Source: Jatrophihabitans sp. GAS493
GTDB taxonomy: Bacteria > Actinomycetota > Actinomycetes > Mycobacteriales > Jatrophihabitantaceae
Assembly (NCBI RefSeq): GCF_900230215.1
Contig: NZ_LT907982.1
Location: 3,953,568-4,017,567 of the forward strand
DNA length: 64,000 nucleotides
Direction: 5' to 3'
Shown piece after piece: positions 1 through 64,000 of the stretch (position 1 is its first letter; each line of letters begins with the position of its first letter). Below the pieces are notes generated by a model. It made no database searches. It was not told the origin of the DNA and saw nothing but the letters and a program-made list of their open reading frames with translations. The position numbers were made by a program, and so were the translations under genes.

Positions 1-1046
1 CCCGCCAGGGTCGTCAGTGCGACAGTTACCTGCACGGTGGGTCGGGTGCCATGCTGGGTCGGGACCCGGCCCGAAGTGAGGGTGTCCGCGAAGACGGCAG
101 TAAACGCGTCCGCGCGACGCTGATCGGCGCTGCGCGTGTCCTCCCGGCAAGTGCGAGCGGCGAGAGCGCGAACGGTGGTCATCACCGCAGCGGCATCCTC
201 GGCCGGCAGCAGCGCCCAGATCTCGGCCATCCCATCCGGACGGGAAGTGTGCTCCACGGTCCGCTTAGCGAGCGCCTCCCGGTGCTGCCGTTCAGCACTG
301 ACCTGATCATGTCGCAGGACAGCTCGCTTCACCGACCGGGCAAAGAGCTGCGGGGTCTGATCCACCGCCCGGGTCAGCACGCTGGCCTCGATCGCGGCCA
401 GGACAGCCGGGTCACTGACGCCGACGGTTTCGCGGGCCAGGACGCTGGTGTGTCCGTCGGTGATGACGCCCCGTTTCAACAGGTCCATCGCAGCCGGGAG
501 CTTCGACACCAACTGCGTTGCATGGGACAGTTCGAACGCCGCGACCCGCGGCGAGATCATCAATGCGGTCGAGATCTCAGCGTTGGCGCATTCGTGACCC
601 AACTCCAGGCTCAGTCCGCCATCGGTGACCCGCTGCGACACCACCGCGACTCCCTCCGTGCTCGCTGCGTTCAGCGCCGCGGTGTGCCGACGCAGCGCGA
701 TCAGCAGGTCGATGCGACCGGCCGGCGACAGCCCCCACGGATCCAGCGCGCTCAGCAACGAAAGATCAGCCGGATCGGGGTCGATCGTGGCGAAATGCTT
801 CGCGAAATCATCCGGAGAAGTCAGGACATCCAAGATTGTTGTCGGTGGACCGTGCAACACTTCAGCAGACATCGAGGCGTCGTCGAGCAGGTCGGCGACG
901 CTCTCCGCGCAGAACGGCTCACCCAGCTGGACGGCGTCTGACCCAGCGTTCTGGACGAAGTGCAAGCCATCGTCCGACGCACACGCAGCATCGGACGCAC
1001 AGTCCGGCCCACCGCCGTCGTCCGGGTCGAATGATTCGCCATCCAT
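1..1046 (-). CDS. DUF222 / HNH endonuclease-type protein (13E12 family), 3' end cut by window
   Basis: Reading the minus strand from the ATG at 1046 gives an uninterrupted frame of 348 codons that runs off the left edge, so the C-terminal HNH nuclease part is not visible. The protein begins MDGESFDPDD and continues with the helical DUF222 pattern: LDPWGLSPAGRIDLLIALRRH near residue 105, then ALPAAMDLLKRG-like and ILARETVGV-like segments and the tail GRVPTQHGTRPTVQVTV typical just before the HNH domain. Family members are abundant in actinobacteria and often multicopy. Their biochemical role is poorly known. A degenerate LexA box sits 7 bases upstream of the start, so DNA-damage induction is likely. 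It is convergent with nothing and lies downstream of the cobalamin operon, from which it appears independent. Confidence 0.85.
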   Translation of the reverse strand, partial: MDGESFDPDDGGGPDCASDAACASDDGLHFVQNAGSDAVQLGEPFCAESVADLLDDASMSAEVLHGPPTTILDVLTSPDDFAKHFATIDPDPADLSLLSALDPWGLSPAGRIDLLIALRRHTAALNAASTEGVAVVSQRVTDGGLSLELGHECANAEISTALMISPRVAAFELSHATQLVSKLPAAMDLLKRGVITDGHTSVLARETVGVSDPAVLAAIEASVLTRAVDQTPQLFARSVKRAVLRHDQVSAERQHREALAKRTVEHTSRPDGMAEIWALLPAEDAAAVMTTVRALAARTCREDTRSADQRRADAFTAVFADTLTSGRVPTQHGTRPTVQVTVALTTLA

Positions 1047-1053
1047 CAGATAC

Positions 1054-1069
1054 TCGTATATACGTTCGA
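1054..1069 (-). promoter_or_regulatory. Degenerate SOS (LexA) box
   Basis: On the minus strand the sequence is TCGAACGTATATACGA, matching 10 of 12 specified bases of the actinobacterial LexA operator TCGAAC-N4-GTTCGA. It lies 7 bases upstream of the ATG at 1046 and contains a TATATA stretch that could serve as a -10 element, so LexA bound here would block initiation. The 103-base gap 1047-1149 holds nothing else that I recognise. Confidence 0.6.
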
Positions 1070-1149
1070 TACGAAGTGGAATGGATGATCCGTCTAAAAA
1101 TACGGACTAAACCTCCACAAGGCCTACCTGGCGGATTGATTCGGGCGCT

Positions 1150-1899
1150 CTAAAGCCCCGCGACGGCGCCGATCACCGTTACCGCGGGGGGTCGGAAGCG
1201 CGACGCCTCAGCTGCGAGTTCGTCCAGACGGCAGCGGATGACCTCGACCGCGTCGCTGGCGCCATCGATGACCGTGACTGTCGGCGTCTCGGCCGGCAAC
1301 TGCGCGGCGAGCAGCGCGGCCGCGATGGCCGGCATGCTCCGAACACCCATAAGAACAACCAAGGTCGCCCCGGACCGGGCCAGCGCGCCCCAGTCGACCC
1401 GCGACTCCGGATGCCCCGGCGGGACGTGACCGGAGACCACGGTGAAGGCCTGGGCCACATCCTTGTGCGTCACCGAGACGCCAGCCAGGGCCGGCAGCGA
1501 GATCGCGCTCGTCACCCCGGGCACGACCTCAACACGGATGCCGGCCGCAGCGCAGGCCCAGACCTCTTCCAGGCCGCGTCCGAAGACGAACGGGTCACCA
1601 CCTTTCAAACGCACCACATTCGATCCGGCGCGGGCCTCGTCCACGAGGTGCGAGTTGATCACCTCCTGGGGCATCGAACGGCCTCCGGGAAACTTCGCGG
1701 CGTCGACGACCTTCGGGGTACGTCCAAAGGAGAGTTCCAGCTCGTCCAAAAGCTCCAGCGGCGCCAGGTGATCGGTGACCACCACATCCGCCTCGCCGAG
1801 CAACTGCCAGCCGCGGCGGGTGATCAGCCCCGGATCGCCCGGCCCTCCCCCGACGATCGCCACCCAACCCGGCGCGACCTGTTCGCCGCTACTCGTCAT
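1150..1899 (-). CDS. cobA: Uroporphyrinogen-III C-methyltransferase (SUMT)
   Basis: This SAM-dependent enzyme methylates uroporphyrinogen III at C2 and C7 to give precorrin-2, the entry into corrin and siroheme synthesis. The 249-aa protein has the family fold: the GGGPGDPGL loop at residues 17-25, VVRLKGGDPFVFGRG near residue 96 and PGVTSAISLPALAG-like sequence near residue 130. There is no N-terminal CysG-type dehydrogenase domain, so it is a stand-alone SUMT. The ATG at 1899 overlaps the end of cobT by 11 bases, making it the last gene of the riboswitch-controlled operon. The name cobA follows the Pseudomonas/actinobacterial use for SUMT, not the enteric adenosyltransferase. Confidence 0.95.
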   Translation of the reverse strand: MTSSGEQVAPGWVAIVGGGPGDPGLITRRGWQLLGEADVVVTDHLAPLELLDELELSFGRTPKVVDAAKFPGGRSMPQEVINSHLVDEARAGSNVVRLKGGDPFVFGRGLEEVWACAAAGIRVEVVPGVTSAISLPALAGVSVTHKDVAQAFTVVSGHVPPGHPESRVDWGALARSGATLVVLMGVRSMPAIAAALLAAQLPAETPTVTVIDGASDAVEVIRCRLDELAAEASRFRPPAVTVIGAVAGL

Positions 1900-2974
1900 G
1901 CTTGTCGGTCACACCGGCGCTGTCGAAGGTGGCGACCTCGGCCAGAATCGCTGCCGCCGACTGAACAATCGGCAGTGCAAGAGCCGCCCCCGATCCCTCA
2001 CCGAGCCGCATATCGAGGGTGAGGACCGGTGTCAGGCCCAGCGCGCGCAGCGCAAGATTGGCGGCGGGCTCAACCGATCGGTGACCGGCGATCAGCGCCC
2101 CGACCACCTCGGGGGCAAGCGCCTGCGCCACGAGCGCAGCCGAACCGGCGATGACACCGTCGAGGATGACCGGGACCCGGGCCGCCGCCGCACCCAACAG
2201 GAAGCCGGTAGTCGCGGCATGCTCCAGGCCGCCGAGGTCAGCCAGCACGGCTAGCGGATCATTGACGTCACTCCCGCCCCGAGCCAACGCCCGGGCGACC
2301 ACCTCGACCTTGTGGGCATGCATCTCGTCGCTGATCCCGGTGCCGAAGCCAGTTACGGCGTCGGCCGACGATCCGGTGAACCTGGCCACCAGCGCGGCCG
2401 ACGCGGTGGTGTTGGCGATCCCCATGTCGCCGGTAATGAGGCAGCGATTCCCTTCAGAGATAAGGTCATTCGCAATCTGGATACCGACCTCGATCGCGGC
2501 CAGCGCCTCATCCGGACTCATCGCCGCCGTGACACTGAGATCAGCCGTCGCTCGACGCACATTGCGACGGAGCAGTCCCGGCAGGTCGGCGACCACTGCC
2601 GCCGCGTCCTCGCTCATCCCCACGTCGATCACCGCTACGCTCGCCCCGGCCTGTCGAGCCAGCACGTTGATCACCGCGCCACCGGCCAGGAAGTTGGCGA
2701 CCATCTGGCCGGTCACCTCCTGAGGCCAGGCGGTGACGCCCTGGGCGTGGACGCCGTGGTCGCCGACGAAGACCGCGACTGCGGCCGGCGACGGAATCGG
2801 CGCCGGCGCCTCACCGGCCAGACCGGCCAGCTGGACCGAGATGTCCTCCAGCGCGCCGAGCGAACCGCGTGGCTTGGTGAGGCGATCCTGATGGTCCCGC
2901 GCGGCGGCGACGGCCTGCGGGTCGAGGCCATGGATGGCGGCGATCGTGTCGGAGAGGAGCTGGCTGGTTGACAT
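1889..2974 (-). CDS. cobT: Nicotinate-nucleotide--dimethylbenzimidazole phosphoribosyltransferase
   Basis: CobT makes alpha-ribazole 5'-phosphate from nicotinate mononucleotide and dimethylbenzimidazole, supplying the lower ligand of cobalamin. The 361-aa protein is of normal length and shows the conserved VFVGDHGVHAQGVTAWP stretch, ITGDMGIANTTASAAL, and the C-terminal LDMRLGEGSGAALAL that carries the catalytic glutamate. The ATG at 2974 (MSTSQLLSDTIA) is chosen because a GAAAG ribosome site precedes it; an in-frame start at 3007 would add 11 residues. It follows cobQ after a 75-base gap, the largest gap inside the operon, so a secondary promoter there is possible. Confidence 0.95.
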   Translation of the reverse strand: MSTSQLLSDTIAAIHGLDPQAVAAARDHQDRLTKPRGSLGALEDISVQLAGLAGEAPAPIPSPAAVAVFVGDHGVHAQGVTAWPQEVTGQMVANFLAGGAVINVLARQAGASVAVIDVGMSEDAAAVVADLPGLLRRNVRRATADLSVTAAMSPDEALAAIEVGIQIANDLISEGNRCLITGDMGIANTTASAALVARFTGSSADAVTGFGTGISDEMHAHKVEVVARALARGGSDVNDPLAVLADLGGLEHAATTGFLLGAAAARVPVILDGVIAGSAALVAQALAPEVVGALIAGHRSVEPAANLALRALGLTPVLTLDMRLGEGSGAALALPIVQSAAAILAEVATFDSAGVTDKHDE

Positions 2975-3049
2975 CACTGGATCTTTCTGTCGGGATTCTG
3001 TCGGCAAGTATGGAGGTCCGCGGCAATCGGCTGCCGCACCGGGTTCAGC

Positions 3050-4537
3050 TCATCGGCGAAGCTCCGGACGAACCATCGGCAGGTCAGGCGCCACGCCGAC
3101 GTCCAGCAACCGGTGCAGCGCGTCGGTGTCGAGGTGCTCGACGACCAGATCAGCCAGCACGTCGAAGCGGCGCTGCCGCACGTCGGCGAATCGAACTTCG
3201 CCCTGCGGACGGTACGAGCTGCCGGTGAGCGCGGCGACCTCCTGCAGGAATGCCCGCCGAAACTGGTCGTTCTCGAGTACACCGTGCCAGGTCGTGCCCC
3301 AGACCGATCCCACCCGGCAGCCGTCCAGGAACCGATCCCCGCCGTAGACCTCAGTGATCCCATGGTGAATCTCGTACCCGAGGACCGGAAGTCCGTAGGC
3401 GGTACCGGCCGGACGTCCGAGCGTCTTGGTCTTCGCGAAGCGAACTCGGGTGGGCAGCAGGGCGAGCCCGCTGACCGTGCCGGCTCGACTCTCGACCTCG
3501 TCGACGATCTCCGCAGCGAGCATCTGATACCCACCGCAGACGCCGAGTATCGGCCCCCCGCCGGCTGACCGTCGCGCCAACGCGGTGTCCAGGCCCCGGC
3601 GCCGAAGCCACTGCAGATCCTCCACCGTCGCGCGGGTGCCCGGGATGACGACGAGGTCGGCGTCCGATAGCGCTTCAGGGCGGTCGACGAACCGCACACT
3701 GACGCCCGGTTCCACGCAGAGCGCGTCGACGTCGGTGAAGTTGCTGATCAGCGGCAACCGGATGACCGCGACCGTGAGGCTCGCCGACGGATCACCTCGC
3801 ACCTCGTTAACCGCGGGCAGTCCGAGCGAGTCCTCGACATCCAATCCGAGGTCTCTCACCCAGGGCAGCACCCCGACGGTGGGACGGCCGGTGAGCCCCC
3901 GCAGCGTCTGGAGGCCGGGAGCCAGCAGAGCCGGATCACCCCGGAATTTGTTGATGATGAAGCCGGCGATGAGCGCCTGATCGGCCTCCTCGAGCAGCGC
4001 CAGGGTGCCGTACAGCGATGCGAAGACCCCACCCCGGTCGATATCGGCCACCACGACCACCGGCAGCCCAGCCGCGCGGGCCAGTCCCATGTTGGCGATG
4101 TCATCGCTGCGCAGGTTGATCTCGGTCGGACTTCCGGCGCCCTCACAGATGACCACGTCGAAGCGACTGCGCAGCTGGGCCAGCGAGTCGAGCACCGTCG
4201 TCATCAGTCGCGGTTTGAGGTCGCGGTAGCTCAACGCAGTCACCTCAGCCACCGGGTGTCCGAGGAGGACGACCTGACTGCTGCGGTCACCTCCTGGCTT
4301 CAGCAGCACCGGATTCATGATCGCCTCCGGTTCGATCCCGGCGGCCGCGGCCTGCATGACCTGGGCTCGTCCGATCTCGCAGCCATCAGCGGTGACCCCC
4401 GAGTTGAGCGACATGTTCTGCGCCTTGAACGGCGCGACCTTCACTCCCTCACGGGCCAGCCAGCGGCAGAGCGCCGCCGTGACGAGCGACTTGCCGGCGT
4501 CCGAGGTGGTGCCGGCGACCAGCAGCGCGTTCACCAT
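3050..4537 (-). CDS. cobQ: Cobyric acid synthase (glutamine-hydrolysing)
   Basis: CobQ amidates the b, d, e and g side chains of adenosylcobyrinic acid a,c-diamide using glutamine and ATP. The 495-aa product has an N-terminal DTBS-like ATPase domain (LLVAGTTSDAGKS at residues 5-17, FKAQNMSLNSGVT, VICEGAGSPTEINLR) and a C-terminal class I-like glutamine amidotransferase with ILGVCGGYQML (nucleophile Cys) and the YEIHHGITE histidine. The frame stays open far upstream, but MVNALLVAG at 4537 is the true start: it fits the family N-terminus, and its ATGGTGA overlaps the cobS stop by 7 bases. Confidence 0.96.
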   Translation of the reverse strand: MVNALLVAGTTSDAGKSLVTAALCRWLAREGVKVAPFKAQNMSLNSGVTADGCEIGRAQVMQAAAAGIEPEAIMNPVLLKPGGDRSSQVVLLGHPVAEVTALSYRDLKPRLMTTVLDSLAQLRSRFDVVICEGAGSPTEINLRSDDIANMGLARAAGLPVVVVADIDRGGVFASLYGTLALLEEADQALIAGFIINKFRGDPALLAPGLQTLRGLTGRPTVGVLPWVRDLGLDVEDSLGLPAVNEVRGDPSASLTVAVIRLPLISNFTDVDALCVEPGVSVRFVDRPEALSDADLVVIPGTRATVEDLQWLRRRGLDTALARRSAGGGPILGVCGGYQMLAAEIVDEVESRAGTVSGLALLPTRVRFAKTKTLGRPAGTAYGLPVLGYEIHHGITEVYGGDRFLDGCRVGSVWGTTWHGVLENDQFRRAFLQEVAALTGSSYRPQGEVRFADVRQRRFDVLADLVVEHLDTDALHRLLDVGVAPDLPMVRPELRR

Positions 4538-5361
4538 CCGCCGCTCCAGCCGACGGCCGCGGCGCCCCCGAGGAGCACCACAGTGGCGCCGACCTCGATG
4601 AGGGCGCCGAAGACATCGCCGGTGACACCCCCCAGCCGCCGCACGCAGTGGCGCCGGAAGAGCGTCGCCACGAAGTGACTGAGCAGCAGGACGGCAGCCA
4701 ACTCGCAGACGCCGCGCAGACTGAAGCCGGCCAGGCCCGCCGCGACGAGACAGGCGGCCAGCCCGAGCAGGCCGATGACCAGCCGGACGGGGAGTTCGGC
4801 CGTCCCGGCGACCAGTCCACCGAAGCCGCCCTCCAGTTGCGGCCGGGCGGACGGGACGGATGGCGCGGCCGCGTCGAGAGCGGCGAAGCGGCCGGTTGCC
4901 TGGGCTGCGGCCAGTAACACGAAACCCTGGGCCAGACTGCCCGCGGCGAATAGCGTGCTCAGCGAAGCCACCTGCGCGAGCAGGGTGAGAAGCAGGACGG
5001 CGACGCCGAAGGGGCCGATATCCGACTGCTTCATGATGACCAGCGCCTCCTCGGCCGGCCGCCGGCTGCCGAGACCGTCGGCGACATCGGCCAACCCGTC
5101 GAGGTGCAGTCCACGGGTCAGGGCGGCGAGCACGGCGATACCGACGACCGCCCCCAGCAGCGGCGAGCCGGCGCCGGGAATCCAGCTCACCGGGTGCCAG
5201 AAGAGACTGGCCGCCACACCGGCCGCGACACCGAGCCCGGCACCGACCAGCGGCAGCCACCGCAGCGAACGGCCGGCGACTGCACGGTTCGGATCGGGGA
5301 CGAGGTGCGCCGGCACCGGCGCGACCGTGAACAGCGCCAACGCCAACCAGAGTGAGGTCAT
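4531..5361 (-). CDS. cobS: Adenosylcobinamide-GDP ribazoletransferase (cobalamin synthase)
   Basis: This membrane enzyme joins adenosylcobinamide-GDP with alpha-ribazole phosphate, the last assembly step of the nucleotide loop. The protein is 276 aa, rich in hydrophobic helices, and keeps the family's LHLDGLADVADGLGS motif (about residues 86-100), which carries the acidic metal-binding residues. KQSDIGPFGV follows closely, as expected. The start ATG shares an ATGA with the cobU stop and its end overlaps cobQ, so the three genes are translationally coupled. Confidence 0.95.
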   Translation of the reverse strand: MTSLWLALALFTVAPVPAHLVPDPNRAVAGRSLRWLPLVGAGLGVAAGVAASLFWHPVSWIPGAGSPLLGAVVGIAVLAALTRGLHLDGLADVADGLGSRRPAEEALVIMKQSDIGPFGVAVLLLTLLAQVASLSTLFAAGSLAQGFVLLAAAQATGRFAALDAAAPSVPSARPQLEGGFGGLVAGTAELPVRLVIGLLGLAACLVAAGLAGFSLRGVCELAAVLLLSHFVATLFRRHCVRRLGGVTGDVFGALIEVGATVVLLGGAAAVGWSGGW

Positions 5362-6353
5362 TTCAGCCGCTGCCCGATGCCCACCGTGGCGAGCCAGACT
5401 TCGTCCGAGGCGGCCGCAACCGCGGCGTTGAGACGTCCCAATTCGTCGCGGAAGCGGCGTCCGGCCGCCGTTGCCGGAACTACGCCCGAGCCGACCTCGT
5501 TCGTCACCGCCACCACGTCACGTTCGGTCATCGACCACGCCCGCAGTAGCGCCTCGATCTGCTCCGCCAGCGCTTCGGTCGCCTCTCCGCTGCCGTCCCA
5601 GAATCCGATTCGGTCCATGGTGGCGGTGAGCCAGGTGCCGAGGCAGTCCAGAAGGACCGGCACCGAGCCCGGCTCCCGCAGAACTGCCGCTACGTCGGTC
5701 GTCTCGACCGTGCGCCAGGTCGACGGACGCCGCTGCTGGTGGAGGCGAACGCGTTCGCGCCACTCGACGTCGTCGGCCGACGGGACCGGACCTGCGGCCA
5801 CGTAGAGCACTTCATGGCGGGCCAGCAACCGCTGCTCGGCCAGCCGCGACTTGCCGGATCGGGCTCCGCCGGTGATGAGAACGCGCTGGTTGGTGGGTAG
5901 TTCTCGGATGGTGAAGCGTCTGAGCTGTTCGGCCACCGGTCCCTCGAGCGGGAAGCTGACGGTGAGCTCAGACGGCAGTAGCGACAGGTCGTCGGCCGTC
6001 ACCCGCGCCGAGGAGGTGTGATGCAGCAGCGCGCCGGTCGAGAGAGAGACCAACCAGGCCAGGCTGCCATCCTCAATACGAATCGGACGAGCGGCCCGTG
6101 GCGGCCGTGCCCCGGTGGCCAGGCCGAGCGCCCCGATCCGCGCCTCGAACAGCGTGGTCTGCACGATCGCCGGGTCGACGTGCTGCAGGTCGTAGCCAGT
6201 GACCAGCAATACGTCGATATTTGCTAGCGAAACTCCGGCCAGCGCCGCCGACGCCGCCACCCCCTCGCCACAGTCGAGGAGGATGCGACCGGCGACCGGA
6301 TCGTCCACCAGGACGCCGAAGCTCCGTCCCACGCTCAGGTTGCGGACGCTCAT
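5358..6353 (-). CDS. cobU: Adenosylcobinamide kinase/guanylyltransferase with N-terminal degenerate metallo-beta-lactamase-like domain
   Basis: The C-terminal half (about residues 155-331) is a complete CobU: VLITGGARSGKSRLAEQ with the P-loop, VLYVAAGP, WRERVRLHQQRRPSTWRTVE with the guanylylated histidine region, LLDCLGTWL and TNEVGSGVVPA. It phosphorylates and then guanylylates adenosylcobinamide. The first 150 residues are extra. They resemble the metallo-beta-lactamase domain fused to CobU in streptomycetes, but the N-terminal strand and the HxHxDH metal motif are missing: the equivalent stretch reads LLVTGYDLQHVDPA. The fold assignment is inferred from layout, not proven. The start overlaps the cbiB stop by ATGA. 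Confidence 0.9.
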   Translation of the reverse strand: MSVRNLSVGRSFGVLVDDPVAGRILLDCGEGVAASAALAGVSLANIDVLLVTGYDLQHVDPAIVQTTLFEARIGALGLATGARPPRAARPIRIEDGSLAWLVSLSTGALLHHTSSARVTADDLSLLPSELTVSFPLEGPVAEQLRRFTIRELPTNQRVLITGGARSGKSRLAEQRLLARHEVLYVAAGPVPSADDVEWRERVRLHQQRRPSTWRTVETTDVAAVLREPGSVPVLLDCLGTWLTATMDRIGFWDGSGEATEALAEQIEALLRAWSMTERDVVAVTNEVGSGVVPATAAGRRFRDELGRLNAAVAAASDEVWLATVGIGQRLK

Positions 6354-7369
6354 TCCGGCCTCGCCGATCGAGCGGCGGCGCGGGCGGCCAGCAGCGCGCT
6401 CTTGGCCGCCAGCACCCCGGCGGCAGCGAGCGCGACCCGACGCGACAGCCGAGCCGCCCGCCGGATGTCAGCGATCTGGGGCGCCGGACCGTCGCCGAGC
6501 GTGCCGCGGTCCTCAACCGCATCGCCATAGACGTTCACCCCGCCCAGGCTCACTCCGAGGGCACCGGCGAAGGCTGCCTCCGGGTGCCCGGCGTTGGGGC
6601 TCGGGTGATGCGACGCGTCCCGGCGAAGGACCCGCCAGGCACTACGCACCGAGCCGTCGGCGGTGGGGGCCAGTACGCAGGTCAGGACGGCGGTGAAGCG
6701 GGCCGGTAGCAGGTTCGCCAGATCGTCGAGCCGGGCCGCCGCCCAGCCGAAGTTCTGGTAGCGCTCGCTGCGGTAGCCGACCATTGCGTCCAGCGTGTTC
6801 ACGGCCCGATAGCCGATCACCGCCGGCAGGCCGCCGAGCGCCGCCCAGAACAACGGCGCCACCACCGCGTCGGAGGTGTTCTCCGCCAGTGATTCAACGG
6901 TGGCTCGGCTGAGCTCGGCCGAATTCAGCCCGTCCGAACTACGGGCACAGAGGTAGCCCAGTCGCCCGCGAGCGGCATCAAGGTCCCCGCCGTCCAGCAG
7001 CTCAGCCATTCGCTGCCCCTCGCGAATCAGCGAAGTACCACCGAGCGTTGTCCAGGTGACCGCCGCCAGCAGAAGTCCCCGCACGGCTGGACGGCCGCGT
7101 AGTAGCCGTTCGACCAGAACCCCGGCGGCAATCGGCGGGCCCACATTGAGCGCTACGAACCGGACTCCGGCGGCGCGGGTGTCGCCGTAGAGGGAGAGTT
7201 CAGCGGCGGCGGCCATCCGCCCGAAGCCGGCCACCGGGTGCCAGCGGGCCGGGTCGGCCAGCACCGCGTCGAGGGCCACGGCGCCGACGATCGGCAGCAC
7301 CGCGGCGATGGCCGCCTTCGGACCAGCGGCGATAGCCGCCTTCGGACCAGCGGCGACAGCCGCCTTCAT
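6350..7369 (-). CDS. cobD: Adenosylcobinamide-phosphate synthase (CbiB/CobD)
   Basis: CbiB/CobD attaches the aminopropanol arm to adenosylcobyric acid and is an integral membrane protein. The 339-aa product has the family signatures ALDAVLADPARWHPVAGFGRM near the N-terminus, LAENTSDAVVAPLFWAALGGLPAVIGYRAVNTLDAMVGY in the middle, and HPSPNAGHPEAAFAGALGVSLGG toward the end. The N-terminus is unusual: three tandem copies of an eight-residue unit (KAAVAAGP, KAAIAAGP, KAAIAAV) precede the first conserved helix. The ATG at 7369 shares ATGA with the cobC stop. Confidence 0.95.
   Translation of the reverse strand: MKAAVAAGPKAAIAAGPKAAIAAVLPIVGAVALDAVLADPARWHPVAGFGRMAAAAELSLYGDTRAAGVRFVALNVGPPIAAGVLVERLLRGRPAVRGLLLAAVTWTTLGGTSLIREGQRMAELLDGGDLDAARGRLGYLCARSSDGLNSAELSRATVESLAENTSDAVVAPLFWAALGGLPAVIGYRAVNTLDAMVGYRSERYQNFGWAAARLDDLANLLPARFTAVLTCVLAPTADGSVRSAWRVLRRDASHHPSPNAGHPEAAFAGALGVSLGGVNVYGDAVEDRGTLGDGPAPQIADIRRAARLSRRVALAAAGVLAAKSALLAARAAARSARPE
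7298..7366 (-). repeat. 24-bp in-frame tandem repeat at the start of cobD/cbiB
   Basis: Almost three copies of a 24-base unit encode KAA(V/I)AAGP directly after the start codon (units at 7366-7343, 7342-7319 and 7318-7298). Copies one and two are nearly identical; copy three drifts at its end. Gain or loss of units keeps the frame, so the length may vary between strains. Confidence 0.8.
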
Positions 7370-8412
7370 CCCGCACCCCCAAGGGTCACGGCCAGCGCGC
7401 TGGTGAACGCGTCGACGGTGGCCCGCTCACGAACCGCGATACGCAGCCACTGCGGGCCGAGCCCGGGGAAGGTGTCACCACGACGGACGGCGAAGCCACT
7501 GCGGCGCAGCCCGAGGCGAAGCTCGTCGGCCGAGCTGTGGCGCGCCATCAGGAAGGAGGCCGAGGCCGGACGCACCGTCTCCAGCCCGAGTTCATCCAGT
7601 TGATGCTGCAGATACTCACGATCGGCAGCGAGCTCACAGGCCCAGCGGTCGGCCTCGGCTACGGCCTGGGGCTGCGAGCAGGCGGTGATCGCGGCCAGCG
7701 CCGGCGTGCTCACCGGCCACAGCGGCTGAGCCGAGGCGAGGAGGCGGATCAGCTCCGGCTCGGCGAGTAGGTAGCCACAGCGCAGCCCGGCCAGGGCCCA
7801 GGTCTTGGTGAGGCTGCGCAGCACGACCAGCCCGGGGAGGTCGCGACCCGCGGCCAATGACTCCGGCTCCCCCGGGACGCAGTCACCGAAAGCTTCGTCG
7901 ACGACCACGATCCGACCCGGTCGGCAGAGCGTGGCGATCGAACCGGCGGCATGCAGAACCGACGTCGGATTCGTCGGATTACCGATCACGATCAGGTCCG
8001 CGTCAGCCGGAATCATCCGAGGATCAAAGGTGAACGGTGGCGGCAGCAGGATCCGTTCGACTTCGTGCCCGGCGGCCCGAAGCGCGGCCTCCGGCTCGGT
8101 GAACTGGGGATGCACCACGACGCAGTGCCGGGCCTTGACGGCGCGGGCAATGAGCACGAAGGCCTCGGCCGCCCCAGCGGTGAGCAGGACCTCCTCCTCG
8201 GCGCGGCCGTGCCGTTGCGCCACCGCGACTCGGGCGGCGTCCGGACGCGGGTAACCGGCGAGGTCGAGCAGCGAAGCCTCGAGGGCTGAGCGCAACCACG
8301 GCGGCATCGGCGCGTGGCGCACGTTCACGGCGAGGTCGATCAGTCCCGGGCCCACCTCGGCGTCGCCGTGATGGGTGAGATCCGGCTCCCGGAGCAGCTG
8401 ATGTGAGTTCAT
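7366..8412 (-). CDS. cobC: PLP-dependent aminotransferase, threonine-phosphate decarboxylase-like (CobC/CobD type)
   Basis: This class I/II aminotransferase-fold enzyme is expected to produce the aminopropanol phosphate linker, or a related reaction, for corrin side-chain assembly. The 348-aa protein shows LIDLAVNVRHAPMPPWLR, LTAGAAEAFVLIARA, VIGNPTNPTSVL, IVVVDEAFGD and the PLP-lysine motif RSLTKTWALAGLRCGYL. I use the ATG at 8412 (MNSHQLLREP); an in-frame GTG at 8433 would add seven residues and would nearly abut the cobB stop. The symbol follows Mycobacterium usage and should not be confused with the enteric CobC phosphatase. Confidence 0.88.
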   Translation of the reverse strand: MNSHQLLREPDLTHHGDAEVGPGLIDLAVNVRHAPMPPWLRSALEASLLDLAGYPRPDAARVAVAQRHGRAEEEVLLTAGAAEAFVLIARAVKARHCVVVHPQFTEPEAALRAAGHEVERILLPPPFTFDPRMIPADADLIVIGNPTNPTSVLHAAGSIATLCRPGRIVVVDEAFGDCVPGEPESLAAGRDLPGLVVLRSLTKTWALAGLRCGYLLAEPELIRLLASAQPLWPVSTPALAAITACSQPQAVAEADRWACELAADREYLQHQLDELGLETVRPASASFLMARHSSADELRLGLRRSGFAVRRGDTFPGLGPQWLRIAVRERATVDAFTSALAVTLGGAG

Positions 8413-8434
8413 CGCTGAGCGACCACCGACCACA

Positions 8435-9814
8435 TCATCGGCTCGAGGCCAACTCGACCCGGGCCGCCGCTGAGACGAAGCGGGTGGCCGCGTTCGGCAG
8501 CCCGGCCCAGTGCAGGTGCAGGTAGGAGGCATGTAGCTGCCGCTGAACATGCCCCTCGACGACCTCCTGCCCGCCCGCGTCCCAGCTCCAGGCCGGCGCC
8601 GTCGAGGCCGCGGGCGCACAGGCGGTGCGATGGAACTCATGCCCGCGCACTCTCGTTCCGGCCTCGGCCAGCACCGACGAGGTGCGGGCGAGGGCATCCC
8701 GGTAGCCGATGGTCAGGCGCGGCGTCATGCTGGCGTCGGTGGCGATGACATCGCACATCGGGGCGCCGTCCAGCGTGTGAGCCAGGTAGAGCAGTCCGGC
8801 GCATTCAGCGGCCACCGCCGCACCCTGACCGATTCGCTGGGAGATGTCACGACGCAGCGGCTCATTGGCCGACAAGGCCGCCGCATGCACCTCGGGGAAC
8901 CCGCCGCCGATGACGATTCCCCTTGTTCCATAAGGCAGTTCTTCATCGACGGTGGGGTCGAAGCGCTGCACTTCGGCACCGGCGGCGGTGAGCATCTCGG
9001 ACGTCTCGGCGTAGGAGAAGGTGAAGGCCGGTCCGGCGGCGATCGCCACCACCGGGCGATCGCCGGCGGGCTCGGCCACCGTCGGCGACCAGGCGTCGCC
9101 GGCCAGCGGCGGGGCGCGTCGGGCGAGCGCGACCACCGCGGCCAGATCGACCGATGCGGCGACCACCCCGCCCAGGTCGGTGACGGTGCGGCGGGCCAGT
9201 TCGGAGCGCTCCGCGGCCGGGACCAACCCGAGGTGGCGCGACGGCGTCACCAGGGCGTCGTGGCGGCGAATCGCGCCGAAGACCGGCATGCCGATCTCGG
9301 CCAGCCCGTCGCGCAGGATCTGCTCGTGGCGATCACTCCCGACCCGGTTGAGGATCACCCCGCCGATGCGGAGCTCCCGGTCGAAGGAGGCGAAGCCGTG
9401 CACCAGCGCCGCCACTGATCGCCCGGCCGCGGTCGCGTCGACGACGAGCAGGACCGGTGCCTGCAGCAGCTTGGCGACGTGAGCGGTCGAGGAGAAACCG
9501 CGCTGGTCGGCGACCCCGTCGTAGAGCCCCATGACGCCCTCGATGACCGCGATGTCGGCCGGTGCCGGGGTGCGCGCACCGTGCAGGAAGAGCGGCACGA
9601 TCCGCTCCTCGCCGACCAGCCACGGGTCGAGATTCCGCCCGACCCGCCCGGCGGCCAGGGCGTGATAGCCCGGGTCGATGTAGTCCGGGCCGACTTTGTG
9701 CGGGGAGACCGCCAGGCCCTGGGAGCCGAGCGCGGCGAGCAGCCCCGCGGTCACTGAAGTCTTGCCCTGGCCGCTGGCCGGGGCGGCGATGATCAGCCGT
9801 GGAACATTCACCAT
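8435..9814 (-). CDS. cobB: Cobyrinic acid a,c-diamide synthase
   Basis: CobB amidates the a and c side chains of (hydrogeno)byrinic acid with glutamine. The 459-aa protein has an ATP-binding domain (LIIAAPASGQGKTSVTAG, VSPHKVGPDYIDPGYH, VIEGVMGLYDG) and a glutamine amidotransferase domain (VIGGGFPEVHA, VAAECAGLLYLA with the nucleophile Cys, GYRDA, GHEFHRT with the His). The frame is open farther upstream, but MVNVPRLIIAAP at 9814 matches the family start and its ATGGTGA overlaps the cobO stop, the same junction seen between cobS and cobQ. Confidence 0.95.
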   Translation of the reverse strand: MVNVPRLIIAAPASGQGKTSVTAGLLAALGSQGLAVSPHKVGPDYIDPGYHALAAGRVGRNLDPWLVGEERIVPLFLHGARTPAPADIAVIEGVMGLYDGVADQRGFSSTAHVAKLLQAPVLLVVDATAAGRSVAALVHGFASFDRELRIGGVILNRVGSDRHEQILRDGLAEIGMPVFGAIRRHDALVTPSRHLGLVPAAERSELARRTVTDLGGVVAASVDLAAVVALARRAPPLAGDAWSPTVAEPAGDRPVVAIAAGPAFTFSYAETSEMLTAAGAEVQRFDPTVDEELPYGTRGIVIGGGFPEVHAAALSANEPLRRDISQRIGQGAAVAAECAGLLYLAHTLDGAPMCDVIATDASMTPRLTIGYRDALARTSSVLAEAGTRVRGHEFHRTACAPAASTAPAWSWDAGGQEVVEGHVQRQLHASYLHLHWAGLPNAATRFVSAAARVELASSR

Positions 9815-10422
9815 TCGATGCCCCGCTGCCCCTTCTGGCCGGCGTCCATCGGATGCTTGATCTTCGTCATCTCGGTAACCAGGTCGGCCGCCTCGATGAG
9901 TGCGGGATGGGCCCGACGACCGGTGATGATGACGTGCTGGTGTCCGGGTCGGTTGCGCAGTGTCTCCACTACATCCTCCACGTCCACCCAACCCCAGTCG
10001 ATGGGGTAGGTGAACTCGTCGAGGACGTAACACCCGTAGGTCTGCGCGGCGAGGTCGCTCTTGATCTGCTCCCAGCCCTCCCGGGCCGCCTCGGCGTGGT
10101 CGTCGGTCGGTCCGCGCTGCAGCCACGACCACCCCTGCCCCATCTTGAACCAGTCCACCGGGGCGCCCTCGCCGGTGAGTTCATGAAGCCGTCCGAGGGC
10201 GAGCATCGCGTTCTCCTCGCCGACCTTCCATTTCGCGCTCTTGACGAACTGGAAGACCCCGACCGGCCAACCCTGATTCCAGGCTCGTAGCGCGAGCCCG
10301 AACGCGGCCGTCGACTTGCCCTTCATGTCGCCGGTGTGCACGATCAGCAGCGGCCGGTTGCGCCGCTGCCGGGTGGTGAGCCCGTCGGCCGGGACGGTCT
10401 CGACCTGCCCCTGCGGGCTCAT
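9808..10422 (-). CDS. cobO: Cob(I)yrinic acid a,c-diamide adenosyltransferase
   Basis: CobO/BtuR transfers the 5'-deoxyadenosyl group of ATP to cobalt(I) corrinoids. The 204-aa product has the diagnostic HTGDMKGKSTAAFGLALRA P-loop near residue 30, QFVKSAKWKVGEE, LDEFTYPIDWGWV and HVIITGRRAHPALIEAADLVTEM. The ATG at 10422 (MSPQGQVETVPADG) is chosen on family length. It lies 13 bases after the chelatase gene and overlaps cobB by 7 bases. Confidence 0.96.
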   Translation of the reverse strand: MSPQGQVETVPADGLTTRQRRNRPLLIVHTGDMKGKSTAAFGLALRAWNQGWPVGVFQFVKSAKWKVGEENAMLALGRLHELTGEGAPVDWFKMGQGWSWLQRGPTDDHAEAAREGWEQIKSDLAAQTYGCYVLDEFTYPIDWGWVDVEDVVETLRNRPGHQHVIITGRRAHPALIEAADLVTEMTKIKHPMDAGQKGQRGIEW

Positions 10423-10435
10423 CGGGAAACTCTCA

Positions 10436-12643
10436 TCAGGCGGCATCCTTGATTGCGCGGACGGTGTCGGCCAGAGAGTCAGCCGCAGAGTCTCCCAGGG
10501 CGAGATCATCCAATGAAATGCAGGGCGCTTGCAGCTGGGCGGCGAGCTTGCCGGCCAGTCCGAGACGAATCCGCCCCGACTCGCAGTCGACGACCACACA
10601 CGCCGCGCCGGTACCGGCCAGCAGTGCGGCCGCGGCCGTCGGCTCTGCGCCGCGGGTGTGCCGGGCGTCGGTGACGATGACGACCAGCGGGCGCCGCTGC
10701 GGATCGCGCAGTCGCTCCCGCTCCAGGGTCTGGTAAGCCAGCAGCAGCCCGTCGGCCAGCGGCGTGCGGCCGCCGGTCGGCAGTTCAGTGAGCCGGGCGG
10801 CCGCGGCCTCGACCGAGGAGGTGGCGGGGAGGGCGAGGGTCGCGGAGTCCCCGCGGAAGGTGATCAGCCCTACCTTGTCTCGTCGCTGATAGGCATCGAG
10901 CAGCAGCGAGAGCACCGCACCCTTCACGGTGGCCATCCGGCTGCGGGCGGCCATCGACCCGGATGCGTCCACGACGAAGAGGACCAGATTCCCCTCCCGC
11001 CCCTCACGCAGCCCCTCACGCAGATCACTGCGGTGCAGGATCAGGCCGGCTCCGGTTCGGCCGCGGGCACGCTGATGGGCCGCCGCCGCGAACATGGTGG
11101 CACTCAGATGCAGGTGACGGATCGGTCCGTAGGGTCGGATTGCGCGGGTCACCTGCCCGGTGTCGGTGATCGCCTTCGAGCGACGTCCGGGCGCGCCGGC
11201 TCCGACCCCCGGTACCTCCAGTCGGCGGGTGCGAAACGGCGTCGAGGGCGCGCTCAACTGGGTGGCCACCCCGGACGGGGAGTCGGCCGAGGCGTTCGCC
11301 GGTACCTCCGCGGGCTCTTGATGCGCGTGCTCCTTCTCGTGCTCCGCACCGCCCGATCCGGGCCCGTCCGGCCCGGATTCACTTTGCTGCGGCCCGGACG
11401 ACTCTTCGTGTTCGGGCTCGCGGTGCGAGGAGTCCGTCGCCGTCCCCTCGGCTTCGTGCCGCGGGTCAGCCTCGTCCCCGTCCGGAGCCCCGCCATCGTT
11501 GGGCGGGTCGGGCTCCAACTCGGGCTCCTGGGAGTCGGCGAGTGCCTGCTCCAGTTGCTCCTCGTCGAGGCCGGGGGCATCGAAGGGGTTACGCCGTCGG
11601 CGGTGCGGCAGCGCCAGTCGGGCGGCCACCCGGACGTCGTCGACAGTGACCTCGTCACGCCCGGCCCAGGCGGCGTGCGCCACCGCGGCGCGCGCGGTCA
11701 CGATGTCCGCCCGCAGCCCGTCCACCTCGAACGCGGCGCAGACGTAGGCGATCCGGGCCAGCATCGAGTCGGTCAGATGTACCTCGCCCAGACGGTCGCG
11801 GGCGCCCCCGATGGCGTCGGCCAGGGCCCGCTCCGCGTCGGCATAGGCGGCGGCGAACGCACGGGGATTGTCGTCGAAGCCGAGCCGGCGCCGCACCACC
11901 TCGGCCCGAAGCGCCGGTTCGCGGGGGGCGCTCACCTCGACGGTGAGGCCGAAGCGATCCAGCAGTTGCGGGCGCAGCTCCCCCTCCTCCGGGTTCATCG
12001 TCCCCACCAGCAGGAAGCGGGCGGCGTGCCGCACGGAGACCCCCTCCCGCTCGACGTAGGAGGTGCCGAGGGCGGCCGCGTCCAGCAGCAGATCCACCAG
12101 ATGGTCGTGCAGCAGGTTCACCTCATCGACGTAGAGAACACCCCGATGGGCCGCGGCCAGCAGTCCGGGCTCGTAGGACTTGACGCCTTCGGTGAGCGCC
12201 TTCTCGATGTCCAACGATCCGACCAGGCGGTCCTCAGTGGCGCCGACCGGCAGCTCACGTAACTCGGCCGGGCGGTGTACCCACGGCACCGGCTGAACGT
12301 GCGGGCCGTCCGGGCAATTCAGGTCCGGCGCCTTCGGATCGCAGGAGAAGCGGCAGCCGAGCACGACATCGACACCCGGCAGCACAGCGGCCAGCGCGCG
12401 GACCGCCGTCGATTTGGCCGTACCCTTCTCGCCACGGATCAGGACGCCGCCGATGGCCGGGTGCACCGCGTTGAGGATCAGGCCCAGCCGCAGGTCGTCC
12501 ATACCGACGATCGCACTGAACGGAAACTGGGGCACGGCTGGCGGCGACTCGAGGGCCGCCGGCCCCGACTGCTCGTCGGGCAAACGCTGGGGATCGTGCT
12601 TGCCGTGCGGTTCGTGCTTGCCGTGCTTGTGAGACGGGACCAC
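10436..12643 (-). CDS. Fused ChlI/ChlD-type AAA+ ATPase with VWA domain (putative cobalt/magnesium chelatase subunit)
   Basis: The 735-aa protein joins an N-terminal AAA+ motor (GEKGTAKST Walker A at about 71-79, [14 protein letters not shown] Walker B at about 168-181) to a C-terminal von Willebrand A domain with the MIDAS sequence [11 protein letters not shown]. An acidic, Pro- and His-containing linker separates them (about residues 385-470). It resembles the protein upstream of cobO in Mycobacterium and probably works with CobN, which is outside this window. The GTG at 12643 is preceded by GGAG at 8 bases spacing. The first 20 residues contain repeated HGKH-type histidines ([14 protein letters not shown]), suggesting metal binding. 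It is the first gene behind the B12 riboswitch. Confidence 0.9.
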
Positions 12644-12662
12644 CGATGTCGCTCCAACCCTC

Positions 12663-12682
12663 GGCGGGTGTCCGCGCCCGCC
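12663..12682 (-). promoter_or_regulatory. Hairpin of the riboswitch expression platform, next to the ribosome site
   Basis: GGCGGG (12663-12668) and CCCGCC (12677-12682) form a short GC-rich stem 8 bases from the GGAG ribosome site of the chelatase gene (plus-strand CTCC at 12652-12655). There is no T-tract, so control by ribosome-site occlusion is more likely than by termination. The role is inferred from position. Confidence 0.45.
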
Positions 12683-12715
12683 GTTCGGTACGTCCGGCCG
12701 ACCAGCGGGCCAACC

Positions 12716-12876
12716 AGGACGGGTGGAATTTTCTGGCTCCCCGCACGCTCCGCGGTACCGGAAGGCGCCGCATCGAGCCGGGTCACAGTGGCGGGACCAC
12801 CCCGGAATCGACGCCCGCGAACGACCGTAGTCACCTCGCGCGCGGCCTCACCGGTGTTCCTCCAGACCGTCACCGG
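12716..12876 (-). promoter_or_regulatory. Cobalamin (B12) riboswitch
   Basis: Read on the minus strand, this leader has the ordered conserved blocks of the cobalamin aptamer: GAGGAACACCGGTGAGG at 12865-12844, the core GGTCCCGCCACTGTGA (GCCACTGTGA at 12792-12783) and the B12-box-like GGGAGCCAGAAAA near 12745-12730. A possible closing stem pairs GACGG (5' side) with CCGTC (3' side, within 12717-12723). It lies between the divergent cobL and the chelatase gene and points toward the chelatase gene, so it should switch off the ten-gene operon when cobalamin is plentiful. The remaining parts of the 322-base gap 12644-12965 show no other feature. Confidence 0.9.
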
Positions 12877-12965
12877 CAATCATCGCATGTCCTCTGACGC
12901 CGCTCCGGCACCCCGGCCAGCCCATCGAAGCGACCGCCCGGCGGCGGATCAGGCAGACTGGGCGC

Positions 12966-14225
12966 GTGCCAGAACCGATCAACTCAGCTCGACCCGGCTC
13001 AGCGTCGCTGGAGCCGATCGTCGTGATCGGGATCGGCGAAGACGGTTGGGACGGGCTCTCAGCCGCGTCCCAACGACTGATCCGGGACGCTGACGTCGTG
13101 GTGGGCAGCGACCGCCAGCAGGCGCTCATCGCCGGCCATGCCCGCTCGAGCGAACTCTGGCCGTCGCCGATGACCCAGGCGCTGGCCGGGTTGCGCGACC
13201 GTCACCCCGGCGAGCGGATCGTGGTGCTGGCCAGCGGAGACCCGATGTTCTACGGGGTCGGCGCCAGCCTGGCCCGGCTCTTCGGGCCCGACGCCCTCGA
13301 CATCCGCCCGTTCCCCTCCTCGGTGTCCCTGGCCTGTGCCCGGCTGGGGTGGCCCCAGGCCGATGTCGATGTGGTGAGCGCCGTCGGGCGGCCACTGAGC
13401 GCGGTCACCCGGCTGCTGCAGCCGGGGCGGCGAGTGCTCGTCCTCGTCGGCGACCAGAACGCGGCCGCCGAACTGGTGGAGCTGCTGCTGCGTAACGGGC
13501 TCGGCGGCAGCCGGGTGCACGTTCTGGAGCATCTCGGTGGGCCCGCCGAGCGGCAGCGAGAGGGCATCGCGTCTCAGTGGGCGGGGAATCCGCACGCCAA
13601 ACTGGCGATCATCGCCCTCGAATGCAAGCAGTCTGACGACGCGGACAACTCAGCGGGAGCCCCCCTCGCACTCACCCCAGGTCTGCCCGACGACGCGTGG
13701 AGCAGCGACGGCGTCCTCACCAAACGCGAGGTGCGCGCAGTGACTCTCGCCCTGCTGGCTCCGATGCCCGGCCAACTGCTCTGGGACGTCGGGGCTGGAA
13801 GCGGCAGCATCGCCGTGGAGTGGATGCGTAGCCACCACACCTGCCGCGGCATCGCGGTCGAGGTCCGGGATGACCGGCGCGCCTACATCTCAGCGAACAT
13901 GGAGCGGTTCGGAGTGCCGGCCCTGCAGATCGTGGCCGGCCAGGCCCCGCAGGCGCTGGACGGCCTGCCCGCACCGGACGCAATCTTCATCGGCGGGGGC
14001 GTCACCAACGACGGCGTGGTCAAGACCTGCCTGGAGGCGTTGAAGTCGGGCGGGCGGCTCGTGGCCAACGGCGTCACCATCGAGACCGAGACCGAGCTGG
14101 CCGTCTGGCAGCAGCGGGTCGGCGGCGAGCTGAGCCGCATCACCGTCTCGCACGCCGCCGCGATCGGCAGCTTCACCGCGTTCCGGCCCGCCCTCACCGT
14201 CACCCAGTGGAGTTACATCAAATGA
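12966..14225 (+). CDS. cobL: Precorrin-6Y C5,15-methyltransferase (decarboxylating), CbiE-CbiT fusion
   Basis: CobL methylates C5 and C15 of precorrin-6Y and removes the acetate carboxyl at C12, giving precorrin-8x. The 419-aa protein fuses CbiE (about residues 15-215; IVVIGIGEDGWDGLS, ASGDPMFYGVG) to the Rossmann methyltransferase CbiT (about 240-419; LLWDVGAGSGSIAVEWMRS). The start is the GTG at 12966 (PEPINSARPG follows). It heads the plus-strand cobL-M-K-F operon, divergent from the riboswitch operon. No riboswitch faces this direction. Confidence 0.95.
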   Translation: MPEPINSARPGSASLEPIVVIGIGEDGWDGLSAASQRLIRDADVVVGSDRQQALIAGHARSSELWPSPMTQALAGLRDRHPGERIVVLASGDPMFYGVGASLARLFGPDALDIRPFPSSVSLACARLGWPQADVDVVSAVGRPLSAVTRLLQPGRRVLVLVGDQNAAAELVELLLRNGLGGSRVHVLEHLGGPAERQREGIASQWAGNPHAKLAIIALECKQSDDADNSAGAPLALTPGLPDDAWSSDGVLTKREVRAVTLALLAPMPGQLLWDVGAGSGSIAVEWMRSHHTCRGIAVEVRDDRRAYISANMERFGVPALQIVAGQAPQALDGLPAPDAIFIGGGVTNDGVVKTCLEALKSGGRLVANGVTIETETELAVWQQRVGGELSRITVSHAAAIGSFTAFRPALTVTQWSYIK

Positions 14226-14241
14226 GAAAGCGATCCCGACG

Positions 14242-14994
14242 ATGACCGTGCACTTCATCGGGGCCGGCCCCGGCGCCGCGGACCTGATCACGCTCAGGGC
14301 CCGTGACCTGATCGCGGCCGCCCCGGTCTGTCTCTACGCCGGGAGTCTCATTCCGGCTGAGGTGCTCGCGCACGCTCCCAGCGGTGCTCGCCTGGTCGAC
14401 ACCGCGCAGATGACGCTCGATCAGATCATCGACGAGCTGAGCCGGGCCGACGCCACCGGCCTCGACATCGCCCGCCTCTGCTCCGGCGACCCGTCCATCT
14501 TCAGCGCGGTCGCGGAGCAGATGCGACGGCTGGATGATCTCGGCATCGACTACGACGTCTGCCCGGGAGTGCCGGCCTTTGCCGCCGCGGCGGCCTCGCT
14601 CAAGCGCGAACTCACCGTCCCGCTGGTCTCGCAGAGCATCGTCCTCACCCGCACCTCGGAGCGGGCGACGGCGATGCCGGACCGGGAGACTCTGGCCACC
14701 CTGGGCGCCTCCCGGGCGACCATGGTGCTGCACCTGGCGGTGCAGCGAATCGACGCCGTCGTCGCCGAGCTGATCCCGGTCTACGGAGCTCAGACACCGG
14801 TCGCGGTGGTCGCTTACGCCTCCCGGGCGGACGAGGTAATCCTGCGGGCCACGCTGGCCACCATCGCCGCGCAGGTGAAGGAGACCGGTCTGCGCCGAAC
14901 CGCGGTCATCATCGTCGGAGACGCCCTCGGCGCCGCCAACTTCTGTGACAGTCACCTCTACTCGACGGACCGCGACCGTGCCGTCACGTCCTGA
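14242..14994 (+). CDS. cobM: Precorrin-4 C11-methyltransferase
   Basis: CobM methylates precorrin-4 at C11 to give precorrin-5. The 250-aa protein has the tetrapyrrole methylase fold: VHFIGAGPGAADLITLRA at the N-terminus, YAGSLIPAEVL, RLCSGDPSIFSAV-like sequence near residue 80 and YDVCPGVPAFAAAAASL. The ATG at 14242 lies 16 bases after the cobL stop. Its end overlaps the cobK reading frame. Confidence 0.96.
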   Translation: MTVHFIGAGPGAADLITLRARDLIAAAPVCLYAGSLIPAEVLAHAPSGARLVDTAQMTLDQIIDELSRADATGLDIARLCSGDPSIFSAVAEQMRRLDDLGIDYDVCPGVPAFAAAAASLKRELTVPLVSQSIVLTRTSERATAMPDRETLATLGASRATMVLHLAVQRIDAVVAELIPVYGAQTPVAVVAYASRADEVILRATLATIAAQVKETGLRRTAVIIVGDALGAANFCDSHLYSTDRDRAVTS

Positions 14995-15787
14995 GCAGCC
15001 GCTGCGGGTCCTTCTCCTGGGCGGCACCGCAGAGGCCCGGACGCTGGCCAAGGCACTCGATGGCAGCGATGACGTCACGGTCATATCTTCGCTGGCCGGG
15101 CGGGTGCAGCGGCCGGCGCTGCCGGTCGGCGAACTGCGCGTCGGCGGCTTCGGCGGCGCCGACGGCCTGGCTGACTATCTGACCAGCGAGCGGATCGACG
15201 CGCTGGTCGATGCGACCCATCCCTTCGCCGGGTCGATTACCGGCAACGCCGTCGCCGCGGCCGACGTGGCCGGTGTGCCGCTATTGATGCTGCGCCGACC
15301 GGGCTGGCGCGAGCAGCCGGGCGACGACTGGCACCGGGTCACCGACATCACCGCGGCCGCCGAATTGGCCCGCCAGCTAGCGCCCGCCGACTCCTGGATC
15401 TTCCTCACCACCGGGCGCCGGGACCTTGCGCCTTTCACTGGTGATTCCGACCATTCCTACCTCATCCGCAGCGTCGACCCGCCGGTCGTGGAACTGCCGC
15501 CGAAGCACAGCCTGCTGCTCGACCGCGGCCCGTATACCCACCAAGGCGAGCTGGCTCTGCTACGCCGGCACGACATCCGGGTGCTGGTGAGCAAGGACAG
15601 CGGCGGCGAGATGACCTACCCCAAACTGTTGGCGGCCCGTGAGCTGAGGATTCCGGTCGTGCTCATCGATCGCCCCGCGCTACCGGATGGCGACCAGCCC
15701 GTCACCGATGACGTCGTTGCTGCCGCCGAATGGTGCCGTCAACAATCAACCCGAGGTAAGAGAGAATCATGCGCAAAATACTGGTGA
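14978..15787 (+). CDS. cobK: Precorrin-6A reductase
   Basis: CobK reduces precorrin-6A to precorrin-6B with NADPH. Recognised by VLLLGGTAEARTLAKALDG, ALVDATHPFAGSITGNA, FLTTGRRDLAPF and the C-terminal VSKDSGGEMTYPKLLAARELRIPVVLIDRP. The frame could start at the GTG at 14945 (280 aa) or at the GTG at 14978 (269 aa, PSRPEQPLRVLLLGG). I prefer the latter because it places the core close to the N-terminus; neither has a strong ribosome site. It overlaps cobM at its start and cobF by 19 bases at its end. Confidence 0.92.
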   Translation: MPSRPEQPLRVLLLGGTAEARTLAKALDGSDDVTVISSLAGRVQRPALPVGELRVGGFGGADGLADYLTSERIDALVDATHPFAGSITGNAVAAADVAGVPLLMLRRPGWREQPGDDWHRVTDITAAAELARQLAPADSWIFLTTGRRDLAPFTGDSDHSYLIRSVDPPVVELPPKHSLLLDRGPYTHQGELALLRRHDIRVLVSKDSGGEMTYPKLLAARELRIPVVLIDRPALPDGDQPVTDDVVAAAEWCRQQSTRGKRESCAKYW

Positions 15788-16545
15788 TCGGCATCGGTGC
15801 CGGAGACCCGGACTACGTGACGATACAGGCCGTGAAGGCGTTGAACGACGCGGACGTCTTCTTCGTCGCCAACAAGGGCAGCGCCACCGAGGAGCTGGTC
15901 CGGTTACGTCGCGAGATCTGCGAGCGGTTCATCACCGACCCGGCCTACCGGTTCGTGGAACTCCCCGATCCGGCCCGCGACCGTAAGGCCGAGGACTATG
16001 AGCGGGCCGTGGCGCAGTGGCACGTCGAGCGGGCTGAGCAGTACGAGGCGATGTTCCTCGACGAAGTCGGCGAAGACGGCTGCGGGGCGTTCCTGGTCTG
16101 GGGCGACCCGATGCTCTACGACAGCACTCTGCGGGTCATCGACCAGATCATTGCCCGCGGGCGGGTCGAGTTCACCTATCAGGTGATTCCCGGGATAACC
16201 AGCATCCAAGCCCTCGCCGCCCAGCACCGGGTACCGCTCAATCGGATCGGCGAGCCGATCCACATCACCACTGGCCGGCGGCTGCTGGAGACAATCCCGG
16301 CCAGCCCCGACATCGTCATCATGCTCGACGCGAACTTCGCCGCCAACGACGTCGACGGCCTCGACCCGGCGACGGAGATCTTCTGGGGCGCCTACCTCGG
16401 CACCGAGAGCGAGGTGCTGATCTCCGGCCGCCTCGACGAGGTTGCCGAGGAGATTCTCCGTACACGCAAGGAGATGCGGGCCGAGAAGGGCTGGATCATG
16501 GACACCTACCTGCTGCGGCAGCCAGTCTCATCGAGCAACGACTGA
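15769..16545 (+). CDS. cobF: Precorrin-6A synthase (deacetylating)
   Basis: CobF methylates C1 and extrudes the C20 fragment as acetate, an oxygen-route step, so the host uses the aerobic cobalamin pathway. The 258-aa protein starts KILVIGIGAGDPDYVTIQAVKALN and has WHVERAEQYEAMFLDE, FLVWGDPMLYDSTLRVID and IPGITSIQALAAQHRVPLN. The AAGAGAGAA before the ATG at 15769 is a good ribosome site. It is the last gene of the plus-strand cob operon and converges on the flavin reductase gene with a gap of 10 bases. Confidence 0.96.
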   Translation: MRKILVIGIGAGDPDYVTIQAVKALNDADVFFVANKGSATEELVRLRREICERFITDPAYRFVELPDPARDRKAEDYERAVAQWHVERAEQYEAMFLDEVGEDGCGAFLVWGDPMLYDSTLRVIDQIIARGRVEFTYQVIPGITSIQALAAQHRVPLNRIGEPIHITTGRRLLETIPASPDIVIMLDANFAANDVDGLDPATEIFWGAYLGTESEVLISGRLDEVAEEILRTRKEMRAEKGWIMDTYLLRQPVSSSND

Positions 16546-16555
16546 TCGCGGCTCG

Positions 16556-17305
16556 CTAGCTTCCGGAGGGGCCGAACCGCTCGATGCGGATCTGCCGGCT
16601 CGGCACACCCAACTCGACGAGCAGCGAGCTGGCCGCTTCAGCGAACGGGGTGGAGCCGCAGACGAAGACGTCACGCTCGGGCCCATCGGAGGACGCTTCG
16701 GACGACAGTTCGGCCTTTGCCAGTGCCGCCACCTCGGCTGCGGTGAGCCGCCCGGCCGCCCGGTCGCCGTAGGCCTCGCGAGTGATCGCGATGAGCGCGC
16801 CCGCGGCCACCAGTTCCTCGGCGTAGGGAAGCGTCGCGAACGACCTGGACGAGACCGCCAGCCGCAGCCGGTCGGCCCTCCCGAGGTGGATCGCGTGCCG
16901 CAGCATCGCGATCAGTGGGGCCACGCCACTGCCGCCGCCGAGGGCAAGCGCGTCCGACTCGGCGTCCCAGACGAACCAACCACCGATCGGGCCGCGGATC
17001 TCCAGTGAGTCACCGACCTCAACCACGTCGGCCAGGAATGACGAGACCTCCCCGTCCTCCAACCGTTCGACGAAGAACTCCAACAACGGGTCGGACGGCG
17101 CCGACGAGACAGAATATGAACGCTGTGCCACGTAGCCGTCATCAGCCCGCAGCCGGATCACGTAGTGCTGGCCGGGCAGGTGATCGACCCGGTCAGGCAC
17201 CTCCAGACGCAGCATCACCGACCGCTGCGTCGGGTGGCTCACTTCGCGCACCGTCGCGTTGCGCCAACCACCGACCGGTGCGCGCGGCGTGAAGCTCTCG
17301 GTCAC
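16556..17305 (-). CDS. Ferredoxin-NADP reductase-family flavin oxidoreductase
   Basis: The 249-aa protein is a two-domain FNR-type reductase. The FAD domain carries AQRSYSVSSAP (RxYS), the nucleotide domain carries LALGGGSGVAPLIAMLRH and ends with DVFVCGSTPFAEAASSLL. No iron-sulfur or heme domain is attached. The GTG at 17305 directly follows the stop of the molybdopterin oxidoreductase gene, so the reductase probably feeds electrons to, or takes them from, that enzyme. Confidence 0.88.
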   Translation of the reverse strand: MTESFTPRAPVGGWRNATVREVSHPTQRSVMLRLEVPDRVDHLPGQHYVIRLRADDGYVAQRSYSVSSAPSDPLLEFFVERLEDGEVSSFLADVVEVGDSLEIRGPIGGWFVWDAESDALALGGGSGVAPLIAMLRHAIHLGRADRLRLAVSSRSFATLPYAEELVAAGALIAITREAYGDRAAGRLTAAEVAALAKAELSSEASSDGPERDVFVCGSTPFAEAASSLLVELGVPSRQIRIERFGPSGS

Positions 17306-17917
17306 CTACAGATCGCCCTGGTAGCGCTGCTCGGTCCACGGATCGCCGTGATCGTGGTACCCGTTCCGCTCCCAGAATCCCTGCTGATCGTGGTCGAGCA
17401 GGGTCAACTGATTGACCCACTTGGCGCTCTTCCAGAAGTAGAGGTGTGGGACCAGCAGGCGTACCGGACCTCCGTGCTCGGGGCTGAGCGGCTGCCCACC
17501 GAAGGTCCAGACGACCCAGGCCTTCCCATCGGTGATGTCGGCCAGCGGAAGATTGGTGGTGTATCCGGTGGTGCAGGTGGCTAGGACGAAGGCCGCCTCC
17601 GGCTTCGGCTTGGCCAGCGCCAGAAGCTCATCGACGCTCACCCCATCGAACCTGGTGTCGAACTTCGACCACGTCGTCACGCAGTGGATCGCGCCGTTGT
17701 AGCTCGACTGCGGCAGCGCGTGCATCTGATCCCAGGAGAGCGAGATCGGGTTCTCGACCAGTCCGTCGACGCTCATGCTCCACCGGTCGGTGTGGACCAC
17801 CGGCGTCACCTCGGCCGTCAGTACCGGCCAGTCCGAGCCGACGTCGTACTGCCCGGGTGGCAGCCTCGGATCCCGTTCACGGTGCAACCGCCCGGTGAAT
17901 CCCCGTGTGCTTACCAT
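17306..17917 (-). CDS. Sulfite oxidase-like molybdopterin oxidoreductase
   Basis: The 203-aa protein is a short, soluble member of the sulfite oxidase/YedY fold, with the molybdenum-ligand cysteine in GAIHCVTTWSKFDTRFDGVS and the downstream CTTGYTTNLPL and GGPVRLLVPHLYFWKSAKWV blocks. The ATG at 17917 (MVSTRGFTGRLH) has GGAGG 9 bases upstream and is preferred over a start at 18052. There is no Tat signal peptide, so it should act in the cytoplasm. It is paired with an FNR-type reductase; the substrate is unknown. Confidence 0.88.
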   Translation of the reverse strand: MVSTRGFTGRLHRERDPRLPPGQYDVGSDWPVLTAEVTPVVHTDRWSMSVDGLVENPISLSWDQMHALPQSSYNGAIHCVTTWSKFDTRFDGVSVDELLALAKPKPEAAFVLATCTTGYTTNLPLADITDGKAWVVWTFGGQPLSPEHGGPVRLLVPHLYFWKSAKWVNQLTLLDHDQQGFWERNGYHDHGDPWTEQRYQGDL

Positions 17918-18048
17918 CGCGTGCTGCCTCCGATTCGAAGGAGATGAGGTCATCGCTGAGGCGATTACTGGCACGCTACCCGCTGGCGGTGTCGAGCGAG
18001 TTACCAGGATTGGCCGGGCCGATTCGCCGCGGCGTCGGGCGAGACCGC

Positions 18049-19260
18049 TCACTCTGCGCTCCGGCGCGGCGGATCCGGGAGCATCGGCATGCTCAGCCCC
18101 TCCGGCGTCCCGACCAGCACCCCGCGGGTAATCGAGGACGAGCCGTAGCGATCCCGCACTTGATCGAGCACGGCGTCGAGACTGCGTCGGTCGTGGGAGT
18201 CGAAGGGGAGTTCGAGTTGGATGGTGTCGGCATCGTCGAGGTTCGCCACGGCGATACCGATCAACGTGATCCCCTGCTCGGCGATCAGTCCGGCGCAGGC
18301 GCCCAACAACTGCCGGAGCGCGGCCAGCACCACCGCGGTGTCATCGGTCGGGGCCGGCAGCGTGTGGGACCGGGTCGCCCGGGTGAAGTCGTCGAAACGC
18401 AGGCGCAGCACAACCGTACGGCCGACCCGGTGGCCCGCGCGCAGCCGCCGGCAGACCCGATCCACCAGACTGATCAGGCGGACGTCGAGTTCGGCCGGTG
18501 AGCGGCGGCGGCGCCCCAGGGCGCTCTGTGAACCGACGGACCGACGCCGTCGCCCGGCCGTGACCGGGCGCGGATCGTGATTGTTGGCCAGTGCGTGCAG
18601 GTGCCGCCCGGAACCGGCGCCCAGCATCGACACCAACGTGCGCTCGTCGAGTTGGGCCACGTCGGCGACGGTGACGATGCCGCGGGTGAGCAACTTATCC
18701 GCGGTGATTCGCCCAACGCCCCATAGTCGCTGCACCGGGAGCGGGTGCAGGAACTGCAGTTCGCCCTCCACCGGCACGACCAGCAGCCCATCCGGCTTGG
18801 CGACGCCGCTGGCCACCTTGGCCAGAAACTTGGTTCGGGCCACCCCGACGGTGATCGGAAGCCCGACGCGCTGCAGCACCGCGGCGCGCAGCCGGGCGGC
18901 GATCTCGCTGGGCCGGCCGGCGATTTGGCGCAGCCCGCGGACGTCGATGAACGCCTCGTCGATGGAGATCGGCTCCACGATCGGTGACGTGTCGTCGAAT
19001 ACGGCGAAGACCGCCTTGCTGGCTGCGCTGTACGCGGTCATTCGTGGCGGCACCACGATCGCCTCCGGGCAGAGCCCGAGCGCCTGCCGTCCCCCCATCG
19101 CGGTGCGGACCCCGCGAGCCTTCGCCTCGTAACTTGCGGCCAGCACCACGCCGCCACCGACGATGACCGGTCGCCCCCGCAGTCGCGGATCGTCGCGCTG
19201 TTCGACCGATGCGTAGAACGCGTCGAGATCCGCGTGCAGGATCCCGGGCTCGTCGCTCAC
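18049..19260 (-). CDS. dinB: DNA polymerase IV (Y-family)
   Basis: A translesion polymerase of 403 aa. Conserved blocks are ILHADLDAFYASVEQRDDP near the start, YEAKARGVRTAMGG, PISIDEAFIDVRGL (catalytic acidic pair), GVARTKFLAKVASGVAKPDG and WGVGRITADKL. The GTG at 19260 (SDEPGILHAD) is preferred over a frame-open ATG at 19278, because an SOS box covers the latter. The C-terminus ends after the little-finger domain, with no clear beta-clamp peptide recognised. Confidence 0.93.
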   Translation of the reverse strand: MSDEPGILHADLDAFYASVEQRDDPRLRGRPVIVGGGVVLAASYEAKARGVRTAMGGRQALGLCPEAIVVPPRMTAYSAASKAVFAVFDDTSPIVEPISIDEAFIDVRGLRQIAGRPSEIAARLRAAVLQRVGLPITVGVARTKFLAKVASGVAKPDGLLVVPVEGELQFLHPLPVQRLWGVGRITADKLLTRGIVTVADVAQLDERTLVSMLGAGSGRHLHALANNHDPRPVTAGRRRRSVGSQSALGRRRRSPAELDVRLISLVDRVCRRLRAGHRVGRTVVLRLRFDDFTRATRSHTLPAPTDDTAVVLAALRQLLGACAGLIAEQGITLIGIAVANLDDADTIQLELPFDSHDRRSLDAVLDQVRDRYGSSSITRGVLVGTPEGLSMPMLPDPPRRSAE

Positions 19261-19270
19261 CGGCCCAGTA

Positions 19271-19286
19271 TCGCACATCTGTTCGA
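19271..19286 (-). promoter_or_regulatory. SOS (LexA) box upstream of dinB
   Basis: On the minus strand the site reads TCGAACAGATGTGCGA, 11 of 12 matches to TCGAAC-N4-GTTCGA. It ends 11 bases before the GTG at 19260. Its quality and location imply LexA control of dinB. Confidence 0.8.
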
Positions 19287-19341
19287 TACTGGCCGGCTAT
19301 GCCGCTGCCCGCTCAGCCGATCAACGAGGGCTCACAGGGGC

Positions 19342-20415
19342 TCACCAGGGCGTTGACGTACTGGAGCGCACCACCAGGCTCACGTCGTAGGGCTCGGGCG
19401 AGTCGACCTCCTCGCCGCGCAGCAGTGCCCGCAGGGCCGATCCAAGCGCCTGCCCCCGGGTACGGATCGGTTGCGCGACGGTGGTCAGCGGCGGGTAGGC
19501 GTGCTGCGCCAGTGGTGAGTCGTCGAACCCGATCACAGAAAGTTGGTCCGGGACGTGCACGTCCGCCTCCTGCGCACCACGCAGGGCGCCGAGCGCGATC
19601 TGATCGCTGAGCGCCAGCAGCGCGGTCGGAGGTCTATGAGACTCCAGCAGCGTCTGCGCGGCAAGGGCACCGGCGTCCGGATCGTTCGAGGCGCACTCCA
19701 ACACCGAGATCTGGTCCCAATCGAGACCGGCCGCCACCATCGCACTGCGCACCCCGCCGAGTCGCTCCCGCATGACCCGGTAGGCGATCGCCGCCTGCCG
19801 GTGCGCGTCGGCCATCCCCTGACGACCGTCTGGCAGCAACGGCATCGTCAACACCGCGATGCGGCGATGGCCGAGTTCGATCAGGTGGTTGGCCGCCAGG
19901 ACCGCCCCAGCGAAGTCGTCGATGCTCACCAGTGGCACGCCGTCGAGGGCCGGCTGGTCGAGTACCACCATCGGCTTGCCCCGCGCCCGTGCCGCGGCGA
20001 CGGCGAGACTCTCGTCCGGAAGCGACTGGATGACCCAGGCGTCGACTGAGGCATCGCGGATTCGCCGCAGGTCGTCCTCACCGTCGGAGGCGGCATGCAC
20101 CAGGAGTCCGAAGCCGTCCAACTGCACCTCGCGGGCCAGACCGTCGAGGAATCGGACGGCCGTCGGGTCGGAGAAGGCGTAGGAGAGGCCCTGGTCGACC
20201 AGCACTCCGACCGCACCGACGCGTGCCCCGCGCAATTGCCGCCCGGCCGGATCCGGTCCGGCGAAACCCAGTTCTTCGGCCCGCTGCAGGATTCGGGCCC
20301 GCAGCGCCTTGGAGAGCTGGTCGGGGTGGTTGTAGGCGTTGGATACGGTCGCCCGCGAGACGCCGAGATCCTCAGCGAGCTTTACGAGCGTTATGCGTTG
20401 TTGTGACGTGCGCAT
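19342..20415 (-). CDS. LacI-family transcriptional regulator
   Basis: The 357-aa protein begins with the LacI-type helix-turn-helix and hinge (ITLVKLAEDLGVSRATVSNAYNHPDQLSKALRARILQRAEELGF) and continues with a periplasmic-binding-protein-like sensor domain (SIDDFAGAVLAANHLIELGHRRIAVLT, ALLALSDQIALGAL, LSVIGFDDSPLAQHAYPPLTTV). The ATG at 20415 has GGGAG 7 bases upstream. No sugar operon is adjacent, so the effector is unknown. The palindrome at 20459-20476 is its likely operator. Confidence 0.93.
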   Translation of the reverse strand: MRTSQQRITLVKLAEDLGVSRATVSNAYNHPDQLSKALRARILQRAEELGFAGPDPAGRQLRGARVGAVGVLVDQGLSYAFSDPTAVRFLDGLAREVQLDGFGLLVHAASDGEDDLRRIRDASVDAWVIQSLPDESLAVAAARARGKPMVVLDQPALDGVPLVSIDDFAGAVLAANHLIELGHRRIAVLTMPLLPDGRQGMADAHRQAAIAYRVMRERLGGVRSAMVAAGLDWDQISVLECASNDPDAGALAAQTLLESHRPPTALLALSDQIALGALRGAQEADVHVPDQLSVIGFDDSPLAQHAYPPLTTVAQPIRTRGQALGSALRALLRGEEVDSPEPYDVSLVVRSSTSTPW

Positions 20416-20458
20416 CAGTTTTCTCCCGAGCGGCATCTAGATCGATCCAGTATCGTTG

Positions 20459-20476
20459 TACTAGAACGTTCTAGTA
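20459..20476. promoter_or_regulatory. 18-bp perfect palindrome, probable LacI-family operator
   Basis: TACTAGAACGTTCTAGTA is a perfect 18-base palindrome with the central CG usual for LacI-family operators. It lies 44 bases upstream of the lacI-type gene and 60 bases upstream of the divergent small gene, so one bound regulator could control both. Confidence 0.7.
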
Positions 20477-20535
20477 AAGCGATTCTGACAAGTTTGTTGG
20501 ATCGGAAGAAGCAGTATCCAAAGAGGAGAAACACC

Positions 20536-20778
20536 ATGGCACAGCACGCACACACCCCAGAGGTCGTCCCCGCCAGCCCGCTGTTCAGCGAGCTGCGTGA
20601 GCAGCTGGCCGAGCGTCGCGCCGCCCGTAAGGCCCGTCGCGAGCTCGAGCGCGAACTCGCCCACTACAGTAGCGCCGCCGATCGTCTCGAGCTCGATGCG
20701 ATCCTTAGCCGCCACTCCATCGAAGAGACCGCCGAGATCCGCCACGTCCTCGCCGTCATCGATGCCAAGGCCGCCTGA
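20536..20778 (+). CDS. Small charged helical protein, unknown function
   Basis: An 80-aa protein starting MAQHAHTPEVVPASP. The ribosome site AAGAGGAGAAA just before the ATG at 20536 is among the best in the window, so the gene is real; an in-frame TTG at 20494 is less likely. Residues 18-45 are Arg/Glu-rich and predicted helical (ELREQLAERRAARKARREL), followed by ADRLELDAILSRHSIEETAEIRHVLA. I see no known domain. It faces the LacI-family regulator across the palindrome and may be its target. Confidence 0.8.
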   Translation: MAQHAHTPEVVPASPLFSELREQLAERRAARKARRELERELAHYSSAADRLELDAILSRHSIEETAEIRHVLAVIDAKAA

Positions 20779-20844
20779 CCTCCATCACCGTTTGGTAATA
20801 ACTTCAGAGCCGTAGCACGCCGAGCCGCGGACGTACTCTGAAGA

Positions 20845-21948
20845 ATGTCTCGCACCCGCCGTTGGCTGATCTTCGCGACGGGACTGGCGTTACTGATCAG
20901 TGTGCCGGCCGCGGTCGGCACACTTCCGGTGGCCGGCAGCAGTACCCCGGCCGCTGAGCTGCTGGGCCGGATCAACAGCTCGGCCGGGGCAACATACTCC
21001 GGCTACGCCGAGTCCAACGGGGGCCTCGCCCTCCCGGTCACACAGCAATACAGCGTGCTGGCCAACCTCTTCGGCGACCAGACCCAGATGCGGGTCTGGT
21101 CGCGAGGGCCCGCCGACTGGCGCGTCGACTCGCTCTCCGTGGACGGCGAGACCGACCTGTACTCCGACACCGCGGGCACCTGGACCTGGGACTACGAGAC
21201 GAATCAGGTCATCCGCACCACCTACGGGCCGAACCAATTGCGGCTGCCGGTGCCGGCCGACCTGCTCCCCTCCAACTTGGCTCGGCGCCTGCTCAGCGAG
21301 GCGACCTCCGGCGAAGTCAGCCGGCTTCCGACCCGCCGCATCGCGCAGCGCAGCGCGACCGGCCTGCGGCTTACTCCGGCTGCTTCGGCCAGCACGATCG
21401 ACCGGGTGGACGTCTGGGCCGATGAGGCTACCGGGATCGCGCTCCGCGTCGAGGTCTACTCCCGGGGCGAGCAGAACCCCTCACTCACGAGCGCCTTCCT
21501 CGATTTCCGCACCGACGATCCCTCGCCCGACATCACTCGCTTCATCCCGCCGCCCAGCGCGACCGTACGGGAGACCAATCAGGCGGACATCGCCAGTGCG
21601 GTGAATCGCTTCGGCCAGCTCACGCCGCCGACCGAGCTCGCCGGGCTGCCGCGAAACACTCTCCTGCAGGGCCTGACCCGAGTCGGTACCTACGGCCGGG
21701 GCGTCACCGAACTTGCCGCGATTCCACTTCCGGTCAGCACCGCCGACGGGTTACGCGAGCAACTGAAGAAGGTGCCCGGCATCGCGACCACTTCTGACTA
21801 CCAGCTCGGAGTCATCGGGCCGGTCAGCCTGCTGCTCGGCCCGGATCTGAACCGACGCGCGGCCTGGCTCCTGGTCGGCACGGTCGACCCCGACACCCTG
21901 CGCAGCGCTATCGACCGTCTCCCGACGAGCCTGCGGCGCCCCCGGTGA
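20845..21948 (+). CDS. Exported LolA/MucB-like protein, partner of an ABC transporter
   Basis: A 367-aa protein with an N-terminal signal or anchor helix (WLIFATGLALLISVPAAVG) and a beta-rich body (SGYAESNGGLALPV, MRVWSRGPADWRVDSLSVDGETDLYSD, WTWDYETNQVIRTTYG) like the LolA/RsiB-type half-barrels found as single genes in actinobacteria. The match rests on pattern, not alignment. It overlaps the ABC ATPase gene by 4 bases. No clear ribosome site precedes the ATG at 20845, and a TACTCT lies just before it, so the mRNA may be leaderless. Confidence 0.75.
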   Translation: MSRTRRWLIFATGLALLISVPAAVGTLPVAGSSTPAAELLGRINSSAGATYSGYAESNGGLALPVTQQYSVLANLFGDQTQMRVWSRGPADWRVDSLSVDGETDLYSDTAGTWTWDYETNQVIRTTYGPNQLRLPVPADLLPSNLARRLLSEATSGEVSRLPTRRIAQRSATGLRLTPAASASTIDRVDVWADEATGIALRVEVYSRGEQNPSLTSAFLDFRTDDPSPDITRFIPPPSATVRETNQADIASAVNRFGQLTPPTELAGLPRNTLLQGLTRVGTYGRGVTELAAIPLPVSTADGLREQLKKVPGIATTSDYQLGVIGPVSLLLGPDLNRRAAWLLVGTVDPDTLRSAIDRLPTSLRRPR

Positions 21949-22955
21949 TCAGAACAACCGGGCTGACCAAACGATTCGGCTCTTTGGTCGCCGTCGACAC
22001 GGTCGATCTCGATGTGCGGGAGGGCGACATCTACGGCTTCCTCGGCGCCAACGGCTCGGGGAAGACCACGACCGTACGGATGCTTCTCGGCTTGGTCCTC
22101 GCGACCTCAGGGTCGATCGAGGTGCTCAACGAGCCGATGCCGAAAGCCGCGGGTCGGGTTCTTCCGCAGCTCGGTGCGCTCGTCGAAGGTCCAGGTTTCT
22201 ATGGCCATCTCTCCGGACGGGCCAATCTGGCCACGTTCGACGCCAGCGGCCCGGGCGGTGGGCCCGCCCCTCGGCTCAGCCGTACCGAGCGCGGTCGTCG
22301 CATCGACGAGGTGCTGGAGCAGGTTGGTCTGGACGCTGTGGGCCGACGCCCGGTGCGGGCCTACTCGCTGGGGATGCGACAGCGTCTCGGGCTGGCGGCC
22401 GCTCTGCTGCGCCGGCCACGACTGCTCGTGTTGGACGAGCCGACAAACGGGCTTGATCCGCAAGGCATTCGGGAGATTCGCGAGCTACTCCTGCAGTTGC
22501 ATCGCGACGGCACGACCATCTTCCTCTCCAGCCATCTGCTGGCCGAAGTGGAGCAGCTGTGCACTCGGGTCGGGGTGCTGGACCGGGGCCGGTTGGTCGT
22601 GCAGGAGGAGCTCGGCGTCTTACGTCGCCCGACCGGTAACACGGTCATCCGCACTCGGGACGTCGAAGCGACACTGGCTCTGCTCGACGGGCGGGTGCTG
22701 GAGCGGGATGGCGACCGGCTGGTTGTCGCCGACGCGAACGCTGCGGAGTTGAACGCCCACCTGGTCGCTCATGCGGTGCGGGTTGACGAGCTCGGCCCGC
22801 AGCGCCGCAGCCTCGAGGAGGTCGTGCTCGACCTCACCGATCCCAGCCGCACCGCATCGACCAACACCGCTGCACCTCAGCTGCCGCAGAAGACTTCGGC
22901 CGACGCTCTCGGGCCACATGACGGGCTCCAGCCAACCGACGGAGCAGGCCGATGA
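21945..22955 (+). CDS. ABC transporter ATP-binding protein
   Basis: A 336-aa ATPase with Walker A GANGSGKTTTVRMLLGL, signature YSLGMRQRLGLAAALL, Walker B LLVLDEPTNGLDPQ and the switch histidine in FLSSHLLAEVEQLC. It belongs to the ABC-2 export type (multidrug or lipid), with a C-terminal extension of about 100 residues. It starts at the GTG at 21945 inside the end of the LolA-like gene and overlaps the permease gene by ATGA, so the three form one operon. Confidence 0.93.
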   Translation: MIRTTGLTKRFGSLVAVDTVDLDVREGDIYGFLGANGSGKTTTVRMLLGLVLATSGSIEVLNEPMPKAAGRVLPQLGALVEGPGFYGHLSGRANLATFDASGPGGGPAPRLSRTERGRRIDEVLEQVGLDAVGRRPVRAYSLGMRQRLGLAAALLRRPRLLVLDEPTNGLDPQGIREIRELLLQLHRDGTTIFLSSHLLAEVEQLCTRVGVLDRGRLVVQEELGVLRRPTGNTVIRTRDVEATLALLDGRVLERDGDRLVVADANAAELNAHLVAHAVRVDELGPQRRSLEEVVLDLTDPSRTASTNTAAPQLPQKTSADALGPHDGLQPTDGAGR

Positions 22956-23767
22956 TCACGGTCGAACTGGTCAAGCTCTTCCGCCGCCCGCGAACCTGGA
23001 TGACGATCGCCCTGCTCGTGTCATTGCCGACCATCGTCGCGGTCCTGCTGGCGACCACGCACCTGGGGCCACGACCGGGTCAGGGGCCGGCCTTCCTCTC
23101 GGCCGTCCTCACCAACGGATCGCTCTTCAGCGTTGCCGCACTGGCCATCGTGCTGCCGCTCTTCCTGCCGGTCGCCGTCGCCGTAGTCGCCGGCGACATG
23201 GTCGCCGGCGAGGCGCAGGGTGGAACGCTGCGCTACCTGCTCATTCGACCGGTCGGGCGCACCCGGCTGCTGGTGTCCAAGCTGGTGGCGATCTTCGCCT
23301 TCGTGGCTGTGTCGGTCGTCGTGGTAGCCGGTTCGGGCTTCCTGCTGGGACGTCTCCTGCTGGGAAATCAGCCGATCGAGGCCGCCGTCACCAGCGTCTC
23401 GGGAACGCCGTTGACACCGGGAAACATCGTCATTCGCACCCTCGTCGCGGTCGCCTACGTCGCGTTCTCAATGCTGTCGGTGGCGGCGATGGCCCTCTTC
23501 CTCTCCACCCTCACCGACTCCCCCATGACGGCCAGCCTCGGCGCCCTGGCCTTCCTCATCGGCTCGTCGCTGCTGCTCACCCTTGACGCATCACGGGCGA
23601 TCAAACCCTACCTACCGACCAGGTATTGGCTCTCCTTCGTCGATCTCTTCCGGGATCCGATCCTGCTCCGCAACGTAGAACGGGGTGTCGCGCTGCAGGC
23701 CGTCTACGTGCTGGTGCTGCTGGCTGCGGCCTGGGCGAACTTCTCGAGCAAGGACATCACGAGCTGA
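22952..23767 (+). CDS. ABC-2 type permease
   Basis: A 271-aa integral membrane protein with six probable helices, beginning MITVELVKLFRRPRTWMTIALL as is usual for ABC-2 permeases, and containing VAGEAQGGTLRYLLIRPVGR, the family's cytoplasmic loop. It is the membrane partner of the upstream ATPase. Its 3' end overlaps the convergent lipase gene by 11 bases. Confidence 0.92.
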   Translation: MITVELVKLFRRPRTWMTIALLVSLPTIVAVLLATTHLGPRPGQGPAFLSAVLTNGSLFSVAALAIVLPLFLPVAVAVVAGDMVAGEAQGGTLRYLLIRPVGRTRLLVSKLVAIFAFVAVSVVVVAGSGFLLGRLLLGNQPIEAAVTSVSGTPLTPGNIVIRTLVAVAYVAFSMLSVAAMALFLSTLTDSPMTASLGALAFLIGSSLLLTLDASRAIKPYLPTRYWLSFVDLFRDPILLRNVERGVALQAVYVLVLLAAAWANFSSKDITS

Positions 23768-24566
23768 GGCGGATGCAGTCGGCGGACGACAGCGGCACGG
23801 GTGGTCCATCGGAGAGCTCCGCCAGCACCATCTTCTGAACGAGAGAGTCCGTAGGCAGGGCGGTGTGAGACACCGTCGACGTCGCACAGACGCTCTGAAC
23901 GCTCATGTTCAGGGCTCCGGCGAGGACGGCGGAGTCCGGGGGTAGCACCACGCTGTCGTGGGTGGTCCAGATCGAGACGTAGCTCGGGCCGGAGGGAGTC
24001 TCGTCACCTGAGTTCAGCTCGGTGAGCAGTTCGCTTCCGGTGCCCAGCTGCTGACAGGCCAGCGGGCACTCCCCCGGCACCAATGAACCGAGATCCGCCA
24101 GCCGGGTGCCGTGCTGGGGCGAGCCGAGGGTAACCAGCCGGCGAACCAACCTAGTGCCCCCGTAGTCGCGGAGCCAGAGACGGGCAACGACACCGCCGGC
24201 CGAGTAGCCGACCACATCGAGCGATCGCGCTCCGGTTCGGGTCTGCAGGTCGGAGGCCGCCGACGCGACGGTCTGAGCCTGCTCGTTGAGATCTCCGGTT
24301 CCCCCGTCGGGCAGGTTCACCACCTGCACATCGGCTTTCCCGGCGGCCTTCAACTTCAGCAGCAGCGCATCCAGCGCGCCCGTGGAGCCGCCGTAGCCCG
24401 GGATCAGCAGCACCGGGCCAGCATCCTCCTGCGCGGGCGCGCTGGCGGCGGCGCTGCTGTGTCCTCGCAGCGCGAGGGTGAGGCCGGCGGCCGCCAGGAT
24501 CACCAGCGCGGCCGCCAGGCTCAGGTACAACCGGCGACGAGCAGGCGAAAGCGAGGCGAGTAGCAC
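23757..24566 (-). CDS. Exported lipase/esterase, alpha/beta hydrolase fold
   Basis: A 269-aa protein with an N-terminal membrane helix (RLYLSLAAALVILAAAGLTLAL) and then VLLIPGYGGSTGALDAL, the nucleophile elbow DVVGYSAGGVVARLWL, and LVTLGSPQHGTRLADL, the layout of EstA/LipA-type secreted lipases. The histidine is probably in TVSHTALPTD. Paired cysteines (CPLAC, VCATS, DCIRL) suggest disulfides outside the cell. The start is the GTG at 24566 with a GGATGATGG stretch upstream. Confidence 0.85.
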   Translation of the reverse strand: MLLASLSPARRRLYLSLAAALVILAAAGLTLALRGHSSAAASAPAQEDAGPVLLIPGYGGSTGALDALLLKLKAAGKADVQVVNLPDGGTGDLNEQAQTVASAASDLQTRTGARSLDVVGYSAGGVVARLWLRDYGGTRLVRRLVTLGSPQHGTRLADLGSLVPGECPLACQQLGTGSELLTELNSGDETPSGPSYVSIWTTHDSVVLPPDSAVLAGALNMSVQSVCATSTVSHTALPTDSLVQKMVLAELSDGPPVPLSSADCIRLSS

Positions 24567-24613
24567 CCGTCCATCATCCGCGCGAATGCTAAGTCAGTGG
24601 GGCAGAACTGCGC

Positions 24614-25309
24614 CTAGCGGCGGCCCTCGCGGACCGCGTCGCCGTCCATGCAGCGCTGGGCCTGTGTCCTGGTGAGTGGCTTCTCGACCAGGGCGACCTG
24701 CAAGTTCTCCGCGGCGACCGGACGCAACCCGGCGATAAGCAGCTCAAGGTGGCGCCGCCACGCCGTCGGCGCCACCGCACGCGTCATCTCGATGATGCTG
24801 CGGACTGACCAGAAGATCATCGAGATGTCGGTGCTGGTGACCTCCGGGCGAATCCGGCCGTTCTGCTGCGCGCGCTCAAGCAGCGTGGCCACAATCTCGC
24901 GGAAATCATCCATCGCGCCCAACTCGGCGTCCGAGTGACTCCAGAGCCGCTGCAGGCAGCTGGGCTGCTTCGCCTGAAACTTCCCGGCGTTGAGGAGCAG
25001 CGTCTCCAGGCCGGAGCCGTCGACGAGACCATCTGCGTTCTGGGCCAGCACCAGCAACTCTCGCCGCATACTGCCGACAAGCTCATCGATGAGGGCCTGC
25101 TTGGTCGGAAAGCGGCGATAGAGCGTCCCCATGCCAACTCCGGCGGCCCGGGCCACCTCCTCGACGCTCGCATCGAGCCCGTACTCGGCGAACACGAAAC
25201 GCGCCGCATCCAGCAGCCGTTCGCGGTTCTCCGCCGCGTCGCGACGCAGCGGCCGGACGGCAACCGACGCCTCATCCGGGCAGCCCGGTTTGGCCGTAGC
25301 CGCACGCAT
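24614..25309 (-). CDS. TetR-family transcriptional regulator
   Basis: A 231-aa regulator with the TetR DNA-binding domain at about residues 25-75 (NRERLLDAARFVFAEYGLDASVEEVARAAGVGMGTLYRRFPTKQALIDE). The rest is an all-helical ligand domain of the actinobacterial SCO-type. The ATG at 25309 is favoured over the GTG at 25315, since AGGG lies 7 bases before it. It is 49 bases downstream of the MFS exporter gene on the same strand and probably controls it. Confidence 0.92.
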   Translation of the reverse strand: MRAATAKPGCPDEASVAVRPLRRDAAENRERLLDAARFVFAEYGLDASVEEVARAAGVGMGTLYRRFPTKQALIDELVGSMRRELLVLAQNADGLVDGSGLETLLLNAGKFQAKQPSCLQRLWSHSDAELGAMDDFREIVATLLERAQQNGRIRPEVTSTDISMIFWSVRSIIEMTRAVAPTAWRRHLELLIAGLRPVAAENLQVALVEKPLTRTQAQRCMDGDAVREGRR

Positions 25310-25358
25310 CGTCACGCCCTGCTCACGTCCTTGCTCATGTCTCTGCTCATGTCTTGGA

Positions 25359-26834
25359 TTACTCGGATTCGTCCCCGACGACGGTACCAGCGGCGACGAG
25401 GGCGAGCGCTGGATGTGACATGGCTGCCTGCTCCTGCTGGTGGGAGTCCCGGACCACGTTCAGCTTGGGAATGAGCAGTCCGGCGAGGGTCGCGAGCACC
25501 AGTGAGATGGCCAGCAGCGCAAAGCCCGCGGTGTAGCCCGACTCCGCCGGCAGGCCGCTCGGCAGCGTGTTCGCGGTGACGACACTGGCCACGACGGCGG
25601 CACCGATCGAACCGCCGATGGTGCGGATATTGGCGTTCATGCCGCTGGCCACACCGGTCTGGTGGGACGGGACGGCGTCCACGATGATGCTCGACATCGA
25701 CGAGAAGGCCAGCCCGAAGCCAGCACCCAGCAGCGCCATGGCGAGCAGAATCTCCCAGACCTGGTCATGGGCAAAGGCCAGGATCAGGAACGGCGGAACG
25801 CTGATGGCCGATCCCGAGACGAGCACCGCCTTGGCCCCGAAACGACCCGACAACGGCCCGGAGATCGATCCGCAGATGAACATCGCCACCGTCATGGGCA
25901 GCACCAGCACGCCGGAGAGCGTGATGCTGGCGGTGAAGCCATAGCCGGCGGTGGCCGGCGTCTGGACGAACTCGGGGATGAACGCGAAGGTGCAGTAGAG
26001 ACCGACACCGAAGAGGAAGGCGACCAGGTTCGTGGTCCAGACGGCCGGGATACGCATCATCTTCATGTCGATGAGCGGCTGCTCCGAATGCAGCTCGAGC
26101 GCCACCCAGGCCACAGCCAGCACGACGGCGGCGATGAGCAGTCCGATGACGGCCGGCGAACCCCAGCCCCAGGCCGGCGCCTGGCTGACGGCGACCAGCA
26201 GAGCCACCAGCCAGCCCGACATCAGGATCGCCGCGCCCCAGCTGATCCGACCCGGCGTACGCACCGGCGACTCCGGAACGACGAAGTGGGTCGTGACGGC
26301 GACCACGATGACGATCGCCGCAGGGATCCAGAAGAGCCAGTGGTAGTTCAGCGTGTTCACGATCGGGCCGGCCAGCACGAGCCCGAGCCCACCACCGACG
26401 GCCAGCAGAGCGGCGATGACACCGACCGCGCCGGCCACCTTCTCACGCGGGAACTCGTCGCGGATGATGCCGAAGGAGAGCGGGATGATGCCACCGCCCG
26501 CTCCCTGGATGGCCCGGGCGATGATCATCACGCCGATGGAGCCCGCGACCGCGGCGAGGACCGAGCCGACAGCCAGCGCCACCAGGACACCGACCAGCAC
26601 CTTCTCCTTGCCCACCATGTCGCCGATACGCCCGAGGATCGGGGTGCAGATCGACGCCGACAGCAGATAGGCGGTGAGGACCCAGGTGACGTTGTTCTGC
26701 GTTGTGTGCAGATCGCTCTGCAGCAGGGGCAGCACCGGCGAGACCAGCGACTGCAGCAGCGAGTACGCCGCTACGCCGAGCGCGAGGACGACGAAGGTCA
26801 CTTGGTAGCGGTTACGTTTGGCGGCGGCGGCCAT
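25359..26834 (-). CDS. MFS drug exporter, DHA2/EmrB type
   Basis: A 491-aa transporter with about 14 hydrophobic helices. The DHA2 features are visible: WVLTAYLLSASICTPILGRIGDMVGKEKVL (motif A), RAIQGAGGGIIPLSFGIIRDEFP and GVIAALLAVGGGLGLVLAGPI (motif C, antiporter). The ATG at 26834 follows a GGAGATTGAAGAG stretch. It probably exports a toxic compound under control of the TetR gene behind it. The 164-base gap upstream (26835-26998) has an imperfect inverted repeat at 26884-26907 that could be an operator. Confidence 0.92.
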   Translation of the reverse strand: MAAAAKRNRYQVTFVVLALGVAAYSLLQSLVSPVLPLLQSDLHTTQNNVTWVLTAYLLSASICTPILGRIGDMVGKEKVLVGVLVALAVGSVLAAVAGSIGVMIIARAIQGAGGGIIPLSFGIIRDEFPREKVAGAVGVIAALLAVGGGLGLVLAGPIVNTLNYHWLFWIPAAIVIVVAVTTHFVVPESPVRTPGRISWGAAILMSGWLVALLVAVSQAPAWGWGSPAVIGLLIAAVVLAVAWVALELHSEQPLIDMKMMRIPAVWTTNLVAFLFGVGLYCTFAFIPEFVQTPATAGYGFTASITLSGVLVLPMTVAMFICGSISGPLSGRFGAKAVLVSGSAISVPPFLILAFAHDQVWEILLAMALLGAGFGLAFSSMSSIIVDAVPSHQTGVASGMNANIRTIGGSIGAAVVASVVTANTLPSGLPAESGYTAGFALLAISLVLATLAGLLIPKLNVVRDSHQQEQAAMSHPALALVAAGTVVGDESE

Positions 26835-26998
26835 CTCTTCAATCTCCAGTCGGCACAGAACCGGAGTGTGGTATCCGGAAACTTAACTGATCCTATCGAG
26901 ATAAGCGGAGCTCTCCCTCCGCCTGAGCGGACTGAAAGCGGAATCACAACCCCCCGGCTGGGGTGCTGGCCTGCTCGCGGGGCGGCCTCGTCTCGAGT

Positions 26999-27901
26999 TT
27001 AATAGGCGACCGGGCGCTCAGAGATCACCGAGTGCTCCCAATCGGCCAGCAGCGCGCGGATCGCGGAGACCAACGCGAGTGGCTGATCGAGCATCACCGC
27101 ATGCCCGGCCGTCGGGATCTCAATAACCGGGGCGATCCGGCCCAGGCGGTCATACATCGCCTCGGTGAGGTCCTCGGTTGCGAGGCCGAGCTCGGCGCGG
27201 AAGAGCGCGACCCGACATTCGAGACGGTTCAGAGTAGCCAAGCTCATAGCGGTCCGGCGGAAGACCTGCGGGTCGAATTTCCAGGCCCAGCCGCCGTCCA
27301 TTGGACGCACCGAATTCTCCGCGATATGCGCCTTGACGTAGTCCAGCATGACGTCCTGGTCGGGCACCGGGCGGAACCGGGCCACGGCGGCCTCGCGGCT
27401 CGGATAGATCTTCAGGGGACCGAACGCGCCCCGGCGACGCGCAGCTTCGTCCTCCGGCGTCAAGTCCCAGACCGGTGAGTCGATGGTCATGATTCCGGCG
27501 ATCTGCGAGCCGGCCAGGGTGGCGGCGGTCAGCGCCACGAAGCCGCCCATGCTGTGCCCGATGATGATCGGCTTGCTTCTGATACCGGCCTCGGCGCCGA
27601 CGGCCAATACCTCACGCGCCCAGGATTCGAGGGCGTAGTCGGACCGCCGACCGCTGTCGCCGTGCCCGGAGAGGTCGATCGCCACGACCCGAAGATGCCG
27701 GCTCAGTAGTGGCGCGACGTGATCCCACCACTGGGCATGGGCCGCGCCCCCGTGAACCAGGATCAACCCTTTCGATCCGGCGGGTCCCCAGGCTCGGTAG
27801 TTGATCTCGACACCGTCGACCTGAAAGCGGCCGACCTCGGCCTCGTCGGCCAGGGCCTGGCGGAACCAGCTCGGCACCTCGTCGGCTTTTACAAAACTCA
27901 T
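26999..27901 (-). CDS. Alpha/beta hydrolase
   Basis: A 300-aa cytoplasmic hydrolase: oxyanion loop LILVHGGAAHAQWWDHV, AIDLSGHGDSGRRSDY, nucleophile elbow IIIGHSMGGFVALTAA and the C-terminal histidine in IPTAGHAVMLDQP. The closest general type is the 2-hydroxymuconic semialdehyde hydrolase/haloalkane-like group; no substrate can be named. The ATG at 27901 (MSFVKADEVPSWF) is chosen over the open frame to 28156, which would overlap the divergent reductase. It is divergent with the aldo-keto reductase. Confidence 0.88.
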   Translation of the reverse strand: MSFVKADEVPSWFRQALADEAEVGRFQVDGVEINYRAWGPAGSKGLILVHGGAAHAQWWDHVAPLLSRHLRVVAIDLSGHGDSGRRSDYALESWAREVLAVGAEAGIRSKPIIIGHSMGGFVALTAATLAGSQIAGIMTIDSPVWDLTPEDEAARRRGAFGPLKIYPSREAAVARFRPVPDQDVMLDYVKAHIAENSVRPMDGGWAWKFDPQVFRRTAMSLATLNRLECRVALFRAELGLATEDLTEAMYDRLGRIAPVIEIPTAGHAVMLDQPLALVSAIRALLADWEHSVISERPVAY

Positions 27902-27986
27902 AGGTTTGTTATACCAACTGACAACGCACGGACCAGCCCCGATAGTGTCGGCAGTAGCTAGGTTCACAACGTTCGGGGAGACCGCG

Positions 27987-28958
27987 ATGAAGTATCTCAA
28001 GCTTGGTTCGACTGGCCTCGACGTCTCGGCAATCTGCCTGGGCTGCATGAGTTTCGGCAGCGCGCAGGCCGGCAACCACGCCTGGACGCTGGACGAAGAG
28101 ACGAGTCGCCCATTCATCAAGCAGGCCCTCGACGCCGGCATCAACTTCTTCGACACGGCGAACGTCTACTCGGCCGGTACGAGCGAAGAGATCGTCGGCC
28201 GAGCACTGCTCGACTACGCCGATCGCGACGAGATCGTGCTGGCGACCAAGGTCCACGGACGCATGCGCCCCGGGCCGAACGGAGCCGGCCTCTCCCGCAA
28301 GGCCATCCTGGCCGAACTCGACGCGAGCCTGCGCCGGTTGGGCACCGACTACATCGACCTGTACCAGATCCACCGCTTCGACTACGACGTGCCGCTGGAG
28401 GAGACCCTCGAAGCGCTCCACGACGTGGTGAAGTCCGGAAAGGTGCGCTACCTCGGCGCGTCGTCGATGCACGCCTGGCAATTCGCCAAGGCGCTCTACC
28501 TGGCCGACCTCAACGGCTGGACCCGGTTCTCCACCATGCAGAACCACTACAACTTGATCTACCGCGAAGAGGAGCGGGAGATGCTGCCGCTGTGCTACGA
28601 GGAGGGCATCGGGGTTATTCCGTGGAGCCCCCTGGCCCGCGGGCGGTTGACCCGTCCGTGGGATGAGACGACGGCTCGCGGCGACACCGATGAGTTCGGA
28701 AAGTCCCTCTACAGCGAAGGGGATCGCAGCATCGTCGAGCGGGTGGCCGAGGTGGCCGGTGAGCACGGTGTCACACCGGCGCAGATCGCGCTGGCCTGGG
28801 TGTCCCAGAATCCGGCGGTAACCGCGCCGATCATCGGGGCGACCAAGGTCGCACACATCGACGACGCGGTGGCGTCACTGGAGATTGAGCTCAGCGACGC
28901 CCAGACGGCCCGGCTGGAGGAGAACTACACACCCCACCAGGTGGCCGGGTTCCGCTGA
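27987..28958 (+). CDS. Aldo/keto reductase
   Basis: A 323-aa NADPH-dependent oxidoreductase of the YajO/Gcy type. Visible are LGSTGLDVSAICLGCMSFG, FFDTANVYSAGTSEEIVGRAL (catalytic Asp and Tyr), EIVLATKVHG (catalytic Lys), DLYQIHRFD (catalytic His) and the C-terminal cofactor segment TAPIIGATKVAHIDDAV. GGGGAG precedes the ATG at 27987 by 6 bases. It lies divergent to the alpha/beta hydrolase across 85 bases. Confidence 0.95.
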   Translation: MKYLKLGSTGLDVSAICLGCMSFGSAQAGNHAWTLDEETSRPFIKQALDAGINFFDTANVYSAGTSEEIVGRALLDYADRDEIVLATKVHGRMRPGPNGAGLSRKAILAELDASLRRLGTDYIDLYQIHRFDYDVPLEETLEALHDVVKSGKVRYLGASSMHAWQFAKALYLADLNGWTRFSTMQNHYNLIYREEEREMLPLCYEEGIGVIPWSPLARGRLTRPWDETTARGDTDEFGKSLYSEGDRSIVERVAEVAGEHGVTPAQIALAWVSQNPAVTAPIIGATKVAHIDDAVASLEIELSDAQTARLEENYTPHQVAGFR

Positions 28959-28977
28959 TCCACGATTTCAGTGGGCC

Positions 28978-29021
28978 TGACGGCTCATCCAATCGCTGCA
29001 CTTGACGGCTCATCCAATCGC
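28978..29021. repeat. Pair of 19-bp direct repeats over the 3' end of the CheC-like gene
   Basis: The 19-base sequence TGACGGCTCATCCAATCGC occurs at 28978-28996 and again at 29003-29021, six bases apart. The second copy contains the stop codon of the CheC-like gene. It looks like a local duplication of the gene end. Confidence 0.85.
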
Positions 29022-29486
29022 GACGAACGAGATCTTCCCTGTTCCGTAGTTGTCCACGGTGAGGTCGTAGTCGACGCGGTCGAAGTGCTGGTACATGTGC
29101 TTGACGAGCTCGGTCGGAGCCTGCGATAGCGGGAAGTACGGCTCGTTGAGGCGAACTCCCGGGTTACGCGGGTGCTCGAAGACCGCCGATACGACGTTGC
29201 AGACCTCGACCAGATTCTCGATGACGTCGATCCGGACGTCGCGCTCGGCGGCCATCTCCTTGGCCGCCAGCGGCGGAAGCAGGGCGAAGGCGCTACCGAC
29301 GAACGCGGCCGCCTCCGGGCTCCACAGGATCGCCACCTGGTTCTTGGCCTGATCGTCCCAGTACGTCACGATCATGCCCCCGGCGCCGTCGACCGGCGAG
29401 ATCTTGTCGACGGCCGCGATCTCGCAGTCACGACCGATCGTCGCTTCGATGACGTCTTTCACGGACTTGGCGGACGGGAGAAACAT
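29010..29486 (-). CDS. CheC/CheX-like protein, possible CheY phosphatase
   Basis: A 158-aa protein with no strong domain match by eye. The segment RIDVIENLVEVCNVVSAVF has the E-x2-N of the CheC/CheX/FliY motif (D/S-x3-E-x2-N-x22-P), with Glu in place of the first D/S and Pro at 22 residues after the Asn, one short of the rule. It lies last in a chemotaxis operon behind cheY and another CheX-like protein, which supports a role in CheY dephosphorylation. The ATG at 29486 has AAAGGA 7 bases upstream. The assignment is inference. Confidence 0.6.
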   Translation of the reverse strand: MFLPSAKSVKDVIEATIGRDCEIAAVDKISPVDGAGGMIVTYWDDQAKNQVAILWSPEAAAFVGSAFALLPPLAAKEMAAERDVRIDVIENLVEVCNVVSAVFEHPRNPGVRLNEPYFPLSQAPTELVKHMYQHFDRVDYDLTVDNYGTGKISFVAIG

Positions 29487-29570
29487 GGATCAGTCCTTTG
29501 AGGATGTACTGGATGAGCGGGTTTACGGAGGTGTGCTGAGTCGGCCAGAGTCGGCCAGAGTTAGCCGGCC

Positions 29571-29927
29571 TCAGACGCAGGCGGCGATGGCTTCGCGCAG
29601 ATCTTCCGGGGTGAACGGCTTACCCACGAGGAAGGCGGCTCCGGCGTCGGCGGCCTGCTGGCGCATCGCGTCGGAGCGCTCGGAGGTGACGAAACCGAAG
29701 GGGACGTCCGAACCGCGGGCCCGGATGGTGCGCAGCGCCTCGATACCGGTGACGTTGGGCATGTTCCAGTCGGAGAGGACCAGGTCGGGCGAGCCGTTGA
29801 TGACCAGTTCGACGAGCTCAGCGCCGTCGGAGGCCTCGGTCACTTCGCAGTCGAAGCCTCCGTGGCGGAGCGCGCGGACGACGATACGGCGCATGACGGC
29901 GGAATCGTCAGCAACGATTAGGTGCAT
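29571..29927 (-). CDS. CheY-like response regulator
   Basis: A 118-aa single-domain receiver: LIVADDSAVMRRIV with the acidic pair, phospho-acceptor Asp in LVLSDWNMPNVTG, Thr in FVTSE and Lys in FLVGKPFTPEDL. No output domain is present, so it either binds the flagellar switch or acts as a phosphate sink. The ATG at 29927 shares TGATG with the cheX stop; a GTG three bases earlier is also possible. It is the second of two CheY-like proteins in this operon. Confidence 0.92.
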   Translation of the reverse strand: MHLIVADDSAVMRRIVVRALRHGGFDCEVTEASDGAELVELVINGSPDLVLSDWNMPNVTGIEALRTIRARGSDVPFGFVTSERSDAMRQQAADAGAAFLVGKPFTPEDLREAIAACV

Positions 29928-30415
29928 CACAGACCTCCGAGCAGGTGGTTGGACGGAGCCGCTTCCCAGAGGGAGGCGACGATGTGGTGCTCGCCCCAGG
30001 CCATCACGGTGACGGTGCGCAGCTGGGCCGACGGGACAGCCAGCATGTGAGCGTCGATGACGACCTGCGGCAGCGAGAGCGACGAAGGCGACGGCAGCAT
30101 CGACTTGACGTTGCCGCCGACGATGTTGGCCAACTCCCCGACCGCGTCGGCGAGTTCCTCGTCCGGGACCTTGTCCTCGGAGCCGAACATGGTCGAGGCC
30201 ACCGCCGTGCCACAGGCGCGGGTGGTCGCGAGAATCAGCTGCCCCGACCAGCCACCCATGATCGACACGGAGGCGACGACCTCGTTGTGGGTCGGCTTCG
30301 CGGCCGCGGCCTCGTCTTCGATCGGGAGGATCTCCTCGAACATGAACGAGGTCCAGACCGCCGAGATCAGTTCAGCGAGGTCTGCTTTGTTGGGTACTTC
30401 CGCGAGGGAGGTCAT
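29927..30415 (-). CDS. cheX: CheX-like chemotaxis phosphatase
   Basis: A 162-aa protein with the CheC/CheX/FliY phosphatase signature in full: DAVGELANIVGGNVKSMLPS gives D-x3-E-x2-N, followed by the downstream Pro in SLSLPQVV. It should speed the dephosphorylation of CheY-P, filling the place of CheZ. The ATG at 30415 overlaps the first cheY stop by ATGA, and its own end overlaps the second cheY gene. Confidence 0.85.
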   Translation of the reverse strand: MTSLAEVPNKADLAELISAVWTSFMFEEILPIEDEAAAAKPTHNEVVASVSIMGGWSGQLILATTRACGTAVASTMFGSEDKVPDEELADAVGELANIVGGNVKSMLPSPSSLSLPQVVIDAHMLAVPSAQLRTVTVMAWGEHHIVASLWEAAPSNHLLGGL

Positions 30416-30798
30416 GAATGTGCTCCGGCTGGAGTGAGGCCGAGAAGATCCAGCTTCTCGACGATGTCATCGGGGGTAAAGGGCTTGATCACGTACTCAT
30501 GGGCACCGGCGGCGAGGGCACGCACGATCTGGCCGTGCTCACTCTCGGTGGTCACCATCATCAGGGTGACGTCGGAGTACTTCTCAATCGCACGAACGGC
30601 CTTCACGAACTCAAGACCGTTCATGTTCGGCATGTTCCAGTCGATGAGCGCCAACGTCGGCGGCTCCTCGGTGGCGTTGAGCAGGTCGAGTGCCTCCTGG
30701 CCGTCACCAGCTTCGGTGACCTCGAATCCAGCGGTCGTGAGCACTCGCCGAAGGATCATGCGCATGGCGCGTGAATCGTCGATCACCATTGCTTGCAA
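30412..30798 (-). CDS. cheY: Chemotaxis response regulator CheY
   Basis: A 128-aa receiver protein: AMVIDDSRAMRMILRRVL, phospho-acceptor Asp in LALIDWNMPNMNGLEFV, Thr in MMVTTESE and Lys in EYVIKPFTPDDIVEKL. The length and the DWNMP acceptor are typical of flagellar CheY. I start it at the TTG at 30798, because CAGGAG lies 6 bases before it; an ATG at 30789 is the alternative. It is the first gene of the cheY-cheX-cheY-cheC-like operon. Confidence 0.93.
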   Translation of the reverse strand: MQAMVIDDSRAMRMILRRVLTTAGFEVTEAGDGQEALDLLNATEEPPTLALIDWNMPNMNGLEFVKAVRAIEKYSDVTLMMVTTESEHGQIVRALAAGAHEYVIKPFTPDDIVEKLDLLGLTPAGAHS

Positions 30799-30845
30799 GA
30801 CGAACTCCTGGCCTGGCTGACAACCGGGCGTTCCGGCATGCCCTC

Positions 30846-30873
30846 CCATCGGCCGACGGGGTGCCACCTTAAG
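30846..30873 (-). promoter_or_regulatory. Candidate motility-sigma promoter of the cheY operon
   Basis: Minus strand: CTTA at 30873-30870, 16-base spacer, GCCGATGG at 30853-30846. This resembles the FliA-family pattern CTCA-N15/17-GCCGAA with one mismatch in each box. The -35 box overlaps the stop codon region of the EthA-like gene. It lies about 48 bases before the cheY start. Confidence 0.5.
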
Positions 30874-32386
30874 CAAACGGCGACAATCCGATCGCAGATT
30901 CCTGCGCAGGCACCGCGCTGGCCCGGGAGAAGCGAACCTCGTCGGTGATCGACCCCTTGCGCAGCAGCTTCACGTCCCGGAAGTAGTTCTGGTACAGCCG
31001 CCACGGCGCGACCGGCCCCTGCTTCGGCCAGGCGCTCTGCGCCCGCAGCACATAGCCGGACTTGAGGTCGATGATCGGGCCGAGCTCGGCCGGGTCGAGG
31101 TTCTGTGGCGCGATCGGGGTGACGATCTGATACCCGCTGGCATCCATGTACTTCAGTAGCCGCGACACGTAGTGGGCGATGAGATCGGCCTTGAGCGTCC
31201 AGGAGGCGTTCGTGTACCCGATCGTGAGCGCGAAATTCGGTACGCCGGAGAGCATCATGCCCTTGTAGGCGAGCGTGCTGGAGAGATCGACCGGGGCCCC
31301 GTCCACGCTCAGCGTCATACCGCCGATTCCGAGCATGTTCAGGCCGGTCGCGGTGACCACGATGTCGGCCGGCAGCTCGGCACCGGACTTGAGCTTGATT
31401 CCGGTCTTGGTGAAGGCGACGATCCGGTCGGTGACGATCTCGGCGTCCCCGTGGCGGATGGCCCGGAACAGGTCACCATCCGGGACGACGCAGAGGCGCT
31501 GGTCCCACGGCTCATAGTTGGGGGCGAAGTGGGTCTGGACCGCATAGCCTTCGGGGAGCTGACGAGTCACGCCGCGGCGCAGGATCGACTTCATCAACTG
31601 CGGCCGGCGGCGGCTGAGCTGGTAGCTCAGCATGGTGACCAGGACATTCTTACGGCGGACGATTCCATAGGCCCGCTGCGGCGACAGATGCCGGCGCAGC
31701 TTATCGGCGATCGGGTCTTTCGAAGGCAGCGAGATGATGTAGGTCGGCGAGCGCTGCAGCATGGTGACGTGCGCGGCCCGCTCGGCCAGCGACGGGACCA
31801 GAGTCACCGCGGTCGCTCCGCTGCCGATGATCACCACCCGCTTGTCGGTGTAGTCGAGGTCCTCGGGCCAGTGCTGCGGGTGCACGACCTGCCCGGCGAA
31901 CTCATCGACCCCGGCGAACTCAGGGGTATAGCCCTCGTCGTAGCGGTAGTAGCCGGCGCAGACCTGCAGAAACGAGCAACTGATCAGCACCGTCTCGACG
32001 CTGCCGTCGACCGTTGTGCGCTCGGCCGTCACCGTCCAGCGGGCCTCGACCGAGGACCACTCGGCGCTGATCACCCGATGCCGGTAGCGGATCTTCTCCT
32101 CGACGTCGTAGTCGGCCGCGACCTGGCGTATGTAGTTGCGGATCGACTCGCCGTCGGCGATCGCTTTGGCCTCCGTCCACGGACGGAAGTCGTAACCCAG
32201 GGTGAACATATCGGAGTCCGAACGGATACCCGGATAGCGGAAGAGGTCCCAGGTACCCCCCATCGCCTCCCGCGACTCTAGGATTGCGTAACTCTTGCCC
32301 GGGCTGTCGATCTGCAGGTGACAGGCGGCGCCGATGCCGGAGAGACCAGCCCCGACGATGAGCACATCTACCCGCTCGACTGACAT
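30869..32386 (-). CDS. EthA-like flavin-containing (Baeyer-Villiger) monooxygenase
   Basis: A 505-aa FAD/NADPH enzyme closely resembling mycobacterial EthA. Shared blocks are VDVLIVGAGLSGIGAACHLQ (FAD), GGTWDLFRYPGIRSDSDMFTLG, the Baeyer-Villiger fingerprint FAGQVVHPQHWP, VVIIGSGATAVTLVPSLAE (NADPH), MLQRSPTYI, DQRLCVVPDGDLFRAIRHG and LAYKGMMLSGVPN. It should oxidise ketones or thioether/thioamide compounds. AAGGAG precedes the ATG at 32386. Unlike mycobacterial ethA, there is no TetR repressor beside it; it is divergent from the cheA operon. Confidence 0.93.
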   Translation of the reverse strand: MSVERVDVLIVGAGLSGIGAACHLQIDSPGKSYAILESREAMGGTWDLFRYPGIRSDSDMFTLGYDFRPWTEAKAIADGESIRNYIRQVAADYDVEEKIRYRHRVISAEWSSVEARWTVTAERTTVDGSVETVLISCSFLQVCAGYYRYDEGYTPEFAGVDEFAGQVVHPQHWPEDLDYTDKRVVIIGSGATAVTLVPSLAERAAHVTMLQRSPTYIISLPSKDPIADKLRRHLSPQRAYGIVRRKNVLVTMLSYQLSRRRPQLMKSILRRGVTRQLPEGYAVQTHFAPNYEPWDQRLCVVPDGDLFRAIRHGDAEIVTDRIVAFTKTGIKLKSGAELPADIVVTATGLNMLGIGGMTLSVDGAPVDLSSTLAYKGMMLSGVPNFALTIGYTNASWTLKADLIAHYVSRLLKYMDASGYQIVTPIAPQNLDPAELGPIIDLKSGYVLRAQSAWPKQGPVAPWRLYQNYFRDVKLLRKGSITDEVRFSRASAVPAQESAIGLSPFA

Positions 32387-32517
32387 GTCACTCCTTCACT
32401 CGTCAGGAAGAACCACAACGACTCGCCTGGACGGTATCAGGTACTGGCCGTCCACGGAACTGGCGTCGCGGGTCTCTGTGCCGCGCCGGTGACCGCGACG
32501 ATAACTCGTCGGCGCCT

Positions 32518-32545
32518 CTCATATCGTCCCGAGACTGACCGATAG
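32518..32545 (+). promoter_or_regulatory. Candidate motility-sigma promoter of the cheA operon
   Basis: CTCA at 32518-32521, 16-base spacer, ACCGATAG at 32538-32545. The -35 is an exact match to the FliA-family CTCA; the -10 differs at its first base. It ends 47 bases before the start of the 68-aa gene that precedes cheA. Confidence 0.55.
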
Positions 32546-32592
32546 AAGGTGTGTCCGGCACCATCGCGTCTTGATGAGAGAGAAGTTCACGT

Positions 32593-32799
32593 ATGTCGCA
32601 GTCATGCTCGCCCGCTGCAGAACCGCAGGCCGACCAGTACGCCCGTATGGTCACCACTCTCTCGGCTCACCGCGAACTGCTCGCCCTCAACGCGACCCTC
32701 GGCTCCTACCCGTTCCGTAGTGCGCAGTCGAGCCAGACGCCGGACACCTCGTCAACGATGAACAACGATGCGGCCCAGCTCCGCCGCCAGGGGGCCTGA
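32593..32799 (+). CDS. Small protein translationally coupled to cheA, unknown function
   Basis: A 68-aa protein beginning MSQSCSPAAEPQADQYARMV. GAGAGAAG stands before the ATG at 32593, and its TGA overlaps the cheA ATG (TGATG at 32797-32801), a coupling that supports real translation. It has a short helical stretch (YARMVTTLSAHRELLALNATL) and a polar tail. No family recognised. It may act as a leader that couples or meters CheA synthesis. Confidence 0.65.
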   Translation: MSQSCSPAAEPQADQYARMVTTLSAHRELLALNATLGSYPFRSAQSSQTPDTSSTMNNDAAQLRRQGA

Positions 32800-35327
32800 T
32801 GTCTTCGAACGAAGATCTCGATCTCGAGATCGTCCAGGAATTTCTGATCGAAAGCCACGAGAACCTCGATCAGCTCGACCGGGACCTCGTCTCGCTGGAG
32901 CAGACGCCGGATTCCCGCGAGCTCCTCGCCAGCATCTTCCGCACCATCCACACCATCAAGGGAACCAGCGGATTCCTCGCCTACCACCGGCTCGAGGCCG
33001 TCACCCACGCCGGTGAGAGCCTGCTGGCCAAGCTGCGCGACGGTGCCTTCCGGATGACACCGGACACCGCCGACGCGCTGCTGCGCATGGTCGACGCCGT
33101 CCGGGCGATCCTGGTCAACATCGAACAGCAGCACAACGAAGGCGACGCCGACGTCACCCCGCTGGTCGAGGAGCTGCGCGCGCTGCTGGAGAGCAAGCTG
33201 GCCGAGGCTGCGGCCGGCGAAGCCGCCCCCTCCGTTGACGCCGACGCTGAGGTCGAGGCTGTCGTTGACGCGACGGCCGAGCCGGTCGCTGCGGACGCAG
33301 CCCCCGCCGCCGGCCCGAGCGGGCTGGAGATCCTGAAGCCGAAGGCGCCGGCCAAGCCACGTGCCCCGCGAGCCAGCACCGCCAAGGCCGCCCCGAAGGC
33401 CGCTCCGGCGAAGGCCGCTCCGGCGAAGGCGATTGCGGCCAAGACCGCCGCCGTCACTCCGGTCGAGACCGCAGTCGTCGAGCCGGTCACCGCCAAGCCA
33501 GCCGCCGCGAAGGCTCCGGCCAAGGCCGCTGCGGCCAAGGCCAACCCGAACGCCGCCGCCCCGGCCGAGGCCGATGGCCGACCGGGCATCGGCGACTCGA
33601 CGATTCGCGTCGACGTGACCCTGCTCGAGCAGTTGATGCGTCTGGTCGGAGAGCTCGTCCTGGCCCGCAACCAGATCGTGCAGCGGGCCAGCACCATCGA
33701 AGACGATGAGCTGGGGCGCGCCTGCCACCGGCTCAACCTGGTGGCCGGCGAGCTGCAGGAGGGTGTCATGCGCACCCGCATGCAGCCGATCGACCACGTC
33801 TGGTCGAAGCTCCCGCGAGTCGTGCGCGACCTCAGCTCACAGCTGGGGCGTACCGTCCGCCTCGAGATGGAGGGTGGCGACACCGAGCTCGACCGCACCC
33901 TGCTGGAGGCGGTCAAGGACCCGCTGACCCACCTGGTGCGCAACGCCATCGACCACGGCATCGAAGACCCCGAGACGCGCCGCGTCGCCGGCAAGGACAC
34001 CACCGGTGTCCTCACGCTGCGCGCCGCCCACGAAGGCGGCCAGATCCTGGTCGAGATCAAGGACGACGGCAAGGGCCTCGACCCTGAGGTACTCGGTCGT
34101 AAGGCTGTCGAGAAGGGCATCGTCACCCAGGCCCAGCTCGACTCGATGGGCCCGAACGACATCCTTCAGCTCGTCTTCGTCCCCGGTTTCTCAACCGCCT
34201 CGGCCGTCACCAACGTCTCCGGACGAGGCGTCGGCATGGACGTGGTGCGCACCAACATCGAGCGGATCGGCGGCTCCATCGACGTCGACTCCACGGTCGG
34301 TGTCGGTACGGCCTGGCGTCTGCGCATCCCGCTGACCCTGGCGATCGTCCCCGCCCTCACCGTCGAGTGCGCCGGCCAGCGTTTCGCCATCCCGCAGGTG
34401 AACCTGCTGGAGCTGGTAAGCCTGGACGAACGCAGCTCGGCCGGCGTCGAGAACATGGCTGGAGCCGAGGTGTACCGCCTACGCGGCTCGCTGCTGCCGC
34501 TGGTCCGCCTCGACGAGGCGCTGAAGCTCAAGCGCGCCACCGACGAGGAGGTCGGCACCCTGGTGGTCGCCGTCCTGGAAGCCGATGATCGTCGATTCGG
34601 GCTGGTCGTCGACCGGGTCCTCGACACCGAGGAGATCGTCGTCAAGCCGCTGTCCAGCGCGTTGAAGGAGCTCGGCCTCTACGCCGGCGCCACCATCCTC
34701 GGTGACGGCGCGGTCTCCCTCATCCTCGATGTGCAGAGCCTGGCCCGCCGCCGGCTGCGCGCCGTCGACTCGCACGAAAGCGCACAGAGCCAGCGCAGCC
34801 GGGGTGCCGGAGCCGGCTCCTCGGAGCGTCAGCTGCTGGTGGTCGCTCTCGGCGGTGACCGTCGGGTCGCCGTTCCGCTCGACGTGGTCACCCGTCTCGA
34901 GCAGTTCCCGGCCGACAGCATCGAGCGCGTCGGCCGCCGTGATGTGGTCCGCTACCGTGGCGCGATCATGCCGCTGGTGCGCCTCTCGGAGCACCTTGGC
35001 AGTGGCTTCAACGATGACCGCGAGACCATCCCCGGCGTCGTCTACTCCGCCCACGGACGCAGCGTCGCGCTGGCCGTCGGCGAGATCGTGGACATCGTCG
35101 CGGAGAGCTCGGTCGTGCACAGCGACGTCGAGGACATCGGCCTCATCGGATCGGCGGTCATCCGTGATCGCGTCACCGAGATGCTCGACGTCCGCGCGGC
35201 GATTCTCGCCGCCGACCCGATGTTCTTCGCCGAGGACGCCACGTCCGGAGCAGCCTTCACCGGCGAGTACTTCGCCGACCAAGAGCAGTTCTCGGGCGAG
35301 AACTACGACCTGATCGGAGCCAACTGA
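32799..35327 (+). CDS. cheA: Chemotaxis histidine kinase CheA with two C-terminal CheW-like domains
   Basis: An 842-aa kinase. Domains in order: Hpt with the phosphorylated His51 in IFRTIHTIKGTSGFL; an Ala/Lys/Pro-rich linker (about residues 145-260); the dimerisation helices (LMRLVGELVLARNQIVQRA, about 285-345); the ATPase with HLVRNAIDHGIEDP (N box), VEIKDDGKGLD and GRGVGMDVVRTNIERIGGS; a CheW-like domain (about 515-650); and a second CheW-like domain (about 685-810, RQLLVVALGGDRRVAVPLDVV). No separate CheY-binding P2 domain is obvious, the linker taking its place. cheW follows with a TGATG overlap. Confidence 0.95.
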   Translation: MSSNEDLDLEIVQEFLIESHENLDQLDRDLVSLEQTPDSRELLASIFRTIHTIKGTSGFLAYHRLEAVTHAGESLLAKLRDGAFRMTPDTADALLRMVDAVRAILVNIEQQHNEGDADVTPLVEELRALLESKLAEAAAGEAAPSVDADAEVEAVVDATAEPVAADAAPAAGPSGLEILKPKAPAKPRAPRASTAKAAPKAAPAKAAPAKAIAAKTAAVTPVETAVVEPVTAKPAAAKAPAKAAAAKANPNAAAPAEADGRPGIGDSTIRVDVTLLEQLMRLVGELVLARNQIVQRASTIEDDELGRACHRLNLVAGELQEGVMRTRMQPIDHVWSKLPRVVRDLSSQLGRTVRLEMEGGDTELDRTLLEAVKDPLTHLVRNAIDHGIEDPETRRVAGKDTTGVLTLRAAHEGGQILVEIKDDGKGLDPEVLGRKAVEKGIVTQAQLDSMGPNDILQLVFVPGFSTASAVTNVSGRGVGMDVVRTNIERIGGSIDVDSTVGVGTAWRLRIPLTLAIVPALTVECAGQRFAIPQVNLLELVSLDERSSAGVENMAGAEVYRLRGSLLPLVRLDEALKLKRATDEEVGTLVVAVLEADDRRFGLVVDRVLDTEEIVVKPLSSALKELGLYAGATILGDGAVSLILDVQSLARRRLRAVDSHESAQSQRSRGAGAGSSERQLLVVALGGDRRVAVPLDVVTRLEQFPADSIERVGRRDVVRYRGAIMPLVRLSEHLGSGFNDDRETIPGVVYSAHGRSVALAVGEIVDIVAESSVVHSDVEDIGLIGSAVIRDRVTEMLDVRAAILAADPMFFAEDATSGAAFTGEYFADQEQFSGENYDLIGAN

Positions 35328-35767
35328 TGGCCACCCTGCTGGCGACCTTCCACCTCGGCGACTACCTCTGCGCGGTCCCCGTCGGTGAGGTTCAGGAGGT
35401 GCTGATGGAGCAGACGCGCACGCCTGCCCCGGGTGCCTCGAAGTACGTCACCGGTCTGATCAACCTGCGCGGCCAGGTCGTCACCGCGCTCGATCTGCGT
35501 CTGCGGATGGGCGTCGCCACCACGGTCGAACAGCGTCCGTCGATGAACGTCGTCGTCTGCTTCCGCAACGAGGTCTGGAGCCTGCTGGTCGACAGCATCG
35601 GCGACGTCATCGAGGTCGAGGAGTCGCAGTTCGAGGCGCCGCCGGAGACCCTGCACGGTGCACTGCGTGAGCTGATCACCGGGGCCTACAAGCTCGACGG
35701 ACGACTTCTGCTCGTCCTCAACGTCGAGCGGGCGCTGGACGTCAGCACCGAACCCGCCGCCGCCTGA
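35327..35767 (+). CDS. cheW: Chemotaxis coupling protein CheW
   Basis: A 146-aa single CheW domain that links chemoreceptors to CheA. Recognised by FHLGDYLCAVPVGEVQEVL, APGASKYVTGLINLRGQVVTALDLRLRMG and LLVDSIGDVIEVEESQFE. The ATG overlaps the cheA stop, so the two are made together. Confidence 0.95.
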   Translation: MATLLATFHLGDYLCAVPVGEVQEVLMEQTRTPAPGASKYVTGLINLRGQVVTALDLRLRMGVATTVEQRPSMNVVVCFRNEVWSLLVDSIGDVIEVEESQFEAPPETLHGALRELITGAYKLDGRLLLVLNVERALDVSTEPAAA

Positions 35768-35845
35768 TCGGTAGCCGCAGCGACCGCCCAGTACTCTGAT
35801 CGCGACGATGAGCTACTGGATTTCATTCTTGATCATTGGTGAAGC

Positions 35846-36829
35846 ATGACGATCTCTCTAGTGAGTGCGCCGATCATCGGCTTCGATCTGGTGCGCCACC
35901 CGCACGGGTCGGCGGTGGCTGAGATTCTGCTGCTCGGGCTGAGCCTCGAGGCGCAGGATCTGCCGCTATTTGCCACCGGCTCAGCCAGCGATCCCGGATT
36001 CGGCCTGTGGCGGGCGCGAGCGATCGCGACCGATCCGATCTCCCGCCCGCTGCGCAGCGTCCGGGACACGCGACGCTCCGGTGCAGCGGTGAGCGAAGCA
36101 CGGCCGGTCCAGGCCCGGCCGGCCGATCCGCGGCCGGAGACGAACCCCTCACTGAGCGCGCAGGAGCAGTTGGCCAGCGCCATCGATGCCCTGCTGCACA
36201 GCATGATCATCGATATCGACGTGCTGGAGCAGCTGATCCGCCGCGATGTTCTGGGCTGGTGTACGCCGGGTTCGCCGTTTCCGATGGGCGAGACGGAGTC
36301 CCAGCGAGGAGTGCCGGTTGACCCCGACCACGCCCGCCTGGCCGCCAATGCCCTTGTGGATGCCATCGCCGCCGAATGGGTGGCCGACCTCGATGATGAG
36401 TTCGCCGCCCGGCTGCGCACCCCCCTCGATCGGGTTCGGGGCGGACTCCCCCACCGCGCGCCGAATGTCGGCCCCTGCGCGCTGCCGATCATGCGCATTC
36501 TGCAGGATCTTCGCCAGCTTGGCCCGGACGGCTGTATCCGGCTGCGCGGTGTGAACACCGTGCTCGGTTCGGGCGTCGAGACCTGGGCCGCGGCCGTGCA
36601 CGAGACCTCCTGGGCCGTCATGACAACCGGCCGGGTGCACGCCGCGGCGACTGCGCAACTGCTCGCCGTTCAGGCCTTCGGTGAGAGTGGCCTCAACGCC
36701 GCCGACGGGGCCGAGGGAATCTGGAACATCGTGAGCGGGCACCTGCACGCGAGCGTCGTCGGTGACGTCCTGGCCGAGGAGACCAAGCAGTCGCTGGCCA
36801 AGGCCTGGGTCACTGCGCTCGCCAGCTAG
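35846..36829 (+). CDS. Unknown protein in the chemotaxis cluster
   Basis: A 327-aa protein starting MTISLVSAPIIGFDLVRHPHG. I recognise no domain. It looks soluble, with a polar, Arg/Pro-rich stretch at about residues 68-103 between two more ordered parts (AQEQLASAIDALLHSMIIDIDVLEQLI; ALPIMRILQDLRQLGPDGCIRLRGV). The coding strand is chosen because the opposite frames give only Ser/Arg-rich shadow sequence. It follows cheW by 78 bases on the same strand and converges with cheR, so it may belong to the cheA operon. Confidence 0.7.
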   Translation: MTISLVSAPIIGFDLVRHPHGSAVAEILLLGLSLEAQDLPLFATGSASDPGFGLWRARAIATDPISRPLRSVRDTRRSGAAVSEARPVQARPADPRPETNPSLSAQEQLASAIDALLHSMIIDIDVLEQLIRRDVLGWCTPGSPFPMGETESQRGVPVDPDHARLAANALVDAIAAEWVADLDDEFAARLRTPLDRVRGGLPHRAPNVGPCALPIMRILQDLRQLGPDGCIRLRGVNTVLGSGVETWAAAVHETSWAVMTTGRVHAAATAQLLAVQAFGESGLNAADGAEGIWNIVSGHLHASVVGDVLAEETKQSLAKAWVTALAS

Positions 36830-36853
36830 CCGTCCGTCCAGATCTGTCTGCGA

Positions 36854-36897
36854 ACGTCCTGCACATTGCGCGTCATAGCGCCCAATGTGCAGGACGT
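36854..36897. repeat. Long inverted repeat between convergent genes
   Basis: ACGTCCTGCACATTG (36854-36868) and its exact complement CAATGTGCAGGACGT (36883-36897) form a 15-bp stem with a 14-base loop that can extend by three more pairs. It sits between the convergent unknown gene and cheR. It may work as a two-way terminator, although no T-tract follows, or be a copy of a dispersed intergenic palindrome. Confidence 0.8.
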
Positions 36898-36926
36898 ACG
36901 AACGCGGAAGCGGGGGTGGTCGCGGG

Positions 36927-37745
36927 CTAGCGGGGGCGGTAGACCGGAACCCGGCCGATCTGCTCGCGCACCCAGCTGTCGTCCACGCCGATCGTCGTCT
37001 CGGCGCCGCCGAGCAGCAGGTAAGCGTCCGGGCGGCAGACCGCGCGGATGCGCTGCAGGATCTCCCGCCGCGTCTCCACCGAGAAGTAGATGAGGACGTT
37101 ACGCAGGAAGACCACGTCGAACTGGCCGATCGCCGGCAACGGCTGGGAGAGGTTCAGCTGGCGGAAGGAGACCATCTTGCGGATGTTCTCATTGATCTGC
37201 CAGTGCATTCCGGCCTTGCTGAAGTGCTTGACCAGCTTCATCGCCGGCAGACCGCGGTTGATCTCACCCTGCGTGTACGTGCCGCGCTGGGCCTGCGCGA
37301 TGATGCCGGGCGCGATGTCGGTGGCCAGGATCTCGCAACCTGCGGCACCGGCACCCAGAATGCTGTCTTTCACGATCATTCCGATGCTGTACGGCTCCTG
37401 ACCGGTCGAGCAGGCGGCCGACCAGATCCGCACATTGCGGGTTCCGTGCACACTTCGGCTGAGCTTGGGCAGGATCTCGGTCTCGAGCGCGACAAAGGGC
37501 TGGCTATCGCGAAACCAGGAAGTCTCGTTCGTGGTCAGGGCCTCGACGATGTCGTCGCGGGTACGTCGATCCGCGGTGCTACGGGTGTGTTCGACGAAGG
37601 TCGAGACATCCGACTTTCCGGAGAGCCGGGCCAGTGGAGCCAACCGGGACTCGACCAGGTACTCCTTACCTGGCTCGAGGACGATCGCCGCATCGGAACG
37701 AAGTACCGTGCAGACCCACTCGAAGGCTGCAGTGCTGATTGGCAT
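36927..37745 (-). CDS. cheR: Chemotaxis protein methyltransferase CheR
   Basis: CheR methylates glutamates of chemoreceptors with SAM. The 272-aa protein has the N-terminal helical domain, LTTNETSWFRDSQPFVALE, the SAM motif VRIWSAACSTGQEPYSIGM, LATDIAPGIIAQAQRGTY and DVVFLRNVLIYFSVETRREIL. Its ATG overlaps the cheB stop (TAATG), so methylation and demethylation enzymes are made as a pair. Confidence 0.95.
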   Translation of the reverse strand: MPISTAAFEWVCTVLRSDAAIVLEPGKEYLVESRLAPLARLSGKSDVSTFVEHTRSTADRRTRDDIVEALTTNETSWFRDSQPFVALETEILPKLSRSVHGTRNVRIWSAACSTGQEPYSIGMIVKDSILGAGAAGCEILATDIAPGIIAQAQRGTYTQGEINRGLPAMKLVKHFSKAGMHWQINENIRKMVSFRQLNLSQPLPAIGQFDVVFLRNVLIYFSVETRREILQRIRAVCRPDAYLLLGGAETTIGVDDSWVREQIGRVPVYRPR

Positions 37746-39247
37746 TAGGTATTGCTCCGCCTAACTGCTACTGGTTGCGTCGCATTCACCGGTGAGGTGA
37801 CTGAGTGGGACGACGCGATAGGTGAGATCCGACGCAGGATGGCGTCGGCGATGACATGTACATCAAGCAACTCTTCGGCGAGACCATCCCCGGCCACCGC
37901 GCCGGGCATTCCCCAGACCACCGAACTTGCCTGGTCCTGTGCGATTACCTGTCCGCCGGCGGCCCGAATCTCCCCTGCGCCGCGACGACCGTCGCTCCCC
38001 ATACCAGTGAGGACAACCCCGAGTACTCCAGAACCGAACGCCCTCGCCGCTGAGCGGAAGAGCACGTCCACTGCAGGGCGGCAGAAGTTCTCCGGCGCCC
38101 CTCCCCCAAGTTTTGTATAGGCGTTCGGGCCGGTGACGTCGATCTCCATGTGCAGGTCACCCGGCGCAATGTAGACGCTTCCCGGCACCAGCAGTTCACC
38201 ACCGGCCGACTCTCGCACGGTTAACTTGCAGACCCGATCCAGGCGCTCGGCAAGGAGCTGGGTGAAGATCGGCGGCATGTGCTGGACGATCAGAATCGGC
38301 ACCGGGAAACTGGCCGGCAACAGCGGTAGGACCTGGTTCAGTGCCTCCGGGCCGCCGGTCGAGGTGCCGATGACGAGCAACTTGATGCGCGCGCCCCCGG
38401 CGGCCGAGGCCCGCTTCGGGACGGCATTCTGGTTGGCCCGCGTCCCGGAGTCGGCCACGGCGGAGGCGCTCGGCACACCCGGACGTAGGGCTACCGGCGG
38501 GAAAGTGCGCTCAGCTGGACGCGCTGGCGCAACCGCCGACGGCAGAACTGACGAGGGTGGGGCCGGGCGCGTAGTCGCGGGGGTACTCCGCGGCGACTGG
38601 CCGGGTCGGGGCGCCGGTGATGACGGGGCGGCGGCCTCTGACAGCGCTGGAGGAGTGGACGGGCGCAGGGAAGCCGGTTGAGTCGGCGACGCCAGGAGCG
38701 GCTCGGTCGCGGGCACCGGTAGCGCGGGATGGACCTGAGCGGGCTGCTCGACCTCGTCCGGGACGACGACCGCGGCCGCGACCTGGGTGGCCGCCGATCG
38801 GGACACTCCGGCGCTGTTGCCGGGCTCGGCCCACGGTGCGACGCCGGTGAGGGCAAGCACCCGCGGGATGAGGTTGATGCGGACGTTGTTGCGGGACTCC
38901 TCGATGCTGTTGGAGTGTGCGGGCTTGGTGACATAGTCGGTCGCGCCGGCCGCGAGCGCGTCAAAGGTGATGCGCGCCCCTCGCTCGGTGAGCGTGCTGA
39001 ACATGATCACCGGTATGCGCCGCCCGCTGCGACGCAGCGCCCGTACGGTGTTCACGCCGTCCAGGACGGGCATCTCGATGTCGAGCACGATGACATCCAC
39101 AACCGTCGTCTCAAGCGCATCCAACGCCAGCTGTCCGTTGGCCGCGGAGGCGACGATCTCGATCTGCGGATGCTCGGAGAGCGTGTCGGAGATCAGTCGG
39201 CGGATGACCGCTGAGTCATCGACCACCATCACTCTCGCGATTCGCAT
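37745..39247 (-). CDS. cheB: Chemotaxis protein-glutamate methylesterase CheB
   Basis: A 500-aa CheB with a receiver domain (MVVDDSAVIRRLI, phospho-acceptor in VIVLDIEMPVLDGV, VTKPAHSNS) and a C-terminal methylesterase with the catalytic Ser in LVIGTSTGGPEALNQVL, His in LIVQHMPPIFTQLLAERL and Asp in VVLTGMGSDGRRGAGEI. Between them is a Pro/Ala/Ser-rich linker of about 140 residues, far longer than the usual short linker, making the protein about 150 residues longer than E. coli CheB. The ATG at 39247 (MRIARVMVVDD) follows AGGGGG. Confidence 0.95.
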   Translation of the reverse strand: MRIARVMVVDDSAVIRRLISDTLSEHPQIEIVASAANGQLALDALETTVVDVIVLDIEMPVLDGVNTVRALRRSGRRIPVIMFSTLTERGARITFDALAAGATDYVTKPAHSNSIEESRNNVRINLIPRVLALTGVAPWAEPGNSAGVSRSAATQVAAAVVVPDEVEQPAQVHPALPVPATEPLLASPTQPASLRPSTPPALSEAAAPSSPAPRPGQSPRSTPATTRPAPPSSVLPSAVAPARPAERTFPPVALRPGVPSASAVADSGTRANQNAVPKRASAAGGARIKLLVIGTSTGGPEALNQVLPLLPASFPVPILIVQHMPPIFTQLLAERLDRVCKLTVRESAGGELLVPGSVYIAPGDLHMEIDVTGPNAYTKLGGGAPENFCRPAVDVLFRSAARAFGSGVLGVVLTGMGSDGRRGAGEIRAAGGQVIAQDQASSVVWGMPGAVAGDGLAEELLDVHVIADAILRRISPIASSHSVTSPVNATQPVAVRRSNT

Positions 39248-39254
39248 GAACCCC

Positions 39255-39282
39255 CTATCGACCACGACGGGCCGGGCATGAA
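39255..39282 (-). promoter_or_regulatory. Candidate motility-sigma promoter of cheB-cheR
   Basis: Minus strand: TTCA at 39282-39279, 16-base spacer, GTCGATAG at 39262-39255. One mismatch in each box to CTCA / GCCGAW. It lies so close to the start codon at 39247 that the transcript would be almost leaderless, which weakens the call. Confidence 0.35.
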
Positions 39283-39390
39283 CGGAAAGCGGTCAGACCG
39301 CAGCCGCAGACGCAGCCGCCCGCAACTCTAGGGATTTCCCTACTCGGGTCACCGCAGCCGCGTGCACCGCACACGCCTGCCGGCACCGCC

Positions 39391-40686
39391 TCAGGTGAGC
39401 GGGCGGGTGGCCCCGAAGTAGCCGTAGTCCACCGCGTTCATCGGCGTGATCTTGATGACGTCGCCACTGTGCGGGGCCTGCACCACGTTGCCGCCGCCGA
39501 GGTAGATGGCGACATGCGAGATGTTGCCCGCCCCGCCGGCCGGCGACCAGAAGACCAGGTCACCCGGCATCAGGTCGGCCACCGACGGGTGCAGCGACCC
39601 GGCCTCGACGTACTGTTCGGCCGCGTTGTGGGTCAGGCTGATGTAGGGACCCCAGGCGTACATCATGAGCCCGGAGCAGTCGAAGCCGACGATGCTGCCG
39701 TCGTTGGCCGAATCGGCGTCAACGGCGACTCCGAGCGTCGGGCCGGAGATGCCTCCGCCGGCCCAGGAGTACGGCGTGCCCAGCCAGCGCAGCGCGCGGT
39801 TCACCGCGGTCTGCCCGGCGGCCGGTGTCCAGCGGCCGGTGTTCGGTGCTATCGGGACGCTCTGGGCCGAGGCCACCTGGTTCGCGTACTGCACCTGCAG
39901 CGCCCGGGCCTGCGCCGCGGTGAAGGCGGGGACCGCGGCCTGTTCGGCGGCCAGCGCCTCGGCTGCCGCCGCCTGAACGCTCTTGGCGGCGCTGAGGGCC
40001 TGGTTCAGCGACGCCTGTTCGGCTCGCGCCTTGGCCGAGGCGGCCCGAGCCGCCGCCACCGCCTGCTCAGCGGCGGTGGTCGCCGCCCGCTGGCGCTGCA
40101 AGGCGTCCTTCGCCGCCTGCTCGGCCGTCGTCACCGCGGCGAGCGCCAGGCCGAACTGGGTCAACACATTGGCCTGCTCGGCGGAGAGTTGCTGCTTGAG
40201 ACCGGTCTGGTCGAGCAGAGTCTCCAGGTCGGGCGCGGAGATCATTGCGGCCACCGACGAACCCGGCACGTTGTTACCACTCTCGTAGGCCGTGATGACC
40301 ATGCTCACGACCTGCGCGTGCTTCTCCTCGACGGTCTGCTGGGCGGTCCGCCGTTGCTGCTCGGCCGCGGCGGCGGCGTCGGCCGCCGTCTGTTGTAGTT
40401 CCATCTGCCTCGTGTAGCGCTGCTCAGCGACCTCAGCGGCGCCGTTGGCGGCCGCGACGCGGCCCCGAGCGGCGACGATCTTGGCGGTGAGGGCGGCCAC
40501 CTGCGCGTCGGCTGCGGATTTCTGCGCCTCGGCCGTGCTGGTTGACCCCGCGGATGACGCCCCCACCGGCGCCGGATCGGCGGCGGCGCTGCGAGTGGTG
40601 GTGGTGATGCACAGCAGCAGGCAGAGCAGAACCGGCAGGGATGCGGCGAGTAACTTTCTACCGGTCTGTGCGGCGATGCCAGCCAT
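39391..40686 (-). CDS. Secreted NlpC/P60 peptidoglycan endopeptidase with coiled-coil N-terminus
   Basis: A 431-aa RipA-like cell-wall hydrolase. A signal peptide (about residues 8-36) is followed by a long Ala/Gln/Glu-rich coiled coil (about 50-270) and an NlpC/P60 domain at about 295-431, with the catalytic Cys in IVGFDCSGLMMYAWG, His in GNISHVAIYLGGGNVV and a third residue in QAPHSGDVI. It probably cleaves stem peptides of peptidoglycan. AGGAG precedes the ATG at 40686. A perfect FliA-type promoter pattern lies about 95 bases upstream, suggesting a role in flagellum insertion. Confidence 0.93.
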   Translation of the reverse strand: MAGIAAQTGRKLLAASLPVLLCLLLCITTTTRSAAADPAPVGASSAGSTSTAEAQKSAADAQVAALTAKIVAARGRVAAANGAAEVAEQRYTRQMELQQTAADAAAAAEQQRRTAQQTVEEKHAQVVSMVITAYESGNNVPGSSVAAMISAPDLETLLDQTGLKQQLSAEQANVLTQFGLALAAVTTAEQAAKDALQRQRAATTAAEQAVAAARAASAKARAEQASLNQALSAAKSVQAAAAEALAAEQAAVPAFTAAQARALQVQYANQVASAQSVPIAPNTGRWTPAAGQTAVNRALRWLGTPYSWAGGGISGPTLGVAVDADSANDGSIVGFDCSGLMMYAWGPYISLTHNAAEQYVEAGSLHPSVADLMPGDLVFWSPAGGAGNISHVAIYLGGGNVVQAPHSGDVIKITPMNAVDYGYFGATRPLT

Positions 40687-40779
40687 CCGAACTGCTCCTG
40701 ATCCGTCAGACGCGCACCGTCCGTGTCGCTGCTTCAGACCGTTCAGCGCGCGTTCCCGTCCGTGGGTTCACCCCTTCTC

Positions 40780-40805
40780 TTCGGCAGTACGGCCCTATAC
40801 CTGAG
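40780..40805 (-). promoter_or_regulatory. Motility-sigma promoter of the NlpC/P60 gene
   Basis: Minus strand: CTCA at 40805-40802, 16-base spacer, GCCGAA at 40785-40780. This matches both boxes of the pattern CTCA-N15/17-GCCGAA exactly, the best of the six sites found in the window. Confidence 0.65.
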
Positions 40806-40825
40806 CTTCCGGACTGGGCTTCCAG

Positions 40826-41983
40826 TTAGGGCGCCGGCTGCGACGCCGGCGCTTGAAGCAGGCGTCCCTCCCGCAGTCCGGAGGCGGTCTTCGAAGCGAC
40901 CAGCAGCCAGGCCGCGACCAGCACCAGAAAGAGCAGGGCCGCGCCGTCGCCGAGCCAACCAACGTGGGTGCGTAGGGATAGCCCGGAGAGGGCAGTGACG
41001 CAGGTGCCGAGCGGAAACGTGAACGACCACCAGGTCATCGCGAAGGGCAGCCCCGGCCGGGCTGTGCGGTAGGTGATCCGGCCGGCGATGACGCTCCAGA
41101 GCAGCGCGAATCCGAGGGCCGGCACGGCGTAGCTCAGGCCGAAGGCCTGCAGCGCCGCCCCGGGGCCGGCCGACAGCAGGCGGCGAGCATCCCCGCCCAG
41201 GAGGTTGGCCGCGGTCACCGACTGCCCCAGCGGCCCGAGCACGATCCACAGCGTGGGCACCAACTGCGGCGGCGGAGGGCCGTGCCTTCCCAGGCGCAGA
41301 CAGATCAGGGCGATGACGACGGCGGACCCGACCAGGGCGATGGTGAACATCGTGTAGCACCCGATCAGCAGGGCGATCCGTACCGAAGCGGTCGGGGCGT
41401 GCGGAATCAGCAGAGCGCCGGTGGAGGCCGAGACCATCGGCGGGACCACCGGCATGAGCCAACCACCGAATGCCACCTTCGCTCGACCCGCGGACGTCCG
41501 ATACGGAATCCAGGCGAAGGCCATCAGACCGAGAAGCGTCCCCGCGCTCCAGAGTGTCCAGTCCACATCAAGTGCCAGCCGTGCACCGAGAATGTGCTGG
41601 CCCAGCAGGAGCGTTGCGGCGCCGACCGTCATCAGCGCCATCGGCGGAGCGCCGTAGAAGTGCCCGAGCACGGGATGCGACAGATATCCGCGGGCCGTCG
41701 CCGGGTGATGGCGCCAATGGACGGCAGTGGCGACGGTCAGTACCACCAGCAGCAGCGCGGCGATCGCCCACATCAGGATGGCGAAGGCTCGCAGGCCGGG
41801 GAACTGAACCGGCAGACCAGCGGCGGCCACGGCCACGATTCCCGTGCCCATCACGGCGGCGAACCAGTTCGGCGGAAGGTAGGCGAGGCCCGAACTGGCA
41901 GCGGCGGGAGTAGGGACAGCAGGGCCTGTGGGGGCGGTAGGGGCGGCGGCGCCGGGTCGGTCGGCAGCGAGGGAGGTCGTCAC
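40826..41983 (-). CDS. TDT-family (TehA/SLAC1-like) membrane transporter
   Basis: A 385-aa protein with about ten hydrophobic helices: LPPNWFAAVMGTGIVAVAAAGL at the first helix, HPVLGHFYGAPPMALMTVG and LPFAMTWWSFTFPLGTCVTAL are typical of the tellurite-resistance/dicarboxylate transporter (TDT) family, whose members move C4-dicarboxylates, sulfite or other anions. The GTG at 41983 is chosen; the frame continues to 42115 but would overlap the LysR gene. It is divergent from, and probably controlled by, that LysR regulator. Confidence 0.85.
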   Translation of the reverse strand: MTTSLAADRPGAAAPTAPTGPAVPTPAAASSGLAYLPPNWFAAVMGTGIVAVAAAGLPVQFPGLRAFAILMWAIAALLLVVLTVATAVHWRHHPATARGYLSHPVLGHFYGAPPMALMTVGAATLLLGQHILGARLALDVDWTLWSAGTLLGLMAFAWIPYRTSAGRAKVAFGGWLMPVVPPMVSASTGALLIPHAPTASVRIALLIGCYTMFTIALVGSAVVIALICLRLGRHGPPPPQLVPTLWIVLGPLGQSVTAANLLGGDARRLLSAGPGAALQAFGLSYAVPALGFALLWSVIAGRITYRTARPGLPFAMTWWSFTFPLGTCVTALSGLSLRTHVGWLGDGAALLFLVLVAAWLLVASKTASGLREGRLLQAPASQPAP

Positions 41984-42056
41984 CCCATCAACGATCCGAT
42001 GACCGAGGCGTCTGCGGTAGACCGCTTGAACTTGCAGCGTTACAAAGTAGATTGGT

Positions 42057-42083
42057 AACCGGCTACAAGCCGGTTTTGTAGCC
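42057..42083. promoter_or_regulatory. Overlapping inverted repeats, probable LysR-type operator
   Basis: AACCGGC-TACAA-GCCGGTT (42057-42075) and GGCTACAA-GCCGGTT-TTGTAGCC (42061-42083) share sequence, so two alternative dyads overlap. They lie between the transporter and the LysR gene, where a LysR-type regulator would bind to control both. Confidence 0.65.
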
Positions 42084-42100
42084 GTAGAAGGAGGTGCCGC

Positions 42101-43045
42101 TTGCTCAGTCCACATGTGCCGGACCTCGCCGCGCTCGAGGTCTTCCTGGCTGTCGCCCGGACGGGCAGCCTCAACGCCGCCTCGGCCGAAGTAGGAGTCA
42201 GCCAGCAGGCGATCTCGGCCCGGATCACCTCCATCGAGTCCCAGATCGGGATCGTGCTACTCAGCCGAACTCCCCGTGGCTCAACACTCACTCCGATGGG
42301 CGTGGTGGTGGCCGAATGGGCCTCTCGTCTGCTCGTAGCGGCGGCCGAACTGGACGCCGGACTGGCCTCGCTACGCCAGGATCGTCGCGCCCGACTACGC
42401 GTGAGCGCCAGCCTGACCGTGGCCGAGCAACTGCTGCCGGCCTGGTTGGTGGCGCTCCGCGCGGGGAATGAGCAGCGCGGCGAACCGCTCACCCAGATCG
42501 AGCTCACCGCGACCAACAGTGATGCGGTCGCGGCGATGGTTCGCGACGCGGCGGCTGAGCTGGGCTTCGTCGAGGGCCCACAGGCGCCGAAGGGGCTGCG
42601 CAGCCGGGCGGTCGGGCATGACCGTCTTGTCGTGGTAGTGCCCCCCGATCATCCCTGGAGCAGGCGTCAGCGCCCCCTCACCGCGGCCGAGCTGGCGCGC
42701 AGCCCGCTGGTCACTCGTGAGATCGGCTCGGGGACGCGGGATGCGCTGGACGCGGCACTGCGCCGGGCCCTCGGCGCCGACCCCGAACTCGCGGCACCGG
42801 CACTGGCCCTCTCGACCGCCGCCGCCGTTCGATCGGCGGTCATCGCCGGAGCGGGACCAGCGGTGTTGAGCGAGCTGACGGTGGCCGATGACCTGAGCAC
42901 GGGGCGGCTACGCGGGATCCAGGTCGAAGGACTGGAGCTGAGCCGGACACTGCGGGCGGTCTGGCTCGGCGGGGCGACGCCCCCGTCCGGAGCAGCTCGG
43001 GACCTGGTTGCGATCGCCGTTGCCCATCCAGCCGGCCGGCCCTGA
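42101..43045 (+). CDS. LysR-family transcriptional regulator
   Basis: A 314-aa regulator with the N-terminal winged helix-turn-helix (LAALEVFLAVARTGSLNAASAEVGVSQQAISARITSIESQIGIVLLSRTPRG) and a periplasmic-binding-like effector domain. The start is the TTG at 42101, with GGAGGTG 4 bases before it, a near-perfect ribosome site. It is divergent with the TDT transporter and probably responds to the anion that the latter exports. Confidence 0.93.
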   Translation: MLSPHVPDLAALEVFLAVARTGSLNAASAEVGVSQQAISARITSIESQIGIVLLSRTPRGSTLTPMGVVVAEWASRLLVAAAELDAGLASLRQDRRARLRVSASLTVAEQLLPAWLVALRAGNEQRGEPLTQIELTATNSDAVAAMVRDAAAELGFVEGPQAPKGLRSRAVGHDRLVVVVPPDHPWSRRQRPLTAAELARSPLVTREIGSGTRDALDAALRRALGADPELAAPALALSTAAAVRSAVIAGAGPAVLSELTVADDLSTGRLRGIQVEGLELSRTLRAVWLGGATPPSGAARDLVAIAVAHPAGRP

Positions 43046-43114
43046 CCACAGCCACGACCACAGCCACGACCAGGCAGAGATTTCGACTGGATACCAACTG
43101 GATACAGTGCCCGC

Positions 43115-43870
43115 ATGACCCTCAAACGACTCGGGCTATGGATGATCGGCGTCGCGGTCGCGCTCATCGCGCTCGCCGGCGCGGTGATCGTCCACACCGC
43201 GGGTCCACCGTTCGTCGACACCTTGCGCAGCCCGATCTTTCAGACCCCGATGCACAACACCCTGAATCTGCAGGCCGGCGACTATCTGGTGTATGAGAAC
43301 GCAGCGAACTTCTCCGCCTCTCCACCGGATAGCGGCTCGCTGCGCGGAGTGACGATTGTCGGCCCCGACACGCAACCAATACCGCTTTCGATACCGTCGA
43401 CCGTGCAGAAGCTCAACCGCGACGGCGACACCTTTTCGTCGGTGGTTGAATTCCACGCGCCGCAGGCTGGCGCGTATGTGATCACCGTCGTCTCCTCGAA
43501 TGCCGCCACTGTCGTGATCGGGCGTGACCTGGGGAAGCTTGTCCTCTCCATCCTGGGTTGGGTCGCCCTCGGACTCCTCGGTGCGGCCATGCTGGTGGCC
43601 GGAGTCATCATGCTTATCGTGGCCCGGTCCAAGCGACGCCGCGAGACGGCAATAATTGCGATCTCCCCGACCGTGACAGGCTATCCGGCCGGGGCATCGA
43701 ACGGCTGGCCGATACCAATCTCCGGGTCGCCGACTGGCGCACACACTCCCGCACCGGCGCCGCCACCCCGACCGGGCTGGTATCCCGACCCCGAGGCAAG
43801 GCATAAGTACCGCTGGTGGAATGGCCAGCACTGGGAAGCCCCATTGCCCGATCAGCCGGAGGAGAAGTAA
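43115..43870 (+). CDS. Membrane protein with C-terminal DUF2510 domain
   Basis: A 251-aa protein: an N-terminal helix (LGLWMIGVAVALIALAGAVIV), an external domain of about 100 residues, a second helix pair (LVLSILGWVALGLLGAAMLVAGVIMLIVA) and a Pro-rich cytoplasmic tail ending in the DUF2510 motif GWYPDPEARHKYRWWNGQHW. DUF2510 is a short actinobacterial domain found on many membrane proteins, role unknown. The start is the ATG at 43115; an imperfect tandem (ACTGGATAC twice, 43086-43106) lies in its promoter. Confidence 0.85.
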   Translation: MTLKRLGLWMIGVAVALIALAGAVIVHTAGPPFVDTLRSPIFQTPMHNTLNLQAGDYLVYENAANFSASPPDSGSLRGVTIVGPDTQPIPLSIPSTVQKLNRDGDTFSSVVEFHAPQAGAYVITVVSSNAATVVIGRDLGKLVLSILGWVALGLLGAAMLVAGVIMLIVARSKRRRETAIIAISPTVTGYPAGASNGWPIPISGSPTGAHTPAPAPPPRPGWYPDPEARHKYRWWNGQHWEAPLPDQPEEK

Positions 43871-44388
43871 TTGGTTCGGACAGATAATTACTTCGACGAT
43901 CGAACGATCTTGGGAAAGCCGAATGATGTCGGAATGAAAAGCGGAATGAGAGTTCCGCCGGGAGCCTCAACGTAACCCCAGTGACGCTGAGACCCCCGAC
44001 GGAACATGGCAGCGGCGCGCCGTCGGATCCGACTTGCGCGCCTTAGACGAATCGTCATACTGGTCTAGACGAAACGCTGAAGTGCCCAGATTTACGAGAA
44101 ACCTGAACTCCTCTTCCGTGGTCCGCATTACTCTGTGTCATTCAAGTGTGTATCCAAAACGTGAAAAGGTAAAGGCTTAGCTAGGTAGTTGCGTGATCAA
44201 TTGCTTTTAGGTTGCTATCGCAGCGAATAACCGGCTTTTGCTACTCGTCAGTAATTGACTAGTAGCGCCCAGTACCGGTGCAACCGCAATTTGTCTGAAC
44301 AACCCGCAGCGCGAATTGCCGGCGCGAATTGGATCACAACCACGGCGTCCCTGCGGCCGATGTCGGGGGATCCGTGTTTGATGGTCGT
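43871..44388. other. 518-base gene-free stretch, lower GC than its surroundings
   Basis: No convincing reading frame on either strand. Its base composition is visibly more AT-rich than the neighbours, above all at 44090-44300. Contents seen: a near-perfect inverted repeat CTACTCGTCA-GTAAT-TGACTAGTAG at 44241-44265, a short palindrome around 43899-43910 (GATCGAACGATC), and two copies of TAGACGAA near 44044 and 44067. It may hold promoters of the thioesterase gene or a small RNA, but nothing specific can be claimed. Confidence 0.5.
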
Positions 44389-45201
44389 ATGGAACCAACC
44401 CCCTTCTCGCTGGTCAGCTCGATCGCCGCCAACCCGCTCACTGCCCACCAGTTCCGCGCCGAGGTCGATCCTGAGTGGACGATCGGCGGTAAGCCCAATG
44501 GCGGCTACCTGCTGGCTATGATGGGGCGCGCGGCCGCCGCGGTGGGCCAGCACCAGCACGTCATCGCTGCCTCCGCGCACTACCTCAGCTCCCCCGACCC
44601 GGGGCCGGTAAACCTGGAGGCCGAGGTGCTGCGGGGCGGCCGATCGGCTAGCCAGGTCAGAGTTCGTATGGAGCAGGAGGGACGCCCGCGCGTCGAAGCC
44701 CTCTTCACAACCGGCACCCTCGACGTCGACACCAAGCCGTTCTGGGAGGCCGGCCTCCCACCCCGACCGGTCGCCCAACCCGATGAGTGCCTGCGGATCC
44801 CAAGCTCGTCACCCAGCGGGCTGCGGGTGGCGATCATGGATCAGGTGGATCTGCGCATCGAGCCGAGCACCCTCGGATTTGCCAACGGAGCCCCATCAGG
44901 CCGCGGCGAACTGCGCGGGTGGCTGGCCCTGCCCGCCGGCGAGGCCTTCGACCCGACCTCACTGCTCTACGCAGTCGACGCGTTTCCCCCGGCAACTTTC
45001 GAGATCGAGCTGACCGGATGGGTGCCCACGCTGGAACTCACGGTCTACGTTCGCGCGCTCCCCGCCCCCGGGCCGGTGCAGGTTCTGCAGCGGGCTCAGC
45101 TGATCGACGCGCAACGGGTCGACGAGGCCTGCTACGTCTGGGACTCCACCGGACGACTGGTGGCGCATGGAACCCAGCTGGCCGGCATCCGCCTGGGCTG
45201 A
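44389..45201 (+). CDS. Acyl-CoA thioesterase-like protein (double hotdog)
   Basis: A 270-aa protein like the TesB-type thioesterase family common in actinobacteria: WTIGGKPNGGYLLAMMGRAAAA at the first hotdog, HYLSSPDPGPVNLEAEVLRGGRSASQVRVRMEQEG, and FEIELTGWVPTLELTVYVRALPAPGPVQV in the second. The expected substrate is an acyl-CoA. The ATG at 44389 (MEPTPFSLVSSI) is used; a GTG at 44374 is possible. It converges with the PIG-L gene. Confidence 0.82.
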   Translation: MEPTPFSLVSSIAANPLTAHQFRAEVDPEWTIGGKPNGGYLLAMMGRAAAAVGQHQHVIAASAHYLSSPDPGPVNLEAEVLRGGRSASQVRVRMEQEGRPRVEALFTTGTLDVDTKPFWEAGLPPRPVAQPDECLRIPSSSPSGLRVAIMDQVDLRIEPSTLGFANGAPSGRGELRGWLALPAGEAFDPTSLLYAVDAFPPATFEIELTGWVPTLELTVYVRALPAPGPVQVLQRAQLIDAQRVDEACYVWDSTGRLVAHGTQLAGIRLG

Positions 45202-45208
45202 GCCCAGG

Positions 45209-45934
45209 TCACAGGTCGATGACCTCGAAGGAGACGGCGAAGCGGGTGCCGAGCCTGCCGCCGGTCTCCCGGGCGATCGACTCCAGAAACTCCTCCGGGT
45301 CGGCCATGGCGTGGTCGCCGAGGCCGGCCAGATAGGCCGCATGCTCCTGTAACGAGGCGATGCCCAGCTGCAGGTAGTCGGTCGTATCCACCCCATGGGC
45401 GGCTAGCGGTGAGCCGGCGACCAGCAGTCTGGTGGCGCTCCACGGCGGCAGCCCCTCATCCAGCAGTTCCCGGAAGACCCACCGGTTTCCGGCGTCGCGG
45501 ACCCCGTCCAGCACCGCGCGCCCAACCGCGATGTGGTCAGCTTGATTCAGCGCCCCCGGCCCCCAGCGCTCGGAGAAGTTGCCCGTGATGACCACATCCG
45601 GCCGATGTCGGCGCACCGCCCGCGAGACGTCGCGGCGCAGCGCCAAACCGTACTCCAGCACCCCGTCCGGATACCCGAGGAACTCCACCTGCTGCACTCC
45701 GACGACGGCCGCCGACGCGATCTGCTCCCGCTCCCGCAGCGGTCCGCACTCCTCGGGAGCCAGGGAGTCGATTCCGGCCTCACCGCTGGTCGCCAGGCAG
45801 TAGACGATCCGCTTACCCTGCGCACTCCAGCGGGCGATCGCCGCCGCCGCGCCGTACTCCAGGTCATCGGGGTGCGCCACGATCGCCAACGCACTGGACC
45901 AACTCTCATCAACATGTTCCAACTCAGCACTCAT
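45209..45934 (-). CDS. PIG-L/LmbE-family deacetylase
   Basis: A 241-aa zinc-dependent N-acetyl-sugar deacetylase-like enzyme. The metal motif AHPDDLEYG is at about residues 20-28, followed by RIVYCLATSGEAGID and, farther on, NQADHIAVGRAVLDGVRDAGNRW. Relatives include MshB and antibiotic-pathway deacetylases; the substrate is not known. The ATG at 45934 directly abuts the stop of the metallophosphoesterase gene, so the two are co-transcribed. Confidence 0.88.
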   Translation of the reverse strand: MSAELEHVDESWSSALAIVAHPDDLEYGAAAAIARWSAQGKRIVYCLATSGEAGIDSLAPEECGPLREREQIASAAVVGVQQVEFLGYPDGVLEYGLALRRDVSRAVRRHRPDVVITGNFSERWGPGALNQADHIAVGRAVLDGVRDAGNRWVFRELLDEGLPPWSATRLLVAGSPLAAHGVDTTDYLQLGIASLQEHAAYLAGLGDHAMADPEEFLESIARETGGRLGTRFAVSFEVIDL

Positions 45935-46777
45935 TCACCCAGTCTGCGCCTGCACCGGCAGGATCTGACGGGGCAGCACCGCTCCGGCGCGGCGAGCCCG
46001 CCACTCCCGCGGATAGCCCAGCGACACCTCCTCGAAGCGCACGCCGTCGTAATACGTGGTGCGCGGAATATGCAGGTGCCCGTAGACGACGGCCGCGGTG
46101 TTGAAGCGTCGGTGCCAGTCGGCGGTCAGCTCGGTTCCGCACCACTGCGCGAACTCGGGAAAGCGCAGCACCCGCGTCGGTTCCCGGACCAGCGGCCAAT
46201 GATTGACCATGATGATCGGCACCAGCGGATCACACTCGGCCAGCCGGGCTTCGCTGTAGGCGACCCGATCCCGGCACCAGGCCTCACAGCTGTCGTAGGG
46301 CTGCGGATCGAGGAAGCGTTCGTCGGTGCAGACCACCCCGGCCGCGTAGGCCCCGGCCAGTGACTCGGCCTTGTCGGCACAACCTTCGACCCGGAAGGTG
46401 TAGTCGTAGAGCAGGAAGAGCGGGGCGATCGTAACCGCACCATCCGGCCCGCTCCAGACCGGGTAGGGGTCCTCGGGGGTGAGCACTCCCAACTCGCGAC
46501 AACTCTGCACCAAGTGCTCGTAGCGGGCTACGCCGGACAGTTGCACCGGGTCGGTCGGGGTCGTCCACAGCTCGTGGTTGCCCGGGGCCCACACCACCTT
46601 GGCGAAGCGCTGGGACAGGTAGTCCAGTACCTTCTCGACGGCGTCGGAGCGCTCCGCGATATCGCCGGCGACCAGCAGCCAGTCCTCATCGCTGTCCGGA
46701 CGGAGATCGAGCGTCAACTCCAGGTTCTCCCGGTAGCCGATGTGCAGATCGCTCGTCGCGAATAGTTTCCCAGCCAT
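45935..46777 (-). CDS. Metallophosphoesterase (calcineurin-like)
   Basis: A 280-aa phosphoesterase with all metal motifs: FATSDLHIGY (DxH), LLVAGDIAER (GDxxE/R), WAPGNHELW (GNHE), IIMVNHWPL and VVYGHLHIPRT (GHLH). Substrate unknown. It is the first gene of a two-gene unit with the PIG-L deacetylase. The 275 bases upstream (46778-47052) contain the promoter of the chemoreceptor gene on the other strand. Confidence 0.9.
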   Translation of the reverse strand: MAGKLFATSDLHIGYRENLELTLDLRPDSDEDWLLVAGDIAERSDAVEKVLDYLSQRFAKVVWAPGNHELWTTPTDPVQLSGVARYEHLVQSCRELGVLTPEDPYPVWSGPDGAVTIAPLFLLYDYTFRVEGCADKAESLAGAYAAGVVCTDERFLDPQPYDSCEAWCRDRVAYSEARLAECDPLVPIIMVNHWPLVREPTRVLRFPEFAQWCGTELTADWHRRFNTAAVVYGHLHIPRTTYYDGVRFEEVSLGYPREWRARRAGAVLPRQILPVQAQTG

Positions 46778-46959
46778 ACCTAGGTTCTACCGGGTCCGCC
46801 GCCTCAGCAGCACAGCAGCCGGGAGCAGGGAGCCGGCGACGACCGTCTGAAGCCGGCGGGGAACGGACGGAGGGCAGGCGCCGTCGAAGCCCAGGCGGGC
46901 ATCGATATGTGTCGCTCTACTGGCCGGTACGACGGATTTCGCGGCTGAACTTGATTCAG

Positions 46960-46985
46960 CTCACATGGCCTAACGCAGTGCCGAT
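46960..46985 (+). promoter_or_regulatory. Candidate motility-sigma promoter of the chemoreceptor gene
   Basis: CTCA at 46960-46963, 16-base spacer, GCCGAT at 46980-46985. The -35 is exact and the -10 differs from GCCGAA at the last base. It lies 67 bases before the start codon. Confidence 0.55.
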
Positions 46986-47052
46986 GCTGTGGGGGTCAAC
47001 TTTCCACCTGTCGTACCTCGGTTGCGAGGGCGTTTCAATATAGGACCTGCCA

Positions 47053-48720
47053 ATGCCTGAAATCAGCACCGAATCGCGCAGCGCCGCCGCTGCGGAACCG
47101 CAGCGCCGCGGCTTCATCGGCCGGATCGCCGACCTCTCCATCTCTACCAAGGTCATCTCGTTGATCTCGGTCGGCCTCATCGGCATGGTCGCGGTCGGTG
47201 CCGTCGGACTGGTCGGGCTGTCGCGGACCAACCGCTCGGCTCAGCAACTGGTGTCGAACATCGCCGTACGGGCCAATGACTTCGGCGCCACCCGCGAAGC
47301 CTTCGCCCGGATGCGAATCAACCTCGTCCAGGGCGGCACGTTCGCCCGCCCGGCCGACATTCAGGACGGTCTGGAGACGTATGAGAAGAAGAAGGCGATC
47401 ACGCTGGCCGGCCTGCAGAAGTACGCCGCCGGGCCACTGACCCTGAACCAGCGTTCGATCATGGAGAAGACGGTGACCCCCGGCATCGCGCAGATCATCT
47501 CCATCGCCGACGCCAAGCTGATCCCGCTGGCCAAGACCCCGCACACCCAGGCTGAAAACCTTGAGTTCTCCTCGATCTACGGCGATGAGGTCGGACCGAT
47601 CGTCGACTCCCTGCAGGATGCCATCAACGACCTCAGCGCGGTCGACACCGCGCAGCTGCAGTCCGGGCTCCACCACATCGCCGAGACCCGTCGTAGCGCC
47701 AACACCCTGCTGCTGATCATCGTCGCGGCGGCCGCGATCGCCCTGATCGGGATCGGAATCGGCTTGGTGCGCCTGATCGCTCCGCCGATCCGCCGGGTCG
47801 AGGCTGTCCTCGCCGGCTTCGCCGATGGCGACTTCACCGGATCGGCCGGTGTCACCAGCCGCGACGAGATCGGCCGGATGGCCGCCGCCCTCGACCGGGC
47901 CCAGTCCTCGTTGCGCTCGGCCTTCCAGGCGATGAACGCATCGGCCGGCAGCCTGGCCGGCGCGGCCGAGGAACTGAGCACCGTCGGCAGCCAGGTCTTC
48001 ACCAGCGCCGAGCTCACCTCGACACAGTCCACTGCGACCGCCGATGTGGCGCTCGAGGTCTCAGCGAACGTCCAGACCGTCGCCGCCGCCACCGAGCAGA
48101 TGAACGCAAGTGTTCGCGAGATCGCCCAGTCGGCCGCCGGTGCGGCCGAGGTCGCCGCCAGCGCCGTCCATGAAGCGCAGACCGCCACCGACACGGTCAG
48201 CCGTCTCGGCGACTCCAGCTCGGAGGTCGGCGAGGTCATCCGGGTCATCACCAGCATCGCCAAGCAGACCAACCTGCTCGCCCTCAACGCGACCATCGAG
48301 GCCGCCCGCGCGGGCGAGGCCGGCAAGGGATTCGCCGTCGTCGCCAGCGAGGTCAAGGACCTGGCTCAGGCCACGGCGAAGGCCACCGACGACATCGCCG
48401 GGCGTCTGGAGGCCATCCAGTCCGACACCCATGACGCGGTGAGCGCCATCGGTCGAGTCTCCACCGTCATCGAGGAGATCAACCGATTCCAGCTCGTCAT
48501 CGCCTCCGCGGTTGAGGAGCAGTCGGCCGCCACCGCCGAGATCGCCCGCAATGTGCACAACGCCGCCGACGGCGCGGAGGAGATTTCGCGCAACCTGACC
48601 TCAGTCGTCGAGTCGGCCCGCAGCTCCAGCGAGGGCACCGGCCAGTCGGAGCGCTCCGCCCTCGAAGTGGCCCGGCTCTCGGTCGACCTGCGTCACTCGC
48701 TGTCGGGCTTCAAAGTCTGA
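47053..48720 (+). CDS. Methyl-accepting chemotaxis protein
   Basis: A 555-aa chemoreceptor: cytoplasmic N-tail, first membrane helix ([23 protein letters not shown], about 34-56), an external four-helix-type sensor domain of about 160 residues with MRINLVQGG, second helix ([21 protein letters not shown], about 218-238), HAMP, and the signalling domain with the conserved tip [37 protein letters not shown]. It has no C-terminal CheR-docking pentapeptide. The ligand is unknown. Its 3' end overlaps the convergent acetyltransferase gene by 11 bases. Confidence 0.95.
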
Positions 48721-49252
48721 GCCGCGACGTCTCATCCGTGACCGGCTGATCCGGATCTACTGGCGGCCGCCAGTAGATCCGGTGATGCGGAAGATTCATC
48801 GGACCGATGAAGCCGCTCCCGGAGGTGGCGAAGCCCCCGCGGGCATAGAAGCCGAGCGCCGAGTCACGGGCGTTGGCCCAGATCCCCGTACCCACCGACG
48901 CCGCGGCCCGCTGCGCTGTGCGCAGTAGTACCGAACCGACGCCATGACGCTGGTACTGCGGATCCACCGCCATCAGCGCCAACCGCAACCCGATCTGCAG
49001 CGGATCACCCGCAAAAGGCGCCTCAATCAGCGTCAAGCATCCGATTGGCCGCCCGACCGCAAGGTCGGCCCCAGCCAGATGCAGTGTGGTTGGGAGGCCA
49101 TCCTCGGGGGTCGTGGCATCCAACTCCGGATTGCCGTCACGCAGCACCGCCCGTCGCAGCGGCTCGATCTCCTCCGCCCGCGCCGGCGCGACCTCGATAC
49201 CTCGCTCGAGCACCCGAAGCCGCTCACCCCACCACCGCCCGTCCAGGCTCAT
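48710..49252 (-). CDS. GNAT-family N-acetyltransferase
   Basis: A 180-aa protein with the acetyl-CoA-binding pattern [31 protein letters not shown] (Q-x-x-G/A-hGS) and the following [15 protein letters not shown] typical of GNAT enzymes. The substrate cannot be named. The ATG at 49252 shares ATGA with the tenA stop and is preferred to an upstream start at 49300. Confidence 0.88.
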
Positions 49253-49959
49253 GACAGCGGCCACCGCTCCTGCCGCCAGGCGGCGTCCCAGAACATCCAT
49301 TCATAGCGCGACGTCGTCACGAAGTGGGCCTGAGCCCGGGTCGCCTCCGTCTCACTGAGTCCCGCGCCGACTTGATCGGTCACCGCCAGCACCTCGTTCA
49401 CCACCAGCGCGAACTCCTCGCCGGCGTAGGTGTCGATCCAGCGTTGAAAACGCAGGTCGGGTGAGCCCGCAGCGGCGAGCTCGGCTCCGACGCGGGCGTA
49501 GATCCAGTAGCACGGAAGCACGGCGGCCAACCCCTCGGCGAAGGTGCCGCCATAGGCGGTCGCCAACAGATAGCTGCAATACGCCCGCGTGGTCGGTGAG
49601 ATGACCGCGGACTCGAGCTGCGTCGCGTCGAGTCCCAGCTCGCCGAGGAGGCGACTGTGCAGTGAGAGTTCGACCTCCACCGCACCGGCGGCGTGGCGGG
49701 CGAACATCGCGGTCTGCTCATGCGTTGCCGCCTTGGCCCCGACAATGGCCAGCGCCCGCGCGTAGTCGCGCAGGTAATGCGCGTCCTGGGCAACGTAGTA
49801 GCTGAAGGCCGCCGGGTCGAGATCGCCGTCGGTGAGACCGGTCAGGAAGGGATGACCAAGAATTGCCGGGTAAATCTCCTCGATGCCCGACCACAGTCGC
49901 GAACTCCAGGAGGAGGGCGGATCGAACGGGTCAGATGGTTGGATCACACCGGCGGCCAC
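49249..49959 (-). CDS. tenA: TenA-family aminopyrimidine aminohydrolase / thiaminase II
   Basis: A 236-aa member of the TenA family, which salvages thiamine pyrimidine from degraded thiamine. Visible are HPFLTGLTDGDLDPAAFSYYVAQDAHYLRDYARAL, the catalytic cysteine region VLPCYWIYARVG and RWIDTYAGEEFALVVNEVL. The GTG at 49959 is used; the open frame continues upstream but would cross the divergent YjbR-like gene. The two starts are only 27 bases apart. Confidence 0.9.
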   Translation of the reverse strand: MAAGVIQPSDPFDPPSSWSSRLWSGIEEIYPAILGHPFLTGLTDGDLDPAAFSYYVAQDAHYLRDYARALAIVGAKAATHEQTAMFARHAAGAVEVELSLHSRLLGELGLDATQLESAVISPTTRAYCSYLLATAYGGTFAEGLAAVLPCYWIYARVGAELAAAGSPDLRFQRWIDTYAGEEFALVVNEVLAVTDQVGAGLSETEATRAQAHFVTTSRYEWMFWDAAWRQERWPLS

Positions 49960-49986
49960 CCCACGATCCTGCCTTATGCTCAGATC

Positions 49987-50385
49987 GTGGCCTCCTGGGA
50001 TGACATTCGCGAGATCGTCGCCGCGCTGCCCACCACGTCGGAGGATATCGGCGGCCCGACCCACTCCTGGCGAGCCGGCGACAAGAACCTGGTCTGGGAG
50101 CGGCCGCTGCGACGCGGCGACGTGGCCGCCCTGGAGGCGGCCGGTCAGCCGGTTCCCGCCGAGCCGATCCTGGCCGTGCGCACCGCCGACCTCGGGGTCA
50201 AGGAGGCGCTGCTGGCCGACGATCCGGATGTGTACTTCACGACGCCACACTTCGACAACTACCCCGCGGTGCTCATACAGCTGGAACGGATAGATGCCGA
50301 AGAGCTTCGGGAGCTGATCGTCGACGCGTGGCTGGCGCGGGTGCCCAAACGACGAGCGATGGAGTACCTCGAGAGCCGGCAGTGA
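49987..50385 (+). CDS. MmcQ/YjbR-family protein
   Basis: A 132-aa protein with the family pattern: WDDIREIVAALPTTSED, THSWRAGDKNLVWERPL, VKEALLADDPDVYFTTPHFDNYPAVLIQLERI and LIVDAWLARVPKR. YjbR-like proteins have a CyaY-like fold and are thought to bind DNA; function is not settled. The start is the GTG at 49987. Its stop overlaps the start of the flavoenzyme gene (TGATG). Confidence 0.85.
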   Translation: MASWDDIREIVAALPTTSEDIGGPTHSWRAGDKNLVWERPLRRGDVAALEAAGQPVPAEPILAVRTADLGVKEALLADDPDVYFTTPHFDNYPAVLIQLERIDAEELRELIVDAWLARVPKRRAMEYLESRQ

Positions 50386-51836
50386 TGCCCCCGCTGGACG
50401 CGGTGGTCGTCGGATCGGGGCCGAACGGGCTGGCCGCGGCCCTGACCCTGGCCGAATCCGGTCTCAGTGTGCGGGTCATCGAGGCGTCCAGCGGCCCCGG
50501 CGGGGGTTGCCGCACGGCCGAACTCACGCTTCCAGGCTTTCGGCATGACGTCTGCTCAACGGTGCAGTCGATGGTGGAACTCTCCTCGTTCTTCACCGGT
50601 CTGAACCTCACCGACCTCGGAGTCCGGCTACTCCGCCCGCAGATCGCCTACGCACAGCCGCTCGACGGCGGCCGGGCCGCGCTCGGATTCAGCGACCTGG
50701 AGGCAACGGCGGCCGGCCTCGGCCGCGACGCCTCCGCGTGGCGGCGACTACTCGCCCCGCTGCTCCACCGGTCCGAGCAGCTCTTCCCCGAAGTACTCGG
50801 GGATCTGCGCCGGCCTCCGCGGCATCCCGTCACGCTGTGCCGCTTCGGGCTGCCGGGTCTGGTGCCGGCCACGACACTGGCCGCGGGTCTCTTCCGGGAG
50901 GAGTCGACCCGCGCCCTCTTCGCCGGTCTGGCCGCGCACAGCATGCGCAGTCTGCATGCGCCGCTCACCTCAGCCTTTGCCATGGTGCTTGCGTTGAGCG
51001 CGCATGTGGGTGGCTGGCCGGTGGTCGAGGGTGGCAGCGTGGCGATCAGCGACGCTCTGGTGCGCCGGTTGGTGGAACTCGGCGTGGAGTTCGAGTACGA
51101 CCACGAGGTGACATCGCTGGCCGAGCTGCCACCCAGCCGGGTCACCCTGCTCGACCTCTCACCCCGGCAACTTCTGCGGATCGGCGCAGACCGGTTGCCA
51201 CCTCGCTATCGCCGCCAACTGCAGCGTTTCCGCTACGGACCGGGAAGCTTCAAGGTCGACTACGCCCTCAGCGAGGCGGTGCCCTGGGCGAACCGTGACT
51301 GCCGGCGGGCGGGCACTCTGCACGTCGGAGGCTCGATGGCCGAGATCGCAGCCAGTGAGGGCCGGGTCGAAGCCGGCCGGCATAGTGACACCCCATACGT
51401 GCTCGTAGTGCAGCCGAGCGTGGTCGACCCAACTCGTGCGCCGGCCGGAAAGCACACTCTCTGGGCCTACTGTCACGTGCCGAACGGCTCGGCCCTTGAT
51501 CGCACCGAGGCGGTGGAGCGCCAGATCGAGCGGTTCGCACCGGGCTTCCGGGATGTCGTACTGGCCCGCTCTACCCGGACGGCCGCTGAATACCAGCGGT
51601 ACAACCCGAACTACGTCGGCGGCGACATCAATGCCGGGCGGGCCGGGGTGGCCGCCGCGTTCCTGGGTCCGGTTCCGGGCGGGTTACGGTACGCACCGCT
51701 GCCCCGATGGTCTCGCTATCGCACCGCCCTGCCCGGCGTCTACCTCTGTTCGGCCTCAACGCCTCCGGGCGGCGGCGTACACGGCATGTGTGGTCAGAAT
51801 GCAGCCCGGGAAGCCATCGCCCGCGAGTTCGCCTGA
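50385..51836 (+). CDS. Phytoene desaturase-like FAD-dependent oxidoreductase
   Basis: A 483-aa flavoenzyme of the phytoene desaturase/amine oxidase type. The FAD-binding motif is AVVVGSGPNGLAAALTLAESGLSVRVIEA with GPGGGCRTAELTLPGF close behind, and the C-terminal cofactor motif is YLCSASTPPGGGVHGMCGQNAAREA. Other carotenoid genes are not next to it, so its substrate is uncertain. The ATG at 50385 overlaps the YjbR-like gene by one base of TGATG. Confidence 0.88.
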   Translation: MPPLDAVVVGSGPNGLAAALTLAESGLSVRVIEASSGPGGGCRTAELTLPGFRHDVCSTVQSMVELSSFFTGLNLTDLGVRLLRPQIAYAQPLDGGRAALGFSDLEATAAGLGRDASAWRRLLAPLLHRSEQLFPEVLGDLRRPPRHPVTLCRFGLPGLVPATTLAAGLFREESTRALFAGLAAHSMRSLHAPLTSAFAMVLALSAHVGGWPVVEGGSVAISDALVRRLVELGVEFEYDHEVTSLAELPPSRVTLLDLSPRQLLRIGADRLPPRYRRQLQRFRYGPGSFKVDYALSEAVPWANRDCRRAGTLHVGGSMAEIAASEGRVEAGRHSDTPYVLVVQPSVVDPTRAPAGKHTLWAYCHVPNGSALDRTEAVERQIERFAPGFRDVVLARSTRTAAEYQRYNPNYVGGDINAGRAGVAAAFLGPVPGGLRYAPLPRWSRYRTALPGVYLCSASTPPGGGVHGMCGQNAAREAIAREFA

Positions 51837-51853
51837 GAGGGCTGGGTCTGCCG

Positions 51854-52252
51854 TTACTTCGTGCGGCGCACGAAGCTGGCCATCGCCGCGCCGTGATCGG
51901 CACAAGGATACATCACCAGTAACCCGTCGTCGGCCGCGTGCGTGTGGAAGGCGGCCTGAACAACCGTCGGCACTTCGGCCAGCACCAGCGTTCCCCGATC
52001 AGCCAGCACCCGGCGGTGCGCGGCGACCACGGTCTGCACACCGACAACGTCGATTACGGTCACGTCGGAGAGGTCCATGCGAATGAACTTTCGCCGATGA
52101 CTGAGCTGCACATCGATCAGGGCCGCCACCAGTTCGGCGCTCCCACAGTCCATGCTTCCAGATACCTTGATGTATGAGCGGCCACCTTCGCTGCGCAGGG
52201 CGTCCACGCGCAGCGTCGACATCTCATCCGACGCGCTCAGAGTCGATTCCAT
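51854..52252 (-). CDS. STAS-domain anti-anti-sigma factor-like protein
   Basis: A 132-aa STAS protein like SpoIIAA/RsbV: a beta strand YIKVSGSMDCGSAELVAALI and the phosphorylation loop region RMDLSDVTVIDVVGVQTVVAAHRRV. The usual DSSG serine is replaced: the loop reads TVIDVVGV, so classic phosphorylation by an anti-sigma kinase may not apply. No kinase gene is adjacent. GAGAGGAA precedes the ATG at 52252. A SigB-type promoter pattern lies upstream. Confidence 0.82.
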   Translation of the reverse strand: MESTLSASDEMSTLRVDALRSEGGRSYIKVSGSMDCGSAELVAALIDVQLSHRRKFIRMDLSDVTVIDVVGVQTVVAAHRRVLADRGTLVLAEVPTVVQAAFHTHAADDGLLVMYPCADHGAAMASFVRRTK

Positions 52253-52332
52253 CGTCAGTTCCTCTCCCCGCGGCCTTAGTCAGCTTCCGACAGGAGATCC
52301 ACCGCAACCCTCGACCGTCCGTCGAAGCTCAA

Positions 52333-52358
52333 TTACCCGCAGCTAGAAATTCATAAAC
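52333..52358 (-). promoter_or_regulatory. Candidate SigB/SigF-type promoter of the STAS gene
   Basis: Minus strand: GTTT at 52358-52355, 16-base spacer, GGGTAA at 52338-52333. The consensus for general-stress sigma factors in Gram-positives is GTTT-N15/17-GGGTAT. Only the last base differs. The site is 81 bases before the start codon. Confidence 0.5.
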
Positions 52359-52393
52359 ATCCGCCTGCCCATCATCCTCTTTTCCGCCCCGAG

Positions 52394-52421
52394 CTCAACC
52401 CTCTGCCACCGCCGCCGATAG
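52394..52421 (+). promoter_or_regulatory. Candidate motility-sigma promoter of the unknown 196-aa gene
   Basis: CTCA at 52394-52397, 16-base spacer, GCCGATAG at 52414-52421. -35 exact, -10 one base off GCCGAA. The -10 is 33 bases before the start codon at 52455. Confidence 0.55.
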
Positions 52422-52454
52422 GGGTGCCAGCAGGTCCGACGAAAGGGACTGAGG

Positions 52455-53045
52455 ATGGTCGCCAAGGTGATCAGTTTTGACACTCTGCGTAGCGCCGGGT
52501 CACGTCGCAGGGGCACGGTCGGTGTCGGCGGCTCCGTCGGTGCCGTGGATGGTTACGCGGATCGTTACGGGGTGGCAACCGGGCAGGCCGGGCAACCCCG
52601 GCAACTCAGGCCGCACCCTGTCATCACCGGCAGTGTGCGCGGCGGTGGCAGCGCCGAGGTCGACCTCGCCGTATCCCTGCTGCGCTCGATCACCGATGGC
52701 ACTGACGTGCTGAGCCGCCTCACCGGACTCCCTTTCGCCGATGGGCATGAGCCCGACTTCCTCGCGGTTCGCCGCGGCCCGAATGTGCCGGGCGTGCTCC
52801 CGGGTGGCTTCACGACGACCGGCTGGACCGACGCGGCCGGCAACACCGTTACCTGGTTCGCCGCTGGACGGCAGCCCCACGCGTATCAGGGCGTCACCGT
52901 GCTCTACGCCGACGGCAGCACGCGGGATGATCATGCGCACCTGTGCCGGGTGGCGCTGGAGGGGCTCTCCCGGCACCTGCAGGTCGCCAGCCGCCCACGT
53001 GCGAGAAATGTTCATCCGCTGAAGCCGTCGTTGACCCCGGCCTGA
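52455..53045 (+). CDS. Unknown protein, possible motility regulon member
   Basis: A 196-aa protein beginning MVAKVISFDTLRSAGSRRRG. The N-terminal 60 residues are Gly/Arg-rich and probably disordered; the rest (VDLAVSLLRSITDGTDVLSRLTG and TWFAAGRQPHAYQGVTVLYADGSTRDDHAHLCRVALEGL) looks folded. No signal peptide, membrane helix or known domain is seen. GGGACTGAGG precedes the ATG at 52455. Its promoter pattern matches the chemotaxis operons of the window. Confidence 0.75.
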   Translation: MVAKVISFDTLRSAGSRRRGTVGVGGSVGAVDGYADRYGVATGQAGQPRQLRPHPVITGSVRGGGSAEVDLAVSLLRSITDGTDVLSRLTGLPFADGHEPDFLAVRRGPNVPGVLPGGFTTTGWTDAAGNTVTWFAAGRQPHAYQGVTVLYADGSTRDDHAHLCRVALEGLSRHLQVASRPRARNVHPLKPSLTPA

Positions 53046-53071
53046 CCCACCGCCTCTGTCAGTATCGGTAG

Positions 53072-54397
53072 GTGCGCTCTCCCGATGGCCCGACCGGCCC
53101 AGACCAGGCTGGGCAGAACCTGACGGGCCCAGACCCGGCTGCGCGTCGAAGCGTCGAGTGGCTCGGCGTGCGCACCCTGGCCGTGCTCGTCCTCACCGGA
53201 CTCGGCGCCGGCGCGGGCGGCGTGGGGCTCACGCTGCTGCTTCATCTCATCCAGCACCTGGCCTTCGGCTATACCGAGAACACCTTCCTCATCGGTGTCG
53301 AACATGCCTCCGGTCGACGGCGGGTCATCGCGATGACTATCGGTGGCCTCATCGTCGGACTCGGGTGGTGGGCCCAGCGAGCCCATCTGACGATCGTCAC
53401 CGTTCGCGAAGCGCTGCGTGAGCGCCGGCCGCGCCTGCCCATCCCCAGCACGCTCTTCGACTCCATCCTGCAGATCACCGCGGTCGGTTTCGGCGCGTCG
53501 CTCGGACGGGAGGGAGCACCGCGGCAGCTCGGTGCCTCGATCGGCGTGTGGCTGGCCGCGCGGGCCGGCTTGTCACTCGACCAGCAGCGCACCATCATGG
53601 CCTGCGGAGCCGGAGCCGGGCTGGCGGCGGTCTACAACGTGCCGCTCGGCGGAGCGCTCTTCACGCTGGAGGTGCTGCTCGCCTCGGCGGCCCGTGCCGA
53701 CATCGTCGCGGCGGTGCTGACCAGTGCCACGGCCACCGCCGTCGCCTGGCCGGTCCTCTCCAACCGCCCGACCTACACCGTCGCCGAGCTACATCTGACC
53801 GCGACGGCGTTCACCTGGGCCATCGTCTTCGGCCCCATCGCCGGCGTCGCCGGGGCGGCCTTCATGCGCCTGGCCGCCGTCGCGTTGCGCCACCAGCCCC
53901 ACGGCTGGCACCTCCCGGTCTTCACCACCTTCACCTTCGCCCTGGTCGGGGTTGTCGCCATCGGGTTCCCGCAACTGCTCGGCAACGGAAAGGGCGCCGC
54001 GCAACTGGCCTTCGACGCGACCCCGACGATCGCGTTGCTGGCCACGCTGGCCCTGTTGAAACCACTGGCCACCGCCCTCTGCCTGCGCAGCGGGGCCACC
54101 GGTGGGCTGCTCACTCCGGCGCTGGCCACCGGGGCACTACTGGGGGCAGCCGCGGGCGGGGTGTGGACAATGTTCTGGCCCGGCAGCCCACTCGCCGCGT
54201 TCGCAATCATCGGGGCAGCGGCCGTGCTGGCGACGACCCAGCGGGCCCCGCTGACCGCGATCGCGCTGGTCATCGAGTTCACCCACACCGGTGAGACGCT
54301 GCTCGTCCCGATCATGATCGCGGTGGGGACAGCGACTCTGACATCCCAGCATCTGCCGGCCTGGAGCCACCTCACCAACGCCCACACCGCGACCTGA
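53072..54397 (+). CDS. ClC-family chloride channel or H+/Cl- antiporter
   Basis: A 441-aa membrane protein with the ClC selectivity motifs GREGAPRQLGA (GREGP type), ACGAGAGLAAVYNVPLGGALFTLEVLL (the GxFxP region reading AVYNVP) and GATGGLLTPALATGALLG. The protein conducts or exchanges chloride. The alanine after GREG instead of the usual Pro is a small departure. Two C-terminal CBS domains are absent. The start is the GTG at 53072. Confidence 0.93.
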   Translation: MRSPDGPTGPDQAGQNLTGPDPAARRSVEWLGVRTLAVLVLTGLGAGAGGVGLTLLLHLIQHLAFGYTENTFLIGVEHASGRRRVIAMTIGGLIVGLGWWAQRAHLTIVTVREALRERRPRLPIPSTLFDSILQITAVGFGASLGREGAPRQLGASIGVWLAARAGLSLDQQRTIMACGAGAGLAAVYNVPLGGALFTLEVLLASAARADIVAAVLTSATATAVAWPVLSNRPTYTVAELHLTATAFTWAIVFGPIAGVAGAAFMRLAAVALRHQPHGWHLPVFTTFTFALVGVVAIGFPQLLGNGKGAAQLAFDATPTIALLATLALLKPLATALCLRSGATGGLLTPALATGALLGAAAGGVWTMFWPGSPLAAFAIIGAAAVLATTQRAPLTAIALVIEFTHTGETLLVPIMIAVGTATLTSQHLPAWSHLTNAHTAT

Positions 54398-54462
54398 TTC
54401 GGTCGCCCCAGAGCCGAAATCACCCCAGGCTAGGATGGCCGGGTTGCGCACTGGGGGGTGTG

Positions 54463-55032
54463 ATGGGGCATATTTCGGGACCGGGCACCGTAACCAGTCG
54501 TCTGGCCGGTCTCCGTGCTGCCCGTTTCGCCGCTGCCCCGCTTCCGGTCAGCCGGGGTGACCTGGTCGGCCGGGGCAGCCCAATCGGCCTTGTCGGCCTA
54601 ATCGGCCTGGTCGGCGCGCTGCTGGCCGCCGCACTCCTCACCGGCTGCACCAGCCGGGCCACACCTTCTCCGTCGGCCAGTAGCTACGTGCTCCCGGCCG
54701 TCTCGGCCGCCGACACCGCTCGTACCGCCGCATACCTGCGCGGCACCGGAGCACCCCTGCTCGGCATGCATCGCTCCGCAGCCACCGTGGCGCTCAACTA
54801 CACCGACGACGGGTGCCGGGCCCTCACCGCCCTCATCTCGCCGCAGAATCAGGATCGTCTTGCCCGGGCCGCGTTCGCCGTCCCAGATGCGGTGCTCAAC
54901 GAACTGGCGGTCGCCGAGATACATGCGATCGCCACCATGCGCGCCTGCAACACGAACACCTCGACGAAACAACTGGTGGCCGTCGACGGGCTGCTGGCCA
55001 AGCGCTTCGTCCAACTGGGCGTTGTCTCATGA
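54463..55032 (+). CDS. Predicted lipoprotein, unknown function
   Basis: A 189-aa protein with a long N-terminus, one hydrophobic helix (IGLVGLIGLVGALLAAALL) and the lipobox LLTGC at about residues 61-65, followed by Ser/Thr/Pro-rich linker and a domain that contains YTDDGCRALTALISPQNQDRLARAA. An 18-base tandem repeat encodes IGLVGL-IGLVGA. A GGGGGG run precedes the ATG at 54463. The unusual distance of the lipobox from the start suggests that translation might begin later. It is 61 bases before the SGNH gene. Confidence 0.7.
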   Translation: MGHISGPGTVTSRLAGLRAARFAAAPLPVSRGDLVGRGSPIGLVGLIGLVGALLAAALLTGCTSRATPSPSASSYVLPAVSAADTARTAAYLRGTGAPLLGMHRSAATVALNYTDDGCRALTALISPQNQDRLARAAFAVPDAVLNELAVAEIHAIATMRACNTNTSTKQLVAVDGLLAKRFVQLGVVS

Positions 55033-55093
55033 CCGGCCGGCATAACCTGAAACTGGCATCAACGACAGTCAGCGGCATGAACGGCTCGCCATC

Positions 55094-56482
55094 GTGAGCT
55101 GGCTCTCGGGTCGGGTGACGGCAACCCGTGCCGTGACCGCAATCGTCACGCTGACCGCGATCTTCCTAACCGCGACGCTGCTGGCGATACCCGGCTCGGG
55201 AGCGGTCGGGCACCAGATCACCATGCTGGCCGCCGGTGACTCCTTCTCCTCCGGTGAGGGACTCAGCGACTCCAGCGGTGGCTGCGCGCAGCCTTCGGCC
55301 GCCGGCTCCCAGGTCTACTCCCAGATCGCCGCGCAGAGTTCGTCGGCTGAGGTCTCGATCGCCCGGCCGGTGGTGGTACTCAGCTGCACCGGCGCCCGTT
55401 ACCGGCAGCTCATCCCCTCGACCCAGAACCCGCAGGGGCAATGGATGCCCGCGATCGGACGCTTCGACCTGGTCACCTTCACCTACGGCGGCGACGATCT
55501 GGACCTCGTCGACATCATCCGCGAATGCATCGGGCTCGACGCCTCACCCGACCTGCAGAGCAGCGTCGAAGGCACCGTCGAGGCGTCCGGGGATGAACCG
55601 GATCGGCTCTGCCCAAATCAGTCCCAGATCAAGCAGGCCATCACCGACGGCATCTCGGCCGGCTACGGCGATTTCCTGACCGACGTCGGCAACGACATGG
55701 TCACCTCGGGCGGAAACGTCGTCGTCCTCGGCTATCCACAGATCGTGGAGGACCCAGCCAAATGGCAGGGATTGAGCAAGGCGATCGGGGTCTGTATGGG
55801 GCTGGGAACGGTAGATGCGGTTGAGGTGCGCTCGCTGGTGAGTGACCTCAACGCGGCCATCGCCACCGCCGTTACGAGCGCGAACGCCACGCGCCCCAAC
55901 GGCGTCCACTTCACTTACCTCGATGTCAACAACGGTGGCACCGCCGGGATAGATCGCAACGATGCCCGCCTCTTCGAGCCCATGAACGGCCCGCACCACA
56001 ATCTCTGTTCGGCCGACTCCTGGATGAATGGGGCAACCACCCTCGACTCCGAACGAGGCTCGTTCCACCCGAACGAGAAGGGCCACGAAGCCGAGGGCAG
56101 CCTGCTGGGCGAGGTGGTGACCAGCCATCTGGACTGGAGCACGCTCGGTCAGATCACTCCCCCACCGGTCGCGGGCACATCTGTCTCGCCGTCCCCGACC
56201 GACGTCCCGGGTCGCACCCCGCGCCCCAAGAAGGCGACACCCACGCCGCTGCCGACCACCCACACGGTTGTGGTTCCCGGGCGCGGCATCATCGTCGTGC
56301 CCGGTCCCCCGCCCGCCACGCCGGGTCCGGGTCCGGGTCCGGGTCCGGTGAAGAAGACCCCCCGCCCCGGCGCCACTCCGAGTCCGTCGACGCCGGCGCC
56401 GACTGAGGTCGTCACCCCCGAGCCGCAGCCCACCGACGTGCCGATCGAGACACCCACCGAGTCGACAGATCCGGGAGCCTGA
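55094..56482 (+). CDS. Secreted SGNH/GDSL hydrolase with Pro-rich tail
   Basis: A 462-aa exported hydrolase: signal helix (AIVTLTAIFLTATLLAIPGSGAVG), block I AAGDSFSSGEGLSD with the nucleophile Ser, block III-like FTYGGDDLDLVD and block V GSFHPNEKGH with the catalytic Asp/His region. Cys pairs suggest disulfides. From about residue 350 the tail is Pro/Thr/Ser-rich with PGPGPGPGP, like a wall-spanning stalk. It probably acts on esters outside the cell. The GTG at 55094 has no clear ribosome site. Confidence 0.85.
   Translation: MSWLSGRVTATRAVTAIVTLTAIFLTATLLAIPGSGAVGHQITMLAAGDSFSSGEGLSDSSGGCAQPSAAGSQVYSQIAAQSSSAEVSIARPVVVLSCTGARYRQLIPSTQNPQGQWMPAIGRFDLVTFTYGGDDLDLVDIIRECIGLDASPDLQSSVEGTVEASGDEPDRLCPNQSQIKQAITDGISAGYGDFLTDVGNDMVTSGGNVVVLGYPQIVEDPAKWQGLSKAIGVCMGLGTVDAVEVRSLVSDLNAAIATAVTSANATRPNGVHFTYLDVNNGGTAGIDRNDARLFEPMNGPHHNLCSADSWMNGATTLDSERGSFHPNEKGHEAEGSLLGEVVTSHLDWSTLGQITPPPVAGTSVSPSPTDVPGRTPRPKKATPTPLPTTHTVVVPGRGIIVVPGPPPATPGPGPGPGPVKKTPRPGATPSPSTPAPTEVVTPEPQPTDVPIETPTESTDPGA
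56321..56348 (+). repeat. Hexanucleotide repeat in the SGNH hydrolase tail
   Basis: Over four copies of CCGGGT encode the PGPGPGPGP stretch. The repeat is a multiple of three, so slippage alters stalk length without frameshift. Confidence 0.85.
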
Positions 56483-56640
56483 CCCAACGACGCAGGTCGA
56501 GAGGTCGTCCGACCGGCCGCTGACCACCCTACGTAGGTGAGGCCGGCCGGAGCAGTTCCGGGGACGATGCCTGAAAAGGTTGCGCCCGATCTTCGCCGCG
56601 CGCGGCACCCGCCACCATTGGAAGGCTTCTGGCATCACAT

Positions 56641-57429
56641 ATGGCCGTTCTCATTGTTCATTCGACCCTGTCGAACTCGCTTCAGCTAACCGCCATACCA
56701 GCGGGCTTTCCGGCCGCGCCGACCGACGCATCGACCTCTGACGTACCGTCGCCGTCCCCGTCCCCGTCCCCGTCGCCGTCGCCGACTCCCACGCCAGAAC
56801 CCACGCCGAGCCCGACCCCAGAGGCGACCCAGACGCCGGCCACCAGTGCCGCCCCCACCACCGCCTCCGTCGCCCCGGCTTCGCCCAGCCCGACCACGTC
56901 GAACTCCTCGTCGGGTGTCAGCACGACGGCAGTGGTCATCGCGCTTCTTGTCGTGCTGGCCCTGGCTGGTTGGCTCATCTACTACTTCGCCCGTCGCAGC
57001 CGCCGGGCCGGGCCGGCCAATCCGCCTTGGGAGGCGAACCTGGCCAACGCCGCCGGTACGGCCCGCTGGATGTCCGACAGCCTCACCCCGAACATCGCCA
57101 ATCGGGCCAACAGTGGGGAGCAGGCGGTCCGCATGTGGACTGAGAACAGCGCCGCCGTGAGCGATCTCGAGCGCCGCCTGTACGAGCTGGCCGGGGGTGC
57201 GACCAGCGAAGCCGACCGCACCCGCGCGCAGCAGCTGGCCAACGCCGTCTCCGATCTTCGCGGCGCCCTCGACAATGACGTACGGCTGCGCTCAGCCGAC
57301 GTGGCGACCCTGGATCCGACGGCGGCGGCGATCCGCCCGTCGCTCATCCAGGATTCGGCCACCGCCATCACCACGGCCCGGGCCCGACTCAGCGAGGTAC
57401 TACAACCGCCCATCCCGCCGCACTCCTGA
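56641..57429 (+). CDS. Membrane protein with Ser/Pro-repeat segment, unknown function
   Basis: A 262-aa protein. N-terminal 30 residues with a weak hydrophobic region, then a SerPro/ThrPro repeat (PSPSPSPSPSPTPTPEPT, about residues 36-63), a single strong membrane helix (TAVVIALLVVLALAGWLIYYFA, about 95-116) and a basic RRSRR stop-transfer, followed by a helical cytoplasmic domain of about 140 residues (LANAAGTARWMSDSLTPNIANRANSGEQAVR, ERRLYELAGGATSEADRTRAQQLANAVSDLRGAL). Topology: repeat outside, helices inside. No family is known to me. Confidence 0.75.
   Translation: MAVLIVHSTLSNSLQLTAIPAGFPAAPTDASTSDVPSPSPSPSPSPSPTPTPEPTPSPTPEATQTPATSAAPTTASVAPASPSPTTSNSSSGVSTTAVVIALLVVLALAGWLIYYFARRSRRAGPANPPWEANLANAAGTARWMSDSLTPNIANRANSGEQAVRMWTENSAAVSDLERRLYELAGGATSEADRTRAQQLANAVSDLRGALDNDVRLRSADVATLDPTAAAIRPSLIQDSATAITTARARLSEVLQPPIPPHS
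56746..56784 (+). repeat. Hexanucleotide repeat encoding Ser-Pro units
   Basis: CCGTCN repeats (six or more copies with C/G alternation at the last base) encode the PSPSPSPS stretch of the adjacent membrane protein. In-frame length variation is expected. Confidence 0.8.
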
Positions 57430-57545
57430 TCCGGGGCCGTACTCATCCGGGGAACTCAGTCGGTTCATCCTCTCCAGGTGATCTCTCGATCAGTGTCGTG
57501 GCTCCATCATGGAGACTCGTCGCCCAGGTCGGCAGAGGAGGTTCC

Positions 57546-57752
57546 ATGGCCGCGGATTCCTATGAAGTAAGGGTGGTTGGCTCACTTGGTCGGGCCGCGC
57601 GAGAGGCGTTCGACGATGTCTGGATCGACACTGAGCCGACGACGACTGTGCTCAGTGGCGAGTTGGACCAGGCCGCGCTACACGGGTTACTGGACCAGGT
57701 GCGGGCGCTCGGCCTGGAGCTCGTCGACATTCGAAGAGTGGACGGAGCCTAG
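57546..57752 (+). CDS. Small conserved-looking protein, unknown function
   Basis: A 68-aa protein: MAADSYEVRVVGSLGRAAREAFDDV, then TTTVLSGELDQAALHGLLDQVRALGLELVDIRRVDG. The pattern of strand-helix-strand-helix-strand resembles small ferredoxin-like or ACT-like actinobacterial proteins, of unknown role. GGAGG stands 4 bases before the ATG at 57546, making this start far better than a GTG at 57498. It overlaps the end of the convergent SulP gene by 4 bases. Confidence 0.78.
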   Translation: MAADSYEVRVVGSLGRAAREAFDDVWIDTEPTTTVLSGELDQAALHGLLDQVRALGLELVDIRRVDGA

Positions 57753-59566
57753 CTCTTCCTGCTCTCGATCCACTGCGTTGCCCGATCGTAGGCCAATCGG
57801 GTCGAGGCGCCGATCACGATGTCGGCCCGCACAATGTGCATGTCGTCGGCGGACTCGAAGCGGTCGAAGCGGCTCAGCTGCTTCCAGAGCTCGGGATCGA
57901 CGCCGCTGAGGTAGAGCTGCCCGCCGCCGGCTCGCAGCCGTCGCAGGTAGTCCTCCACTACGACGACGAAGGTCGCGCCCACCATGGTCCGGCCGCGCAG
58001 GCGCAGCACCACCACCGCCGACGGCGCGAAGGCCGGGTCCGGCAACAGGGTCTGCAGCGTCCGGGCGCCGGCGTAGAAGAGGCTGCCGTAGATGTCCAGC
58101 ACGGTCACCGTCTCAGCGGTGAGTCGTTTGGGGGCCGGATGCTCCTCGAAGCGCTCGAAACCCTCTAAACCCTGTCCCGCGACACCGCCGATCCCGGCCG
58201 GGACAAGCTCGACCACCCGCAGATCCAGCGCCTCCTGATTGAGCTGCAGCATCAGGGCCAGCGCCACTCCGATACCCACTGCGGCCGCCACCGGCAGGAA
58301 GAGGGTCGCCAGGAAGGTAGTGGTCATCCCGACCTTGGAGATGGTGCTGGTCAGCCAGATTGTCTCGATCTGGCTTACCCGCAGCGATGCCACGCCGGCC
58401 ACGATGAGGACGCCGGCCAGCGTCGGCATCGCTACCTTGCCCACCAATTCGGCGAAGAGCAGCAGGATAAGCAGCAGCCAGAGTCCGCTGAAGATCGCGC
58501 CCCAGCGGCTGCGCGCACCGGCCGTCACGTTGAGCGACGTCTGGCCGACCGAACCACCGACCGGCTGACCCTTGAAGAGTCCGGCGGCGATGTTGCCGAC
58601 GCCTTGGCCGATGAAGTCGCGGTTGGCGTCCGAGAGCGTTCCGTTCGGATTGGGCGCAGCCTCCGCCACGCCGGCGCCCTGAATCAGCACGATGGCGGTC
58701 ACCGCCAGCGCCCCGGTGACGACGCTGAAGTTGAGCGCGCTGAGCGGGGGAAGGTGCGGCATTGGCAACCCCAGCGGGATCTCACCGGAGTCATGGACCC
58801 GGGGCACACTGTCCGCGCCGAGCAGGATGACCAGCAGCGTCGGAATGAGTAGCGCCAGCACCGCCGACAGCGGGGCCAGTCTGGTCCGCGAAAGACCGAC
58901 CGTCAGCGCGATCGCTGACAGCCCGGTCGCCAGCGACGGAAGCTGCGACCAGTGCAGGTTCTGCAGCGTGTCAACGGTTTTGGCCAGGCTGAACGACCCA
59001 TGCGCGGTGTAGCCGAGCAGGGTCGGGATCTGGCTGAGGATGATGTTCACCGAGATACCGGTGAGGAATCCGATCATCACCGAGTGCGGTACGAACCTGG
59101 TGTACCGCCCGAAGTGCAGAACCCCGGCGACGATCATCAAGACGCCCGAAAGCAGTGTGAGCAGGAAGAGCGCGTCCGGGCGATCGGCCGCCGAGACGCC
59201 GGCCAGCGCGGACCCGGCGGCCAACGCGGCGGCGCTGGTGGTGGTCACCACCATCAACTTCGTGCTGGTCGAGAAACCGCCACCGATCCGACCGGCGAAG
59301 CTCGCGTAGAGACCGTGCACCGGACTGACGCCGACCAGGACGCTGGAGGCCATTCCGTCCGGGACACTGCCGATGGCCCCGGCCAGACCGGCCAGCACGT
59401 CATCACGCCAGCTCTCTCGCGGCGGAGCGCTGTGGCGCAGTCGAGGCAGCGCGGTGGCGACCTGGACGCGCGCTCGCGCACGCCAAGTCACGTCGGTCAT
59501 GTCGGGCTCGTCCGGCTCGTCGGGCACATCAACCAGGCTGACCGACCGGCGACCGGCCGGCATCAT
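57749..59566 (-). CDS. SulP-family anion transporter with STAS domain
   Basis: A 605-aa transporter with 10-14 helices (AGLAGAIGSVPDGMASSVLVGVSPVHGLYAS is the SulP signature near residue 60; GQGVGNIAAGLFKGQPVGGSVGQTSLNVTAGARSRW is the conserved second half motif) and a cytoplasmic STAS domain (about 470-590). Transported ions may be sulfate or bicarbonate. The N-terminus has a DEPDEPD acidic stretch. There are two adjacent ATGs at 59566/59563 and no visible ribosome site, so leaderless translation is possible. Confidence 0.9.
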   Translation of the reverse strand: MMPAGRRSVSLVDVPDEPDEPDMTDVTWRARARVQVATALPRLRHSAPPRESWRDDVLAGLAGAIGSVPDGMASSVLVGVSPVHGLYASFAGRIGGGFSTSTKLMVVTTTSAAALAAGSALAGVSAADRPDALFLLTLLSGVLMIVAGVLHFGRYTRFVPHSVMIGFLTGISVNIILSQIPTLLGYTAHGSFSLAKTVDTLQNLHWSQLPSLATGLSAIALTVGLSRTRLAPLSAVLALLIPTLLVILLGADSVPRVHDSGEIPLGLPMPHLPPLSALNFSVVTGALAVTAIVLIQGAGVAEAAPNPNGTLSDANRDFIGQGVGNIAAGLFKGQPVGGSVGQTSLNVTAGARSRWGAIFSGLWLLLILLLFAELVGKVAMPTLAGVLIVAGVASLRVSQIETIWLTSTISKVGMTTTFLATLFLPVAAAVGIGVALALMLQLNQEALDLRVVELVPAGIGGVAGQGLEGFERFEEHPAPKRLTAETVTVLDIYGSLFYAGARTLQTLLPDPAFAPSAVVVLRLRGRTMVGATFVVVVEDYLRRLRAGGGQLYLSGVDPELWKQLSRFDRFESADDMHIVRADIVIGASTRLAYDRATQWIESRKS

Positions 59567-59614
59567 CTGAGCAGCGTGAGACGGGCCGCCGGTTCAGGTC
59601 ACCCCGTCGTTCGC

Positions 59615-60466
59615 CTAGGACCAGTTGGAGCGGATGAACAGATCAGCGCCTATTCCGCCGGCCAGGCGGGTGGCGTCGCTCAGCGAGATGAGCAGCGGGG
59701 CGAGCAGCGTGGCGAGCGGACTGGACTCCACCTCCACCTCGAGCGCCTCCCGGCCGGCCATCCTCAGCAGCCGGGCGCCGCCGCTGCTGCTGCCGAGGTC
59801 GACCGTCGTCTCACCGACGCGCACGGTCACCTGCTGGTCGACGATGCGCCAACCGCGGATGTCCAGGATCTCGTCGTAGGCCATCCGTCGCATGCAGAGG
59901 CCATGGGGGCCGACGGTGAGCACCGACTGGTCCCAGGCGAGCAGCGTCGTCGGCGGATCGGAGGGGATGACCGCCCGGAACGCACCACGATGACTCGACC
60001 CCGAGTAGAGCCCGATTCCCATATCGTCGTGGGTGATCAGGTGCTGGGCATTCTCGACCTGCATATGCATCCGCAGCGCCTTGTGGAAACCGACGTGCGC
60101 TCGTGGCAGCCGCAGCGCGTTCAGCAGCGAGGTGTCCGTGCGGCCGGCGATCCAGTCCAGAAAGGCATAGACGAGGCCGCGTTCGCCCAGGAAGCGCTCC
60201 TCGGCGAACCCGTGCCGCCAGGAGCGGTAGCGGTGGAACTCCTCCGGATCGATGCCTCGCTGGGTGTTGGTGGGCTCCAGACGCCAGTCGTGCAGCTCAC
60301 CGTCGATGTCGTAGACCGGACGAACGAGCTCATCGAGATCGCTTGGCGGCCGAACCGGTATCGCACGGGTGTACACGGTGGCGCGGAGCATCTCGGCTCC
60401 CTCACCGGCCAGCAGGCCGCCGACCTGGGACTGGTTGCGCCGCCGTTCATCATAAGAACGCAGCAT
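59615..60466 (-). CDS. Unknown protein upstream of SulP
   Basis: A 283-aa soluble protein starting MLRSYDERRRNQSQ. Segments such as EEFHRYRSWRHGFAEERFLGERGLVYAFLDWIAGR and HMQVENAQHLITHDDMGIGLYSGSSHRGAFRAVIPSDPPT look structured, but no known family is recognised. A GGGGGCGAGAAA stretch precedes the ATG at 60466. It lies between SulP and the patatin-like gene, all on the minus strand. The gap of 134 bases upstream holds no feature I can name. Confidence 0.72.
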   Translation of the reverse strand: MLRSYDERRRNQSQVGGLLAGEGAEMLRATVYTRAIPVRPPSDLDELVRPVYDIDGELHDWRLEPTNTQRGIDPEEFHRYRSWRHGFAEERFLGERGLVYAFLDWIAGRTDTSLLNALRLPRAHVGFHKALRMHMQVENAQHLITHDDMGIGLYSGSSHRGAFRAVIPSDPPTTLLAWDQSVLTVGPHGLCMRRMAYDEILDIRGWRIVDQQVTVRVGETTVDLGSSSGGARLLRMAGREALEVEVESSPLATLLAPLLISLSDATRLAGGIGADLFIRSNWS

Positions 60467-60600
60467 TTTCTCGCCCCCAGTCAGCCGTCAGACGACTCCC
60501 ACTTCATCCACCGTACTACTAACCGGCCAACCGGCAATGCCTCTTTGTGAGCGACAAATCGGGGTTTCGTCGCGCGGGGGAAGCTACCCGCTAAGCCGCT

Positions 60601-63600
60601 TCACTTGCCGGGTCGGGCCCGCCGGCGACCGACCGGGTCGACGACCACGGCGACCAGAATCAGCAGAAACACGAAGGCCCCGAGGACGACGAACGGGTGC
60701 CACCAGGTCTCCCCGATCCAGTACAGGTGGGTGCCGAGCCAGCCGTCCTCCGACGGGCTGGTGCCGAAGAGGTAGCGCCGCACGGTGGGGATCGCCAGTG
60801 ACCCGATCGCCGCCAGCAACATCAGCGAGAGGAAGGAGATCAGCAGCATGCGCGACGCACCCCAGGCCGCGATGGCCAGGCAGTAGGTGCCGGTGATGGC
60901 CAGCAGCAGCCCCGGGAGCCCGAAGACGGCGCTCTGCTGGATCGCGGCGGCGATACCCAGGATCAGGGCTCCGGCGCCGATCATCGCCAGTCGTTTGGGG
61001 GCCGGATCGACGAGTGTGCTGGCCCGGTAGCCGGTCAGGGTGACGGTCCGCATGGACGTCAGGACGGGTCGGACCACGGATGGGATCTGCTGGACCGAAC
61101 TCACCGCGGCGGTGACCGTCGCCGCGGCGTGGGTCGTCGTCCGGGTGAGTAGCGAGGTGCCGAGCTCGGTCTTGAAGGTCTCCTCGGGCACCGGGCAACT
61201 GCGCAGCTTCGCCGCCACCGCTGCCGGGAGGGCCGGCTGGATGGCATGCAGCCGGGTCACGTCCGACGCCCACTGCACTGCGGTGGGCGTGACGTTCGGC
61301 TTGGCGCCGTCGCGGGGCACGATCTTGGCCACCCGCGGGGCCTTCGGTGCTCTCGGTGCTCTCGGTGCGTTCGGGGCGGCTCCACCCAGAATGGTGGCGG
61401 CGACATTCGGCAGCTCGTCGGCCGCGACGACCTCCTGCACGGCCCGGGCCACCCACAGCGCGGTCAGTGGCAGGCTGGCCGGTGCCGGTATCGAACCGTC
61501 GTCGAGGTAGGCCAGCTCCTTCTCGATGTCGGCCCGGGTGAGTACCGAAGCCTCAGGCGCGCCGGTGTCGGAGAGACCACGGGGTGGGAGTGGGTACCCC
61601 TCAACCGGGATGGGGCCGGCGATCTGCCGATCGCTGAGCAGATCGATGAGCCAGCTCACCGCCGAGCTCGTGGGATCAGGACGTTCGCGCGACTTCATCT
61701 CGATGCGCTTGGGGTCCAGCAGCATGTGGATGAGCCAGCCGGCACCGTCGAAGCGACCCCACATCCAGTCGTTGGCCCGCCAGGATTCCTTGTAGAAAGC
61801 GCCGAAGTGATGCAGCTGCATACCGTTCAGCTTGCGCACCGCGGTCTGGCGCAGCGGGTCGAGCAGGGTGCGGGTGTCAGCGCTGACCTGGATGAATTCG
61901 ACCGGCTGCTCGAGCTCGGCGTTCACCGGCAGGATCGCCCGATGGGCCGCGTGCAGGTTGAAGAGTCGAAGCGCGACCTGCAGGGCCTCATCTCCGTCGC
62001 GGCGCAGGTAGCTCAGGTAGGTGCCGACGTTGCGGGCGGCCGAGGCGCGCCGGCCGTCGGTCGACTGCGGATGCGCCTGCGGTGGCGTATCGGTCGGCGC
62101 GTCGGCGCCGGTCGGCTGGGTACGAGTACGGTCGGCCACCGGCACCCGATCGACGAAGAGGGCCAGCGTCTGCAGGGTCTGCTCATCGAAGACCGCGGCC
62201 AGCGCTGTCCAGGCACTGACCAGGATTGGCCCCGGGTCAGGATTCTGCTCGTCACAGACCCGGGACGCCAGATAGCGCTTCGTCAGCTGGTGCGCGACCG
62301 CCGGCAGTGGCGTGCTGCGCAGCGCCTCGTCCTCGGTGCACTGGGCGTCGACGAAACGCTGCACATTCAGCCTCGGATTGCTGACCAGGGCGAGCTGAAG
62401 TTCCTTTCTTTTCATAGCGATCCACACCCGGTCGGTAGCGTTGTCGACCAGGTCGTAGGCGTTGCGCAGCAGGGCCAGCGCGGCCGCTTTGGCTCCGTCG
62501 AAGGCAGGCTTACCGAAGACGGCGAGATCCTGGTAAGTCTGAGGGATCCGCGTCGTCCAGTCGGCACTGAGCCCGTCCACCGCTCCCTGCCGGCAGTCCG
62601 GCTCGCCGGTCGGGCTGGACAGCGCCTCAGCCCAGAGGGCCGGAACGACATCATTCGCCTCACTCGGCGCCTGACCGGACCTGGCGCTGGGTTTGGTGGC
62701 GGGCCAGGTGGTGATGCGGCGCAGCAGCGCGTCGATGACCGGTCCCGACGTCTGGGCGGCCTGACGTTCGACGAAGTCGTTGAGCACCTGGTCGGTGAGC
62801 AGCCCCGGCTTGGCCGGATCGAGGCGGGCACCGAGCTCGGCCAGCTGCAGACGCGCGTCCGAGCGCGCGCTGATCCGGTCGTTGTGATCCTGGATGGCGC
62901 GCAGATCACCGGTGATCGACTGGTTGGACAGGGCCACCAGATCCTTCAGCAGACCGTCGACCAACCCGAAGGGGGTGGCGAATGAGTCGCTGGGCTGGCT
63001 CAGCAGCATGTCCGGCGCGTCACCCCCGGACGGAACCACGTACAGAAGCACCCGGCGTACCACGCCGTCGGCCCCCGGACGGTCAAGAATCGCCTGCAAT
63101 AGTGGGGCAATCGGGCGGTTCGCCAGCAGCCCGCCGTCGGCGACCCAATGCGATCGGGTGGTGTTGGCGAAGGAGCGCATCGCCGGACGCATCGGATGGT
63201 CCTTGCTGGCAGCGACCGCCTCCGATTCGTCGAAGGGGACGAAGGATGGCTCGAAGGCGGCGGGGAAGGAGGCGGTGCTGCGGGCGGCCAGCGCCAGGGC
63301 GGCCCGGGCCTCATCGTGGCCGTCGCCGGTGAAGTCGGAGTCGGAGAACATGAACATGCCGTGGTGTTCGACGTCCTGCACCAGCGTGCCGTAGGAGTCG
63401 GTGAAGCGACTGGTCTCCCCGTTGAGGAGAGTCGTGGTGATGAAGAGCTTCACCTCGGCCTCGTCGAGGCGCCCGCTCGGGCGCCCGACCGGTGGCATCG
63501 CCACCGCCCCCGGCATCTCGGCCAACGCCTGGGCCAGACCGCTGAACAGCTGCTTGTCGCCGTACATCAGCGACGGAATGCTGGGATCGCGGGGATCGCG

Positions 63601-63969
63601 CAGCAGTGTCCCCAGCGATCCGAGGCGTAGCCAGAGATCCCGTAGGCCGCCGAGATCCTTCCCGGTCGCCCGCGCGTAACCCAGCAGCGCGGCATTGATG
63701 CCGCCGGCGCTGGTGCCGGAGAGGATGTCGGTGTCGACGACGGTGTCGAGCGCCTCCAGCAGGTGCAGGTAGCGGGCTTTGATGTTCCGCTCCGGAGTTG
63801 CGCTCGCGTCCTGCACCGGCAGTTGGTCGGCGAAGGTGAGCTGGGTTCGCCACTGCGAGGCCTGGCAGAGCAGATCAATCTCTCGGACAATCCCGCCCAT
63901 CCAGATCGCCAGGCTCACTCCGCCGGTCATGGTGGTGGCGATCCGGAGTACCTGAGTCGCTGGGGTCAC
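60601..63969 (-). CDS. Large patatin-like phospholipase-domain protein
   Basis: A 1122-aa protein. Its N-terminal third is patatin-like: MTGGVSLAIWMGGIVREIDLL (oxyanion region, GG), DILSGTSAGGINAALLGYA (G-x-S-x-G nucleophile, about residues 83-88) and WVADGGLLANRPIAPLLQAI (catalytic DGG, about residue 270). The central part carries a long alpha-helical region of the type seen in actinobacterial patatin/DUF3376 proteins. The C-terminus (about 990-1115) has several membrane helices (LAMIGAGALILGIAAAIQQ, LLISFLSLMLLAAIGSL, FVVLGAFVFLLILVAVVV). The start is the GTG at 63969; an in-frame stop ten codons upstream rules out a longer protein. It should be a membrane-bound lipid acyl hydrolase. Confidence 0.88.
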   Translation of the reverse strand: MTPATQVLRIATTMTGGVSLAIWMGGIVREIDLLCQASQWRTQLTFADQLPVQDASATPERNIKARYLHLLEALDTVVDTDILSGTSAGGINAALLGYARATGKDLGGLRDLWLRLGSLGTLLRDPRDPSIPSLMYGDKQLFSGLAQALAEMPGAVAMPPVGRPSGRLDEAEVKLFITTTLLNGETSRFTDSYGTLVQDVEHHGMFMFSDSDFTGDGHDEARAALALAARSTASFPAAFEPSFVPFDESEAVAASKDHPMRPAMRSFANTTRSHWVADGGLLANRPIAPLLQAILDRPGADGVVRRVLLYVVPSGGDAPDMLLSQPSDSFATPFGLVDGLLKDLVALSNQSITGDLRAIQDHNDRISARSDARLQLAELGARLDPAKPGLLTDQVLNDFVERQAAQTSGPVIDALLRRITTWPATKPSARSGQAPSEANDVVPALWAEALSSPTGEPDCRQGAVDGLSADWTTRIPQTYQDLAVFGKPAFDGAKAAALALLRNAYDLVDNATDRVWIAMKRKELQLALVSNPRLNVQRFVDAQCTEDEALRSTPLPAVAHQLTKRYLASRVCDEQNPDPGPILVSAWTALAAVFDEQTLQTLALFVDRVPVADRTRTQPTGADAPTDTPPQAHPQSTDGRRASAARNVGTYLSYLRRDGDEALQVALRLFNLHAAHRAILPVNAELEQPVEFIQVSADTRTLLDPLRQTAVRKLNGMQLHHFGAFYKESWRANDWMWGRFDGAGWLIHMLLDPKRIEMKSRERPDPTSSAVSWLIDLLSDRQIAGPIPVEGYPLPPRGLSDTGAPEASVLTRADIEKELAYLDDGSIPAPASLPLTALWVARAVQEVVAADELPNVAATILGGAAPNAPRAPRAPKAPRVAKIVPRDGAKPNVTPTAVQWASDVTRLHAIQPALPAAVAAKLRSCPVPEETFKTELGTSLLTRTTTHAAATVTAAVSSVQQIPSVVRPVLTSMRTVTLTGYRASTLVDPAPKRLAMIGAGALILGIAAAIQQSAVFGLPGLLLAITGTYCLAIAAWGASRMLLISFLSLMLLAAIGSLAIPTVRRYLFGTSPSEDGWLGTHLYWIGETWWHPFVVLGAFVFLLILVAVVVDPVGRRRARPGK

Positions 63970-64000
63970 CCGCCGGTCGGCGGTGGGGTCAACCGCCGAG

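Follow-up and report, generated by a model that had tools for sequence, protein, structure and literature searches.

In Jatrophihabitans sp. GAS493 a lineage-specific gene is likely to be transcribed from a genuine FliA (sigma-28)-type promoter, and its 196-aa product is a predicted soluble accessory protein that may tune the motile state. The promoter, CTCA-N16-GCCGATAG, occupies positions 52394-52421 on the plus strand of the window (the whole 64-kb stretch of DNA that was analysed) and lies 33 bases 5' of the ATG at 52455, exactly where a sequence-only reading had placed it. That reading had proposed the gene as a new member of the motility regulon, and at the level of sequence the proposal is supported: the boxes are exact and separated by the spacing found elsewhere in the regulon, the site is intergenic and well placed before a same-strand start, the promoter is kept in the orthologue from one other species, and the genome encodes a FliA-type sigma factor together with flagellar genes. 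The surroundings are also as described. The nearest chemoreceptor ORF (47053-48720), which encodes an MCP signalling domain, ends 3.7 kb before the site, and the che core is far off at about 29-39 kb (CheA, CheW, CheB and CheX by family match, the others by eye). Within this che cluster, directly 3' of cheW, we also observed a 327-aa ORF (35846-36829, plus strand) that has no Pfam match and is overlapped on the opposite strand by a 262-aa ORF. The features are collected in Table 1.

Table 1. Positions of the candidate promoter, its gene, neighbouring and comparison features, and members of the protein family; numbers without a prefix are window positions.
Feature	Position	Strand	Evidence or remark
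Comparison FliA-type promoter, 5' of cheA operon	32518..32544	+	One mismatch, 16-base spacer, weight matrix
Comparison FliA-type promoter, 5' of chemoreceptor gene	46960..46986	+	One mismatch, 16-base spacer, weight matrix
STAS-domain gene, 132 aa, divergent	51854..52252	-	Domain match; syntenic in same-genus genome
GTTT-N16-GGGTAA, SigB/SigF-like promoter for STAS gene	52333..52358	-	Boxes and spacing kept in sister genome (alignment, by eye)
-35 element CTCA	52394..52397	+	Window sequence; kept in same-genus orthologue
-10 element GCCGATAG	52414..52421	+	16 bases past CTCA; weight matrix; kept in orthologue
Leader, 33 bases	52422..52454	+	Identical in same-genus orthologue; contains GCCAGCAGGT
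196-aa ORF	52455..53045	+	No known domain; detected in two species of a single genus only
Voltage_CLC gene	53072..54397	+	Start 53072 or 53168; 3' of 196-aa ORF, same direction
239-aa paralogue, this genome	L033:9381-10097	+	Shared C-terminal core
231-aa paralogue, sister genome	L035:9881-10574	-	Shared C-terminal core
131-aa paralogue, sister genome	L034:9848-10240	+	Shared C-terminal core

The spacer had been noted as identical in length to that of the che promoters, and this holds for the promoters of the cheA operon and the chemoreceptor gene, each of which has one mismatch to CTCA-N16-GCCGATA. The site at 52394 is the only exact match to this pattern in the window. Four matches with at most one mismatch were found, the fourth being located at 44584, where 0.97 would be expected, and 2 of 100 shuffled windows reached this number. 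When both strands of the window were scored with a weight matrix built from ten other flagellar and che sites, the 52394 site ranked at the top of all positions, ahead of the promoters of the cheA operon (32518) and the chemoreceptor gene (46960); an equally good site was present in 7 of 200 dinucleotide-shuffled windows, a mean of 0.035 per shuffled window. This score is partly circular, because the training sites were themselves chosen by pattern. The comparison of spacers and the evidence from the orthologue are independent of the matrix.

A scan of the genome, which covered the single 4.88-Mb contig with ORF starts taken from a simple gene caller, revealed seven copies of CTCA-N16-GCCGATA against one for a reversed-pattern control. 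All seven are intergenic, and in each case a predicted ORF begins on the same strand 8-86 bases further on. By family matches, five of the targets encode a PAS-GGDEF protein, FlbD, an Acetyltransf_6 protein, a GGDEF-EAL protein and a chemoreceptor; the remaining two are a gene for a chemoreceptor-like protein (by eye) and the 196-aa gene. The same boxes separated by 14, 15, 17 or 18 bases occur at ten sites, none of which is near a predicted start: five lie within predicted genes and five are intergenic, one of these in 16S rRNA (by eye). Since proximity to a start is seen at 7/7 sites with the 16-base spacer and at 0/10 with the others, a spacing of 16 bases is characteristic of functional sites in this genome.

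Relaxation of the motif to CTCA-N16-GCCGAT gave 49 sites in the whole genome (14 for the reversed control) and 47 in the genome of a second species of the genus, termed here the sister genome (control 10). In the former set, 18 sites are intergenic with an ORF start no more than 160 bases away, 7 are intergenic without a start nearby and 24 fall within predicted genes, so that the relaxed motif alone is no proof of a promoter. Family matches support the targets of 13 of the 18 promoter-proximal sites, namely FlbD (1), chemoreceptor (2), GGDEF or GGDEF-EAL (6), glycosyltransferase (2), FdtA (1) and GNAT acetyltransferase (1). Three more were named by eye (FlgB-, FliM- and chemoreceptor-like), so that in this exact-spacing set only two genes, the 196-aa gene and a 78-aa ORF, lack an explanation. 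The 78-aa ORF (L074:1562-1795) has no Pfam match and carries its site 34 bases upstream, a site also found in the sister genome (L123). A strong link between FliA and the turnover of c-di-GMP is suggested for this organism, because six GGDEF or GGDEF-EAL genes (in L073, L001, L085, L094, L140 and L004) bear FliA-type sites. A conserved FliA-like site of the form CTTA-N16-ACCGATA was also observed 5' of a 236/235-aa ORF (L030:9753-9779 and, on the minus strand, L039:6880-6906); the L030 copy of this ORF has no match in Pfam.

The flagellar cluster is located at about 923-960 kb of the genome and contains FlhA, FlgN, the FliW and CsrA genes, and ORFs that by eye resemble flagellin, FliD, FlgK and FlgL; a match to FliJ fell below the cut-off. 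The best model for the sigma factor encoded in this cluster is FliA_WhiG (TIGR02479), at 173.4 bits and thus below the curated cut-off of 189.6. The next sigma factors score no more than 121.6 bits against the same model, which leaves one clearly best FliA-type candidate in the genome. FlgM was not detected among ten proteins scanned, of which the flagellar region supplied six.

The orthologue in the sister genome is 77-79% identical, with a value of 78% for the coding region. Its promoter retains CTCA, the 16-base spacing and GCCGATAG, while most of the spacer sequence and the upstream DNA have diverged. It is extremely unlikely that the match is due to chance and that another sigma factor transcribes the gene. 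The motif in its relaxed forms does fall inside genes, and one exact match in a window is no proof by itself, but only 0.035 sites of this quality are expected per window, this one lies 33 bases from an ATG, it has been kept in the orthologue despite the changed spacer, and no sigma-70-like site was found in the interval 51800-53300.

An identical stretch of 66 bases spans the -10 element, the leader and the first codons in the two species. Identical runs at other promoters comprise 162 (fliC), 122 (flgB), 65 (fliM) and 47 (flbD) bases, with shorter runs of 37 (glycosyltransferase), 29 (flhA) and 11 (chemoreceptor) bases; because these range from 162 to 11, the leader of the 196-aa gene is to be regarded as well kept and not as unique. 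Its identity prompted a search for a structured RNA, which was rejected: the four Rfam matches (E 4.7-9) are all far below gathering scores, and the predicted fold is no better than that of shuffled sequences (z -0.68). Control of the leader by CsrA may be considered a candidate mechanism, the genes for both CsrA and FliW being present. The element GCCAGCAGGT (52422-52441) also occurs, in register after the -10 element, in the leader of a glycosyltransferase gene of the flagellar cluster (L041, 930.8 kb). The likeness amounts to a 10-base in-register run, a length reached in 21 of 2000 shuffles over 22 leaders. A wider form of this leader pattern has four exact matches in the genome, and by eye only those in the 196-aa gene and glycosyltransferase leaders stand behind a FliA-type promoter. 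We treat the possible connection between the two genes as a lead only.

The 196-aa ORF is under purifying selection (dN/dS 0.225), and substitutions in its frame are distributed 24/18/70 over codon positions 1, 2 and 3, so that 70 of 112 fall at third positions. An antisense ORF (52500-53015) is ruled out as the true gene by this pattern. The earlier description of a protein with no recognisable domain proved accurate, as Pfam, NCBIfam, PHROGs, PADLOC and the sequences in the PDB all failed to give a match, and none of the family models for known core flagellar or chemotaxis proteins is matched. In particular, the absence of a FlgM domain, and of any Pfam match, gives no indication of an anti-sigma factor of the FlgM type. 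Neither a signal peptide nor a membrane helix is apparent by eye, and an AlphaFold model from the single sequence was unusable (mean pLDDT 34). We know of no E. coli relative of this gene. Literature searches on actinobacterial FliA targets and on orphan genes with FliA listed no paper whose title or opening abstract lines deal with the family, which is a weak negative for a family without a locus tag.

Twenty-four genomes of the taxonomic family were searched, 12 of which are less than 90% complete or more than 5% contaminated; the gene was detected in 2 of the 24 and FlhA in 15. In this profile against flagellar genes, a check suggested in the sequence-only reading, both carriers have FlhA, but there is no family-wide co-occurrence (2/24 versus 15/24). 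Orthologues common in non-motile actinobacteria, which had been named as evidence against regulon membership, did not appear in our samples, in which a limited number of candidates was scored per genome. Matches were present in 3 of 397 genomes sampled from the order, 2 of 394 from the class and 1 of 396 from the phylum, the own genome being counted in each; these samples overlap, and seven first-look candidates were scored in each genome listed. A scan of genome contigs, in a database that may omit records very near the source genome, returned 40 stretches with the pattern, none confirmed, and 33 such stretches in viral contigs likewise yielded no confirmed relative. The two matches outside the genus are weak, one (G823, E 1.5e-4) being judged chance as it lies opposite a predicted gene and the other (G158, E 6.3e-4) being interrupted by an internal stop; no relative was accepted outside the genus. 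The restriction of the gene to 2 of 24 genomes, compared with 15 of 24 for FlhA, and the lack of family matches identify a lineage-specific accessory and not a part of the core motility machinery.

Within the genus, two family members are encoded in this genome and three in the sister genome. Common to all five is a C-terminal core of roughly 100 residues (D..LS.LTG...PD.L.VR.G...F.T..W.D..G...WF..G.QP.A..GV.V), but the paralogues differ from the 196-aa gene and its orthologue in having a gene for an Ig-like protein upstream and no good FliA promoter; no FliA-type site with two or fewer mismatches lies directly 5' of their starts. Each of the three paralogues lies 3' of a large co-directional ORF, without an intervening predicted gene; for the L033 paralogue this ORF comprises 765 aa. 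This ORF looks secreted by eye and gives a Big_1 match of 28.4 bits, under the cut-off of 34.9. The L035 counterpart occupies the same position after a 762-aa ORF that resembles it by eye, and the L034 paralogue comes after a 1633-aa ORF in which Big_3_5 domains were matched (133.3 bits) and which also looks secreted by eye; this paralogue has a convergent STAS gene on its other side. A weak conserved FliA-like site was observed 5' of the 765- and 762-aa ORFs (L033:6874-6900 and, on the minus strand, L035:13078-13104), with a score of 14.8 in both.

These arrangements raise the possibility, which we regard as tentative and on balance unlikely, that the promoter is read by FliA but the product serves the surface or adhesion, FliA having recruited this copy for the transition from swimming to attached life. 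The position of the other family members behind genes for large, secreted-looking proteins with Ig-like domains (765, 762 and 1633 aa) would fit such a role, as would the weak site shared by the first two of these. The 196-aa gene, however, has no neighbour of this kind and adjoins STAS, oxidoreductase and Clc genes. The order chemoreceptor, GNAT, oxidoreductase, STAS, 196-aa gene, Clc is kept in the sister genome (genes identified there by eye), except that a different gene lies between GNAT and oxidoreductase in each genome. No terminator-like site was found between the 196-aa ORF and the Voltage_CLC gene, and the two are possibly co-transcribed.

Upstream, two promoters for alternative sigma factors appear to face apart in one intergenic region of 200 bases. 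The second, GTTT-N16-GGGTAA, which we take to be of the SigB/SigF consensus type, is the sole copy in the window and was absent from 100 shuffles; in the sister genome both of its boxes and the distance between them persist, with an altered spacer sequence. This configuration could indicate that the 196-aa protein is a regulator that acts with the divergent STAS protein to join motility to stress partner-switching (FliA versus a SigB/SigF-type factor), a role that we think distinctly improbable. It is consistent with the conservation of both promoters, with the STAS gene adjoining the L034 paralogue and with the presence of a second sigma factor that scores 121.6 bits against the FliA_WhiG model; it is nevertheless an argument from adjacency, inspection by eye of 20-kb stretches surrounding the other two paralogues showed no STAS gene, and the STAS protein seemingly lacks the usual serine (by eye). 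A further suggestion, that the protein feeds back on the FliA programme as a lineage-specific regulator and would provide a replacement control trading motility against the stress response, is very unlikely in our estimation. It arises because the gene for a genus-restricted, predicted FliA-induced protein adjoins a STAS gene that has a SigB/SigF-type promoter, and because the flagellated actinobacteria sequenced by 2008 were reported to lack flgM (PMC2587704).

Our preferred explanation remains a FliA-driven accessory gene. According to this model, FliA-holoenzyme would recognise CTCA and, 16 bases further on, GCCGATAG, transcription would begin a few bases 3', and the resulting mRNA would have a leader of about 30 bases. 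The 196-aa protein is probably produced along with the swimming machinery and would appear together with the late flagellar, chemoreceptor and c-di-GMP proteins, a dependence on FliA and a timing that we infer from the promoter. In the least certain step, a soluble cytoplasmic protein would tune the motile state and would not take part in building the flagellum. Tuning is favoured over building because, of the 15 genomes in the taxonomic family that have FlhA, 13 do without the gene. Its restriction to one genus argues against a structural or core chemotaxis component. Membership of the FliA regulon alone does not prove a role in swimming, given those 13 genomes and the other functions that FliA/WhiG sigma factors also drive. 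If the model is correct, the gene would represent a firm case of an orphan family captured by a flagellar sigma factor, and much of the regulon in this genus could be read from a definition of the FliA promoter based on the 16-base spacer.

Targets beyond the flagellum have been described for this group of sigma factors. Pili and c-di-GMP enzymes are among the products whose expression actinobacterial members of the FliA/WhiG family drive (PMC8325347), and such factors have roles in sporangium formation and spore dormancy (PMC13293333). Predicted sites are not always active: a looser search for FliA/WhiG promoters in Rubrobacter radiotolerans gave 20 candidates, 12 of them with a matching start site (PMC8325347), and in E. 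coli 30 of 52 FliA sites are inside genes, many are silent and 14 of the 52 are associated with a significant change in expression (PMC4183435). An exact, conserved and well-placed site such as that at 52394 should have better odds than the average site in either organism. The E. coli regulon resembles the one proposed here in that late flagellar genes and other genes are transcribed by FliA (PMC4183435). The -10 core GCCGATA(A) is common to R. radiotolerans and the present genome, whereas the -35 element is TAAA in the former (PMC8325347) and CTCA in the latter, where working sites have a 16-base spacer. The targets differ as well, with many flagellar and chemotaxis genes here in place of the type IV pili of R. 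radiotolerans (PMC8325347). DGC/PDE genes are nevertheless prominent in both, accounting for 5 of 12 mapped promoters in R. radiotolerans (PMC8325347) and 6 of the 18 promoter-proximal sites with exact spacing in our analysis.
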